Assembly (NCBI GenBank): GCA_030637025.1
Contig: DAOVVV010000021.1
Span: forward strand, 1-48,712
Reading direction: 5' to 3'
Origin: JAGLHV01 sp023143305 [NCBI: Clostridia bacterium]
GTDB lineage: Bacteria > CBDUZB01 > JAGLHV01
Length of the DNA: 48,712 nt
Below are positions 1 through 48,712 of the stretch, piece by piece. The translations under genes were made by a program, and so were the position numbers. Below the pieces are notes generated by a model. The model saw only the letters and a list, made by a program, of their open reading frames with translations, was not told where the DNA came from and made no database searches. Position 1 is the first letter of the stretch, and every line of letters begins with the position of its first letter.

Positions 1-424
1 CTTTATTAAGAATTTCCTCAAGTTTATTCATAGAAAAATTTCTTTTCTTACTAAGCACATTGGAAAGATAACTTTGATCGATATGAAATTTTTTACAGAA
101 ATTGTATCGGGACTTAAATTGTTTATGGATAAGTTCTGCAAGTTGGTCTCTATAATCTTCAAGTCCTGTCTCTTTTTGAATTGTTCCAAGCCTTGCTTCT
201 AAATCCTGACAAATTATAAAGAGTGGGCTCTCACCCATAAAAGCTTTAGTTTTACCTTTGTATACAAAATCAATTTTCGTCAGCCAATATATAGCAAATT
301 TATTCTTATCAGGTTTTCTTTTGAAATAACTCAATGTTTTAATAAAAAGGTCATATTCCTTTGAAGAAAGGTTTTCCAAGTTAATTACTTGTCCTTTTAG
401 AGTCCGATATTTGTTTTTCCTCAT
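1..424 (-). CDS. XRE/Cro-type HTH regulator, C-terminus cut by window edge
   Basis: The frame is open from an ATG at 424 to the left edge (141 codons seen, no stop). The start is supported by an AAGGGGTGAT ribosome-binding site just upstream. The N-terminal ~90 residues are not recognised. The last ~40 residues (KSRYNFCKKF, then HIDQSYLSNVLSKKRNFS) read as a helix-turn-helix of the Cro/C1 type, with SYLSNVLSKK as the recognition-helix region. A DNA-binding role is inferred from this motif only; the true C-terminus is outside the window. A consensus promoter lies at 589-617, giving a leader of roughly 160 nt. Confidence 0.7.
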   Translation of the reverse strand, partial: MRKNKYRTLKGQVINLENLSSKEYDLFIKTLSYFKRKPDKNKFAIYWLTKIDFVYKGKTKAFMGESPLFIICQDLEARLGTIQKETGLEDYRDQLAELIHKQFKSRYNFCKKFHIDQSYLSNVLSKKRNFSMNKLEEILNK

Positions 425-588
425 TATTATCACCCCTTATAAATTTTACTTGACCAGCAACCGAAAAATATATTTCCTCTTTCCACAATTATTTGAATGA
501 ATTTTTCCGAAACCTAGATTTTTGTCTTCTTTTAAGAAGAAAAAGGAAATAATTCTCTATCAATACTTTCCCTGCCTTTCTACTCTTA

Positions 589-617
589 ATAATAGCCCTT
601 ACTTTGCTATTTGTCAA
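589..617 (-). promoter_or_regulatory. Sigma-70-type promoter for the HTH gene
   Basis: Reading the minus strand, TTGACA (617-612) is followed by a 17-nt spacer and TATTAT (594-589). It points toward the HTH gene starting at 424. Confidence 0.65.
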
Positions 618-684
618 GTATTGCTTTTTGCTAAATTACTCTCATCAAAATTTAATTCTCTCAGACGGCATATTTTCCTTTTTT

Positions 685-970
685 AAGGTTTATAAGAGTT
701 CTGCAAAATAGCCTTTTTACCTTTATTGTCATTCCTGCGAACAGACTGTGTCATAACTCATATTTTCATGTGGTAACCGCAGGCTTTAGCCTGCGTTATC
801 GTCGGAGCTTTTCCGCAGGCTAAAGCCTGCGACTACCAAAAAAGGGATTGTGACACAGTCTGGAAAGCAGGAATCTATTGATATTTAAGAACATTATAGA
901 TTCCGCATCATCCGCCTGAGGCGGAGCGGAATGACAGAATGTGTTATTTTGCAGAAGTCTAAAGGTTTAT
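685..970. mobile_element. MITE-like element with 9-bp target duplication, copy 1
   Basis: The 9-bp direct repeat AAGGTTTAT occurs at 685-693 and 962-970. Between them (694-961) lie imperfect terminal inverted repeats: AGAGTTCTGCAAAATA on the left, and TATTTTGCAGAAGTCT on the right. The element has no coding capacity. A second copy with its own 9-bp duplication is at 33209-33324, with the same ends and a shared internal GCC/CGGAGCGG palindrome. It is non-autonomous; no related transposase is seen in the window. Confidence 0.75.
742..862. repeat. Nested palindromic element inside MITE copy 1
   Basis: Inverted ends CAGACTGTGTCA (742-753) and TGACACAGTCTG (851-862) enclose two divergent copies of CGCAGGCTTTAGCCTGCG (778-795 and 814-831). 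Each of those is itself a short hairpin. GAA borders both outer ends, which could be a 3-bp duplication or chance. The same 18-mer recurs at 5769-5786 in the btuF-btuC gap, so it is a dispersed REP-like unit. Confidence 0.65.
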
Positions 971-1430
971 GATTAGCTTTCTGGCTAATCAATGATATGC
1001 TCTCTCGCCCAGGGACGCTCGCCTCTCGGCGAAGCCGAGGAAAGTCACTGATTTTCTGACTCTTGTCAATATCTCCTTTTTTGAAAGTCAGAAGAATATT
1101 TTACACTATTTTGAGCGATGTCATTTAAAGTTCAAAAGTGCACATATTAAAAACAAAAAGATTTTAAAGTTTATAAAAAACAGTAATCGTTATGTTATGC
1201 AACAGTATCCATAACATTTGAGTTAAAAGGAAAAATCATATAAAGATATATTTTGTTTAAAATTATAGAGAACCATCAATGCTTACAGAAGGGGCCCCAT
1301 CAATAAGATGGTGTTAAAAATCCACGACAACCCATATGGCAAGGTAGAACTCCGCATTTATCCTTTGAATAAACTAATCTCTGAAGTAATATTCTAGTGC
1401 AATCCGCCATTAAGTACAGGCGAATTAAGC

Positions 1431-3347
1431 TCAAAAAACAGCTTTAATTCCTCCGTAAAAAGACGCACCGGAAACAGCAAATCCAAAAACTTCCTGATAA
1501 TCTCTATCGAGAAGGTTATTGATTTTTACAAAGACCTCAAGACTTTCAGTTAAATCATAGGTGCTAAAAAGATTAACCAGGGCATAATTTCCCAGAGTGA
1601 TTCGCTCACCGGGATAAGTAGTAAAATCCATATCTTCATATTCGCCTATATAAGATATATTTAAATTAATGTTTCCTTTTTGTAAAAAGAACCAATTAAC
1701 ATTAAGATTACTCTGACTTATCGGACGTCTCAATAATTCTAATTCTGTCTCTTTATCTTCACTCTCTGTGTAAGTATAATTAAGCTTTACTTTTAAACCC
1801 TCCAGGGGTTTAATCCCCATCTTTACTTCTAAGCCCTCTGTCCATGCATTCCCGATATTTTTGTATTCCCATGTATAACTATCCCAATCAATCATATTTT
1901 CAAAGTCATTGTGAAAATAGGTCACCCCTAAAGAAACTTTTTCTTCCAACAACCCCTGTTCCACACCTAAATCATACCCCCTGCTTTCATCCGGTTTTAA
2001 TTCCGTGTTTCCATAATCTGAGTAGAGTTGAAAAAGGGAAGGAGCTTTAAAACCTGTGCCCCAATTTCCTTTGAGTCGGGTATTAACCTGAGAAATAAAA
2101 TAAACAGAGGAAATTTTATAATTTAGCTGTGTTCCGAAAAGTTCATGCTCATCTGCTCTTAAACCCAGGGTAGTAAATAATTTATTACCTATTCTACACT
2201 GATTTTGCAAATAACCGGCAGTATTTTTTATACTTTTTTCGTTAAAATCACTAATATAAGTCCCTGACCGGTAAGAAGAAGAACCCTTTTCTTCTTCCCA
2301 CTCAAAACCAGCGGTTAGTGTATTTATTTTGCTTAATAAAAAATTATTCTGCCATTCTATTTTTTTATTTTCTCCTTTATACCAGCTGGTTTCATCTTCC
2401 ATTATATCTATCATATCTTCCTTGTCGCGATAGTTTCTTTCCATATTTAAAAAGGAAAGGGATAATTTATAATCCCATCGGGAAGAAAGTAATTGCTTGA
2501 ATTCTAATTTAGAAGTTAAGACTTTCCGGTCAGATTTATTGTTAGGGTCATCATTATAGCCTCCATCATCAACATCAATTTTAGCTTCTGTATAACGTAA
2601 ACTTAAATCCAGCTCATTTTTAGCTGATAAATTAAATCCTAAACGCGAAGAAATAGTAGTATTTTCAAAACCATCTTTTTCTAAATCTAAAATCTCACCT
2701 GCTGTTTGGGCTGCTTTAGAAATACCTGCAGAATCCAGCCGTGATAGAGAAAAAGAATAATTCACTTTTTCTGTTCCTCCCCTCACCCCTACAGACTCGC
2801 TAAAAGTATCATCGGTTCCTACTGAACCTGAAACTTCTATCTTTGCTTTTCCCCTTCCTTTTTTAGTAATAATATTAACTATTCCTCCTATAGCATCTGA
2901 ACCATACAGGGTACTTTGAGGTCCCCGGATAACTTCAATTCGTTCAATATTATCTGCAGTCAAACACCCAAGATCAAAAGACCTATCAGTACCCATAGGA
3001 TCATTCACTTCTACCCCGTCAATCATTACTAGGGTATAACCCGGCCTTGAACCCCTCAAATAAATAGAAGCCGTTCCCCCAAATCCGGAACATTGTAAAA
3101 TGCTCAATCCCGGAACATCTCTTAATAATTCCAATACCGTTCCTTTTCCTTTTTGGACAATCTCTTTTTCGGTAATTACTGTCACCCATGCTCCTATTTC
3201 GTCTTTTGCAACGTTTGTTTTAGTTGCACTCAGCACAACATCATCAGCATTATATTCCCCTATTTCTTTTTCTTCCTGCGCCCAACTACCCTGCGATAAA
3301 GTTACAAACAAAATAATTACTGCCACTTCTCGTAAAAACCACTTCAT
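1431..3347 (-). CDS. btuB: TonB-dependent outer-membrane receptor, BtuB-like (cobalamin)
   Basis: A 638-residue outer-membrane gated channel, predicted to import cobalamin or a related corrinoid using TonB energy. The signal peptide covers about residues 1-23 (MKWFLREV... to a cut after SQGSWA). A TonB box-like DDVVLSATK follows; the plug domain (about 35-160) carries the typical IERIEVIRGPQSTLYGSDAIGG signature. The rest is barrel, ending in phenylalanine as outer-membrane proteins usually do. The start at 3347 is chosen because GGAGG sits 8 nt upstream; the open frame runs further up only through a dispersed repeat. It is the last gene of a riboswitch-controlled btuF-btuC-btuD-btuB operon, which is the main reason for assigning cobalamin. 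No tonB, exbB or exbD is in the window. Confidence 0.85.
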   Translation of the reverse strand: MKWFLREVAVIILFVTLSQGSWAQEEKEIGEYNADDVVLSATKTNVAKDEIGAWVTVITEKEIVQKGKGTVLELLRDVPGLSILQCSGFGGTASIYLRGSRPGYTLVMIDGVEVNDPMGTDRSFDLGCLTADNIERIEVIRGPQSTLYGSDAIGGIVNIITKKGRGKAKIEVSGSVGTDDTFSESVGVRGGTEKVNYSFSLSRLDSAGISKAAQTAGEILDLEKDGFENTTISSRLGFNLSAKNELDLSLRYTEAKIDVDDGGYNDDPNNKSDRKVLTSKLEFKQLLSSRWDYKLSLSFLNMERNYRDKEDMIDIMEDETSWYKGENKKIEWQNNFLLSKINTLTAGFEWEEEKGSSSYRSGTYISDFNEKSIKNTAGYLQNQCRIGNKLFTTLGLRADEHELFGTQLNYKISSVYFISQVNTRLKGNWGTGFKAPSLFQLYSDYGNTELKPDESRGYDLGVEQGLLEEKVSLGVTYFHNDFENMIDWDSYTWEYKNIGNAWTEGLEVKMGIKPLEGLKVKLNYTYTESEDKETELELLRRPISQSNLNVNWFFLQKGNINLNISYIGEYEDMDFTTYPGERITLGNYALVNLFSTYDLTESLEVFVKINNLLDRDYQEVFGFAVSGASFYGGIKAVF

Positions 3348-3363
3348 TTTCATTTCCTCCTTA

Positions 3364-3432
3364 TATTTTTTAGTTTGTAGTTGCAAAGCTTGCTTTGCGT
3401 ATAAGTTTTTTTTGTCTTTTTTTTTAACTTTG
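3364..3432 (+). repeat. Dispersed repeat family A, copy 1 (btuD-btuB gap)
   Basis: A 69-bp unit centred on GCAAAGCTTGCTTTGC with long T runs. Copies 2 and 3 lie in the opposite orientation at 4500-4568 and 6832-6904. It fills most of the gap between btuD and btuB, so it is transcribed within the operon. Confidence 0.8.
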
Positions 3433-3514
3433 CTGGAGCGGAGCAAAAGTCCGCCAATCTTTAAGGCGGAGGCATCTGTGCCTTGATGCCTTTGTGCCTG
3501 TCTTTGTCTGTTAT

Positions 3515-4327
3515 CTATGGACTATCGACACGGACTGTATTTTTTTTCCTTTCTTCTTCAGATACTATTAATATATGCGGTTTTAAAGAAAAGGGATTTT
3601 CTTTAACCACCACTACTGTTTTATATACTTCTTCAATCAAGGAATAGGTCAATACTTCCTTCGGAGTTCCTGTTTTACGAATTATTCCCCGATTAATCAT
3701 TATTAACCGGTCCGAATATTCACTGGCTAAATTAAGATTATGTAAAACCACAATTACCGTACGGCCTAATTCCCGGGTCAATTTCCTTATCAAATCTAAA
3801 ATTGCCACTTGATGAGTAATGTCCAAATGGGCTGTAGGCTCATCCAGCAAAAGCAATTTCGGCTCCTGAGTTAAGGCCCGGGCAATAAATACTAATTGTT
3901 TTTCTCCCTGGCTTATTTGCGTTACCAATTGATTCTTCAACTTAAATGTATCGGTTAATCTCATATATTTTTCAGCAATTTTTTTATCTTTTTGGGTTTC
4001 CATAAACTGTAATTTTGAATAATAAGGAATTCTCCCTAAAAGCACAAATTCTTCCACGGTCATTATCCCTACGCGGCAATCTTGAGAAACAACAGCTACT
4101 TCTCTCGCCAATTCCTTAAAACCCATTTTGTCTATACTCTTATCTCCCAGAATAATTTCACCTTGCTTAAATTTAAGCACTCTGGTTATCGCTTTAAGCA
4201 AGGTAGTTTTTCCCGAACCGTTAGGACCTATTATTCCGATAAACTCTCCTTGTTTTATTTTAAAATTAATCTCTTTAAGAACAACTTTTTCCTTATATCC
4301 ACAAGTTAAATTTTTTATTTCCAGCAT
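3515..4327 (-). CDS. btuD: ABC transporter ATPase, cobalamin/Fe-complex type (BtuD)
   Basis: The 270-residue cytoplasmic ATPase that powers the BtuC permease. Visible motifs are Walker A GPNGSGKTT (about residues 34-42), the signature ISQGEKQL (about 138-145), Walker B LLLLDEPTAHLD (about 157-168) and the switch histidine in VLHNLNLA. Length fits the FepC/BtuD family, with a short charged C-terminal tail. GGAGAG lies just upstream of the ATG. It is the third gene of the riboswitch-led operon. The family also includes haem and siderophore ATPases; cobalamin is inferred from the riboswitch and from btuF. Confidence 0.88.
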   Translation of the reverse strand: MLEIKNLTCGYKEKVVLKEINFKIKQGEFIGIIGPNGSGKTTLLKAITRVLKFKQGEIILGDKSIDKMGFKELAREVAVVSQDCRVGIMTVEEFVLLGRIPYYSKLQFMETQKDKKIAEKYMRLTDTFKLKNQLVTQISQGEKQLVFIARALTQEPKLLLLDEPTAHLDITHQVAILDLIRKLTRELGRTVIVVLHNLNLASEYSDRLIMINRGIIRKTGTPKEVLTYSLIEEVYKTVVVVKENPFSLKPHILIVSEEERKKNTVRVDSP

Positions 4328-4660
4328 TATCTCTCCTTAAAATTAATTAAAAACAAAAAATAGTCCATAGTCCACAGTCGATAGTCCATAGACAACAGAC
4401 ACAGAATAAATACTAAATCCTAATATCTAAATCCTAAACAAATCCAAAATTCAAAACAAAGACTAAAGAGAGGCACAAAGGCATAAAGGCACAGAGGCAC
4501 AAAGTTAAAAAAAAAGACAAAAAAAACTTATACGCAAAGCAAGCTTTGCAACTACAAACTAAAAAATACGGGTAAAATTTCACGTCCGGAGAAAAATATA
4601 TTTTGACTTTATCCCTAGTTCGGGTGAACACAGGGGTTCACCCCTACAACAACCTTCCGC
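4328..4660. repeat. btuC-btuD gap made of dispersed repeats
   Basis: No gene here; an open frame at 4434-4631 consists of repeat sequence. From 4363 there are degenerate TAGTCCATAG units. From about 4405 comes an AATACTAAATCCTAATATC-type stretch running into family A copy 2 (4500-4568). At 4622-4643 there is a perfect hairpin GGGTGAAC...GGTTCACCC. The stretch 4405-4568 closely resembles 6715-6904, upstream of btuF. Confidence 0.7.
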
Positions 4661-5716
4661 TCACGAATTCCCTAATACAATTTGTTTTTTATTTAACGCA
4701 TAAACAAAAAGAATACCCCCTAATATTCCGGTAATTACTCCTACGGGTAATTCCAGGGGAGAAATAACCGTTCTGGCTATAGTATCGCAAAAAATCAGGA
4801 ATCCGGCCCCGGAAAGAAAAGAACTAATTAAAAGAATTCGATGATCCCCCCCCACGAACATTCGCATAAAATGAGGAACAAGCAATCCAACAAAACCAAT
4901 AACACCGGCAACTGCAACGCTAAAACCCGTAAGCACTGAAGCCAAAACAAAAAGCAGCCGTTTATTTTTTTCCACATTTATACCTAAATGCAGGGCTTCT
5001 TCTTCTCCCAGGGCAAAGGCGTTAAGCACTAAACAAAAAAAATAACTAACTATTAATCCGAAAATAGAAATTACAAGTGATAATTTTACCAGCAAAAAAT
5101 TTGGTGTTTCCAGAGAACCCATTATCCAAAAAATAATTCCGTGCAAATTTTCCGTATGAGAAACAGCCATAATCAGCATAATTAAGGAAGAAGCAATAAA
5201 ACTAACCATCACCCCGGTAAGTAAAAGTGATTGAATTCTTAATCTGCCGTCTTTTATACTCAAACCGTAAACCAGTAAAATCATTCCTGCCGCCCCCAGA
5301 AATCCAAATAAGGGTAAAAAATAAACAGTAATCCGGTTTAATCTAAAAACAATATTCAAACATACCCCTAATGCCGCTCCACCCGAAATACCCAGGGTAT
5401 AAGGCTCAACTAAGGGATTACGAAACATCCCCTGCAGTAGGACACCAGCCAGACTCAACGCTCCCCCAACCGCAAACCCCAGCATAATACGCGGCAGGCG
5501 AATATCGAAAAGAATACTGTATTCAGTCGTTCCTCTTCCTTCAAAAATTAAAGCAATAATTTTTCTAAGAGAAATACCGGTCGAACCAACACAAAGAGAA
5601 AAAATACTTATACTCACAAGGCCTGCACATAAAACAAATATCCAACCAATCCATAGCCATATTTTTTTGTTTATATCATTAGAAAATTTGCTTTTAAAAT
5701 TTTTAATTAAATTCAT
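4661..5716 (-). CDS. btuC: ABC transporter permease, FecCD/BtuC family
   Basis: A 351-residue inner-membrane permease that forms the cobalamin translocation path with BtuD. FecCD hallmarks are visible: FDIRLPRIMLGFAVGGALSLAG (given here as its key parts RLPR and GGALSLAG, about residues 72-90), LLQGMFRNPLVEPYTLGISGGA (key NPLVEP), and GFVGLLVPHFMR near residue 272. About ten hydrophobic segments are spread through the chain. GGGGAGA precedes the ATG. It lies 84 bp from btuF, and that gap holds a REP-like hairpin. Substrate is inferred from the riboswitch and neighbours. Confidence 0.88.
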   Translation of the reverse strand: MNLIKNFKSKFSNDINKKIWLWIGWIFVLCAGLVSISIFSLCVGSTGISLRKIIALIFEGRGTTEYSILFDIRLPRIMLGFAVGGALSLAGVLLQGMFRNPLVEPYTLGISGGAALGVCLNIVFRLNRITVYFLPLFGFLGAAGMILLVYGLSIKDGRLRIQSLLLTGVMVSFIASSLIMLIMAVSHTENLHGIIFWIMGSLETPNFLLVKLSLVISIFGLIVSYFFCLVLNAFALGEEEALHLGINVEKNKRLLFVLASVLTGFSVAVAGVIGFVGLLVPHFMRMFVGGDHRILLISSFLSGAGFLIFCDTIARTVISPLELPVGVITGILGGILFVYALNKKQIVLGNS

Positions 5717-5768
5717 TCTGTCTCCCCTTTAACTCCGAGTAATCTCAAATCTGTGTCTCCTTTCCCTA

Positions 5769-5786
5769 CGCAGGCTAAAGCCTGCG
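5769..5786. repeat. REP-like hairpin between btuF and btuC
   Basis: CGCAGGCTAAAGCCTGCG, a self-complementary hairpin. Its flanks (CTGGTAGC when read on the minus strand) match those of the two copies at 778-831. In the transcript it would form a stem between btuF and btuC. Confidence 0.75.
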
Positions 5787-5800
5787 GCTACCAGATTCCC

Positions 5801-6664
5801 TCAATTACCATCATTCTGTACTCCCTTTAACTCCGGATGTAGAATTTGTACTATTTCTTTTAGGGCGTCTACAAAACTTAGCGGAGTAGGACTGCAAATA
5901 GCATACGAATCAATAATATAAATTCTATTATTCTTTACTGCGTTTATCGTTTTATATTTCTGCCAAATTCCTTTCTCCTCTTCTCCAATAATTCCCATAG
6001 TTGCAATAATAATTACTTCAGGATTGTCATTAAGCACTTTTTCCCGACTGTAAAACCCTGCTTTTACCCTGCCCGCGACATTTATTCCTCCGGCAAGTTT
6101 TATAAAATCATGCACAAAAGAATCCTTATTTACCGTAAATAAGGGATTTGCTCCTACCTGAATAAAAACTGTCGTTTTTTTTGGAATTTGTTCAACTGTT
6201 TTTTTTATTTTTTTCATTTCATTTCCGGCAACAGTTATAATCTTTTCCGCTTTTTGTTTTCTTCCAACAATTTCCCCTAATTGCAAAAATTGTATACTGA
6301 GCTGGTTAAAATCCTTAGCTAAAGGAAAACGAATTACCTTTATCCCAAGTTTTTCCAACTTTCTAATGTATCTAAGGTTTGTTAAAGGCGTTGCCAGAAC
6401 TAAATCAGGACTAAGGCTTACCACCTTTTCTAAATTAATCTCTATTATCGTTCCCACCTTTTCCTTATTCTTAGCTTCTTCAGGCCTTTTACAAAAAACC
6501 GTGCACCCCACTATCCTATCCTGCACCCCTAATAAATAAAGCTGTTCGGTTATAGACGGTCCCAGTGAAATAATCCTTTGATTTACCCTGCTTAAATCAT
6601 CACCTGCCCTTAAAGGCATACAAAAAACTAAAGTGATCAGATTAAATAATAATATTATTTTCAT
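5801..6664 (-). CDS. btuF: Periplasmic cobalamin-binding protein, BtuF-like
   Basis: The 287-residue periplasmic solute-binding protein of the BtuCDF importer. The family motif RIISLGPSITEQLYLLG appears about 30 residues in, followed by the typical GIKVIRFP and GGINVAG regions of the TroA/BtuF fold. The first ~20 residues (MKIILLFNLITLVFCMPLRAG) look like a signal peptide; there is no clear lipobox cysteine. Start choice is uncertain: ATG 6664 gives a clean signal peptide but the nearest good GGAGG is about 28 nt upstream. A TTG at 6709 lies upstream of that GGAGG and would put it inside the coding frame. It is the first gene after the riboswitch terminator, 360 nt downstream, with repeats in between. 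Confidence 0.85.
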   Translation of the reverse strand: MKIILLFNLITLVFCMPLRAGDDLSRVNQRIISLGPSITEQLYLLGVQDRIVGCTVFCKRPEEAKNKEKVGTIIEINLEKVVSLSPDLVLATPLTNLRYIRKLEKLGIKVIRFPLAKDFNQLSIQFLQLGEIVGRKQKAEKIITVAGNEMKKIKKTVEQIPKKTTVFIQVGANPLFTVNKDSFVHDFIKLAGGINVAGRVKAGFYSREKVLNDNPEVIIIATMGIIGEEEKGIWQKYKTINAVKNNRIYIIDSYAICSPTPLSFVDALKEIVQILHPELKGVQNDGN

Positions 6665-6714
6665 TTTTTTAGTAAAATAAATAATTTTCTTCCTCCGAGA
6701 TAAAAGCAAAAAAA

Positions 6715-6963
6715 TAAATACTAAACCCTAATATCTAAATCCTTCTTACTGACTGGCGGACAGGCAAATTCAAAATCTGAAATACTAAATTCAAAACAAA
6801 GACTAAAGACATGCATCAAGGCACAGAGGCACAAAGTAAAAAAAAGACAAAGACAAAAAAAACTTATAAGCAAAGCAAGCTTTGCAACTATAAACTAAAA
6901 AATAAAGGTAAAATGTGTTTCGAACGATATAGCAAATTTTAGCAAAAATTAGCGTAAAAAAAA
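6715..6963. repeat. Repeat-filled leader between riboswitch terminator and btuF
   Basis: Two repeat families abut here. 6715-6904 matches 4405-4568 (including family A copy 3 at 6832-6904). 6904-6963 (AAGGTAAAATGTGTTT...TAGCAAATTTTAGCAA) matches 38272-38331. No open frame is supported. Confidence 0.75.
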
Positions 6964-7024
6964 CGATAAAAATTCGGAGTCTTCTAAGAAAGGAATATAG
7001 AAAAGTAAAATCTACAACAGGCTA

Positions 7025-7059
7025 AAATAAAAAACCCTCACTCTTAGATTAAGTGAGGG
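7025..7059 (-). terminator. Intrinsic terminator of the cobalamin riboswitch
   Basis: On the minus strand CCCTCACT (7059-7052) pairs with AGTGAGGG (7042-7035) and is followed by TTTTTTATTTT. It lies just after the riboswitch aptamer and before btuF, so control is probably by premature termination when cobalamin is bound. Confidence 0.88.
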
Positions 7060-7069
7060 AAATAAAAAC

Positions 7070-7217
7070 CTATATTTTTCTTCCCTCGAAGATATTCCTT
7101 CTAATGAATGATCGACCGGGCTTGTTTCACCAAATAAATTGATGAAATATTACCGTTGCGGGGCAGCATCCCGAATCTCACGGGAATTTCCTCCATCCAT
7201 CAGATAAATTTTTTCAT
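7070..7217 (-). promoter_or_regulatory. Cobalamin (B12) riboswitch
   Basis: On the minus strand the core reads GGAAATTCCCGTGAGATTCG followed by GCTGCCCCGCAACGGTAA, which matches the conserved GGTGAAATTCC / GCTGCCCCGCAACTGTAA block of cobalamin riboswitches. Further on, after a TTTCATC...GGTGAAA stem, comes AAGCCCGGTCGATC, a variant of the B12 box. It starts at the predicted transcription start and runs into the terminator at 7025-7059. Downstream genes are btuF-btuC-btuD-btuB, exactly the expected regulon. Boundaries are approximate. Confidence 0.88.
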
Positions 7218-7223
7218 TGGCCA

Positions 7224-7252
7224 ATTATAAAATTTTAAGATTATCTTGTCAA
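7224..7252 (-). promoter_or_regulatory. Consensus sigma-70 promoter of the btu operon
   Basis: TTGACA (7252-7247), 17-nt spacer, TATAAT (7229-7224): a perfect match to consensus. The -35 box overlaps the end of the DUF2784 gene. Transcription would start near 7217, at the 5' edge of the riboswitch. Confidence 0.88.
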
Positions 7253-7654
7253 CGATTTATTTTTTTTCGGTGGCCGAACAATAAAAACCACTAAAGTAAA
7301 AATAGCGATAGACAGTGTAGGAATCTGTATTATTAATGGATTAACATCGGGATAAACTAATTTTTCTATATAGTAAACTATTAAAAACGAATCGGGGTAA
7401 AGTGGATTTTGACTGTATCTCATACGAAGATGGTTTTCAAGAATAGTTAAAGGACAATATTGGTCAAGAATATTTAAAGAACTAACATAGAAAATACCGC
7501 AGAGATGCAAAGTTCTAAATACCCGCCAATCCATGAAATTTTTGTTTTTAGTCAAAAAAACAGCATAAAATGTAAACACAAATCCTATTAACATAAAGAC
7601 TATCCATAAGAGATGTAAAATTAAAATTATATCAGCAAATATCTTATACACCAT
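7241..7654 (-). CDS. DUF2784 family membrane protein
   Basis: A 137-residue inner-membrane protein of unknown function. Family features are visible: the HLLWIVFMLIG segment, DWRVFRTLHLCGI with the conserved R and HL, and the DQYCPLTILENHLRMRY motif (about residues 64-80) with its conserved Cys, Pro-Leu-Thr and Glu. Three to four membrane spans are predicted by eye. It follows the Lnt-like gene with a 1-nt gap, so the two are probably co-translated. The btu promoter -35 overlaps its last codons. Confidence 0.8.
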   Translation of the reverse strand: MVYKIFADIILILHLLWIVFMLIGFVFTFYAVFLTKNKNFMDWRVFRTLHLCGIFYVSSLNILDQYCPLTILENHLRMRYSQNPLYPDSFLIVYYIEKLVYPDVNPLIIQIPTLSIAIFTLVVFIVRPPKKNKSLTR

Positions 7655-7655
7655 T

Positions 7656-9089
7656 TTAACCTTTCATACATAATTCAGGCTTTTTTTTCCAAACACCAAT
7701 CATAATAATTAAAACAATTATAATCTGGCTTAAATAAGACAACAAGTACCCACCCTTTACATAAAAAGTTTTTTCCTTCAACAAAGGAACTTCACAATCA
7801 ATCACTCCTTCTTTACCTGATTCAATTTGCTGCAAAACATCTCCCCGGGGACTTATAATCATAGAAATCCCCGGGGCAGCAGCTCTTACTAAAAAACGAC
7901 CGGTTTCCACCGCTCGAAACGGTATCATCATAGCATGCTGAATATGCTGGGCTTTACTCCAATTTGAGCCGTCTAAGGCCGGATTAATTAAAACTTGCGC
8001 ACCTTTTTTAGTTAAATTTCTGGCAACGTCTTCATAAGTAAAATCATAACATATTCCCAAACCCAATGTCCCTATTTCCGTTTTAAATACCGGATAGCCT
8101 GAGCCTGCCTGGCCGTCCTGAAAAAACTGTATCGGATGATGTTTTTGAAATTTTCCGATTATTTTTCCTGCAGGCGAAAAAATTAAAGCTATATTATTAA
8201 AAAAATTCTTTTTATCTTTGACTTTAAGAAATTCAATACATCCAAAAATAAGGTAGCATTCGGCATTTTCAATAAAATTTAATATTTTATTTTTTAGCTC
8301 ATGATTTTGCAGGGGTGAATCAATAATGGAGTATTCAGGAAACACAATTACAGATTTGTTTTTAATCGGGGACTTCAAGGCGAGATTCAAACATTTATCA
8401 AAATCATCTTCGACCTGCACCAGCCTAAAGAAAATTTTGTTATTATTTAAAACTATTACCTGCCTGTTTGAATATAAAGCAAAAGCGATAATAGTTGTTA
8501 AGATAAAAAATACTATTATCCTGTTTTTAAAATCTTTATATTTAAACAGTAACAATAAAAGAACACTTACAGATAGAATCACAGCCGAAACACCATAAAC
8601 CCCTATATATTTTGCCATCATCAAAAAATATTTATTACTATGTTGTGTATATCCTAATGATAGCCAGCCAAACTTAAGTTTCCACTGCTCACTTTTAAAA
8701 AACTCAACAGCCATCCAGATAACCGGTGAAACTATCAGTGCAAATCGATAATTATAATATTTTTGTATTAAACTAAATAATAAGGCAAAAATACCAATAA
8801 ACGCCGCTAAAATACAGTAAAGAGACAGGGAAAACAAATTAAATATACGAAACAGCCAAAATAAAGAAATAGTATAAGTGATGAAACCAAAAACAACCCC
8901 CAGGCGAAAAGAAACAAGGATAGATTTATCTTTTAAAACAATCAATAATGGAATTAAAGAAACAAAACCAAGCAGGAAATAACCGTATGGCGGCATAGAC
9001 AAAACAAAAAGGCCGCATCCAAGAAAAATAATGAGAAATTCTCTTAAAGTAATTCCCGGATTAAAAAAGTTTGCTATTAGTTTTTTCAT
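7656..9089 (-). CDS. Divergent apolipoprotein N-acyltransferase-like protein
   Basis: A 477-residue protein with about six N-terminal membrane spans and a periplasmic carbon-nitrogen hydrolase domain (about 220-450), the Lnt architecture. The triad is present: E252 in FPEY, K316 (or K313) in KFQKHH, and C347 in GICYDF. However, the loop after the lysine reads HPIQFFQDG instead of the usual HLVPFGE, so the glutamate of that loop is missing. The Tyr-Glu after the cysteine is Tyr-Asp. The canonical Lnt is at 43542-45137. This copy may be a paralog with another acyl donor or substrate. It is co-transcribed with DUF2784. No strong ribosome-binding site is seen at its ATG. Confidence 0.75.
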   Translation of the reverse strand: MKKLIANFFNPGITLREFLIIFLGCGLFVLSMPPYGYFLLGFVSLIPLLIVLKDKSILVSFRLGVVFGFITYTISLFWLFRIFNLFSLSLYCILAAFIGIFALLFSLIQKYYNYRFALIVSPVIWMAVEFFKSEQWKLKFGWLSLGYTQHSNKYFLMMAKYIGVYGVSAVILSVSVLLLLLFKYKDFKNRIIVFFILTTIIAFALYSNRQVIVLNNNKIFFRLVQVEDDFDKCLNLALKSPIKNKSVIVFPEYSIIDSPLQNHELKNKILNFIENAECYLIFGCIEFLKVKDKKNFFNNIALIFSPAGKIIGKFQKHHPIQFFQDGQAGSGYPVFKTEIGTLGLGICYDFTYEDVARNLTKKGAQVLINPALDGSNWSKAQHIQHAMMIPFRAVETGRFLVRAAAPGISMIISPRGDVLQQIESGKEGVIDCEVPLLKEKTFYVKGGYLLSYLSQIIIVLIIMIGVWKKKPELCMKG

Positions 9090-9129
9090 TTAAATAAACC
9101 GGTAACACCACTAAAATTTTTGTCCAGAA

Positions 9130-9777
9130 TTAAGCATTGTTCCTTTTTATCTTCTGCTTTTTTGAACAAAGTCCGGTAAAAGTAAATAAAGCAAGAAACT
9201 CACCCGTAAAAAAAAGTTCCCAGCGATAACGAAAAGGTATTTGTTGAGCAATTACTCTAGGCCAATCCAGCATAAAAGAAACAAAAATAATTAAACCGGA
9301 GCAGAATATTAAAAACCAATCGGTTTTATTTAATTTAAGTATATATCCCTTACTATCTAAGTACACTATAATTAAGGCAAAGGTAATCATAGTTAAAGAA
9401 ACTATTACCGGAGCAAGTACAGGACCTACCCAGGGGCCGGGGATTAAAAAAAGAATATCTTTGGTAAATAATGAAGCAGGCCAATTTAAGGTTACTTTAA
9501 GCCAGACATAATAAAAAATATCCCAAATTCCAAAACTATAAAGAAAAAAAGCAATTCTCCGGTTAAAAGTTTTAGCAGCAAGAAGAGCTAAACTAACAAG
9601 CATAATGATTGTTGCTACTTCCCTGGCTATTTCGGTAAAAAGAAGATTTGTGGGAATATCTTTCAGGGGAAAACAAAAACCTTCAGGATAAATAATTTCC
9701 CGCAAATAAACAACCACCGCTGCTTCTGCAAATCCCATAGCGATGCCAAAAAATGTAAGGGGAATAAATTTTCGCAT
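9130..9777 (-). CDS. Unknown multi-pass membrane protein
   Basis: 215 residues with about six hydrophobic segments and no family I can name with confidence. The N-terminus has a conserved-looking GFAEAAVVVYLREIIYPEGF stretch (about residues 15-34). A loop has WPASLFTKDILFLIPGPWVGP (key PGPWVGP). The C-terminus is basic (KKQKIKR), suggesting it is cytoplasmic. GAGG lies 9 nt before the ATG. It sits between yjbQ and the Lnt-like gene in the same direction. No function is assigned. Confidence 0.7.
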   Translation of the reverse strand: MRKFIPLTFFGIAMGFAEAAVVVYLREIIYPEGFCFPLKDIPTNLLFTEIAREVATIIMLVSLALLAAKTFNRRIAFFLYSFGIWDIFYYVWLKVTLNWPASLFTKDILFLIPGPWVGPVLAPVIVSLTMITFALIIVYLDSKGYILKLNKTDWFLIFCSGLIIFVSFMLDWPRVIAQQIPFRYRWELFFTGEFLALFTFTGLCSKKQKIKRNNA

Positions 9778-9923
9778 AAATTAAAACCTCAATAATAAAG
9801 ATCCGCTCTTTTGTAAACGATATGAACCAATGTGAATCTAAATGCTAAAAAAATTATAAACACATAATCGGATTATCGCTCAGAGTAAACTCCGAGACAA
9901 AATAATTTCCACGATCCCCTTAA

Positions 9924-10340
9924 TCATTCACCGATAATTTTTACTAAAATACGCTTTCTTCTTTGCCCGTCAAACTCCCCGTAAAATATCCGTTCCCACG
10001 GCCCAAAATCAAATTTGCCGTCGGTTATAGCTACCACTACTTCCCTCCCCATAAAGGTTCTTTTTAGATGTGAATCAGCATTATCTTCCCCGGTTAAATT
10101 ATGCTGGTATCTATCCTTACCATAAGGAGCTAATCTTTCCAGTAACCCGAAAAAATCCCGGTGTAATCCTCTTTCATCATCATTAATAAAAACACTGGCC
10201 GTAATATGCATAGCATTAACCAGACAAAGCCCCTCTTTAACTTTGCTTTTTTTAAGAGCTGCTTCAATCTGGGGGGTGATATTAATAAATGCCTGTCTGG
10301 TACGGGTATTAAACCATAATTCTTCTTTGTAACTTTTCAT
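9924..10340 (-). CDS. YjbQ/UPF0047 family protein
   Basis: 138 residues covering the whole YjbQ family: [15 protein letters not shown] (about 44-58), the [14 protein letters not shown] segment with conserved His, Glu and Asp, then [18 protein letters not shown] near the C-terminus. Some members complement thiamine-phosphate synthase loss, but the native role of the family is unsettled. The ATG at 10340 is preferred over one two codons upstream because GGAG then lies 9 nt away. It sits 110 bp after the PP-loop thiolase gene. Confidence 0.88.
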
Positions 10341-10450
10341 CTGCATAGACTCCTTTTTCCTAGAAATTTACCAAAATTAAAACCTATAAAGAAAAAATAA
10401 AGGTAATATGCACTTAAAAAAACTTATTTTTGCACACCAAAAAGGTAAAA

Positions 10451-11461
10451 TTATATGTTGCTTGATTTTACTCTATACTTAGACAACCTTTCTTTGGTCA
10501 TTTTATCCTTAACTACAGCATCTTTTTCCTCACCGGGAAAAATGCTAAATTTAACTTTAAAATTATTTTCCTGTCCTTTACAATAATAAGCAATAATTTC
10601 CAGGGCAGTTCGGATATATTCATCTTCTAATTCTCCACGCCCTATAGCTATCGGTCCTTTTACTTCCGATTTTAAAATTAAATCCCCCTCACCGGCAAGG
10701 GCCATTAACTCTTCATTTTCCTGCTTATCCCTTCCCACCACTAATTTAAAAGAATTACTAACACTAAAATATCTTCCCTTTTTTATCAGGTGGATATTAT
10801 TCATATTAAACATATTAGACTTTATCAAGTCTTTTGTCTTTAAACTAAAATATGATTCGGTCAACAAACAACCCCCTGCAGGATTATCATAGTTTGTAAT
10901 CTTAAATCTTTTAGCTAAAGCAAACTGCCTTGTTCTGGAACGCCCACTAATATCGAAAAGTTTTTCTCTTTCTATCCATCCTTCTTTTTCCGGGATGCTG
11001 GGATCTAACAATTTTGCCGAAAGAGGTCGTACAATAAGACCCTCCAGGCCGCTTTCTTTTTCAATAATTTTTAAGGCATATCTCTTCTGGCTCATTGGCC
11101 TTTGCCCCAAAACCTCTCCGCTAACAATAAACCCGGCATCTAATTCTTTCATCAACTCTTTAGCTTTTTCCAACATCCAAATACGGCAAGCTATACAGGG
11201 ATTTAAATTTTTACCGTACCCATAACGAGGATTCTTTACTATTTGCAGATACTCCTTTTCAGCCTTATACAATTTTAATTTAATTTTTAATTCTTCTGCT
11301 CTTTGTATCGTTATATTTTTCTTTTTTTTATGCTTGTTTTCATGGCTAAAAGGCATAATAAAATTAATGGCAACAACCTCTACTCCTTGTTCTTGCATCA
11401 GTTTTACCGCTAAACTACTATCCAATCCTTCTGAAAACAACACCACTGCTTTTATGGTCAT
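10451..11461 (-). CDS. PP-loop tRNA thiolation-type protein (ThiI/MnmA-like)
   Basis: 336 residues. The N-terminal half is an adenylating PP-loop domain: SEGLDSS (10-16) binds ATP pyrophosphate, NPCIACR carries C89 and C92, and SGEVLGQRPMSQ (about 114-125) is typical of this thiouridylase-like group. The C-terminal ~100 residues resemble the DUF814/NFACT-R-type domain often fused to this family, a tentative call. Predicted to activate an RNA uridine for sulfur insertion; the exact tRNA position is unknown. ATG 11461 is chosen over an upstream start because it lies 2 nt after the previous stop. A DsrE sulfur-carrier-like gene is two genes upstream. Confidence 0.75.
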   Translation of the reverse strand: MTIKAVVLFSEGLDSSLAVKLMQEQGVEVVAINFIMPFSHENKHKKKKNITIQRAEELKIKLKLYKAEKEYLQIVKNPRYGYGKNLNPCIACRIWMLEKAKELMKELDAGFIVSGEVLGQRPMSQKRYALKIIEKESGLEGLIVRPLSAKLLDPSIPEKEGWIEREKLFDISGRSRTRQFALAKRFKITNYDNPAGGCLLTESYFSLKTKDLIKSNMFNMNNIHLIKKGRYFSVSNSFKLVVGRDKQENEELMALAGEGDLILKSEVKGPIAIGRGELEDEYIRTALEIIAYYCKGQENNFKVKFSIFPGEEKDAVVKDKMTKERLSKYRVKSSNI

Positions 11462-11463
11462 TA

Positions 11464-12225
11464 TTAATAACAATCCTTCATGCCCTTTTGTAATATTTTT
11501 TTTACCCATAAGTACATTACATAATAAAAAACACCCGGGAGGAACAAAAACAAAACCATCATTGAAACAAAATAAATTAAAATAATATCAACTAAATTAT
11601 TTAAAGAACCGGATACAACACCTAATATTGCTTTGGGTACATTTTTAACCTTCTTAAAAAACCCTTCTACCTCCAAAATTTTTTGAAAATTGCTTTTTAT
11701 ATTTTCTAACCTTTCTCCGATTTCATTTCCGGCAGAAGGAATAGTTTTATCATAAATAAATTTACTCGCATAAACATATAAAGACAAACCCGGATTAATT
11801 AATAATAAAATAAGTAACATTGAAAAGGCAATTTTTTTTACCGGCTTTACAAAAACAAATACAGCTGAAACAATTATCAATATTTTTACAATCAGAAATT
11901 TACTTATTTTAAGTAAAAAAATCTGTAAAACAATCAAACTGTTGGAAATTATAAAAAAATTAAAAGCCTTGTCTACAATATCACATAAACCTTTTAATAT
12001 TGCTCCGATATTCATTTCCACTCCTACTCCGATATCAACACTGGAAGCAACAGCTAAAATACCTTTCAGGACTCCTATCAGGGCCAGATTAGCAAAGCCG
12101 ATTTTAGAAACTTTCCCTAAAAAACTTAAGGCATAATTGCTCAATAAATCACTAAATACCAGACTAATTAATCCCATTAATAAAACAATAACCAAAACAT
12201 TTTTCTTTAAGTTTTCCTTTTCCAT
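11464..12225 (-). CDS. Unknown multi-pass membrane protein
   Basis: 253 residues, with an N-terminal hydrophobic segment (about 9-28), several more spans at about 90-155 and two at about 208-240. A hydrophilic stretch at about 160-205 (ERLENIKSNFQKILEVEGFF) could form an amphipathic helix. I do not recognise the family. GGGG lies 8 nt before the ATG. It is packed between the DsrE gene and the PP-loop gene (2-nt gap to the latter), so it probably belongs to the same transcript. Confidence 0.65.
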   Translation of the reverse strand: MEKENLKKNVLVIVLLMGLISLVFSDLLSNYALSFLGKVSKIGFANLALIGVLKGILAVASSVDIGVGVEMNIGAILKGLCDIVDKAFNFFIISNSLIVLQIFLLKISKFLIVKILIIVSAVFVFVKPVKKIAFSMLLILLLINPGLSLYVYASKFIYDKTIPSAGNEIGERLENIKSNFQKILEVEGFFKKVKNVPKAILGVVSGSLNNLVDIILIYFVSMMVLFLFLPGVFYYVMYLWVKKILQKGMKDCY

Positions 12226-12264
12226 TTAATTTACCCCGGTGTAAAATAAAATTATCATATTTAA

Positions 12265-12618
12265 TTAGTTTTGGATAATTTTATCTGATTCTTTTATCCA
12301 CTCTGCCAATTCTGTCATTTTTGCTTCCTGTGTACCTGCAAAATACGGCTCACCTTTATAAATACCGCAGCGGGCTTTACAAGTTCCGCATACCTTGACC
12401 GAAACACCTCTTGCAATCAAATCTTTTAACATTTTCCCTAAATCAAAATACCCTTCCGGGGGATTAGCTGCATCTCTGGCTAAATCGACAGCGTCATTCA
12501 TTAAGAATATTTTCACCTCTGCTTTTAAATCCAACAACTTCTCAATTAATCTTAAATTGTTCCAGGTCACATCTGTCCCGTCATAAGGATTACGGTTGAA
12601 TACAAAAAGAATTTTCAC
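12265..12618 (-). CDS. DsrE family small sulfur-carrier-like protein
   Basis: 117 residues spanning the DsrE/DsrF-like fold (COG1553 type): N-terminal beta strand MKILFVF, IFLMNDAVDLA, PPEGYFDLGKML, then VKVCGTCKARCG with C77, C80 and C84, and a final ELAEWIKESDKI. Cytoplasmic relatives transfer sulfane sulfur or interact with sulfur relay proteins. The start is GTG at 12618, preceded by GGAGG. Its nearness to a PP-loop thiolase suggests sulfur delivery for RNA thiolation, which is inference. Confidence 0.82.
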   Translation of the reverse strand: MKILFVFNRNPYDGTDVTWNNLRLIEKLLDLKAEVKIFLMNDAVDLARDAANPPEGYFDLGKMLKDLIARGVSVKVCGTCKARCGIYKGEPYFAGTQEAKMTELAEWIKESDKIIQN

Positions 12619-12648
12619 TTTTATTCCTCCTTTTTAAAATCGGTACTG

Positions 12649-13560
12649 TCAAAAAAGAGTACCTACAAATAAAACAATCCCCAAAACCAAAATAAATAAT
12701 GAACCAAGTATTTGAGTACAGACTTGAAAAACATCTCTCACTTTACTTTTCCCGGAAATAAATTTTACTACCCCTTGTTTAGAAACAATCGTCAAAACCC
12801 CCACCAAAGAAATAGTAACCGCCATTCCCATAGCCATACTAAATATAGAAATCATCCCAACACTTAAAACATCCATAGAGATTGAAAACAACAAGATAAT
12901 AACCGCCCCCGGACAAGGAATTATCCCTACCGCAAAAACAAGGGGAATTATACTTTTATTATTACTTTTAATCCGGCAGGATATCTCTCTCTGCCCGTTT
13001 TTTATCCTGTATAACTCAATAATTGCCTTAATCAATAAAAACAATCCCAGCAAGGTAATCAAGGCATAGCTAATTATTTTAATTGCCCCACTTAAATTTT
13101 CAAATGAAGTTAAATAAGTTTTTTTCACTATTAAATACAATATTAGCACTATAATCAAAGACGACCCCGCATGAAAAAAGGCAATTAAATTTCCCACAAT
13201 AATCCCCTTTTTAACATTTGCCTCTCGGGATAAAAAATAAGAGAAGGCTATTATTTTCCCGTGTCCCGGTCCTAAAGCATGAATAAAACCATAAATAAAA
13301 GAAATGAAAATAACAACGAAAAGTGCCCGACCGGAACCGGTATTTTTTATTTCCCGGGTTAATTCAGTTAATTTAGCACTCAATTTTTGCTGCAGAGGGA
13401 CAATCTTAACCATAATCTTTTGTATAAAACCCGGATATCGAAGGATTTTTACTGCTTTTTTTTCCGGTTCTCTGGATAAAAACGGGTTATCCCCGGCAAA
13501 CAACAACGATTGAAAAATAAAACCAAAAATAAAAGTACTTAATATTAATTTTTTATTCAT
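12649..13560 (-). CDS. NicO/RcnA-type nickel-cobalt transporter
   Basis: A 303-residue inner-membrane transporter. Signal-like N-terminus, a hydrophilic stretch to about residue 75, then six or so spans. Family motifs are YGFIHALGPGHGK (about 90-102), FFHAGSS, and GIIPCPGAVIILL (about 212-224). Substrates in the family are Ni2+, Co2+ or related metals; direction (efflux or uptake) cannot be read from the sequence. It overlaps the upstream DUF1007 gene by 8 nt, the usual pairing. With a B12 uptake operon nearby, cobalt is an attractive but unproven substrate. Confidence 0.82.
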   Translation of the reverse strand: MNKKLILSTFIFGFIFQSLLFAGDNPFLSREPEKKAVKILRYPGFIQKIMVKIVPLQQKLSAKLTELTREIKNTGSGRALFVVIFISFIYGFIHALGPGHGKIIAFSYFLSREANVKKGIIVGNLIAFFHAGSSLIIVLILYLIVKKTYLTSFENLSGAIKIISYALITLLGLFLLIKAIIELYRIKNGQREISCRIKSNNKSIIPLVFAVGIIPCPGAVIILLFSISMDVLSVGMISIFSMAMGMAVTISLVGVLTIVSKQGVVKFISGKSKVRDVFQVCTQILGSLFILVLGIVLFVGTLF

Positions 13561-14185
13561 TTTTTTTCTTAAATTTTAAAATTATTTCCTGAGGAAAAAT
13601 CTGTCCAAAATAGTAAGGATTACCGGTGTTATCCTTCAACTGCCAAGTATAATCAACGTCCATTAAGCTCTTTCCTTCAAACCGGACACAATCTTTATCC
13701 AGTTTTAAAATATCCACATAATAAGAATCGTCGTATATAGCAATCCTTATTTCTTTACAGAAAATTTCTACGGGTACTTTACAGGGAATAAAAAAATCAT
13801 AAATAACACAATTGTTTTCCAAACAAACTGAAAAGTTTTCCGCCGTTTCTATTATAAAATCTTTTTCATCTATTTTTATTCTGGTAAAATAATTAAATTT
13901 TCTTAAATTGGAAAATGCCTCATTTTTAATTGTTTCTATTTCTGTTAAATCAAAAATACCGTCTTTATTTTGGTCATAGTCATGTGTTATCATACTACTA
14001 AACATTTCATCAAAAATCCATTTTATTTTTATTCCTGTTAATCCTTCTTGATTAAAAACAATAGTTACGTCATTATCAATAAAAACATGAGGGTGAGCAA
14101 TTAGATAATTAGTAATAAATAAACAATAAATTATAGTCACCCGGTAAAAATTATTTCTTATTTTCATTTTTTTATTTTTCAGCAT
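13553..14185 (-). CDS. DUF1007 periplasmic protein with EF-hand loop
   Basis: 210 residues. The signal peptide ends just before the hallmark AHPHVFIDN (about residues 30-38), whose histidines may bind metal. A canonical 12-residue EF-hand calcium loop, DQNKDGIFDLTE, lies at about 71-82 with all coordinating positions present. The rest matches the DUF1007 pattern. It overlaps the NicO transporter by 8 nt and is probably its periplasmic partner in Ni/Co handling. The start ATG has only a weak ribosome-binding site; another ATG lies six codons downstream. Confidence 0.82.
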   Translation of the reverse strand: MLKNKKMKIRNNFYRVTIIYCLFITNYLIAHPHVFIDNDVTIVFNQEGLTGIKIKWIFDEMFSSMITHDYDQNKDGIFDLTEIETIKNEAFSNLRKFNYFTRIKIDEKDFIIETAENFSVCLENNCVIYDFFIPCKVPVEIFCKEIRIAIYDDSYYVDILKLDKDCVRFEGKSLMDVDYTWQLKDNTGNPYYFGQIFPQEIILKFKKKNE

Positions 14186-14219
14186 AATTAACCAAATAGA
14201 CAGCGTATATTAATTAGAG

Positions 14220-14876
14220 TCAATTTTTTAGATTTGTATTTATTTGTTCCAATTCAATCAACTCAGCAACACTGGAAATAAGTTTAAACGGTTTTGCTTT
14301 TTTCAATTCGCTCTCTGAAGAAGACCCACTCATTACCGCTACAGTTCTCACCCCGGCATTTTTTCCGGCGTAAACATCTACCACCATGTCTCCCACATAA
14401 AATGCTTCATCGGGATTAATTTTTAATTCCTTCAAAATTCTCAATAATAAAACAGGCTCCGGTTTGAGTTCCTCTACCGCACCCGCACAAATAATCAAAT
14501 CGAAATACTTCTCTATCTCTAAATGATTTAATAAAATCAAACTGAATTTTTCCGGCCGGTTAGTAGCCACAGCCAGTTTACAATTATTTCTTTTAAGCAT
14601 GTTTAACATTTCCTTTGTTCGAGGCATAGTACGGGCATAAGCAGTTAGGGAAAACTTATGATGTTGACGATAAATATCCAGTGCTTTTTCTACATCTTCA
14701 TCTTTTACAAATGCTTTAATAAAATTCACATCTCCCCCTCCCACAGCCTTATGCACCAGGGAAGAACTAACCGGTTTATATTCCAGTCTTTTTAAAGTAT
14801 AATTCAGGCTTTCTTCTATTGCCTTATACGCATCAATTAAGGTTCCGTCCAAATCAAAAATAACCAGTTTTATCAT
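14220..14876 (-). CDS. HAD-family phosphatase, phosphoglycolate phosphatase-like
   Basis: 218 residues. HAD motif I FDLDGT (D8 nucleophile, D10), motif II VATNRP, a conserved lysine in ELKPEP, and motif IV GDMVVDV. The helical cap between motifs I and II matches the Gph/PGP subgroup. Likely hydrolyses a small phosphate ester in the cytoplasm; the true substrate cannot be told. AAGGAT precedes the ATG. It is the first gene of the long minus-strand run continuing to 7241. Confidence 0.85.
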   Translation of the reverse strand: MIKLVIFDLDGTLIDAYKAIEESLNYTLKRLEYKPVSSSLVHKAVGGGDVNFIKAFVKDEDVEKALDIYRQHHKFSLTAYARTMPRTKEMLNMLKRNNCKLAVATNRPEKFSLILLNHLEIEKYFDLIICAGAVEELKPEPVLLLRILKELKINPDEAFYVGDMVVDVYAGKNAGVRTVAVMSGSSSESELKKAKPFKLISSVAELIELEQINTNLKN

Positions 14877-15147
14877 AATTTTCGTATCCTTTTAATCTTG
14901 TTTTTTACTTAATTAGTTATTGTAACATAAAATAATAAAAAATAAAAGGTAAGTGGTAAAATTACGTCTTTAGAGAAAAACATATTTTGCTTTTATTAAA
15001 CAATACTTTTAGAATCAATTACCCCTCATGCCTGCTGCGGGAATTAAACACTAGACCCTGAGACTCCCTACAAGAGAGTCTCAGGATCAATTCGACTACA
15101 GAGTTTTTTTTCAGCGTAGCTGACAAAAACTCTAAGTCTCATTGAAC
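14877..15147. repeat. Intergenic region with dispersed hairpin repeat C, copy 1
   Basis: 15031-15146 matches 28924-29033. It contains a perfect hairpin CTGAGACTC...GAGTCTCAG (15058-15084) and a second one around AGAGTTTTT...AAAAACTCT (about 15100-15133) whose tip is CAGCGTAGCTG (15112-15122). The copy at 28924 has lost the first hairpin and carries the second tip in inverted form. Confidence 0.75.
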
Positions 15148-16365
15148 TTAAAAACTATATTTAAATTTTGCTTCAAAAAAATCATTATTTTTAAATTTGC
15201 TTAAGTTGTCTTCCCCCTCTCCTGTAAAAACGCCCACGGATAAATCGGCCCACAGATTTTCCCACCAAGTAATACTAAATGTTCCTTTTAAAAAACAGCT
15301 GTCATTTATTAAATTATACATAGAAAAAAGTTTTACTATTTTTTTTTCATAAGAAAATTTTCTTTCTATATTCGCCATCAGGGTTATTTCCTCTTTCCTT
15401 TCTCCTATCGACTCTTCAATTAATATTTTTTTATACAGCAAATTAAAATTCAGATAATTATCCCCCAATGTCCTATCCAGTCCCAGCCCTCCGGTAAAAG
15501 AATTTCCTTTATGGTAATTTAAGTAAACCTTATCCTGAAAACCAACCCCGGTAAATAAAACCCCTTCTCCTCTTATCCCCCACTTTCCCCAAACCAATTC
15601 AAAATCATACCCAAACATATCATTTCGGAAATAAACCGCGTTAATTTTATTTAAATCAATATCTAAACAATAAGAGGGAAAATCGCCAAACCCTCTAAAA
15701 TAATACAAAGACCAATCAATTTCCTTAAAAACACCGGAGAATCTACTGCCATATTCCATATTTTTTATGTTTTCCGAGGGTAAATATTTTTCCACCGGCA
15801 ATGGAAAGAAGACAGGATCAAACGGTGAATTTTTTTCCTTCACCTCATCATAAGTGCCCTTTTTAAAAAAAGGGACTAATATAAAATCAAGCCGACATTC
15901 TCTCCCCCAATGAGGAGAGAACATTAACAAAGGAACGGATAATTTTGCTTCTTTTCTTTCTCCTTCTAAAAAAAGCTTACTAACATCTAATGGATTTACC
16001 ATATCTACCGGGGATATATAATCCAATTTTCCCCAAAAAACTTTGGAATAACCTATTTTAACATCCATTGCCGGAAAATAAAAATTCAAACTAATATCAT
16101 TTAGCTTCGGGAAAACTTCATTGTTATCTTCTTTTTTATTTGAGAAAACCCCCTCTATGGAACAACTTTGGTAAGAAACAAACCATGGTTTAAAATCCAC
16201 TCTATTTTCTAATAAGAAACTGCTCCTTATTTCAAATAATTCCTCTCTATCCGGATAAAAAAGGCCTCTTGTTTGAAAATTTCCGTCAAAGGAAAAAGCA
16301 AAAGAATTAAAGAGTAATACAAACCACAAGAATAGTGTCGATAATTTAATTTCTTTTATCTTCAT
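15148..16365 (-). CDS. Predicted outer-membrane beta-barrel, DUF1302-like
   Basis: 405 residues with a signal peptide (about 1-25), alternating hydrophobic strands throughout and a terminal phenylalanine (KFKYSF). A motif VFWGKLDYISPVDMVNPLD (about residues 108-126) resembles the KVxWGxxDxxxPxDxxNPxD signature of DUF1302 proteins. It overlaps the MMPL transporter stop by 1 nt (TAATG), so the two are translationally coupled. With the MMPL and LolA-like genes it probably forms an envelope system moving a hydrophobic molecule to or from the outer membrane; the cargo is unknown. Confidence 0.72.
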   Translation of the reverse strand: MKIKEIKLSTLFLWFVLLFNSFAFSFDGNFQTRGLFYPDREELFEIRSSFLLENRVDFKPWFVSYQSCSIEGVFSNKKEDNNEVFPKLNDISLNFYFPAMDVKIGYSKVFWGKLDYISPVDMVNPLDVSKLFLEGERKEAKLSVPLLMFSPHWGRECRLDFILVPFFKKGTYDEVKEKNSPFDPVFFPLPVEKYLPSENIKNMEYGSRFSGVFKEIDWSLYYFRGFGDFPSYCLDIDLNKINAVYFRNDMFGYDFELVWGKWGIRGEGVLFTGVGFQDKVYLNYHKGNSFTGGLGLDRTLGDNYLNFNLLYKKILIEESIGERKEEITLMANIERKFSYEKKIVKLFSMYNLINDSCFLKGTFSITWWENLWADLSVGVFTGEGEDNLSKFKNNDFFEAKFKYSF

Positions 16366-18641
16366 TATTTAGTCCTTTTATTTGAATCCGTAATTAAAAA
16401 TCTCCTCGTTGCCATTATACCGGCCGGAAGAATTAACATATCCCCAATAAGAGCAAAAAATAAAGTCAAAGCAATTAACAATCCAAATTCCCTGGTCGGC
16501 TGAAAACCGGATATTAAAAGAACTAAAAATCCGGCTATATTTATTATCGAAGTAGAAGTAACTGCACTTCCCACTGAGACAGTAGTTTCTCTTAAAGTAT
16601 CCGGAATTGAAATTTTGTTATTTTCAAGTTCCTTTCTAAAGCGGAAAATAAAATGAATAGTATCATCCACGGCAATACCCAGAGCAACCGAAGCTACCAT
16701 TACTGTTCCGGTATTCAGGGTAATCCCAAACCATCCCATAATCCCGATAATAGAAACTATGGGAAACAAATTAGCAATAATACTTAACCATCCGTATTTT
16801 ATTGACCGGAAAGCAATAAATAAAATTGCACAAACCAACAAAAAAGCTAAGGAGAAACCTTTTATTTGGCTTTTTAAGAGATATTCATTCATAAGATTAT
16901 ATAAATAGAGCGTCCCGGAGAAAAAAACATTTACTTTTGTTGTCGAAAAAGTATCCCTTGCCATTTTTTGTATTAAATCAGCTAAAAGTATACTTTCCCG
17001 GGAAGAAATAGATTCAATCTTTATTGATATTTTCCCCTGCTTATAATCAGGGGTAACTATATTTTTCAACTCTTCTCTGCCTTCGTCAGAAAAAGTAAAT
17101 AAAAATAATTCCTGTGCTATTAAAGATTTAGAATCGGGTATTTTATAATATTGGGAATTATCCTCTTTTAAAGCCTTATTTATTGTCTTGATATAATCTG
17201 CCAGCGAAATTACTTTTTTAACCCCGGAAATCTGTCTAATAGCACCGGATAATTTATCCATTTTTTTCAAAATTTCCGGGTCCTTTAATATATTTTCTTC
17301 TCCTTCAATAACTAAAGCCATATCCCCTATTCCGGAAAGATTTTTATTCACCATCATCGTAGATTTATAAAAATCATCTTCATGGGGAAACCATTCAATT
17401 TGATTTGTTTCTATCGTTATTTTAGTAATACCCCAGGCAAAAAAAACAAAAACCAACATTGCCGCTACTAAAATATATTTAAATCTCTTTTCATTAAATT
17501 CAGCAATTCCTTTTAACCACGATTGCCAATATTTATTCTCTTTTCCCCTTTGATTAACCGGTGATAAAATCAAACAGGAAGGGACAATGATAATAGAAAT
17601 AAAAAAGGCAGACATAATCCCAACGGCAGCACCTATGCCAAAATGCTTCACTGCATCAATAGGACTAATGACTAAGGATAATAATCCACAAGCAGTAGTT
17701 ATACTGGTAATAAAACACGGAAGTGTAATGTGTTCTAAAGTATTTATAAAAGTTTCTTTTTTACTGCCTTTTGCTTTTATTTCATCGAAATACTTTATTA
17801 TATGCACCCCGTCAGCTATGGATAAAATTACAATCAGCGGAATAAGCATCCCGGTTATAACATTGAAAGGATATCCTAAAAAAGAATAAAATCCCAGGGT
17901 GCATAATAAACTCATTCCTATGACCAAAAAGATAACAAAATTTTTATACCAGGAACGAAATAAAATAAAAATAAATAAGCAAATTACAGGAAGAACCAGC
18001 AACGGCAATATTCTCTGATTTTCTCTGGTAAAACGATTAAATTCAGTCAACATTTTCATATCACCGGAAAAAAATATTTCCAAATTTTCCGGCTTTCCCT
18101 GCTCAACAATCTCTTCCACCAAAGAGACTGCTTTATCTACTTTTTCCGAAGACATTTCCTCAAAAGCAATGACAATTGCTGTAAATTTACCATCGGAGGA
18201 AATCAGGTAATTTTTAAACAATTCATCTTCCATCGAATGTTTTTTTATTTTTACTAAATTATTTTCTTCCAGGCGGGAAAGAAGTGGACTAATTTCAATG
18301 CCATCTACAGTTCCGATTATTTTGTTGGCATTAGCCAGACTATGTACCGACTTTGCCTGAGATAGATTTTCAAGATAGGCTGTTTTTTCTTTGATATATC
18401 TTAAAATATCCAGGGAAAATATATTGTCAGAGCATAAAGCAATAATAAAATATCTTCCGCCTTCAAATACCTCACGATAATTTTCATACATAAGGTAATC
18501 AGGATTATCGCTAGAAAACCACACCTTAAGAGAATTATCCGTTTGGATATTAATCAAAAACCCAAAAACTACTGAAATAATAATAACAATAGTTAGATAC
18601 CAAAATCTAAATTTATATAAAATTTCAGCTAATTTTTTCAT
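16365..18641 (-). CDS. MMPL/RND family inner-membrane transporter (COG1033 type)
   Basis: About 758 residues in two homologous halves, each a large periplasmic loop followed by a membrane bundle. The sterol-sensing-like motifs are SIADGVHIIKYFDE (about 275-288) in the first half and GIAVDDTIHFIFRFRKE in the second, as in COG1033 exporters. Proton-driven transport of a lipid-like cargo is the family expectation. A GTG (18644) and an ATG (18641) are adjacent; the ATG overlaps the LolA-like stop (TGATG) and is preferred because AAAGG abuts the GTG too closely. Confidence 0.85.
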   Translation of the reverse strand: MKKLAEILYKFRFWYLTIVIIISVVFGFLINIQTDNSLKVWFSSDNPDYLMYENYREVFEGGRYFIIALCSDNIFSLDILRYIKEKTAYLENLSQAKSVHSLANANKIIGTVDGIEISPLLSRLEENNLVKIKKHSMEDELFKNYLISSDGKFTAIVIAFEEMSSEKVDKAVSLVEEIVEQGKPENLEIFFSGDMKMLTEFNRFTRENQRILPLLVLPVICLFIFILFRSWYKNFVIFLVIGMSLLCTLGFYSFLGYPFNVITGMLIPLIVILSIADGVHIIKYFDEIKAKGSKKETFINTLEHITLPCFITSITTACGLLSLVISPIDAVKHFGIGAAVGIMSAFFISIIIVPSCLILSPVNQRGKENKYWQSWLKGIAEFNEKRFKYILVAAMLVFVFFAWGITKITIETNQIEWFPHEDDFYKSTMMVNKNLSGIGDMALVIEGEENILKDPEILKKMDKLSGAIRQISGVKKVISLADYIKTINKALKEDNSQYYKIPDSKSLIAQELFLFTFSDEGREELKNIVTPDYKQGKISIKIESISSRESILLADLIQKMARDTFSTTKVNVFFSGTLYLYNLMNEYLLKSQIKGFSLAFLLVCAILFIAFRSIKYGWLSIIANLFPIVSIIGIMGWFGITLNTGTVMVASVALGIAVDDTIHFIFRFRKELENNKISIPDTLRETTVSVGSAVTSTSIINIAGFLVLLISGFQPTREFGLLIALTLFFALIGDMLILPAGIMATRRFLITDSNKRTK

Positions 18642-19417
18642 CACCTTTTTAATTCTTTTTTTTCAAAACGTTTCGCAGAAAGGCCTTGATTATATTTTAC
18701 TTTTTCTACTTTTATTAATGTCTTATGTCCGGTTTTATGATTCTCCATCAAAAGTTCCAATGCTGTCCAGATTTTATCAATCTGTTTTAATTTTAAGCAT
18801 TTATAAGTTTTTTCTATGTCTCCATTATTATTATAATAGTCTGCCTTCAGGGTAACAAAATTATCTTTCCTGACCCAGGAAAGTACTTTCGGATATTTAG
18901 AATCCGTATCTTTAGGATAGGAAATCAAAAGATAACACTCCTGCTCTTTATAAACTACCAATTCCTCCTTTAACCGGTAAGTGTAATCTTCTAATTTTCT
19001 ACCGGAAATATCCTCATAGGAAAAATCAGTGCCGGCAAAATTTTCATCTTTTTGATTAGTTGCAATTCTTCTTATCCTGCCTAAGGCAGGTAAATAAAGA
19101 AATCTTTCGTTATCTTCTCCCTTATGCTCCCAAACTAAAAAGGAGGTTCCGCTTATATCCTTAGGGTAAGTAAATTTCAGCAATAACTTATCTTCCCCGT
19201 TAAAATCCTTACGGATAACAAAAAGAGTTCTTTTTCTTTCCCTTCCTTTCTTGTCGGTTAAAATCATTTTCATTTTTAAATCTGAATCCTTACCCGCTTC
19301 TCTTTTATCTATCTTCCCGGCAACCCACAATCCTGTCTGTTGGGGAAAAACCTCTTTTATATTTATATTGACAAATATAAAAACCAAACTTAACACACAC
19401 AATAAATAATGTTTCAT
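18641..19417 (-). CDS. LolA-like outer-membrane lipoprotein-sorting protein
   Basis: 258 residues. Signal peptide about 1-25, then a LolA-like half-barrel with the recognisable pieces YPKDISGTSFLVWEHKG, ERFLYLPALGRIRRI and GTDFSYEDISGR (about 90-145) of the MMPL-associated LolA-like family (PF17131 type). It is a periplasmic lipid or lipoprotein chaperone and the usual partner of COG1033 transporters. GAGGAG precedes the ATG. First gene of the trio ending at 15148. Confidence 0.85.
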   Translation of the reverse strand: MKHYLLCVLSLVFIFVNINIKEVFPQQTGLWVAGKIDKREAGKDSDLKMKMILTDKKGRERKRTLFVIRKDFNGEDKLLLKFTYPKDISGTSFLVWEHKGEDNERFLYLPALGRIRRIATNQKDENFAGTDFSYEDISGRKLEDYTYRLKEELVVYKEQECYLLISYPKDTDSKYPKVLSWVRKDNFVTLKADYYNNNGDIEKTYKCLKLKQIDKIWTALELLMENHKTGHKTLIKVEKVKYNQGLSAKRFEKKELKR

Positions 19418-19518
19418 CTTTTTATCTCCTCAATAATCCAGGTACGTTAAAATATTCTGTTAACAGTCCCATAAATTATGCAGTATTAATCCGGTTAATT
19501 ATTCTTTACCTAAATTTT

Positions 19519-19812
19519 TTACAAATAAACAACTTTATCAAGAATATACTTTCCAATTTGTGTTTTTAATACTTCTTTCGAAACTAAATCAATTTCTGTT
19601 TTTAATACATTTTTAAAATACTTTTCTAAATTCATAAATTCAAAAATACCGATAGGTTCTTCAAACTCAACTAAAATATCTATAGTACTTTTTTCTACCG
19701 GTTTACCTTTAACATAGTCTCCAAAAATACCTATCTCTCTTATTTTATATTTTTGTTTTAACTCTTCCTTATGCTCAGATAAAACATTTTTTATTTCCTT
19801 TATTGTTTTCAT
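19519..19812 (-). CDS. MNT-type nucleotidyltransferase with degenerate active site
   Basis: 97 residues of the small nucleotidyltransferase fold (MntA/HI0073 type): IGIFGDYVKGK (27-37) and KSTIDILVEFEE (41-52). In active enzymes the first motif carries Gly-Ser and the second Asp-x-Asp. Here they read Gly-Asp (31-32) and Thr-x-Asp (43-45), so the serine and one metal-binding aspartate are missing. A strong GGGGAGGGG lies before the ATG. No HEPN partner is adjacent, although this family usually acts as antitoxin to HEPN toxins. It may be inactive or repurposed. Confidence 0.8.
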   Translation of the reverse strand: MKTIKEIKNVLSEHKEELKQKYKIREIGIFGDYVKGKPVEKSTIDILVEFEEPIGIFEFMNLEKYFKNVLKTEIDLVSKEVLKTQIGKYILDKVVYL

Positions 19813-19944
19813 CTTTTTCCCCTCCCCTTTTTATTATCTAATTCATATTATCAAACTCTGCTTAAATTTTCAAGCCAAACCTTATCTTATTTATACTGTT
19901 TCCCTAAATCCGATATTGAAAAAAGTAAATAGACGGGAAAGAGC

Positions 19945-20130
19945 AAAAAAAAATTCACCGACTAAGTGAAAAAAAATAATCCGCCAATAAGTAATGACGG
20001 ACAATGGAAGTTGCAGAATGCAAAGAAGAAATAAAGGACCTCTGCCGGTAATGGGATTTATTCCTGAAACAAATAGGGAAGGAATGTACCTCCTCCGGAC
20101 AAAGCCTAAGACCAATATCAAAATTTGGAT
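19945..20130 (-). ncRNA. Candidate structured small RNA or leader with tandem terminators
   Basis: On the minus strand, AGGCTTTGTCCGG (20107-20095) pairs with CCGGCAGAGGTCCT (20048-20035) apart from small bulges, and ATTCCT/AGGAAT pairs inside it. A short hairpin TTGCATTCTGCAA (20023-20011) follows. Then come two terminators in a row: TCCGTCA...TGGCGGA plus T-run (20001-19970) and TTCAC...GTGAA plus nine T (19970-19945). A CCAA...TTGG hairpin precedes it. No riboswitch class I know fits. It ends about 130 nt before the nucleotidyltransferase gene, so it could be that gene's leader or an independent RNA. The 5' end is uncertain. The rest of the 19813-20219 gap has only the ilvE promoter. Confidence 0.55.
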
Positions 20131-20142
20131 AATAAAAAATTA

Positions 20143-20171
20143 TTGACAAATATCATTGTTTTATATATAAT
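20143..20171 (+). promoter_or_regulatory. Consensus promoter of ilvE
   Basis: TTGACA (20143-20148), 17-nt spacer, TATAAT (20166-20171): a perfect consensus match. The ilvE ribosome-binding site GAGGAGGG is at 20207-20214. Confidence 0.88.
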
Positions 20172-20219
20172 TTTTTTGGTTTTTAATAAATCAACTACAA
20201 GACCGAAGAGGAGGGTTTT

Positions 20220-21137
20220 ATGACTTTTGGAAAAGGATTAATCTGGTATAACGGCAAATTTGTTAATTGGTCAGAAGCAACAACACATATTCTTTCCCAT
20301 GTGATTCATTATGGTTCTTCTATTTTTGAAAGTATGCGCTGTTATAAAAACGATAAGGGTCCTGTTATTTTTCGCTTAGAAGCTCACATAGACCGCCTTT
20401 ATGAATCAGCAAAGATATATCGGATAGAAATTCCCTTTTCTAAACAAACTTTTATTGACGCGGTAATTGAAACTGTCCGCAAAAATAATCTTAAGGAATG
20501 TTACATCCGTCCCTTTGTTTTCCGGGGATATGGAAATATGGGCCTGAATCCTTTGGAAAACCCTGTTTGCTGTGCCATTGCCGCCTGGGAATGGGGAGAA
20601 TATTTAGGTGAAGGAGTCCGGGAAAAAGGAGTATCCGTACGCGTTTCTTCCTGGAGAAGGCCGGCACCAAATACTTTCCCGGCTTTAGCTAAGGCCGGTG
20701 GCAACTACCTTAATTCACAATTAATTAAAATGGAAGCTGTTCAGGATGGATTTGATGAAGGTATTGCTTTAGATGCTTATGGTTATGTTTCTGAAGGTTC
20801 GGGTGAAAACATCTTTATGATCAAAAACGGTGTTATTTATACCCCCCCAACCAGTTCTTCTATTCTAGCTGGAATTACCCGTCATAGTATCTTTGTTATT
20901 GCCCGAAATTTAAAAATCAGAGTGGAACAACATCTTATCCCCCGGGAAGCCTTATATATAGCTGATGAAGTATTTTTTACCGGGACAGCTGTAGAAATAA
21001 CACCTGTCGTTAAAATAGATAATATTCCTATCAGTAACGGAAAAAGAGGAACTATTACCGCAAAACTTCAGGACGAATTTTTTGGTATTATTCAAGGTAA
21101 GACTCCCGACCCTCAGCAATGGTTAACCTATCTATAA
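20220..21137 (+). CDS. ilvE: Branched-chain amino acid aminotransferase
   Basis: A 305-residue cytoplasmic PLP enzyme of fold type IV that interconverts branched-chain amino acids and their 2-oxo acids with glutamate. Visible features: [13 protein letters not shown] (about 30-42), the [16 protein letters not shown] segment, the PLP lysine K158 in [15 protein letters not shown], and the [11 protein letters not shown] phosphate-binding region. Length is normal. GAGGAGGG is 5 nt upstream of the ATG. It is one of the few plus-strand genes here, with its own promoter and a convergent terminator after it. Confidence 0.93.
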
Positions 21138-21172
21138 AAACGCAGAATAAATTCGTTGCGGTTATTTTTTCT
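21136..21172. terminator. Bidirectional terminator between ilvE and glgA
   Basis: CGCAGAAT (21141-21148) and ATTC-GT-TGCG (21151-21160) form a stem with a 2-nt bulge, followed by GTTATTTTTT on the plus strand. On the minus strand the same stem is followed by TTTTT, so it can serve both convergent genes. Confidence 0.65.
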
Positions 21173-21197
21173 TTAAGGTAAATGAGTTTCTCATTAT

Positions 21198-22691
21198 TTA
21201 TTTACCAACGACAAAACTTTCTGTTGTTTTTATTTTCTTTTGTTGTGCTTTTTTATACAATTTTGTGTAATCTCTAGCTGCTTTGTCCCATGAAAAAGTT
21301 GCTTCCATTGTGTTTCTTATCAGTTTATCCCATTTTTTCTTAACTTTATATGTTTTTATTGCTATCCTAATTGCTTCCAAAAGACTTTTTGCCTTGTATT
21401 CAGTAAAAAGAAATCCTTTTCCTTTGCCTGTTTTAGGATTAAAAAAATCTACTGTATCCGCTAATCCACCTGTTTTATGAACAATAGGAACAGAACCATA
21501 AGCAAAACTAATTAGTTGTCCTAAACCGCATGGTTCAAAATGTGAAGGAATAAGAAACATATCACTACCGGCATAAATTTTATGTGCTAATTTATTATCG
21601 AATTTTAAACTAACACTTATTCTACGAGGATATTTTTTACCTATTTTTTTAAACAACTCCATATACTCAGGGTCTCCTGTTCCTAAAATAACCAGTTGTA
21701 AATTCATTTTCATCATCCGGCCAATTGCTTCATGAAGAATGTCCAACCCTTTTTGAGCATCCAAACGAGCAATCAAACCAATTAAAGGAATATCCGAAAC
21801 AACAGGTAAATCACTTATCTTTTGCAAGTTTTTTTTGCAAATAATTTTTCCTTCTAAATTATCTAAACTATATTGAGCAATAATGTTTTGATCCTGTTGA
21901 GGATTCCATATAGTATAATCTATGCCGTTTATTATTCCATAAAGATCTTTTTTCCTATATACAAGCACTCCTTCCATCCCCCTACCAAATTCTTTTCCGG
22001 TTTGAATCTGACGACTGTAAGTCTTACTAACCGTATTTAATATTTCCGCATAAACCAAACCCGTTTTCATAAAATTAATTCGGCCGTGATATTCCAACCG
22101 TTGCGGAACAAAATCCCACAAATCAAACCCGGATAAATAAAAAACATCTTTGGGGAAAACACCCTGATAAGCAATATTATGTATGGTATAAAGAACAGCA
22201 GTACGGAGAAAAAAAGAATCTAATTTATAAAGGGTTTTAAGGTAAGCAGGAATAAGCCCGGTCTGCCAGTCATTACAATGAATTATGTCGGGCTTAAAAT
22301 CTATCGCTTTAGTTATTTCTAAAACGGCACGAGAGAAAAAAATAAACCTTTCCCCATTATCCGGATAATCCCCTAAAGGGGTCTGGTATAAATCATCACG
22401 ATTATAATATTTCTCATTATCTACAAAATAAACCCGAATAGGGTCTTTTGAATTAATTTTACCTTCCATTACTGTAGCTAATTCTACTTTTTTATTAAAA
22501 GAAACAGGGATATTTTGAGCAATAATTTTTAAATCAAATTCTTTAGCTTCTATTTTTTTATATCGGGGCATAATCACACGAACATCATGTTTGAGCTTTT
22601 TCAATGCCTTAGGTAATGCTCCGATCACATCGGCTAATCCTCCTGTTTTAGCAAAAGGAACGCATTCTGAAGCGGCTATTAAAATATTCAA
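21198..22691 (-). CDS. glgA: Glycogen synthase
   Basis: A 497-residue GT5 glycosyltransferase that extends alpha-1,4-glucan, most likely from ADP-glucose. The N-terminal donor-binding KTGGLADV is at 15-22. HDVRVIMPRY, IHCNDWQTGLIP and the C-terminal SHFEPCGLGQLISFAYGS (key EPCGL) are all family features. The start is TTG at 22691, with AGGAG about 8 nt upstream. It follows galT closely (20 nt) and shares its promoter, suggesting coupled galactose/glucose-1-phosphate and glycogen metabolism. Confidence 0.93.
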   Translation of the reverse strand: MNILIAASECVPFAKTGGLADVIGALPKALKKLKHDVRVIMPRYKKIEAKEFDLKIIAQNIPVSFNKKVELATVMEGKINSKDPIRVYFVDNEKYYNRDDLYQTPLGDYPDNGERFIFFSRAVLEITKAIDFKPDIIHCNDWQTGLIPAYLKTLYKLDSFFLRTAVLYTIHNIAYQGVFPKDVFYLSGFDLWDFVPQRLEYHGRINFMKTGLVYAEILNTVSKTYSRQIQTGKEFGRGMEGVLVYRKKDLYGIINGIDYTIWNPQQDQNIIAQYSLDNLEGKIICKKNLQKISDLPVVSDIPLIGLIARLDAQKGLDILHEAIGRMMKMNLQLVILGTGDPEYMELFKKIGKKYPRRISVSLKFDNKLAHKIYAGSDMFLIPSHFEPCGLGQLISFAYGSVPIVHKTGGLADTVDFFNPKTGKGKGFLFTEYKAKSLLEAIRIAIKTYKVKKKWDKLIRNTMEATFSWDKAARDYTKLYKKAQQKKIKTTESFVVGK

Positions 22692-22711
22692 ATTTTTTCT
22701 CCTGCTACTCT

Positions 22712-23710
22712 TTACTCTTCTACTTCCCTTAAAAATTTTGCTGCTTCTTCCGGAGAAGTAGGATTAACATAAAAACCGGTTCCCCATTCAAACCCAGCTA
22801 CTTTAGTTAATTTAGGTATAATTTCTATGTGCCAGTGATAATAAGGAAGACCGGCATTATTAAGTGGGGCACTATGAATAATGTAATTAAAGGGGGGATT
22901 GTCCAAAACTTTATTTATTCTTTCTAAAATTTCCTTTAATACCCTGGCAAGACTAATTACTTCTCTTTTTTGAATGTCTTCAAAACGACAAGCATGCACT
23001 TTAGGTAAAATCCAGGTTTCAAAAGGAAAACGGGGAGCAAATGGTTCTACAACTACAAAATCTTCATTTTCAATTATCAAACGTTCCCGGGTGTTAATCT
23101 CCTGCCTTACTATATCACAAAATACACACCTTTCCTTATATTCATAATAAGATTTTGCCCCTCTTAACTCTTCTTTTACTCTTTTGGGAACAATAGGAGT
23201 AGCTATCAATTGAGAGTGGGGATGAGATAACAATGCCCCTGCTCCTGTTCCTCGATTTTTAAAAATAAGAATATATTGAAAACGAACATCCTTTTTTAAA
23301 TCTATAATTCTATTCCGGTAAACCCAAATAATATCTTCAATATTTTTATTTTCCAATTCAAAAATTTCTTTATGATGATCCGGTGTCTCAATAATTATTT
23401 CATGAGCTCCAACCCCGTTCATCCGGTCATACATGCCTTCCCCTGCTCGATTTAAATGTCCCTCTATTTGTAAAATGGGAAATTTATTAGGAACAACTCG
23501 CACCCACCACCCCGGAGAATCTTTTTCTGAAGTTTCTTCCCGGTAAGCAATAATTTCCGGAGGTGTTTTATCTTCCTGTCCGGCACAAAAAGGACAAAAA
23601 CCGACATTGGACACTTCCGGTTCTATGGAAAAATCAGAAGGCCTTTTTCCCCTTTCAGTAGAAATAATTACCCATCTTCCTATAATAGGATCCTTCCTCA
23701 ATTCCGGCAT
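22712..23710 (-). CDS. galT: Galactose-1-phosphate uridylyltransferase
   Basis: 332 residues of the GalT branch of the HIT superfamily. The nucleophile histidine is H165 within SHPHSQL (162-168). Zinc-type cysteines are C39 and C42 (CPFC) and a second CVFC pair near residue 200. The C-terminal HWHIEIIPKL adds a further His-x-His. It exchanges UMP between UDP-glucose and galactose-1-phosphate; some relatives use other hexose phosphates. GGGGGTG precedes the ATG. It forms an operon with glgA. Confidence 0.9.
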   Translation of the reverse strand: MPELRKDPIIGRWVIISTERGKRPSDFSIEPEVSNVGFCPFCAGQEDKTPPEIIAYREETSEKDSPGWWVRVVPNKFPILQIEGHLNRAGEGMYDRMNGVGAHEIIIETPDHHKEIFELENKNIEDIIWVYRNRIIDLKKDVRFQYILIFKNRGTGAGALLSHPHSQLIATPIVPKRVKEELRGAKSYYEYKERCVFCDIVRQEINTRERLIIENEDFVVVEPFAPRFPFETWILPKVHACRFEDIQKREVISLARVLKEILERINKVLDNPPFNYIIHSAPLNNAGLPYYHWHIEIIPKLTKVAGFEWGTGFYVNPTSPEEAAKFLREVEE

Positions 23711-23881
23711 TTAAATAGCACCCCCCGCTTTTTTTACCCTTCTTGAAAGCTCCACTAACCTCAATATTTAATAACCCTTCATTTTTTAGTCTATAAAATA
23801 ATTGTAAGATTTATAATTCATCCGTCGAAATAAACCTTAAAATTCTCTAAAAAGCATTCTTCTTTCCTCTCTACTGTTTAG

Positions 23882-23910
23882 ATGTTACAAAATTAATTTT
23901 TAAAAGTCAA
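23882..23910 (-). promoter_or_regulatory. Promoter of galT-glgA
   Basis: TTGACT (23910-23905), 17-nt spacer, TAACAT (23887-23882). The -35 overlaps the stop codon of the upstream O-antigen ligase-like gene. Confidence 0.6.
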
Positions 23911-25967
23911 GGGGATTGCCCATCTTTATTTAAACCTATATCTTTTAATCTTTTCTGCAGAAAAAATAAGTTTTCTCCGGCAATAGAAAAATCAGGGTCT
24001 ATTTGCAAAGCTTTAAGATAACATTCTCTTGCTTTTTTCCAGTTTTTCATCTTAGTATAAATATATCCTAAATTATTATAAATATCTTTGTTATCAGAAT
24101 CTAATTTTAAAGCTCTATTATAAAGCATTAATCCTTCATTTAACATTTCTTTTTCCAGATAAATCTGCCCTAAATTAATATGAATAAATAGATTAAGGGG
24201 ATTAATTTTTAATGCCTGCTTATAATTTTCCACCGCCTTCTCCCATTGTTTTATCTTAGAATACTGCACCCCCAGATTAAAATATATCTCATCATACCCC
24301 GGATGAGCACGTATGGCATCCTGATAAGCCCTGAGAGAACCTTTTATATTCCCTCTTTTCGTCAACAGATTTCCTAATTGATAATTAGTACGTACACAAA
24401 AAGGGTTTAGCCGATATGCTTTCTTATATTCAATAATTGCTTTATCGTAAAAATTAGAATTTCCTGACAATTTATGCCCTTTAAAAAAATAGGCCACAGC
24501 AGCAAAATCTTTTATTTCCTTACAGATTATTATTACGATTAAACTTAAAAAAATTATACTCAAAAGGTAAAAATTTTTTAAAAACCCCTTGTTTTTAGTC
24601 TTCTTCAAATCAATTAAAATACTATTTTCTCTTCCTTCTACTTTTTCCCCCATATTTATCAAAAATCCCACATTCAACCATAAAAAAAATGCAGGCACAG
24701 GAAAATGAAGGGAAACATTAAACATACTATCTACAAAAACACCTGTTATAGCACCTATAAAACAAGGAATTAACACCTTCTCTTCCCTTTTTGTTTTTAT
24801 ACGGCTTAATCTCTTTACCAGATAATAACAGTATTTTCCTAAACAGAATAAGAGGTAGCAAAAGACAAGTAACCCAATAATACCTACCTGGGATAATATT
24901 TCCAATATTTCATTGTGTGCATTATTAGCATGAGTGCGAAAATGCCTAAAACGCTGTTCATTTAGAAATTGCCCCTGATAAAAAGGATAAAACAATTCAA
25001 AACAACCCCATCCGCACCCAAAAAAAAGATTGTCCCTTGATATTGCCAATGCCGTTTTCCAAATAAGCAAGCGTTGATACACCGACTGATTACTTTTTCT
25101 TACAGAAAAAGTTGAATATGCCCTTTCGACAACATTAGTTCCTTTCTCTACTGCCCGGCTACGAGGAAAAAACGAAACAATTAAAACAATCAAAACGAAG
25201 AAGCTTATCAGCCATTTTTTATTTCTTAAAATTATTCTTTTATCTATTACTGACCATAAACCAAACATACAAATAAACGCAGAAAGAAAGCCTAACCATG
25301 AACTGCGACAGAAAGTAAAAAGTAAAGTAATAAAAGCAAGAAAAAACAAAGTAAAAAAAAGGATTTTTTTCAAGAAAGAACATTCCTTAATAACAAAACC
25401 AAAAATTAAAGGTAAAACTAAAACCAGGAAAGTAGATAAAAAATTGGGATTGCCAAAAGTAGAAATACATCGTTCACTAAAAGGATTTAAATTATGTTTC
25501 CAGATTATTTCCAATCCTAAATATTGTAAAAGTCCATAACCACAAACAAGGAAAGTTAATAAAAAAATTAAATAGATGTTTTTTTTTAGATTTTTTTTAT
25601 CCGATAAAAAATAAACCGCACCATAAAAAACTAAAATAACATTATTAAGAAGAAAAAATAGTTTTTTAAATCCCCAGACATATACAGCCTCTTTCATTTG
25701 CCAATGGGCAAACAAAGAACAAATAAAAGAAAAAAGGCACACGAAAAAAAATAAACCAAAAGGGATATCCAGACAGGTTTTTATGAAAGTTACTTTTTTT
25801 TCTATTAAATTTTTTATTATCCATATTCCCCAGATTAATAAAATAATAATATTTAACAATACTCCTTGAATATAATAAGGATTCCGGGTAAAGTCTGTTA
25901 AAAAAATAAGGGGAGGAACTAATATCAGAAGATAAAAAAGATATCTGATCAACTTATAAGCAATCAC
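23907..25967 (-). CDS. O-antigen ligase-like membrane protein with TPR tail (paralog 2)
   Basis: 686 residues. The N-terminal ~460 hold about a dozen membrane spans with a Wzy_C/WaaL-like region, including STFGNPNFLSTFLVLVLP and, later, HNEILEILSQVGIIGLL, the typical periplasmic loop motif. The C-terminal ~210 residues are TPR repeats (units such as AIIEYKKAYRLNPFC and AVENYKQALKINPLN). Related proteins ligate or polymerise surface glycans in the periplasm; the TPR part may bind a partner. The start is GTG, one nucleotide after the stop of the longer paralog, so they are translated together. Confidence 0.82.
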   Translation of the reverse strand: MIAYKLIRYLFYLLILVPPLIFLTDFTRNPYYIQGVLLNIIILLIWGIWIIKNLIEKKVTFIKTCLDIPFGLFFFVCLFSFICSLFAHWQMKEAVYVWGFKKLFFLLNNVILVFYGAVYFLSDKKNLKKNIYLIFLLTFLVCGYGLLQYLGLEIIWKHNLNPFSERCISTFGNPNFLSTFLVLVLPLIFGFVIKECSFLKKILFFTLFFLAFITLLFTFCRSSWLGFLSAFICMFGLWSVIDKRIILRNKKWLISFFVLIVLIVSFFPRSRAVEKGTNVVERAYSTFSVRKSNQSVYQRLLIWKTALAISRDNLFFGCGWGCFELFYPFYQGQFLNEQRFRHFRTHANNAHNEILEILSQVGIIGLLVFCYLLFCLGKYCYYLVKRLSRIKTKREEKVLIPCFIGAITGVFVDSMFNVSLHFPVPAFFLWLNVGFLINMGEKVEGRENSILIDLKKTKNKGFLKNFYLLSIIFLSLIVIIICKEIKDFAAVAYFFKGHKLSGNSNFYDKAIIEYKKAYRLNPFCVRTNYQLGNLLTKRGNIKGSLRAYQDAIRAHPGYDEIYFNLGVQYSKIKQWEKAVENYKQALKINPLNLFIHINLGQIYLEKEMLNEGLMLYNRALKLDSDNKDIYNNLGYIYTKMKNWKKARECYLKALQIDPDFSIAGENLFFLQKRLKDIGLNKDGQSP

Positions 25968-25968
25968 A

Positions 25969-28380
25969 TTATTTCACACTCGTTTTTAATTTGTTCAAAT
26001 TGTAAATCGCTGTTTTATCCTGGGGATTTAAATGCAAAATATTTTTCCAATAAACAATTGCTCTTTCATTTTCTTTAATTTGCATATAAAAAAAAGCTAA
26101 ATTTCTATGCGCTATTATATAATCCGGTTTTAATCTTATTGCTTTTTTATAATACTCCTCCGCCATTTTAAACTCCTTTTCCATAAAATATATATTGGCC
26201 AAATTCATATAACAATCCGCACGAAAATGATTGGTAAAATTTATGCCTTTTTCCTTCAGTGCTGTTCGTAAAATTTCTTTTGCTTCCTCATATTTACCTA
26301 ATTGATAATAACATCCGGCAATTTTAATATAAATAGGACTAAAAACAGGATCCAATGCTTGTGCCTTTTTAAAATCATCCAGGGCTTCTTTATAATATAA
26401 TTGTGCTTCTTCTTTTTTCCCCTCTTTATCAGCCCGGTTAGCCAAATAAAAATAAACTTTTCCTTCAAAAAGATGCACCTGAACATAATTAGGAGCAAAT
26501 TTTTTAACTTGCGCATATTTTTCCAATGCTTTATCCATGTCTCCGGGAAATTTTCTATCTCTATAAACATTTCCCATAAAGTAATGAGTCATAATATGAG
26601 AAGGATTAAATCTCCTTACTTTTTCGTATTCTTTTAATGCTTCATCCCAAATCTTTCTTTTAGAATAAGCAATGGCTCTGTTGTGGTATAAATCAGCAAG
26701 AAATAGACGAGAAAAAAACCCATACGGATAAAAAGGGAAAATCAAATACAACCCCACAAATACCACAGCTATTTGGCACAATCGTTTCCTGATTAGTATG
26801 CCTTTTGAAAAATGACATGTGTTTTCATCCAAAACAGCCGTTTCTTTTTTTGCTTTCAAAATTATATTAGCCGCTAATCCTAAAAACAGCCAGAAAAAAA
26901 ATCCGGAGGAAACAAAACGCATATTTACGCACATAAGATTATGGACCAACAACCCAAACAAACCCGATAATATTCCGATTAAATAATATTCATCCTTAGC
27001 TAAATCATCGGACAGTTTTTTATCAGTATTTTCCCGGCTTAAAGCCAATTGCTTAATTTTTCTTATCCCTGTCGAAAAAAAAGCAAACAACATCCAAAGA
27101 AAAATAATCAATCCTACAATTCCCTGGTCATACCATATTTCCAAAAATTCATTTTCCGGATGATCTGTTTCTGTATTATGTTTCCCTTCAATATGAAATA
27201 TTTCAGATCGCCGGTATGCCGGATATGTTATTTTAAACGTTCCCAATCCGGAACCCAAAACAGGATGCTGCTTAATCATTTGAATAGTGGATGCCCAGGT
27301 AAAAAGCCTAAACCGTAAAGAATCAATTCTCTTTCTACTATAATAGGTTACTCCGAATACTGCCAGAATATTAATAACAATTACTCCGGCTATTAAAACC
27401 TTCTTCAGCTTAATTTTCAATCGCAACCCTATAACCGATAAAATAACACAAGCCATACTGGCTGCAGCAAAACCTACCCAGGAAGCTTTTGTTACCGCTA
27501 ATATAATACTGAGCGTATTCATTAAAAAAATAATTAAATATTTATTTTTTTTAGTTCTTAAAAACTCCATAAAAATTAAAGGACTTACTAAAACCAAAAA
27601 AGCAGCAAAAAAATTAGGATTACCGAATGTTGAAAAAATACGATAACCAAAAGCATTTCTCCACACAAAAGGATCTAAATGTGGTTCCATTAAAAATTTA
27701 AGAACAATTTTCCTGACTGATACAATTAGAGAGAGGGTACTTTTATTAAAATATTGTAAAAACCCATATAATACAGCCAAAAAGGCAGCAAAAATAATCC
27801 AGCGTATTACTTTATCAATATTTGCTTCTTTTCTGTCTTTATAAAGTAAAGTACCTATACCTGTTATACATAAAAAAACTATCCCTGCTTTAATCATTGA
27901 TACATTTAAAGCCATTCCAACGGAAAAAATGGCCTTATTAAAAATAGTTAATACAAGAAAAATAGCTATCATTACAGGCCAAAAAAATAATTTTATTGAT
28001 TCCTTTCTATCAGCTTCATAAGCTATAACCAGAAAAATGCCTGTATATAATATTCTTTTGATTAATTCGTCCAAACTGGTAAATTTAAAATGGGAAAGAC
28101 TGTAAGATAAAAGAGCACTAAAAAGAAAACATATTACAGGAATAGTTAAATAATTTAAAAAAGGAAAGGAATAGGGGAAGTCATTTCCGGAAGAATGCAT
28201 CTCTATTATCTTTATCAGCCACAATGAAAAAAATATAATTCCCCCAAACTGCAGAAGAGTAATCTTTATCTGACAGGAATCATATGTTTTCAAATAAAAA
28301 GATAAAACTATTAGAAAAGCCAGCATCGGCAAACAAAAAGATATTAATTTATTGATTACTTTGATTAATTTAGTATTCAT
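25969..28380 (-). CDS. O-antigen ligase-like membrane protein with TPR tail (paralog 1)
   Basis: 803 residues with the same layout as the next gene: multi-span N-terminal part with STFGNPNFFAAFLVLVSP and HPENEFLEIWYDQGIVGLI, then a TPR region from about residue 570 (repeats such as ALKEYEKVRRFNPSH and AEEYYKKAIRLKPDY). It is probably a surface glycan ligase or polymerase. The two adjacent genes share motif order and look like a tandem duplication that has since diverged. No clear ribosome-binding site is seen before its ATG. Confidence 0.82.
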   Translation of the reverse strand: MNTKLIKVINKLISFCLPMLAFLIVLSFYLKTYDSCQIKITLLQFGGIIFFSLWLIKIIEMHSSGNDFPYSFPFLNYLTIPVICFLFSALLSYSLSHFKFTSLDELIKRILYTGIFLVIAYEADRKESIKLFFWPVMIAIFLVLTIFNKAIFSVGMALNVSMIKAGIVFLCITGIGTLLYKDRKEANIDKVIRWIIFAAFLAVLYGFLQYFNKSTLSLIVSVRKIVLKFLMEPHLDPFVWRNAFGYRIFSTFGNPNFFAAFLVLVSPLIFMEFLRTKKNKYLIIFLMNTLSIILAVTKASWVGFAAASMACVILSVIGLRLKIKLKKVLIAGVIVINILAVFGVTYYSRKRIDSLRFRLFTWASTIQMIKQHPVLGSGLGTFKITYPAYRRSEIFHIEGKHNTETDHPENEFLEIWYDQGIVGLIIFLWMLFAFFSTGIRKIKQLALSRENTDKKLSDDLAKDEYYLIGILSGLFGLLVHNLMCVNMRFVSSGFFFWLFLGLAANIILKAKKETAVLDENTCHFSKGILIRKRLCQIAVVFVGLYLIFPFYPYGFFSRLFLADLYHNRAIAYSKRKIWDEALKEYEKVRRFNPSHIMTHYFMGNVYRDRKFPGDMDKALEKYAQVKKFAPNYVQVHLFEGKVYFYLANRADKEGKKEEAQLYYKEALDDFKKAQALDPVFSPIYIKIAGCYYQLGKYEEAKEILRTALKEKGINFTNHFRADCYMNLANIYFMEKEFKMAEEYYKKAIRLKPDYIIAHRNLAFFYMQIKENERAIVYWKNILHLNPQDKTAIYNLNKLKTSVK

Positions 28381-28472
28381 AACTAATTTATTACGATATT
28401 AAAAAACATTATTTTTTAAATTTACTTTTGCTCATCATAATCTTTTTCTATTTTTTATGCTAAAGAAAAATC

Positions 28473-28516
28473 AACGCGAACTATTATATCTTCCACAAAA
28501 GATATATATTCGCGTT
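28473..28516 (-). terminator. Terminator after the tRNA pair
   Basis: On the minus strand AACGCGAA (28516-28509) pairs with TTCGCGTT (28480-28473), with an inner TATATATC...GATATA stem, followed by GATTTTTC. It lies just downstream of tRNA-Thr. Confidence 0.7.
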
Positions 28517-28534
28517 CTAAAAGGACCTTAATAA

Positions 28535-28606
28535 AGCCGGGGGAGAGATTCGAACTCTTGACCTGAGCTTTACGAAAGCCCTGCTCTACCACTGAGCTAC
28601 CCCGGC
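28535..28606 (-). tRNA. tRNA-Thr (CGT)
   Basis: Cloverleaf read on the minus strand: acceptor GCCGGGG pairs with CCCCGGC, D arm GCTC...GAGC, anticodon stem GGGCT/AGCTC with loop TTCGTAA (anticodon CGT), and T arm with TTCGAAT. The 3' end reads CCCCGGC-T without an encoded CCA, so CCA must be added after transcription. Confidence 0.93.
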
Positions 28607-28681
28607 ATAAAATATGATACCAAACAAATATCTGCCCCAGCTACATTGGTAAGTTTTTTTTGATTTTAACCATACACATCA

Positions 28682-28757
28682 TGGTGCCGCGGGACGGAAT
28701 CGAACCGCCGACGCAGGGATTTTCAGTCCCTCGCTCCACCGACTGAGCTACCGCGGC
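28682..28757 (-). tRNA. tRNA-Phe (GAA)
   Basis: Acceptor GCCGCGG pairs with CCGCGGC; D arm GCTC...GAGC; anticodon stem AGGGA/TCCCT with loop CTGAAAA (anticodon GAA); T arm GGCGG-TTCGATT-CCGTC. Unlike its neighbour the gene encodes the terminal ACCA. Confidence 0.95.
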
Positions 28758-28764
28758 ACCTTTG

Positions 28765-28836
28765 ATTATACCGTTAACATTGCTTTTTATTAAACTTTAT
28801 GAGTAATATCCTAACAAAATTGTTTTATTTTGTCAA
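28765..28836 (-). promoter_or_regulatory. tRNA operon promoters
   Basis: Two candidates lie upstream of tRNA-Phe on the minus strand. The near one is TTAATA (28793-28788), 17 nt, TATAAT (28770-28765), placing the start next to the tRNA 5' end. The far one is TTGACA (28836-28831), 17 nt, TAGGAT (28813-28808). Confidence 0.65.
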
Positions 28837-28923
28837 TTTAAAATTCCCTTTTTTTTATTACATTAATGAACTCCCCTGCAGCAAATATCAAAGGTTTATC
28901 CCCCCTAACTTTTGCGCAGCAAT

Positions 28924-29033
28924 CTGCAGGGACTTAAACACTCGACCCTTCGCTCCCTACGGTCTCTCAGGATCAATTCGACTACAGAATTTTTTTCAGC
29001 TACGCTGACAAAAACTCTAAGTCTCATTGAGAT
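28924..29033. repeat. Dispersed hairpin repeat C, copy 2
   Basis: Matches 15031-15146, sharing GATCAATTCGACTACAGA and GACAAAAACTCTAAGTCTC. The tip of its hairpin reads CAGCTACGCTG (28997-29007), the exact reverse complement of the tip in copy 1. It fills the gap between hldD and the tRNA promoters. Confidence 0.8.
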
Positions 29034-29053
29034 TAATTGTTCCTATCGTGAAT

Positions 29054-29965
29054 TTATTTATTCAGAAGATAAGAACAATAATCTTTTATCCCCTCTTCTA
29101 TGTTGTATTTAGCTTTAAATCCCAAACGATTCTCAGCCATAAAGGTATCTGCCTGAGTCTCATCCTGACAAAAATTATAAGGATTATCAAAATATTCACA
29201 TTTCCGATTTAGTCCCAAATTATTATTTAAAATTTTAACAACTTGGTTAAAAGAAGTTGCCGTACCTGTACCAACATTTACAATGCAACTTTCCTCCGAT
29301 TTTATCCCTTTTAAATTTGCTTCATTTAAATCTTTTACATAAATAAAATCCCTTTTCTGTTCCCCATGTTTAAAAATTCTCGGATTTTTCCCTGCTTTCA
29401 TTTGTTGAAAAAGCTGATAAATCATACTTGCTGATTTACCTTTATATTCTTCTCCCGGACCATAAACATTAAAATACCTTAGTCCTACAATTATTATATT
29501 TTTATTTTCTATTTCTTTTTTTGCTAAATCATCCATCATTTTTTTGGAAAGAGCATAGGCATTCAACGGTTCCGGGGTCTGATCTTCCTGCATCGGACTT
29601 TTTCCGCGACCATAAGTTCCGGCCGAAGAAGCATAAACTAATTTCGCCCCCTTCACTTTAGCAAAATTTAATACATTTTTAAATCCGTCAACGTTCATCC
29701 CAATCATTTCCCGGTCATCACTAAAAGTAGTATCGGTAATTGAAGCCAAGTGAACAATAACATCAAAGTGCTTATTAATAAATTTCCTGTTTAAATCCAA
29801 AGTAGAAATATCCTCCTTAATTATCTCTCCTTTGAAATGCCCTAAATTCTTAATATTCCCGGACAAGAAACTATCAATCACAGTTATTTCATACTCCGAA
29901 TTTTTCAAACTCAATACTAAATTAGAACCAATAAATCCACCACCACCGGTAACTAAAATTTTCAT
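29054..29965 (-). CDS. hldD: ADP-L-glycero-D-manno-heptose 6-epimerase
   Basis: A 303-residue cytoplasmic SDR enzyme making the ADP-L,D-heptose used in lipopolysaccharide core. NAD-binding TGGGGFIGSN (6-15), catalytic Y137 and K141 (YALSK), and the subgroup signature LRYFNVYGPGEEYKGKSAS (key NVYGPGE) plus HGEQKRDFIYVKDL fit HldD rather than a UDP-glucose epimerase. A GDP- or UDP-sugar epimerase remains a lesser alternative. It supports a heptose-containing LPS and fits with the ligase-like genes nearby. Confidence 0.85.
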   Translation of the reverse strand: MKILVTGGGGFIGSNLVLSLKNSEYEITVIDSFLSGNIKNLGHFKGEIIKEDISTLDLNRKFINKHFDVIVHLASITDTTFSDDREMIGMNVDGFKNVLNFAKVKGAKLVYASSAGTYGRGKSPMQEDQTPEPLNAYALSKKMMDDLAKKEIENKNIIIVGLRYFNVYGPGEEYKGKSASMIYQLFQQMKAGKNPRIFKHGEQKRDFIYVKDLNEANLKGIKSEESCIVNVGTGTATSFNQVVKILNNNLGLNRKCEYFDNPYNFCQDETQADTFMAENRLGFKAKYNIEEGIKDYCSYLLNK

Positions 29966-30045
29966 AACCTTAACGCCTCCCCATCTCTTTAAATAATATC
30001 GAAAGATTTACTCCCGACAAATAAAGTTCAACCCCCTGCTCCTCA

Positions 30046-30786
30046 CTATTTTAATTTTGGTCCAAGAGGATATTTTCCACAATTAAACTTTTCTCCTTCG
30101 GGACAATAACCTAAACTTTCACACTTTGCTCCTGCCCGTTCAAAAACACAGGGAACCTTTTCTTTCGTTATTTTCAACATTCTATTAGCCAGGTTGCGCA
30201 ATTCCCATTGTGTACGATTACAACATCTGACCTTAAAAAAATGTAATAATTCTCTGCAATTCATCGTAATCACAATTTTAGTTTCCACAGCCATAGGAAG
30301 TAAAAAACGGGCATCCTGATTTGCCTGTTCTTTTATAATTCCTTTCGCCTCAAACAACTCAATTAGCCGTTTATAATCTTCCTGACAAGTGTGAATTGAT
30401 TTTTCAAATATCTTTAAAAGTTCCGGATCATTTTTAATAGAAGAAGGAATGATATAATCAAAATCTGTCGCCCGAACATATCGTTGACTTTGCTGAGAAT
30501 AGGAAGCTAAACGATGCCTTACCAACTGATGGCTGCAGGCACGGGATATTCCTTCTACTGCAAAAGAAAAACTCACATGTTCCAGAGGACTTTCGTGCCC
30601 GGATTTAATTATCTTTTTTATAAAATCTTCTTTTTTTTTGTCTCCGCCAATATTTTTTTCATCCTTTTTACAAAAAACATCAGCAGCAAATTTATTTGAA
30701 TAACATTGCCTGCAGGACGAATAAATCAAATTAACCGCGTCATTGGTCATTGAAATAAATTTTACCTTTAAATTTTTTTGACCCAT
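30046..30786 (-). CDS. thyX: Flavin-dependent thymidylate synthase
   Basis: 246 residues. The ThyX signature RHRLASYSQQSQR is at 90-102 and an upstream ESPLEHVSFSF is typical. It methylates dUMP using methylene-tetrahydrofolate and FAD. The last ~25 residues add a cysteine-rich tail (CESLGYCPEGEKFNCG), where cysteines could bind a metal; this is not part of the core family. It has its own promoter and lies 80 bp upstream of hldD. Confidence 0.94.
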   Translation of the reverse strand: MGQKNLKVKFISMTNDAVNLIYSSCRQCYSNKFAADVFCKKDEKNIGGDKKKEDFIKKIIKSGHESPLEHVSFSFAVEGISRACSHQLVRHRLASYSQQSQRYVRATDFDYIIPSSIKNDPELLKIFEKSIHTCQEDYKRLIELFEAKGIIKEQANQDARFLLPMAVETKIVITMNCRELLHFFKVRCCNRTQWELRNLANRMLKITKEKVPCVFERAGAKCESLGYCPEGEKFNCGKYPLGPKLK

Positions 30787-30856
30787 TTTTCTATTTTTTC
30801 CTTAAAAATTATATGCCGTTATTCCGCCGAAAACAGTACTTCTCTCCGGAGAGGAA

Positions 30857-30885
30857 ATTATGCCATAATTAATAATAAATGTCAA
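30857..30885 (-). promoter_or_regulatory. Promoter of thyX
   Basis: TTGACA (30885-30880), 17-nt spacer, CATAAT (30862-30857). The transcript start would be followed by a small TCTCCGGAGA hairpin. Confidence 0.78.
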
Positions 30886-30927
30886 ACATTTTAAAAAATC
30901 AATCACTTTTGAGAAAACCCTTTATTT

Positions 30928-31013
30928 TTGATAAAAATCAATCTGATAAATTACAATAATGCTGCTTAAATAATCAGGATAAACTATTCCTGAAGAATAC
31001 CTTATTGTTTAAA
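30928..31013 (+). promoter_or_regulatory. Duplicated promoter/leader, truncated copy
   Basis: TTGATA (30928-30933), 18-nt spacer, TACAAT (30952-30957), then a leader with TTAAATAATCAGGATAAA. It parallels 32407-32492 in front of the DUF116 gene, down to the TTGTTTAAAAA that opens that gene. Here the reading frame is lost and a terminator follows at 31034. It looks like a duplicated promoter whose gene has been deleted, or a source of a short RNA. The rest of the 30787-31230 gap has the thyX promoter and nothing else I can name. Confidence 0.6.
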
Positions 31014-31033
31014 AACAAATTAGCACCCAATAT

Positions 31034-31079
31034 AAAAGGAGTTTTTCCTTTTTGGATAAAAAAGTAAAACTCCTTTTTA
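31034..31079 (+). terminator. Strong terminator after the orphan leader
   Basis: AAAAGGAGTTTT (31034-31045) pairs with AAAACTCCTTTT (31066-31077), ending in a T-run. It closes a short plus-strand transcription unit started at 30928. Confidence 0.75.
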
Positions 31080-31230
31080 TTGCTTTTGTTTAAACGTTAC
31101 CAAATATTATTCTATTTTTTTAACTTACTTAGGTAGGTTTAAATTCATCTTGTAGATACAAAGCCCGGATATCTTAACTTTTTTCATCTTTCTCCTTCCA
31201 AAATATAGTAATGTCAAAAATCATTGACCT

Positions 31231-32223
31231 TTAATTAAAAACTGTATGCGCTTTCTTTAAAATCTTATCGGAAATGTTTATTCCCAACAGTTCAGAAACC
31301 CTAATATTTATTGATAAAAGTGTTTTTCTGGGAAAAGTAACAGGTAAAGAACTCGCATTTTTCCCCTTTAATATTTCACAGGATAATTCTCCTGACTGCC
31401 GGCCAATATCTTCATAATCACAATCTAAGGCAAACAATGCACCATTCTTAACCAGATGCCGGGCATACCCCATAACAGGAATTCTATTTCTCAAAGTAAA
31501 AGATAATATATACAATAAAGATTGTTTATTAATTAATTTTGTATCAAGAACCATCCACAATATGTCAATATCATTAATTAATCCGTTAATAGCATCGGGT
31601 ACTTGCTTTGGATAAATGACCGTAACTTTTTTTAATTCTATTTCGTTTTCTTTAGCAAATAAAACAGCTTTTTTAATTATTTTTTCTGTATTAAACGGAT
31701 TATAAACTACTCCCACTTCCTTCACATCAGTAACAATTGATTTCATTAGGCTTAATTGAACATCGGGAATAATATCCATTGCACTACCGGTAAAATTACT
31801 TCCCGGATTTTTTATGTTTTGTACAAAACCCTTTCCTACCGGATCTAATACCATGGAAAACACTACCGGAATATTCTTTATTTCTGCATCCCATACTTTT
31901 TGCGTACTTCGAGTACCTATAGTTAATATCAAATCTGTTTTTTCTTCTCTAATCTTCTCAATGGTACCGTCTATTCTTTTGTCTAGTAAATAATAATTTA
32001 AAACTAAATTTTCCCCTTCTTTATAGCCCTCTTTTTCCAATGCTTCCAAAAATCCTTTCAAGGCATCATTATAGGGTCTAATATTTAAACTCTTAATAAT
32101 ACAAATATCTACTATCTCCTCGGCAATTGTCTCTTTTATTTGCCCCAAAAACATTATTATTGTTAAAAACAATATTAGTTTATATTTAAGAGATAGTCTT
32201 TTATTTTTTTTTTTATTTTTCAT
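31231..32223 (-). CDS. ABC-type solute-binding protein (PF04392 type), copy 1
   Basis: 330 residues: a secretion signal (about 15-35, no lipobox), then the two-lobe fold of the ABC_sub_bind family (TrpX-like). Recognisable parts are IIKSLNIRPYNDALKGFLEAL, DLILTIGTRSTQKV, IPVVFSMVLDPVGKGF, VKEVGVVYNPFNTE and IPVMGYARHLVKNGALFAL. It is a periplasmic ligand binder; relatives bind amino acids or act as sensors. No permease or ATPase gene is adjacent. A close paralog is at 35770-36765. The AAGG before its ATG is unusually close. Confidence 0.82.
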   Translation of the reverse strand: MKNKKKNKRLSLKYKLILFLTIIMFLGQIKETIAEEIVDICIIKSLNIRPYNDALKGFLEALEKEGYKEGENLVLNYYLLDKRIDGTIEKIREEKTDLILTIGTRSTQKVWDAEIKNIPVVFSMVLDPVGKGFVQNIKNPGSNFTGSAMDIIPDVQLSLMKSIVTDVKEVGVVYNPFNTEKIIKKAVLFAKENEIELKKVTVIYPKQVPDAINGLINDIDILWMVLDTKLINKQSLLYILSFTLRNRIPVMGYARHLVKNGALFALDCDYEDIGRQSGELSCEILKGKNASSLPVTFPRKTLLSINIRVSELLGINISDKILKKAHTVFN

Positions 32224-32406
32224 CCTTAATTTCTTTCTTTCTTACTATTCATTAAAAACTCAGCCTTAATATATCTATTTCTTACCTGTTTAACTTATCA
32301 TAAAAAATACTTCCCTGTCAATGATATTATCTATCAGCTTTATATTTTTGATGATGTTAAATATTTCGCGTCCTTTTATCTATTTTAAATAGAGACTTTT
32401 TTATTC

Positions 32407-32436
32407 TTGACAAAAATTAGTCTGATAATTTACAAT
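32407..32436 (+). promoter_or_regulatory. Promoter of the DUF116 gene
   Basis: TTGACA (32407-32412), 18-nt spacer, TACAAT (32431-32436). The same spacing and surrounding sequence occur at 30928-30957, and both are followed by TTAAATAATCAGGATAAA or a one-base variant. Confidence 0.75.
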
Positions 32437-32484
32437 GAAACTGTTTAAATAATCAGGATAAAAAATTTCCAGAGGAATATCGCC

Positions 32485-33045
32485 TTGTTTAAAAAAATAA
32501 TCAGTTACTTTAAGAAAAAACGAAATCACCAGAAAAGAGCCGCTAAATTTACTGAATTAATCAATATTCTAAAGGGAACCGATCCCGAAAAAGATAATCT
32601 TAAGGAATTTTATAAAACTTCTATTCTTCAAAAAAACAAAGAAAATATTCCAAAATTTTCAGCAATTCCTTTTTCGGAAAGAATAATCCTGTTACCTCAG
32701 TGTCTTCGCAACATTGATCAATGCAAAGCTAAAGAAATCGGTATCCTGTATGAATGTCAGCATTGTGGTGCGTGCAAAATTGACTGGATTATCCAAAAAG
32801 CAAAAAATTTGGGTTACAAAGGAATTTACCTGCTCAAAGGCGGAAGTGTTATTTCAAAAATAATTGAAGAGGTTCACCCTAAAGCACTTATTGGGGTAGC
32901 CTGCTTTTATGAAGGATTAATCGGCATAACCGAATGTGAAAAACATGGCATTATCGTCCAATTCGTTCCTTTAACCAAAGATGGTTGTGTTAATACCGAC
33001 TTAAATTTAGATGTATTAAAAAACTCAATGAATTTAATTAAATAA
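32485..33045 (+). CDS. DUF116 family cysteine-rich protein
   Basis: 186 residues. The N-terminal ~65 are basic and helical. The C-terminal ~120 match DUF116: ILLPQCLRN (C73), C80, the CQHCGAC cluster (C91, C94, C97), KGGSVISKII, IGVACFYE (C140), C151 and TKDGCVNT (C168). The cysteine pattern suggests an iron-sulfur or other metal site, not proven. The start is TTG at 32485, with GAGGA about 9 nt upstream. Function is unknown. Position between two solute-binding protein genes and next to a TonB receptor suggests a shared pathway. Confidence 0.75.
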   Translation: MFKKIISYFKKKRNHQKRAAKFTELINILKGTDPEKDNLKEFYKTSILQKNKENIPKFSAIPFSERIILLPQCLRNIDQCKAKEIGILYECQHCGACKIDWIIQKAKNLGYKGIYLLKGGSVISKIIEEVHPKALIGVACFYEGLIGITECEKHGIIVQFVPLTKDGCVNTDLNLDVLKNSMNLIK

Positions 33046-33160
33046 TTCACCATATATCAAACAAACTTTAAATTTCAAAATTAATGGATGAATATTACTT
33101 TCAATATTTTGTTTTCCGTACAATAAACAAAAGTAGTTCCAAAAAATAGATGAAATATAT

Positions 33161-33191
33161 AAGGCACATCATTCATAATGATGTATGCCTT
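33161..33191. repeat. Long hairpin downstream of the DUF116 gene
   Basis: AAGGCACATCATT (33161-33173) pairs with AATGATG plus TGCCTT (33177-33191) with a 2-nt bulge. No T-run follows on either strand, so it is not a clear terminator. The rest of the 33046-33343 gap is the MITE (33209-33324). Confidence 0.55.
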
Positions 33192-33208
33192 GATACAGTC
33201 AATGCACT

Positions 33209-33324
33209 CCAAATACTTAGACTTATGCAAAATAGCTTTTTTACCCTTTTTGCCTGCCCGGTACGCCTCAGGCGGAGCGGACAGGCAAGCAGAATATTGT
33301 ATTTTGCAGAAGTCTCCAAATACT
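33209..33324. mobile_element. MITE-like element with 9-bp target duplication, copy 2
   Basis: CCAAATACT occurs at 33209-33217 and 33316-33324, directly flanking a ~98-bp element. Its ends are TAGACTTATGCAAAATA and TATTTTGCAGAAGTCT, the same as copy 1 (685-970) within one or two bases. The interior is a palindrome around GCCTCAGGCGGAGCGG. It ends 4 nt before the AAGGAGG of the next gene, so it was inserted into that gene's 5' region. Confidence 0.78.
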
Positions 33325-33343
33325 AAATAAGGAGGATTGCCTT

Positions 33344-33604
33344 ATGGCAAAAAGTATTTTAATTATTTTATTAGGAAAGAGAAAAGAATCTGCCGTTAGT
33401 GTCCAAAAGATTCTTACTCAATGGGGATGTTTGATAAAAACAAGATTGGGAATACATGATGGTGTGCTGGAAAATTGTTCGGAAAGCGGATTAATTATCC
33501 TGGAATTAGTAGGGGCTAAATCCAAAAAAGAAGAATTTACCAGAAAATTAAATCTCTTATCCGGAGTAACGGCAAAACTTGTCGAACTTTCCATCGATAA
33601 ATGA
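33344..33604 (+). CDS. Small ACT-like regulator, TM1266-type
   Basis: 86 residues with the beta-alpha-beta pattern of an ACT/NikR-C-like domain. SILIILLGKRKESAVSVQKIL, then IKTRLGIHDGVLENCSESGLIILELVGA and a closing GVTAKLVEL resemble the TM1266 family (annotated as iron-only hydrogenase system regulator). It has no DNA-binding part. Such proteins may sense a small ligand or metal. AAGGAGG lies 9 nt before the ATG. A MITE sits immediately upstream and a terminator follows at 33655. Confidence 0.65.
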   Translation: MAKSILIILLGKRKESAVSVQKILTQWGCLIKTRLGIHDGVLENCSESGLIILELVGAKSKKEEFTRKLNLLSGVTAKLVELSIDK

Positions 33605-33654
33605 AAAAAAACTCTTAAAACAAAACCCTGCCAATATTTTTTTGAAAAGAAATT

Positions 33655-33705
33655 AAGGGAGTTTCTACCTTTTTGGCAAAAACTCCCTTTTATTCCTTCT
33701 TTTTA
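33655..33705 (+). terminator. Terminator after the TM1266-like gene
   Basis: AAGGGAGTTT (33655-33664) pairs with AAACTCCCTT (33680-33689), followed by a T-rich tract. It lies between convergent genes. Confidence 0.7.
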
Positions 33706-33739
33706 TTTAACCGATATTATTCTGTTTTTTTTAATCCCT

Positions 33740-35716
33740 TTAAAACTTATAATTTACATTCCCGGTGATTTTTCTGCCTATTTCTTCACCAAAAACTAAA
33801 CCAGGAATATTTCCCGGGGTATATTGATAATGTTCATCCTTAAAAAGATTAAAGGCGGCCACAGCTATCTCTAAATTATCGTTTATCTGATAACCCAAAC
33901 GAACATTGACTAAAGTATAGGAATCAAGTTTAAGATTCCCCACCCACAATTCAACCTCATCTACATAATTGACACTTACATTTAAAGACAACCCATTTTT
34001 TAATTTAGCCCTTAACTCCGCATTAACTTTATTTAAAGGGGATTCTTTTCTGCGTTGATCTTTTTCGTCCTCATCAGAAATAGGATCATCTTCCAAATCA
34101 ATAATTTCCTGATAAGAATAATTAACCATTCCTGTTAACCCTTCAGCAATTAATACCTCTACGCTTATTTCCCCCCCTCTTCCCTCGGTTTCTCCGGTAT
34201 TCAAATAAGTATAGTATGGACCCACAGGTGAACCTGGATAAAGTTCATTAGGAACAGACGTTAATTTAGCCCGGGCATTAATAAAATCTTTATATTGGTT
34301 ATAAAATAAATCCACTCTTGCCTTTACTCTATCCACCAGTAAGGTTTGATAACCAATTTCATAAGTAGTAATTTTTTCCGGGGTTAAATCTTCATTTCCT
34401 ACTGTAGGTATCTCTACAATCATAGTGGGAGGAAAAGGAAGAGGAAGCCCGGTTTCAACCGTTACCTCTGTACTGGTTTCTGTATAGGATTCAAAAAAAG
34501 TAGGAGATCTAAACGCTGTAGCGGCAGATATCCTAAAAGTGTGATTTTTAACCGGAGAATAAATTACACTCGTTCTGGGAGTGGTATGATCTCCAAAAAG
34601 AGGATGATAATCATATCTCCCTCCTATAACTATGGACAGAGAATCTATTGGTTTAAACTCTTCCTGTAAATAAAAATCCCAGGTACCCTGTTCTTGTTTT
34701 CTATCTTTCAGTGTATCACTTTCTACATTGCACTGCCTGAAATTTCCTCCCAAAACAATAGAATGTTTTTCCAATAAATCTAATGCTTGCTGTATTTCTA
34801 TTTCATAAGTATCACTTTCCTGTTTATCTGTCAGAAGAGTAGTTAAGTCTAATATCTCTCCATCTACTCCCTCCCAATAAGCAAGCACTTTTAAATCTTT
34901 AAAATTATAATCCGCCTGAAAATAATCTGTTGTTCCCTTTTTTTCCATAGGAATATGACCCGCTGCCAGTTCTCCCTCCGTTTCTCCATGTCCGCCGGAA
35001 AAAGTTAATTTAGAATTATCATTAAATTTATAGCCTACGGCTACATTTCCCCGTGGTATTCCGTCTAAACTTTCTTTATCCTTTATCCACTGGTCTGTTT
35101 GATACCAACCTAAAGATACTTTATAGTCTAATTTATCTATTACTCCTGCCTGAATCACTGATCCTAAGGAAGTATTATATTCTCCTGCAGTAAAGGAAAT
35201 GGATGTTCCTTTTAATTTTTCAGGTGATTTAGTAATAATATGAATTACTCCGGAATAAGCATTAGCTCCGTACAAAGCCGAACCGGGGCCCCTGATTATT
35301 TCAATCCTTTCAATCTCTTCCAATGAAACAGTTAATGACTCCCAAAAAACATTTCCCAGGAGTTTCAAATAAATAGGCCGACCGTCAACCATTACTAACA
35401 TTTTGTTATAAAGCCGGTGATTAAGCCCACGCGCAGCAACATTAAAATCCGAAGCAGTAACCGCCATAACATCCATACCGGGTACCATTCTCAAAAGGTC
35501 AGGAACATTCGTTGCCCCCGATTGGTGAATATCTTCTGCAGTAATTACAGTGATAGCAGAAGGAGCTTCACTTATTTTCTGCTCATACCGGGAGGCAGTA
35601 ACAACCATCTCCTCCTCGCTAAATAAAATAAGCTCCGATGCAAAAACTAAACTACTGCTAACAGCCAGCATTACTACCAGAAAACCCACTCTTAATACGG
35701 AAAAAACATTTTTCAT
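33740..35716 (-). CDS. TonB-dependent outer-membrane receptor, ligand unknown
   Basis: 658 residues. Signal peptide about 1-27 (cut after VFASE-like region), a TonB box-like EEMVVTASRYEQ, and a plug with IERIEIIRGPGSALYGANAYSGVIHIITK (key RGPGSALYG). The barrel ends in KF. AAAGGAGG precedes the ATG. It is distinct from the BtuB-like receptor and no riboswitch is seen upstream. The preceding gene (54 bp) is a solute-binding protein, so the two may be co-transcribed and share a ligand. Siderophore, corrinoid or another metal complex are all possible. Confidence 0.88.
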   Translation of the reverse strand: MKNVFSVLRVGFLVVMLAVSSSLVFASELILFSEEEMVVTASRYEQKISEAPSAITVITAEDIHQSGATNVPDLLRMVPGMDVMAVTASDFNVAARGLNHRLYNKMLVMVDGRPIYLKLLGNVFWESLTVSLEEIERIEIIRGPGSALYGANAYSGVIHIITKSPEKLKGTSISFTAGEYNTSLGSVIQAGVIDKLDYKVSLGWYQTDQWIKDKESLDGIPRGNVAVGYKFNDNSKLTFSGGHGETEGELAAGHIPMEKKGTTDYFQADYNFKDLKVLAYWEGVDGEILDLTTLLTDKQESDTYEIEIQQALDLLEKHSIVLGGNFRQCNVESDTLKDRKQEQGTWDFYLQEEFKPIDSLSIVIGGRYDYHPLFGDHTTPRTSVIYSPVKNHTFRISAATAFRSPTFFESYTETSTEVTVETGLPLPFPPTMIVEIPTVGNEDLTPEKITTYEIGYQTLLVDRVKARVDLFYNQYKDFINARAKLTSVPNELYPGSPVGPYYTYLNTGETEGRGGEISVEVLIAEGLTGMVNYSYQEIIDLEDDPISDEDEKDQRRKESPLNKVNAELRAKLKNGLSLNVSVNYVDEVELWVGNLKLDSYTLVNVRLGYQINDNLEIAVAAFNLFKDEHYQYTPGNIPGLVFGEEIGRKITGNVNYKF

Positions 35717-35769
35717 TCTTTTTCCTCCTTTTTTAAAATATATAAAACTTTTGTTTTTTTAAATCCTAA

Positions 35770-36765
35770 CTAATTAAAAACCTTATAAGCTTCTTTTAAG
35801 ATCTGAACAGGAATCTCTATTCCTACATGTTTGGCAACCCTAACATTCACCGATAAAAGGGCTTTCCTGGGGAAAGTAACCGGTAACGTCCCGGGATTTT
35901 CCCCATTTATTATTTTCCAGGATAATTCCCCTCCCTGACGGCCAATATCTTCATAATCACAACTTAAAGCCAATAGAGCCCCCTTTTGTACAAGATGAGC
36001 TGCATACCCCATAACAGGAACTTTGTTCTTTAAAGTAAGCGATAATATATACTGCAAAGACTGCTCACTATCCACAGTACTATCCGGAATTAACCATAAC
36101 ATATTAATTTCGCTGATTAACCCGGTAAGAACATTCGGAACATCTTTGGAAGAAAGAACACTAACCGCTTTTAATTCCATTCTGTTTTTTTTGGCAAAAG
36201 AATCAGCATTTTTAATCATTTCGCTTGATTCAAGAGGATTATACATTACTCCGATATTTTCTATCCCGGGAATAACTGATTTCATTGCCTGCCAATGCAG
36301 ATAAACAGGAATTTTCATTGTCGTTCCGGTAAAATTATTTCCTGAATTTTGATTACTTTTCACAAAACCATTTTTCCGGGGATCTAACACCATCAGAAAT
36401 ATTACCGGAACATCCCTTATTTCCGCCTGGTGTATTTTCTTCGTTGCCTCAGTTCCAACAGTTAATATTAAATCCGGTTTTTCCTCTTCAATCTTCTTAA
36501 TGATTGCTTTTTCTTCTTTTCTTTTACCCTTTAACAAATAATAATTTAAAATTAAATTTTTACCTTCGGTATACCCTTTTTCTTCCAACGACTCAAAAAA
36601 CCCTTTTAATGCACTATTATATGGTTTAATATTCAAACTCTTAATAACATAAATATTAACTACTTTACCAGCGGATATTGCTCCTGTTTTTCCTATAAAT
36701 AGTATTCCAATACATAATAAAAATATTACTGTCTTTTTATATTTAAAACTATTTTTTCTCTCCAT
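35770..36765 (-). CDS. ABC-type solute-binding protein (PF04392 type), copy 2
   Basis: 331 residues, clearly paralogous to the protein at 31231-32223 along its whole length (IKSLNIKPYNSALKGFFESL, DLILTVGTEATKKI, IPVQILKEAYKVFN). Secretion signal at the N-terminus (about 10-32), no lipobox. A periplasmic ligand-binding protein without a transporter partner in the window. It is the first gene of a two-gene unit with the TonB receptor. The promoter and palindrome are at 36895-36924. Confidence 0.82.
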   Translation of the reverse strand: MERKNSFKYKKTVIFLLCIGILFIGKTGAISAGKVVNIYVIKSLNIKPYNSALKGFFESLEEKGYTEGKNLILNYYLLKGKRKEEKAIIKKIEEEKPDLILTVGTEATKKIHQAEIRDVPVIFLMVLDPRKNGFVKSNQNSGNNFTGTTMKIPVYLHWQAMKSVIPGIENIGVMYNPLESSEMIKNADSFAKKNRMELKAVSVLSSKDVPNVLTGLISEINMLWLIPDSTVDSEQSLQYILSLTLKNKVPVMGYAAHLVQKGALLALSCDYEDIGRQGGELSWKIINGENPGTLPVTFPRKALLSVNVRVAKHVGIEIPVQILKEAYKVFN

Positions 36766-36894
36766 TTATTTCCCGAATTTCTCTGAATATTATTTATATA
36801 AGATTCTAATATTAATATAGGTTTATACCATTTCAAAACCATTACCGTAATTATCCGCTATTTATTTTTTATTTTAAGTCAACTTTCACGATTA

Positions 36895-36924
36895 AATGTA
36901 CTACAAGTTTAGTACCCTTGTCAA
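36895..36924 (-). promoter_or_regulatory. Promoter with operator-like palindrome for the receptor unit
   Basis: TTGACA (36924-36919), 18-nt spacer, TACATT (36900-36895). The palindrome GTACTA-N6-TAGTAC (36898-36915) fills the spacer, a classic place for a repressor. Leader to the ATG is about 130 nt. The rest of the 36766-37210 gap holds only the flippase promoter. Confidence 0.55.
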
Positions 36925-37130
36925 GAAAATTAGGTCTAAAATTTAAATTAACTTCATAAAAACATTTATCCTCTTAAATATCTCAAAAATAAATACGCTG
37001 ACTACAACCCTGTTTTAGTAAAAAAAGAAAAGCCCCCGTTCCAAAATGTATTTTCTCTCTGATAAGTTTTAACACAAAAACAAAAATTATGAACCCGATA
37101 AAATATAATAAAATTTCACTCATAGTTTAC

Positions 37131-37159
37131 TTGACAAAAAAATGTAATTTTAGTATAAA
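37131..37159 (+). promoter_or_regulatory. Promoter of the flippase gene
   Basis: TTGACA (37131-37136), 17-nt spacer, TATAAA (37154-37159), about 50 nt before the ATG. Confidence 0.75.
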
Positions 37160-37210
37160 AAGAAAAAACTTAAAGCTCGTTTTTTACATACAGGAGAAAA
37201 CAAAAAAACA

Positions 37211-38185
37211 ATGAAAAAGAGTTTCTGGATAGGATTGGTTTTTAGTTTTATTTTTCTTTACCTTACTTTTAGAAAAGTAGACTTTCAAGAAATTAAACAG
37301 GCCTTAACCATGGTTACCTTTTTATGGATTTTTCCGGCAGTTATTACTTACCTGTTTGTTTTTTTATTAAGAGCTGTTCGTTGGAAATATATTTTTTCTC
37401 CTTTAAAAAAAACTCATTATCCTTATTTATTTTCTTCCTTAATTATTGGTTATATGGCTAACAACCTTCTTCCTGTACGCATGGGCGAATTCATCCGCGC
37501 TTATCTCATAGGGAAAAAGGAACAGGTTAGTAAAAGTACCGCTCTTGCTACTCTGGTTGTAGAAAGGGTTTTTGACGGATTAACTATTTTATTTCTTCTA
37601 AGTGTAATTTCTTCTTTTTTTCCTTTTCCCTCTTGGGTTAAAAAAATAGGAATAACCTCTTTTATCTCGCTTTCTTTATTAATTGTTTTTCTATACAGTT
37701 TATTACATTGGGAACAAGCTACTATAAAAATTTTTCGCAAAATTATTTTCTTTTTCCCCCTTTCTTTAAAAGAAAAAATAACTACTCTGCTCCGTTCCTT
37801 TGTTTGCGGATTAAAAGTACTCCGCCATAAAAAAGAACTCTTTATGGTTTGTTTTCTATCTTTTATGATCTGGTTTGCTGAAGCAACTACTTTTTACCTG
37901 GTCGCTTGTGCCTTTCATTTATCTATCTCCTTTTTTGGAGCTATATTTATAATGGGTTTAATTTGTCTGGGATTAATTATCCCTTCTTCTCCCGGTTTTA
38001 TCGGAGTATATGAATATTTCAGTATTACTGCTTTACAACTATTATCCGTATCTAAAAGCCAGGCTATTCCTTATACTATAGTTATCCATAGTTTGCAATT
38101 CTCATTAATAATATGTCTTGGTTTTTTCTTCTTATGGAAGGAAAATCTTTCCTGGAAACAATTACAATCAAACCAACAATCTTGA
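37211..38185 (+). CDS. YbhN/AglD-type membrane flippase-like protein (UPF0104)
   Basis: 324 residues with about eight membrane spans and the family pattern of lysylphosphatidylglycerol synthase transmembrane domains: LRAVRWKYIFSPL (about 51-63), YMANNLLPVRMGEFIRAYLIG (key NNLLPVRMGE), VERVFDGL, and SSPGFIGVYEYFS. Relatives flip or handle lipids and lipid-linked sugars; the cargo here is unknown. AGGAGA precedes the ATG at a rather long distance. It stands alone on the plus strand. Confidence 0.82.
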   Translation: MKKSFWIGLVFSFIFLYLTFRKVDFQEIKQALTMVTFLWIFPAVITYLFVFLLRAVRWKYIFSPLKKTHYPYLFSSLIIGYMANNLLPVRMGEFIRAYLIGKKEQVSKSTALATLVVERVFDGLTILFLLSVISSFFPFPSWVKKIGITSFISLSLLIVFLYSLLHWEQATIKIFRKIIFFFPLSLKEKITTLLRSFVCGLKVLRHKKELFMVCFLSFMIWFAEATTFYLVACAFHLSISFFGAIFIMGLICLGLIIPSSPGFIGVYEYFSITALQLLSVSKSQAIPYTIVIHSLQFSLIICLGFFFLWKENLSWKQLQSNQQS

Positions 38186-38271
38186 ATAAAAAAAATAAAG
38201 ACAGTTAAAAGACAGTTGAATTGGTTTAGATTAGTTTAGATTGGTTAAAGACAAAGACAAAAACAAATAAT

Positions 38272-38331
38272 GAAGGTGAAATGTGTTTTGAACGACTTAG
38301 CAAATTTTAGCAATAATAAGCGTTAAAAAAA
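38272..38331. repeat. Dispersed repeat family B, copy 2
   Basis: AATGTGTTTTGAACGA and TAGCAAATTTTAGCAA match 6904-6963 with few changes and the same strand. It sits between the flippase gene and the bidirectional terminator, preceded by degenerate GGTTTAGATT units (38221-38246). Confidence 0.75.
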
Positions 38332-38372
38332 GAAAGATTTTTGATATAAATATTCAAAAATCTTTCTTTTAA
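38331..38372. terminator. Bidirectional terminator between flippase and pfk genes
   Basis: AGAAAGATTTTTGA (38331-38344) pairs with TCAAAAATCTTTCT (38354-38367), followed by T on the plus strand and preceded by an A-run that gives T on the minus strand. Confidence 0.78.
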
Positions 38373-38402
38373 TCTGCAACTATTTCTTTACTTTATCAAA
38401 TT

Positions 38403-39431
38403 TTATTTAAAAAACACCTGAATTAAATTCCACCATTCGTCAGTGACCGTCTTCAACTTAGAGACTGCTTCTTCCAAAGGAACACCTACTATCCGATCAC
38501 CCTGCAACGCAACCATTTGTCCGAATTTTTCCTCTGCTACCAAATCCGCTGCTTTTACCCCTACCCGTGTCCCTAATATTCTATCAAATAAAGTCGGAGA
38601 ACCTCCTCTTTGAATATGTCCAATTACCGCAACTCTGGTTTCTACTTTTATTTTTTCTTCAATTATGTTAGCAATGTCCTCCCCTACCCCTCTCTTTTTC
38701 AAAATCATATGTCCAAACGGGTCTAATTCTTCTTTAGCCCCATTTATATTAGGAATTTTTACTCCTTCTGAAACTATTACTAAAGCTGTTTTCTTTCGAC
38801 TATAATCTTTTTTTAATTGCTCACACATTTTATCTATTTCCACTTCTCTTTCCGGAATTAATACCCAATCCGCTGCTGCACCAAGCCCTACAAATAAAGC
38901 TACCCAACCTGCATGTCTGCCCATTACCTCTAAAACCATAATCCGGCGATGGGAAGCACCTGTATCCTTTAATCTCTCTGCTGCATCTACTGCTACAGTA
39001 ACAGAAGTATCAAACCCAAAAGTATAATCAGTAGCAGAAAGATCGTTATCCATAGTTTTAGGGACACCTATACAATTAATTCCTTTTTTGCCCAGTTTAT
39101 TAGCAACACCCAGGGTATCTTCTCCTCCCATAGCTACAATTGCATCCAGACCTAATTTTTTTATATTTTCCTGGCATTTTTTTACATCGCCTTCTTTTCT
39201 AAAAGGATTAGTACGTGAAGTTCCTAAAATAGTTCCACCTTTATTTACAATATCTTCCACATCCCCTATTTCCAGTAGCTCTGCCTCGCCCTCAATCAAT
39301 CCTTTCCACCCTTCCCTTATTCCCATAACCTCAAAGTTATAATCCTTCGCCCTCATCACACAACCTCGAATAGCCGGATTTAACCCAGGACAATCTCCTC
39401 CACCGGTAAGAACCCCAATCCGTTTAACCAT
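38403..39431 (-). CDS. Phosphofructokinase, predicted pyrophosphate-dependent
   Basis: A 342-residue 6-phosphofructokinase of the group III type. GGGDCPGLN (10-18), GGEDT (102-106) and PKTMDND (124-130) are visible. The aspartate D105 and lysine K125 occupy the positions that distinguish pyrophosphate users (Asp/Lys) from ATP users (Gly/Gly), so PPi is the likely phosphoryl donor. The reaction would be reversible. It lies 30 nt after the ATP-type pfkA in the same operon. Confidence 0.85.
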   Translation of the reverse strand: MVKRIGVLTGGGDCPGLNPAIRGCVMRAKDYNFEVMGIREGWKGLIEGEAELLEIGDVEDIVNKGGTILGTSRTNPFRKEGDVKKCQENIKKLGLDAIVAMGGEDTLGVANKLGKKGINCIGVPKTMDNDLSATDYTFGFDTSVTVAVDAAERLKDTGASHRRIMVLEVMGRHAGWVALFVGLGAAADWVLIPEREVEIDKMCEQLKKDYSRKKTALVIVSEGVKIPNINGAKEELDPFGHMILKKRGVGEDIANIIEEKIKVETRVAVIGHIQRGGSPTLFDRILGTRVGVKAADLVAEEKFGQMVALQGDRIVGVPLEEAVSKLKTVTDEWWNLIQVFFK

Positions 39432-39461
39432 CTTTTTTACTCCTCCTATATTTTTTGTTTT

Positions 39462-40424
39462 TTATATAGCTAATATCTTAGCTAATTTATACATCTTTTT
39501 ATCTATTTCTCTTTTATTTCTCCAGGCACGACCTAAATCAGAAAAAATTATCCGGCCACTTTTTACTCCTACCACCTTACATTTCATACCTTTAAGTAAT
39601 CCCCCTACAGCAGCGTTACCCAATCGGCTGGCTAAAACACGACTCTGGGCAGTGGGTCTTCCACCCCGTTGAATATAACCTAAAATACTCACCCGAACTT
39701 CCATTCCGGTTTGGTCCTTAATCTGATCCCCAATAGCTATCGGATTTCCCGCGCCTTCGGCCATCACAATAATACTGGAAGTTTTACCCCTCCGGGACCC
39801 TTCTTGTAATTGTTTACTAATTTTAGTTAAATCATATTTTATCTCCGGAACTAAAATTACCTCAGCTCCTGAGGCAAGTCCAACTTCCTGAGCAATAAGC
39901 CCGCTTTTATTCCCCATTACTTCAATAATAAAAAGCCTTTCGTGTGAAGTTGCCGTATCTCTAATTTTATCAATAGCAGCTAAAGCGGTATTTACTGCTG
40001 TATCGAAACCAATAGTTGTATCTGTCCCAAAGACATCGTTATCAATCGTAGCCGGAATACCCACTACCGCAATTTTACTCATCCTATGTAAATAACAAGC
40101 TGCCTGAAAAGAACCATCCCCGCCAATTACTACTAATCCCTGAATTTTATTTTTCTTTAAATTTTTTACAGCTTTTTTCATCCCCAATGCCGTTTTCATC
40201 TCCGGACATCTTACCGTTTTAAGAATTGTTCCCCCTGAATTAATAATGCCACTAACCGAACGCAAATTCAAGGGCTTCCCCTGCCCGGCAATTAAACCGG
40301 CATATCCTCGCTCAAACCCGATAATTTCCAGTCCTTGATATATTGCCGTCCGAACCACCGCCCGAATCGCCGCATTCATTCCCGGTGCATCTCCCCCGGA
40401 AGTTAAAACTCCTATTTTTTTCAT
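39462..40424 (-). CDS. pfkA: ATP-dependent 6-phosphofructokinase
   Basis: A 320-residue glycolytic enzyme of the classic bacterial length. SGGDAPGMNAAIR (9-21), GGDGS (101-105) with glycine at the ATP-type position, and PATIDND (124-130), whose D128 is the catalytic base equivalent; the residue in the second donor-type position is alanine rather than the usual glycine. IEVMGNKSGLIA and IQRGGRPTAQSR are also typical. It overlaps accA by 4 nt (ATGA), as in the accA-pfkA order of many bacteria. Confidence 0.9.
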   Translation of the reverse strand: MKKIGVLTSGGDAPGMNAAIRAVVRTAIYQGLEIIGFERGYAGLIAGQGKPLNLRSVSGIINSGGTILKTVRCPEMKTALGMKKAVKNLKKNKIQGLVVIGGDGSFQAACYLHRMSKIAVVGIPATIDNDVFGTDTTIGFDTAVNTALAAIDKIRDTATSHERLFIIEVMGNKSGLIAQEVGLASGAEVILVPEIKYDLTKISKQLQEGSRRGKTSSIIVMAEGAGNPIAIGDQIKDQTGMEVRVSILGYIQRGGRPTAQSRVLASRLGNAAVGGLLKGMKCKVVGVKSGRIIFSDLGRAWRNKREIDKKMYKLAKILAI

Positions 40425-41431
40425 TGTTTTTTTCCCTTCTTTTTCCGCTGCTCCAATAAATTTATCGGTTTCTTTCCTGTGCCTGTTTTTATCTGTCCTA
40501 TTTTTCTAAATTTATTATATCGTTGTTCTATTAATTCTTCTGCGGTAAATTTTTTAAATTTTGAGATATTTCTGATTAGACTCTTTTTAACTTCAGCAAT
40601 TACCGCATTATAATCACAATGTGCCCCTCCTAAAGGTTCAGGAATAATTTCATCTATTATTCCATTCTTTAATAAATCAGGAGCAGTAAGTGCTAATTTT
40701 TCCGCCGCTTTTTTTGCTTCCGACGAATCCCGCCATAAAATAGAAGCACATCCCTCAGGAGAAATTACAGAATATATAGCATTTTCCAACATTAATACTT
40801 TATTTCCCACTCCTACAGCCAAAGCTCCTCCACTACCTCCTTCTCCTATTACCACACAAATAATAGGCACCCCAAAACCAGCCATCTCTTTCAAATTTGT
40901 TGCTATAGATTCTGCCTGACCCCTTTCTTCCGCGGCAATACCGGGATAAGCTCCCGGTGTATCAATAAAAATAATCACGGTCCTTCCAAATTTATCCGCT
41001 AACTGCATTAATTTTAAAGCTTTCCCATAACCTTCCGGATGAGGCATAGCAAAATTTCTCTCTTTATTCTCCTGAAGAGTTCTACCTTTTTGATGTCCTA
41101 TAACCACCACCGGATTTTTTTCAAAAAAAGCTATTCCCCCGACAATAGCTTTATCATCAGCAAAATTTCTATCCCCATGCAGCTCTATAAAATCAGACAT
41201 CAATCCTTTTATATAATCTAAGGTATAGGGACGATTAGGATGCCGTGACAATTTAACTTTTTGCCAGGGACTAAGATTAATAAAAATTTCTTTCTTTATT
41301 TTTAAACATTTTTTTTCTAATTTAATAATTTCCGAAGAAAAATCAATACCCTGATCTTTCTCCATGTTTTTAAGCTCTGCTATCTTTTTTTTTATATCCT
41401 CTATTGGTTTTTCAAATTCTAAAAAAGCCAT
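40421..41431 (-). CDS. accA: Acetyl-CoA carboxylase carboxyltransferase subunit alpha
   Basis: 336 residues of the AccA family, transferring CO2 from biotin to acetyl-CoA to make malonyl-CoA for lipid synthesis. Motifs: KLSRHPNRPYTLDYI, HGDRNFADD, GRTLQENKERNFAMPHPEGY (key NFAMPHPEGY), FIDTPGAYPG and GEGGSGGALA. ATG 41431 is chosen (AAGGTGATAAA upstream); an alternative start 11 codons up is less likely. The C-terminal tail is lysine-rich. Second gene in the operon after the outer-membrane protein. Confidence 0.93.
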   Translation of the reverse strand: MAFLEFEKPIEDIKKKIAELKNMEKDQGIDFSSEIIKLEKKCLKIKKEIFINLSPWQKVKLSRHPNRPYTLDYIKGLMSDFIELHGDRNFADDKAIVGGIAFFEKNPVVVIGHQKGRTLQENKERNFAMPHPEGYGKALKLMQLADKFGRTVIIFIDTPGAYPGIAAEERGQAESIATNLKEMAGFGVPIICVVIGEGGSGGALAVGVGNKVLMLENAIYSVISPEGCASILWRDSSEAKKAAEKLALTAPDLLKNGIIDEIIPEPLGGAHCDYNAVIAEVKKSLIRNISKFKKFTAEELIEQRYNKFRKIGQIKTGTGKKPINLLEQRKKKGKKQ

Positions 41432-41467
41432 TTTATCACCTTTTCCTATATTTAATGCAGACAAAAT

Positions 41468-42193
41468 TTAAAAAGAATCTATAAAATCAATTCTTACAAT
41501 CCTTTCTGTTGTTTCACTTTCTTCTCCAATTCTTTTTCCGGAAATTTCCACACTAAAATCAGGAGTCATAAACAAGCGTAACCCCATATTAAACCTATTC
41601 TGAGGAGTTGTTTTTATATTATCGTATTCCGCTAAAAAAATAATTTTATTTCTCATATTATAAGACACCCCGGTAAATAAATACAAATCATCGTCAATTG
41701 TAGCATTTTCAAATTCATAAATATTACAGCCTACACTAAATTCTAATCCGGGAACAAATACTTCCTTACTAAAAACCAAATAAATTCCATCCTCTCTTTC
41801 TGAATATTCATTTGTTTCACTATTATAAGTTCCATATCCCTGTCCATCAAATCCAAGAGCACAAGCAGGAAAAAAACCCATTCCATTAAACAATCTAAAT
41901 TTGACAAATAATTGCGGAGGTCTTCCTCTTGCTGATTCTCTTCCGATTACTTGTTCTACATCATAATAAAATCCAAAATTAAATCTATCCACGACCCCAA
42001 AAATAGCACGGGTTAAGATACTCCCTTGTGAATACATTCTAAAATTTAAATTATATTCTCCATACCCTAAAATTCCTGCTGTAGGGATATCAACCAAATT
42101 TAAACATTCTTCCCCTCCAAAAGCAGGAGAATAAATTAGATTCATCAAGAAGATTAAACTTATACCTAAAAGTCCGATATTTTTTCTCATCAT
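41468..42193 (-). CDS. Predicted outer-membrane beta-barrel, function unknown
   Basis: 241 residues: signal peptide about 1-25, then alternating-strand sequence ending in phenylalanine (DFIDSF). An early VDIPTAGILGYGEYNLNFRMY (key PTAGIL) and ALGFDGQGYGTY look conserved but I cannot name the family. AAGGAGGG precedes the ATG. It is first in the operon with accA, pfkA and the PPi-type pfk, an odd companion for central metabolic genes. Confidence 0.7.
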   Translation of the reverse strand: MMRKNIGLLGISLIFLMNLIYSPAFGGEECLNLVDIPTAGILGYGEYNLNFRMYSQGSILTRAIFGVVDRFNFGFYYDVEQVIGRESARGRPPQLFVKFRLFNGMGFFPACALGFDGQGYGTYNSETNEYSEREDGIYLVFSKEVFVPGLEFSVGCNIYEFENATIDDDLYLFTGVSYNMRNKIIFLAEYDNIKTTPQNRFNMGLRLFMTPDFSVEISGKRIGEESETTERIVRIDFIDSF

Positions 42194-42256
42194 TTATCTT
42201 CCCTCCTTAAATCTATCATGCTAATCCTTGTTTTAAGCACAAAAAAACACAAACAA

Positions 42257-42285
42257 AGTATATCAAAATCCTATTTGTTTGTCAA
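42257..42285 (-). promoter_or_regulatory. Promoter of the accA-pfkA operon
   Basis: TTGACA (42285-42280), 17-nt spacer, TATACT (42262-42257), about 60 nt before the outer-membrane protein start. Confidence 0.78.
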
Positions 42286-42307
42286 ACAACTTAAACCCGT
42301 AGTACTG

Positions 42308-42823
42308 TCAATTATTATTCTGACTCTCATTTTTTAAAGCTTCATTCTTTTTATAGACTATTTCTGCTATTTCCTCTTTATAATCCTTAATTTTTTTTCT
42401 TATCAAGGGCAGCTTAACCCCTAATATCTGCGCCGCTAAAATACCCGCATTCTTTGCTCCGGCCTTACCAATCGCTACAGTAGCGACCGGTACACCTGAA
42501 GGCATTTGCACTGTAGAAAGAAGAGAATCCATTCCCCCCAGACTCTGCGTTTGCATAGGAACCCCAATCACCGGCAAAGGCGTCCAGGAGGCAATCACCC
42601 CGGCCAAATGCGCTGCTCCTCCTGCCCCGGCAATAATTACCTGCAAGCCGCGATCTTCGGAAGTGACAGCATACTCATGAGCTATCTGTGGTGTTCGGTG
42701 AGCAGAAATAATACTTGTTTCATAACCTATATCCATCTTATCCAGTACATAGGTTACTTCTTTCATTACAGCTAAATCAGAATCACTTCCCATAACAATC
42801 CCCACTAAAATCTCTTTTTTCAT
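42308..42823 (-). CDS. purE: N5-carboxyaminoimidazole ribonucleotide mutase
   Basis: 171 residues, class I PurE of purine biosynthesis. MGSDSDLAVM (about 11-20), SAHRTPQ (about 40-46), AGAGGAAHLAGVIAS, PVIGVPMQTQSLGGMDSLLS (key GGMDSL) and VATVAIGKAGAKNAG are all family motifs. The C-terminal ~25 residues are charged. It follows greA by 34 nt and is probably in the same transcript. Confidence 0.94.
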   Translation of the reverse strand: MKKEILVGIVMGSDSDLAVMKEVTYVLDKMDIGYETSIISAHRTPQIAHEYAVTSEDRGLQVIIAGAGGAAHLAGVIASWTPLPVIGVPMQTQSLGGMDSLLSTVQMPSGVPVATVAIGKAGAKNAGILAAQILGVKLPLIRKKIKDYKEEIAEIVYKKNEALKNESQNNN

Positions 42824-42857
42824 ATATGCAATCCCTCTTTATAATTTTATTATTACT

Positions 42858-43331
42858 TCATTTTGATATTTTTAATACTTTATATTTAAAAATTCCTGCC
42901 GGGGCTTTAAACTCTACAATGTCCCCAATCTTTTTTCCCAGTAATGCATCCGCTATAGGTGAATTAATAGAGATTTTACCTTGAGCAAAATCCACCTCAT
43001 CTGTCCCAACTAAAGTATATTCCAATTCTTCTTTCGTTTCTACGTCTTTAATTAATACCGTCAAACCAATACATACTTTATCATTGGAAATTTTATCTTT
43101 ATCAATAATTTTAGCCGTACTCAATTTTGATTCTAACTGAATAATTTTACCCATTACATGACCTAAAGTCTCTTTTGCTGCAATATATTCTGCATTTTCT
43201 TTTAAATCACCCATTTCTCTGGCAATACCTATTTCTTTAGACAGTTGTGGTTTTTTTATTTTTTTTAAATATTCCAATTCTTTTTTTAATTTATCAAAAC
43301 CATTTTTAGTTAAATATGTTTTATCTTCCAT
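42858..43331 (-). CDS. greA: Transcription elongation factor GreA
   Basis: 157 residues. The N-terminal coiled coil carries the tip REMGDLKENAEY with acidic D42 and E45 that enter the RNA polymerase channel. The C-terminal FKBP-like part has ISINSPIADALLGKKIGD. It rescues backtracked polymerase by transcript cleavage. The length is normal. Its transcript would start after the lnt terminator at about 43400. Confidence 0.93.
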   Translation of the reverse strand: MEDKTYLTKNGFDKLKKELEYLKKIKKPQLSKEIGIAREMGDLKENAEYIAAKETLGHVMGKIIQLESKLSTAKIIDKDKISNDKVCIGLTVLIKDVETKEELEYTLVGTDEVDFAQGKISINSPIADALLGKKIGDIVEFKAPAGIFKYKVLKISK

Positions 43332-43398
43332 CTCTTCTCACCTTCCTTCTTTTTTGCCCTTTATTAAATCTATGTTAAAAGCTTAATACCCTATAAAA

Positions 43399-43455
43399 AT
43401 AAAAAACCAACACCTTCTTAAACAAATCATTACACTGAAAGTATTGGTTTTTCCC
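43399..43455 (-). terminator. Terminator after secA-lnt
   Basis: On the minus strand AAAAACCAATAC (43452-43441) pairs with GGTGTTGGTTTTT (43413-43401), followed by a T-rich stretch. Confidence 0.7.
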
Positions 43456-43541
43456 CTTTTTAACCCCACATTTATTTAACATCAACATGTAAAATTCTAT
43501 TTATTTTATACACAGAATTTTACTAAAAAGAAAACTAATTG

Positions 43542-45137
43542 TCAATATTTTTTTACCAGATTTTTAAAAAAATACTTAGTACCCTTTTTCTTTTGTGCTT
43601 CTCTTTTTGCCATTGCCATTAATATTACCACCATAATTGAACATCCATAAGCAAAAACATTACCGTATTTAGTATAAAAGGTTTTTTTTGTTGATAAAAA
43701 AACGTCATAATGAAGATAACCTTTTACAAATAAAGGAAAAGTTTTTTTAATTCTTCCAAAAGGATCAATAAACCCGGAAATACCGGTATTAGCCGCTCTA
43801 ACAACATATATTCTATTTTCTACAGCACGAAAAACACAAGTAGAAAAATGTTGATAGGGAGCGGAAGTTTTTCCAAACCAGGCATCATTGGTAATATTTA
43901 TTATTATTTTTGCTCCTTTATTTACAAAACGCCTTATTAGGTTAGGAAAAATAATTTCAAAACAAATAAACACCCCTGCATCTATTTCCGGTAATTTTAG
44001 AATCCTTATTTCTTTACCTTTATCAAAATCTCCTATTTCATTTAAAACATTTATTACTTTAGAAAATAACCACCTTAAAGGCACCATTTCTCCAAAAGGC
44101 ACCAAGTGTATTTTATCATGCTGGTTTAATATTTTTCCCTCGGACGAAAACAAAAAAGCCGAATTATAATATCTTTCTTTTTCAAAAGATTTTTTACTAT
44201 ATTTTATATCCGGCCCTCCTATAATATGATTACACCCACTTTGTTTTATTAGTTCCTCCAGCCAACGACTCAAATCGTGTTCATAATTTACATATCCGGG
44301 AATAGCTGCTTCCGGCCATACAATTAATTGTGGATTCAAAGACTTTGTTTTCTTTACTAATTCAGTATAAACTCTCATAATTTGCGGTTTATAAGCACTA
44401 TCCCACTTCATTTTCTGAGGAATATTCCCTTGCAAAACAACCACTTTAACCGAAGATTTATCTTCCTTTTCTGCTTGACGAATCACAACATACCCATAAC
44501 TATAACATACACTTAAACCCATTCCTACAATAATAATAATCTGTATCTTTTTACGTAGTTTTTCTCCCCGCCATTGGGTATCTAATATTTTTAGCAAAGC
44601 AATATTAAATATTACAATCAAAAAAGAAACCCCGTAACTACCGGTAATTCCTGCAATTTGAATTAAAAATGTATTTTTCCACTGTGAATATCCTAAAAGT
44701 GCCCAGGGAAAACCGGAAAAAAAACAAGAACGACATAATTCTAAAAAAACCCACAAAAAACCTCCAAAAAGAATATGTAATAGCCGGGAAGAAACATGTA
44801 AAACAAAAAATTTATATAAGAGACAAAAAACACCTACATATACAGCTAAATAAAAAACTAAAGCCAACAAAATTAAATAACTAAGTATTGCCGGCATTTG
44901 GCCATACTTAATCATGGTTTCTCCCAACCAATACAAAATCCCCGTATAAGCAATGACTCCGGATAGAAAACCCAAATAAAAAACACTACTAAAGTTTTCT
45001 TTTTCTACGGCTATAAGTAACGGAATCAAACTTATCCAGGCAAAAGAAGAATAATTAAAATTAGGAAAAATTAAGATAAGTAAACACCCAGAAAGAATTG
45101 TAAAAAAAAATTTTCCAAGCTTAACTGTTTTGAACAT
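43542..45137 (-). CDS. lnt: Apolipoprotein N-acyltransferase (canonical)
   Basis: 531 residues: several membrane spans at the N-terminus and one at the C-terminus, with a periplasmic carbon-nitrogen hydrolase domain between. The triad is E276 (VWPEAA), K342 and C392 (ICFE); the loop HLVPFGE keeps E350, and TNDAWFGKTSAPYQH is present. It adds the third acyl chain to lipoproteins. The ATG follows the secA stop directly (TAAATG), so the two are coupled, and GGGAAATAA in the end of secA serves as its ribosome-binding site. Confidence 0.92.
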   Translation of the reverse strand: MFKTVKLGKFFFTILSGCLLILIFPNFNYSSFAWISLIPLLIAVEKENFSSVFYLGFLSGVIAYTGILYWLGETMIKYGQMPAILSYLILLALVFYLAVYVGVFCLLYKFFVLHVSSRLLHILFGGFLWVFLELCRSCFFSGFPWALLGYSQWKNTFLIQIAGITGSYGVSFLIVIFNIALLKILDTQWRGEKLRKKIQIIIIVGMGLSVCYSYGYVVIRQAEKEDKSSVKVVVLQGNIPQKMKWDSAYKPQIMRVYTELVKKTKSLNPQLIVWPEAAIPGYVNYEHDLSRWLEELIKQSGCNHIIGGPDIKYSKKSFEKERYYNSAFLFSSEGKILNQHDKIHLVPFGEMVPLRWLFSKVINVLNEIGDFDKGKEIRILKLPEIDAGVFICFEIIFPNLIRRFVNKGAKIIINITNDAWFGKTSAPYQHFSTCVFRAVENRIYVVRAANTGISGFIDPFGRIKKTFPLFVKGYLHYDVFLSTKKTFYTKYGNVFAYGCSIMVVILMAMAKREAQKKKGTKYFFKNLVKKY

Positions 45138-47822
45138 TTATTTCCCACAACATTTTTTATATTTCTTTCCACTCCCACAAGGGCAAGGATCATTACGACC
45201 GATTTTAGAAGAACTTTTCAGGGGAGAAGAAGAAGAAGAAGAAGAAGAAGAAGATGATGATGATGATGGTGAAGAAGAAGAAGAGGGAGATGCTATTGAA
45301 GGAGAAGGGGCGGAAGAAGAAAATGGTGATGAAAAAATAATTGATTCCTCTGAATTAGTAAAACGGGAAGCAGTCCCTGCTCCTTCTTTCACTAATTGCA
45401 TATTAAAAAGATATTCTACCGTCTCTTCGCTAATACGGTTCATCATATTCACAAACATATTATAAGATTCACGCTGGTATTCTATTAAAGGATCTTTGTG
45501 TCCGTAAGCACGTAAAGATATACCCTTTCTTACCTGATCCAGGTTATAAAGATGTTCTTTCCAACAAGTATCAATCATTTGTAACATTATCATCCGTTCC
45601 AAATTTCTCATCATATTTAAACCTAAATTTTTCTCTCTTTCATTATAAACATTGTTAATTGACTCTTTTAAAATTTCTTTTAATTGACTTATTTTTTTTA
45701 TTTTTTCAATATCTTCTCCTAAAGAAAAATTTATATTAAATGTTCGTTTTAACCAACTATTTATCCCCTGCCAATTCCATTCTTCAGGATATCTTTTTGA
45801 CGAAGTATACAATTCTAATTTTTCATCTATTAAATCATCTATCATTTTCCAGATTTCTTCTCTTAAATCTTCTCCTTCTATTATTATATCTCTTTGATTA
45901 TAAACAACCTCCCGTTGTTTATTCATTACATTATCAAATTCTAACAAACGTTTTCTTACATCAAAATTTGCCGCCTCCACCCTGCTTTGAGCCATTTGAA
46001 TTATTTTAGAAAGAAACGTACTTTCTAAATTCTGGCCTTTTTCCCACGGTAATTTATCCATTAAATGTAATTTATCCTGGGCAAATAAACGCATTAACTC
46101 ATCTTCTAATGACAAATAAAAACGAGATGACCCCGGATCACCCTGTCTACCTGAGCGTCCTCTCAACTGATTATCAATACGCCTTGATTCATGCCGTTCT
46201 GTCCCTAAAATATGTAATCCTTCCAACTCAACAACCTCTTTATATTCTTCAGGATTCGACGGATTTCCACCTAAAACAATATCTGTTCCTCTGCCAGCCA
46301 TATTAGTAGCAATAGTCACAGCCCCTTTTCTACCCGCCTGCGAAATAATTTCCGCTTCGCGTTGATGATATTTTGCGTTTAAAACATTATGCACAATCCC
46401 TTTTCTTTTAAGAATCATCCCCAGTCGTTCACTCTTTTCTATCGAACGGGTACCGACTAGAACAGGCCTTCCTTTTTTATATAGTTCCTCAATTTCAGAA
46501 ATTATAGCCTCATCTTTTTCTTTTTCCGTTTTATAAATTACATCAGCATAACCAATTCGAATTAAAGGTTTATTAGTAGGGATTTCCACAACATCTAATT
46601 TATAAATCTCCCAGAATTCCGCTGCTTCAGTAACTGCGGTTCCGGTCATTCCTGCTAATTTTTTATAAAGGCGAAAAAAATTCTGAAAGGTAACTGTAGC
46701 CAGAGTCTGATTTTCTTCGGCAATTTTCAAATTTTCTTTGGCCTCTATTGCCTGATGCAGTCCTTCACTCCACCTCCGGCCAGGCATTAACCTTCCCGTA
46801 AATTCATCAACAATAATTACCTCTCCATCTTTAATTACATAATCTACATCCCTCTTAAATAAATTATGCGCCCTTAAAGCCTGACTTATATGATGTGTCC
46901 ATTCCGACTGAATATCATCATAAAGATTCTCTACATTTAATAAACTTTCCACCTTAGTAATCCCTTCCTCGGTCAAAACAGCCGTTTGAGCCTTTTGGTC
47001 TATTAAAAAATCAAAACCTTTACCTAAATCCACATCTTCATGTTTTGCTTCTATTTCTTCTGTTTCTGTAATAAATTTTCCTTTTAAACGGGGAATTAGG
47101 CGATTGACAATATAATATTTATCCGTAGATTCTTCAGCTGGGCCTGAAATAATTAAAGGGGTTCTGGCTTCATCAACAAGAATACTGTCCACCTCATCTA
47201 TAATTGCATAATGGTGCTCCGTTAATATGCGGTCTTCCTTTGTTACCATCATATTATTACGTAAATAATCAAATCCTGCTTCATTATTAGTCACATAAAC
47301 AACATCACATTTATAAGCTTCTCTCCGTTGACGATTATTCATATTGTGTTGAATTACCCCCACCGTCAATCCTAAAAACTTATAGACGGGACCCATCCAC
47401 TCACTATCACGTTTAACCAGATAATCATTTACTGTGACTAAATGAACCCCTTTACCGGTTAAACTATTTAAAAAGAAAGGTAAAGTGGCTACCAATGTCT
47501 TTCCTTCCCCTGTTTTCATCTCAGCAATCTTCCCCTGGTGTAAAACAATACCACCCACTAACTGAACATCAAAATGCCTCATATTTAAAGTTCTTTTAGC
47601 CACTTCCCGCACACAGGCATAAGCTTCCGGGAGAAGCTCATCCAATGTTTCCCCTTGTTGATAACGGGTTTTAAATTCTTCTGTTTTTTTTGCTAATTTA
47701 TCATCGGTCAAAGAAATAAAATACGGTTCTAATTTATTAATTGAATCAACTATTAGTTGCAACTTTTTAATATCCCGGTTTTTTTTACTTCCAATAATTT
47801 TATATAAAAGCCATTTAATCAT
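45138..47822 (-). CDS. secA: Preprotein translocase ATPase SecA
   Basis: 894 residues, the motor of Sec-dependent protein export. GEGKT (105-109) is Walker A, DEVD (209-212) Walker B, and ATNMAGRGTDI lies in the second helicase domain. The C-terminus has a SEC-C zinc-binding motif CPCGSGKKYKKCCG. Between the helical scaffold and SEC-C is an unusual linker (about 830-873) made almost only of Ser and Pro, encoded by triplet repeats (45226-45285). The enzyme is otherwise of normal layout. lnt follows without a gap. Confidence 0.95.
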   Translation of the reverse strand: MIKWLLYKIIGSKKNRDIKKLQLIVDSINKLEPYFISLTDDKLAKKTEEFKTRYQQGETLDELLPEAYACVREVAKRTLNMRHFDVQLVGGIVLHQGKIAEMKTGEGKTLVATLPFFLNSLTGKGVHLVTVNDYLVKRDSEWMGPVYKFLGLTVGVIQHNMNNRQRREAYKCDVVYVTNNEAGFDYLRNNMMVTKEDRILTEHHYAIIDEVDSILVDEARTPLIISGPAEESTDKYYIVNRLIPRLKGKFITETEEIEAKHEDVDLGKGFDFLIDQKAQTAVLTEEGITKVESLLNVENLYDDIQSEWTHHISQALRAHNLFKRDVDYVIKDGEVIIVDEFTGRLMPGRRWSEGLHQAIEAKENLKIAEENQTLATVTFQNFFRLYKKLAGMTGTAVTEAAEFWEIYKLDVVEIPTNKPLIRIGYADVIYKTEKEKDEAIISEIEELYKKGRPVLVGTRSIEKSERLGMILKRKGIVHNVLNAKYHQREAEIISQAGRKGAVTIATNMAGRGTDIVLGGNPSNPEEYKEVVELEGLHILGTERHESRRIDNQLRGRSGRQGDPGSSRFYLSLEDELMRLFAQDKLHLMDKLPWEKGQNLESTFLSKIIQMAQSRVEAANFDVRKRLLEFDNVMNKQREVVYNQRDIIIEGEDLREEIWKMIDDLIDEKLELYTSSKRYPEEWNWQGINSWLKRTFNINFSLGEDIEKIKKISQLKEILKESINNVYNEREKNLGLNMMRNLERMIMLQMIDTCWKEHLYNLDQVRKGISLRAYGHKDPLIEYQRESYNMFVNMMNRISEETVEYLFNMQLVKEGAGTASRFTNSEESIIFSSPFSSSAPSPSIASPSSSSSPSSSSSSSSSSSSSSPLKSSSKIGRNDPCPCGSGKKYKKCCGK
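45226..45285 (+). repeat. Triplet microsatellite inside secA
   Basis: On the plus strand nine GAA units (45226-45252), five GAT units (45253-45267), one GGT, then four GAA and a GAG. In the secA frame this gives runs of serine codons (TCT, TCA) with one proline. Length changes by slippage would keep the frame. Confidence 0.92.
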
Positions 47823-47921
47823 TTTTCTCTCCGTATTTTATAGTAAACTCTTTTTTTGTTTTTAATAAGTCATTAAATTTTTTCTATTATACAATATGAA
47901 TTTACGTATTTAATAAGATTT

Positions 47922-47950
47922 ATTTTAGCACATTTCCTCTAAAAAGTAAA
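47922..47950 (-). promoter_or_regulatory. Candidate secA promoter
   Basis: TTTACT (47950-47945), 17-nt spacer, TAAAAT (47927-47922) with an extended TGC just before the -10. A second TATAAT occurs at 47891-47886 with a poor -35. Confidence 0.55.
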
Positions 47951-48004
47951 CCCAAACTATCTTCCGGTAAATTTAAGAAAAAATAAAACTTCACACCTTT
48001 GCAA

Positions 48005-48048
48005 TAAAAAAGCCCTCCTAAATAAAAAATTTAGGAAGGCTTTTTTTG
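48005..48048 (-). terminator. Terminator after the cold-shock gene array
   Basis: AAAGCCTTCCTAAAT and ATTTAGGAGGGCTTTTTT (minus strand) form a long stem followed by T. It ends the csp transcript ahead of secA. Confidence 0.85.
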
Positions 48049-48068
48049 GACTAGTAGTATATATTTAT

Positions 48069-48269
48069 CTATATCTTAACTACATTAGAAGCTTTAGGTC
48101 CCCGGTCAGAATCTTCTACATCAAATTCTACCGCATCACCCTCAACAAGCGTCTTAAAACCATTGCCCCCAATAGAAGAATAATGTACAAATACATCTCC
48201 TGAACCATCATCCCGCTCAATAAATCCGAATCCTTTGGATTCATTAAACCATTTTACTTTTCCTTTCAT
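48069..48269 (-). CDS. Cold-shock protein, copy 1 of tandem array
   Basis: A 66-residue single cold-shock domain with RNP1 KGFGFIE (12-18) and RNP2 VFVHYSSI (26-33). It binds single-stranded nucleic acid and acts as an RNA chaperone. AAGGAGATTC precedes the ATG. It differs from copy 2 at a handful of residues (R/Q, V/A, N/D, S/L, V/I changes). Last gene of the array, followed by a terminator. Confidence 0.95.
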
Positions 48270-48366
48270 CTTTTTGAATCTCCTTTCTTTAAAAATTCCA
48301 GAGAAATAATTCTAAAAATAAAACCACCCTCTTTTTCTAACTTAATAAAAATATTGTACTTTGAAT

Positions 48367-48567
48367 TTATATTTTCACTATATTCAAAGCTTTAGGTCCC
48401 CGGTCGGAATTTTCTACGTCAAATTCTACCGCATCACCTTCAGCAAGGGTCTTAAATCCATCCCCACCAATAGAAGAATAATGTGCAAATACATCTCCTG
48501 AACCATCATCCTGTTCAATAAACCCGAATCCTTTGGATTCATTAAACCATTTTACTTTTCCTTTCAT
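48367..48567 (-). CDS. Cold-shock protein, copy 2 of tandem array
   Basis: 66 residues, near-identical to copy 1, with RNP1 KGFGFIE and RNP2 VFAHYSSI, where alanine replaces the usual valine. The unit of gene plus about 100-bp spacer is repeated: spacer sequences upstream of copies 1 and 2 align well (CTCCTTTCTTTAAAAATT and AATAAAAATATTGTACTTTG shared). Probably a recent tandem duplication. Confidence 0.95.
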
Positions 48568-48667
48568 CTTTTCTAATCTCCTTTCTTTAAAAATTTCAGA
48601 GAACCGGTTTTATAACACAAAACCCCTTCTCTTTTTCTAACCTTAATAAAAATATTGTACTTTGAAT

Positions 48668-48712
48668 TTATATTTTCACTATATTCAAAGCTTTAGGTCC
48701 CCGGTCAGAATC
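48668..48712 (-). CDS. Cold-shock protein, copy 3, cut by window edge
   Basis: The last 14 codons and stop of a third csp ([14 protein letters not shown]) are visible, identical to the end of copy 2 apart from Asn/Asp. The N-terminal part lies beyond the right edge. The spacer to copy 2 is 100 nt, as for the other pair. Confidence 0.9.
   Translation of the reverse strand, partial: DSDRGPKALNIVKI

What the first reader, a model, noticed from the sequence alone, without database searches (positions are those of the whole stretch)
31231..36765. Uncharacterised uptake/sensing locus: two orphan binding proteins, TonB receptor, DUF116 and TM1266-like regulator
Two close PF04392-type binding proteins bracket a TonB receptor, a protein with eight cysteines and a small ACT-like regulator, with no permease or ATPase. 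The shared location suggests one ligand that is imported through the outer membrane, bound in the periplasm and sensed. A metal or metal-complex ligand would fit the cysteines and the regulator family. This is the best candidate here for an undescribed system.
Basis: inference. Interest (0 to 1): 0.65.

Follow-up and report, generated by a model that had tools for sequence, protein, structure and literature searches.

The report
TonB receptor paired with sensory binding-protein
Two binding proteins that databases call transporter parts sit beside an outer-membrane receptor in a little-known bacterium; comparison with other bacteria suggests they belong to a widespread kind of environment-sensing module rather than to an import pump, while the other two neighbouring genes are probably bystanders.

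Summary
The five genes are real. The core is a minus-strand operon, SBP2 (PF04392) then a TonB-dependent receptor. SBP1 is an older paralogue lying between thyX and DUF116 beside duplicated promoter-leader and terminator DNA. DUF116 and a CPF_0552-family gene (not TM1266) form a separate plus-strand unit; both are absent from all 60 Nitrospirota loci surveyed, and CPF_0552 and SBP1 are missing from a sister species' locus. The near-identical genome G001 has no PF02653 permease. In Nitrospirota the same PF04392 clade is followed directly by a histidine kinase, chemoreceptor or GGDEF protein in 50 of 60 loci and has a TonB receptor within three genes in 42 of 60; permease and ATPase in 0 of 60. 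Omnitrophota show the pattern more loosely. Four of the five published amino-acid-binding residues are gone (kept in 0, 0, 0 and 1 of 76). G001 carries binding-protein–chemoreceptor–CheA-like and binding-protein–kinase–regulator clusters. Best reading: receptor and SBP2 are the outer-membrane and periplasmic half of a receptor / binding-protein / sensor module whose sensor is encoded elsewhere. The ligand is unknown; nothing here points to a metal.

The parts
35770..36765 (-). SBP2: periplasmic binding protein, PF04392, sensory-clade pocket; first gene of the SBP2-TBDR operon
   Evidence: PF04392 154.7 bits; AlphaFold model pLDDT 89.8, closest solved structure by TM-score 6hnj, 0.89 by target length; pocket T/M/L/M/S
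33740..35716 (-). TonB-dependent outer-membrane receptor, 53 nt downstream of SBP2 on the same strand
   Evidence: plug PF07715 and barrel PF00593; in a starred set of 13 SBP-linked receptors of three phyla in a quick tree
31231..32223 (-). SBP1: PF04392 paralogue of SBP2 (54%)
   Evidence: branches outside SBP2 and its G002/G003 orthologues
36895..36924 (-). promoter-like site upstream of SBP2 (TTGACA-18-TACATT, 10/12)
   Evidence: consensus match only
32485..33045 (+). DUF116 protein, 8 conserved cysteines; neighbour, probably not part of the module
   Evidence: PF01976 115.3 bits; 0 of 60 survey loci
33344..33604 (+). CPF_0552-family small protein; neighbour, probably not part of the module
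   Evidence: NF052672 99.6 bits over cut-off 85; absent from the G003 locus
32400..32495 (+). promoter and leader of DUF116 (copy 2)
   Evidence: TTGACA-18-TACAAT 11/12 at 32407-32436; repeat of copy 1
30921..31015 (+). duplicated promoter and leader (copy 1), joined to the thyX-side spacer, no DUF116 gene behind it
   Evidence: promoter-like 10/12 at 30928
33646..33698 (.). hairpin (terminator-like) between the CPF_0552 gene and the TBDR 3' end
   Evidence: (I11)
31034..31077 (.). duplicate of that hairpin beside the SBP1 3' end
   Evidence: I7; alignment score 92 against at most 60 in 200 shuffles

Best explanation
SBP2 and the TonB receptor are the outer two layers of a trans-envelope sensing module, not of an ABC importer. 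Proposed steps: (1) the receptor takes a ligand across the outer membrane with TonB energy (inferred from family); (2) SBP2 binds it in the periplasm in a pocket that no longer has the amino-acid anchors of TrpX-type proteins (pocket change shown by sequence, binding inferred); (3) the loaded SBP2 docks on the extracytoplasmic cache domain of an inner-membrane sensor (histidine kinase or chemoreceptor) and alters signalling (inferred from the clade's neighbourhood and from SBP-dependent receptors in general). Here the sensor is not encoded beside the operon and would have to act in trans. SBP1 is an older paralogue left by duplication of the block; it may add a second ligand or be on its way out. 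DUF116 and CPF_0552 are neighbours with their own promoter.
For: No PF02653 permease in G001. Nitrospirota: 93 of 198 genomes have the clade at E<=1e-30; of 60 loci examined, 50 have a sensor directly downstream on the same strand, against 6 of 210 genes lying four or more genes away; TonB receptor within three genes in 42; permease 0, TrpZ-type ATPase 0. Omnitrophota: 12 of 20 regions with a directly downstream kinase or chemoreceptor and 7 of 20 with a TonB receptor within three genes, counted by eye from the rows; L023 shows SBP-MCP-SBP-TBDR-HK. Same genus: SBP-MCP-CheA-like and SBP-HK-RR clusters (Pfam). Of five published ligand residues, four are kept in 0, 0, 0 and 1 of 76 clade members but in 9, 7, 8 and 8 of 9 permease/ATPase-linked ones. 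The window's receptor groups with SBP-linked receptors. SBP2-TBDR adjacency is conserved in G002 and G003. G001 has further cache-type sensors on contigs without a PF04392 match: C201 (sCache_4, cut by the contig end), C369 (cache-HAMP-SpoIIE) and C359 (HAMP kinase). ExbB and ExbD are present in G001.
Against: No sensor is adjacent to SBP2-TBDR in the window, G002 or G003. Ligand and docking are untested. SBP-TBDR groups without a sensor directly beside them also occur elsewhere (L112, L158, L159), so the pair may have a use of its own. The survey took mainly the best-scoring hits, so the rates hold for this clade's core, not for all PF04392. 18 of 60 Nitrospirota loci have no TonB receptor within three genes, and 9 of the 59 with a downstream gene have no recognised sensor there.
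Confidence: 0.62

Rival explanations
1. An uptake system: the TonB receptor imports a nutrient, SBP2 buffers it in the periplasm and hands it to an inner-membrane importer of another class encoded elsewhere.
For: SBP-TBDR groups without any sensor directly beside them in this genus, L112, L158 and L159.
Against: Permease and ATPase within three genes in 0 of 60 Nitrospirota loci. In 20 Omnitrophota regions one has both, the weakest hit of the list, and one more (L164) has an ATPase-like gene three genes away without a recognised permease. PF02653 is absent from G001. Other importer classes were not searched.
Confidence: 0.2
2. The first reader's five-gene system for a metal or metal complex, with DUF116 and the small protein as cytoplasmic handling and sensing parts.
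For: DUF116 has eight invariant Cys and stays near the operon in all three genus members (in G002 inferred across two contigs that do not join).
Against: DUF116 and CPF_0552 in 0 of 60 survey loci; CPF_0552 absent from the G003 locus; opposite strand with own promoter match; DUF116 is as constantly next to thyX.
Confidence: 0.08
3. A classical aromatic amino-acid ABC importer (TrpXYZ type) that has lost or scattered its permease.
For: PF04392 membership; closest solved structures bind Tyr, Phe and Trp (PMC6816091, section 8 read).
Against: Four of five ligand residues missing in SBP1 and SBP2; no PF02653 in G001.
Confidence: 0.03

Closest known systems
TrpX / CD0873 / VC_1101 (PF04392 binding proteins of aromatic amino-acid ABC importers)
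   Same: Fold and family; 24-27% identity to the solved members
   Different: No permease or ATPase beside it; ligand residues replaced by Met/Leu/Ser/Thr; in the clade the partner genes are TonB receptor and sensors
SBP-dependent sensors and chemoreceptors such as LuxP-LuxQ and XylFII-LytS
   Same: Binding protein encoded with a sensor that has an extracytoplasmic domain; LuxP-LuxQ and XylFII-LytS entries are among the structure hits; PMC9602780 (passages read) describes the general mechanism
   Different: Different binding-protein family, and a TonB receptor is part of the neighbourhood; in the window itself the sensor is not adjacent
TOL_0244 family TonB-dependent receptor (NF053590)
   Same: Best NCBIfam match of the window receptor, 264 bits
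   Different: Below that model's cut-off of 645 bits

Membership tests
PF04392 ABC_sub_bind | profile match and type I periplasmic-binding fold | tested here: met
   157 and 154.7 bits over 25.9; SBP2 model against 6hnj TM 0.89 by target
TrpX-type amino-acid ABC importer | linked BPD_transp_2 permease and ATPase | tested here: not met
   none among the eight window proteins scanned; PF02653 0 matches in G001, control rings in 12 of 14 genomes
TrpX-type amino-acid ABC importer | ligand residues T108, A127, T129, D152, N233 (numbering of S. suis TrpX, PMC9382623 section 13) | tested here: not met
   SBP1 T/M/L/M/T, SBP2 T/M/L/M/S; mapped by residue spacing and a MAFFT alignment
SBP-dependent sensor module | SBP gene next to a sensor gene | tested here: not met
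   met for the clade (50 of 60) and for other SBPs of the genus, not for SBP1 or SBP2 themselves
SBP-dependent sensor module | binding protein docks on the sensor domain | not testable with these tools
   needs a binding assay
TonB-dependent receptor | plug and beta-barrel domains | tested here: met
   PF07715 and PF00593
TonB-dependent receptor | TonB-ExbB-ExbD energy system in the genome | tested here: inconclusive
   ExbD (104.9 bits) and ExbB (103.3 bits) in G001 C411; the adjacent TonB-like ORF is cut by the contig end and has no Pfam match
TM1266 hydrogenase regulator (TIGR03959, PF21699) | score over the curated cut-off | tested here: not met
   23.5 vs 60.8 bits and 18.6 vs 27 bits; the G003 gene beside hydrogenase and HydF scores 104.2
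CPF_0552 family (NF052672) | score over the curated cut-off | tested here: met
   99.6 vs 85 bits
DUF116 (PF01976) | score over the curated cut-off | tested here: met
   115.3 vs 25 bits
geopeptide RiPP system (TIGR04280 maturase) | maturase over cut-off in the genome | tested here: not met
   0 of G001-G004 over 400 bits

The most novel reading that the evidence does not exclude
A large PF04392 clade has left ABC transport altogether and become the periplasmic relay of a TonB-gated signalling system spanning both membranes (TonB receptor, binding protein, cache-domain sensor), with sensor-less satellites such as the window's pair acting in trans; in a sub-branch the ligand is a radical-SAM-modified peptide made from the same locus (geopeptide maturase between or beside receptor and binding protein), that is, peptide signalling through a TonB receptor.
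Probability: 0.2. Interest if true: 0.8.

Novelty: new variant of a known kind. Interest (0 to 1): 0.45.

Why it matters
These proteins match a family named 'ABC transporter substrate-binding protein', which hides a widespread clade whose gene neighbours and pocket say 'sensor'. If true, TonB receptors feed dedicated two-component and chemotaxis sensors through a binding protein, and the ligand can be sought directly by purifying the binding protein.

Tried and rejected
Five-gene unit: rejected on strand, on absence of DUF116 and CPF_0552 from 60 survey loci, and on G003. TM1266 hydrogenase regulator: below both cut-offs; G003 has a true TM1266 (104.2 bits) between an [FeFe] hydrogenase and HydF, at another place. 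18-mer leader as a regulon mark: the only exact copies in G001-G003 are the two of this locus; with up to two mismatches 6, 4 and 7 sites in G001, G002 and G003 against 1, 4 and 0 for the reversed control; G001 and G003 thus exceed the control, and I did not look at what lies beside those sites. Recent tandem duplication: leader and terminator copies fit it, but SBP1 + SBP2 as one clade is rejected (p-AU 0.0007 without the two fragments, 0.0016 with one of them), so SBP1 is older or the flanks were homogenised later; unresolved. A scar of the lost receptor's start beside SBP1 was not significant (score 44, shuffles up to 53). Geopeptide as the window's ligand: no maturase over cut-off in G001-G004, and five of the six receptors in the separate 'rSAM' clade come from rSAM loci, not the window's branch. 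'SBP-linked' as a tree-wide label is not significantly clustered (4 changes, shuffled mean 4.8); two of the five 'not linked' receptors (G001 C107, C15) lie at contig ends, so their label is unsure. DUF116 fold: model too poor (pLDDT 34), not searched. CPF_0552 and DUF116 gave no credible solved relative (best E 0.37 and 0.23). Rfam found only two tRNAs in 28000-38500. The plasmid search gave remote relatives only, under 32% identity in the 40 of 123 records listed. Literature: searches found none; 42, 64, 86 and 87 listed 1, 1, 14 and 1 papers, of which I saw titles and abstract starts, none on this combination; one search listed 5 papers with PF04392, of which passages of PMC9602780 were read; others (DUF116; geopeptide) gave nothing useful; the review PMC8050422 is not held.

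Full report
WHAT IS THERE. The locus reads, from left: thyX(-), SBP1(-), DUF116(+), CPF_0552-family gene(+), TonB receptor(-), SBP2(-), flippase-like gene(+). SBP2 and the receptor are 53 nt apart on one strand, with a promoter-like site before SBP2, so they look like one operon. DUF116 has its own promoter match (11 of 12), and a hairpin stands between the two convergent units. The promoter scan is only a consensus scan: 38 promoter-like sites against 27.8 +/- 5.0 in shuffles, 8 terminator-like against 4.0 +/- 1.9. The window's own assembly is not held. G001 has one contig 99.8% identical to 29010-35589; it has the length (6580) of JAGLHV010000075, a MAG contig titled only 'bacterium isolate RS_2_16', found at 100% protein identity. 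Only three genomes of the phylum are held, all of one genus.

SISTER SPECIES. G003 C110 has flippase / SBP2-TBDR / DUF116 / thyX with neither SBP1 nor CPF_0552. G002 has SBP2-TBDR beside the flippase gene on one contig, and thyX-DUF116-CPF_0552 followed by another SBP fragment on a second contig. G002 (C290) and G003 (C121) each also have a second SBP-TBDR pair, and G003 has one split over several frames (C50). So SBP2-TBDR is the constant pair, DUF116 a constant neighbour, SBP1 and CPF_0552 variable.

HOW SBP1 CAME THERE. The promoter-leader of DUF116 is repeated near SBP1's 3' end, as are the hairpin and the flank of the receptor's 3' end (score 92, at most 60 in 200 shuffles). Copy 1 is the one joined to a thyX-side spacer like that of G002 and G003. 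This fits duplication of a block and loss of its middle. But the protein tree puts SBP1 outside SBP2 and its G002 and G003 orthologues and rejects SBP1+SBP2 as sisters (p-AU 0.0007). The duplication is therefore older than the genus' split, or the flanks were homogenised later.

NOT AN ABC IMPORTER. PF02653, the permease family of TrpY-type partners, has no match in G001 while it rings in 12 of 14 control genomes. A paper on S. suis TrpX (PMC9382623, section 13 read) names T108, A127, T129, D152 and N233 as ligand-binding residues shared by the homologues compared, with one exception in S. pyogenes; the CD0873 paper (PMC6816091, section 8 and passages read) reports Tyr, Phe and Trp bound in the three solved structures. 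Mapped by spacing onto an alignment of 76 clade members and 9 permease- or ATPase-linked ones, A127, T129, D152 and N233 are kept in 0, 0, 0 and 1 of 76 (the one is L023's receptor-linked protein), but in 9, 7, 8 and 8 of 9; T108 is kept in 16 of 76 and 9 of 9. At the A127, T129 and D152 positions the clade is mostly Met or Leu. SBP2's model (pLDDT 89.8) matches the open form of CD0873 best by TM-score.

THE CLADE'S NEIGHBOURHOOD. 93 of 198 Nitrospirota genomes have a clade member at E<=1e-30. I fetched one locus from each of 60 of these 93 genomes, mostly the best-scoring, and labelled genes with small local profiles. A kinase, chemoreceptor or GGDEF protein is directly downstream on the same strand in 50 (59 have a downstream gene at all), against 6 of 210 genes four or more genes away. 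A TonB receptor is within three genes in 42, on the upstream side in 39 of these (in L097, L110 and L143 on the other strand); both features in 35. TonB receptor genes make up 50 of 344 genes within three positions and 0 of 210 further away. Radical-SAM maturase within three genes 7, permease 0, ATPase 0; DUF116 and CPF_0552 anywhere in the stretch 0. The kinase and maturase profiles were built partly from four of these loci (L088, L107; L104, L118), so detection there is favoured. In Omnitrophota 15 of 237 genomes have the clade. In 20 regions fetched (24 of the 27 matches), counted by eye, 12 have a directly downstream kinase or chemoreceptor, 7 a TonB receptor within three genes, one (L172, the weakest hit) a permease and ATPase, and one (L164) an ATPase-like gene three genes away. 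In L159 two SBPs bracket a TonB receptor on one strand, an independent likeness of the window. For comparison, of eight loci of remote relatives, mostly Bacillota, six show permease and ATPase, one ATPase only, and in one no SBP ORF was found.

SENSORS IN THE SAME GENUS. G001 C26, G002 C334 and G003 C94 have SBP-chemoreceptor-CheA-like genes; G001 C235 and G003 C74 SBP-kinase-response regulator. Pfam was run on the G001 chemoreceptor and kinase (HAMP, and sCache_4 just or well over its cut-off), on the G002 CheA (Hpt, CheW, HATPase) and on the G001 regulator. A profile of the sensor region has 10, 17 and 14 matches in G001, G002 and G003, several of them in one protein or on HAMP alone. In G001, C201 (sCache_4, cut by the contig end, E 2.7e-31), C369 (cache-HAMP-SpoIIE) and C359 (HAMP kinase; its cache match is below cut-off) lie on contigs with no PF04392 match. 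They are candidate partners for SBP1 and SBP2; this is inference.

RECEPTORS. In a quick tree of 34 receptors the window's receptor sits in a starred set of 13, all SBP-linked, from three phyla; a separate clade of six holds five receptors of radical-SAM loci and L097. The label as a whole is not significantly clustered, several long branches meet, and the 'not linked' set is only five.

NOVELTY. SBP-dependent receptors are known (PMC9602780, passages read). I found no paper joining PF04392, a TonB receptor and a sensor in the held library, which lacks most subscription journals and a main review. I therefore call it a new variant of a known kind.

Noticed in passing
L104, L110, L118, L134, L137, L141, L143 (Nitrospirota); L024 and L025: A geopeptide-type radical SAM maturase (TIGR04280 545-567 bits in the three tested, L104, L118 and L024, cut-off 400; the others by a local profile) lies between or beside TonB receptor and SBP; in L118, L137, L141 and L143 small ORFs with a CC motif near their end lie next to it.
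   Followed up: partly
L123, L129: CHAT/TPR protein and DUF928 protein three and two genes before the SBP-kinase pair (Pfam for L123 only; L129 by size); genes of similar size in L125 and L135.
   Followed up: no
L162 (G352) and G161 C90: Two PF04392 matches in one long open frame (640 and 1271 aa), apparent fusions.
   Followed up: no
L042 (G003 C50:1-2900): A further SBP-TBDR pair split over several frames, probably a decaying pair or an assembly error.
   Followed up: no
L046 (G003 C183): True TM1266 gene (TIGR03959 104 bits) between an [FeFe] hydrogenase and HydF; the window's CPF_0552 protein is a different family.
   Followed up: yes
L159 (G379 C20): Two PF04392 genes bracketing a TonB receptor on one strand, without a recognised sensor directly beside them.
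   Followed up: partly
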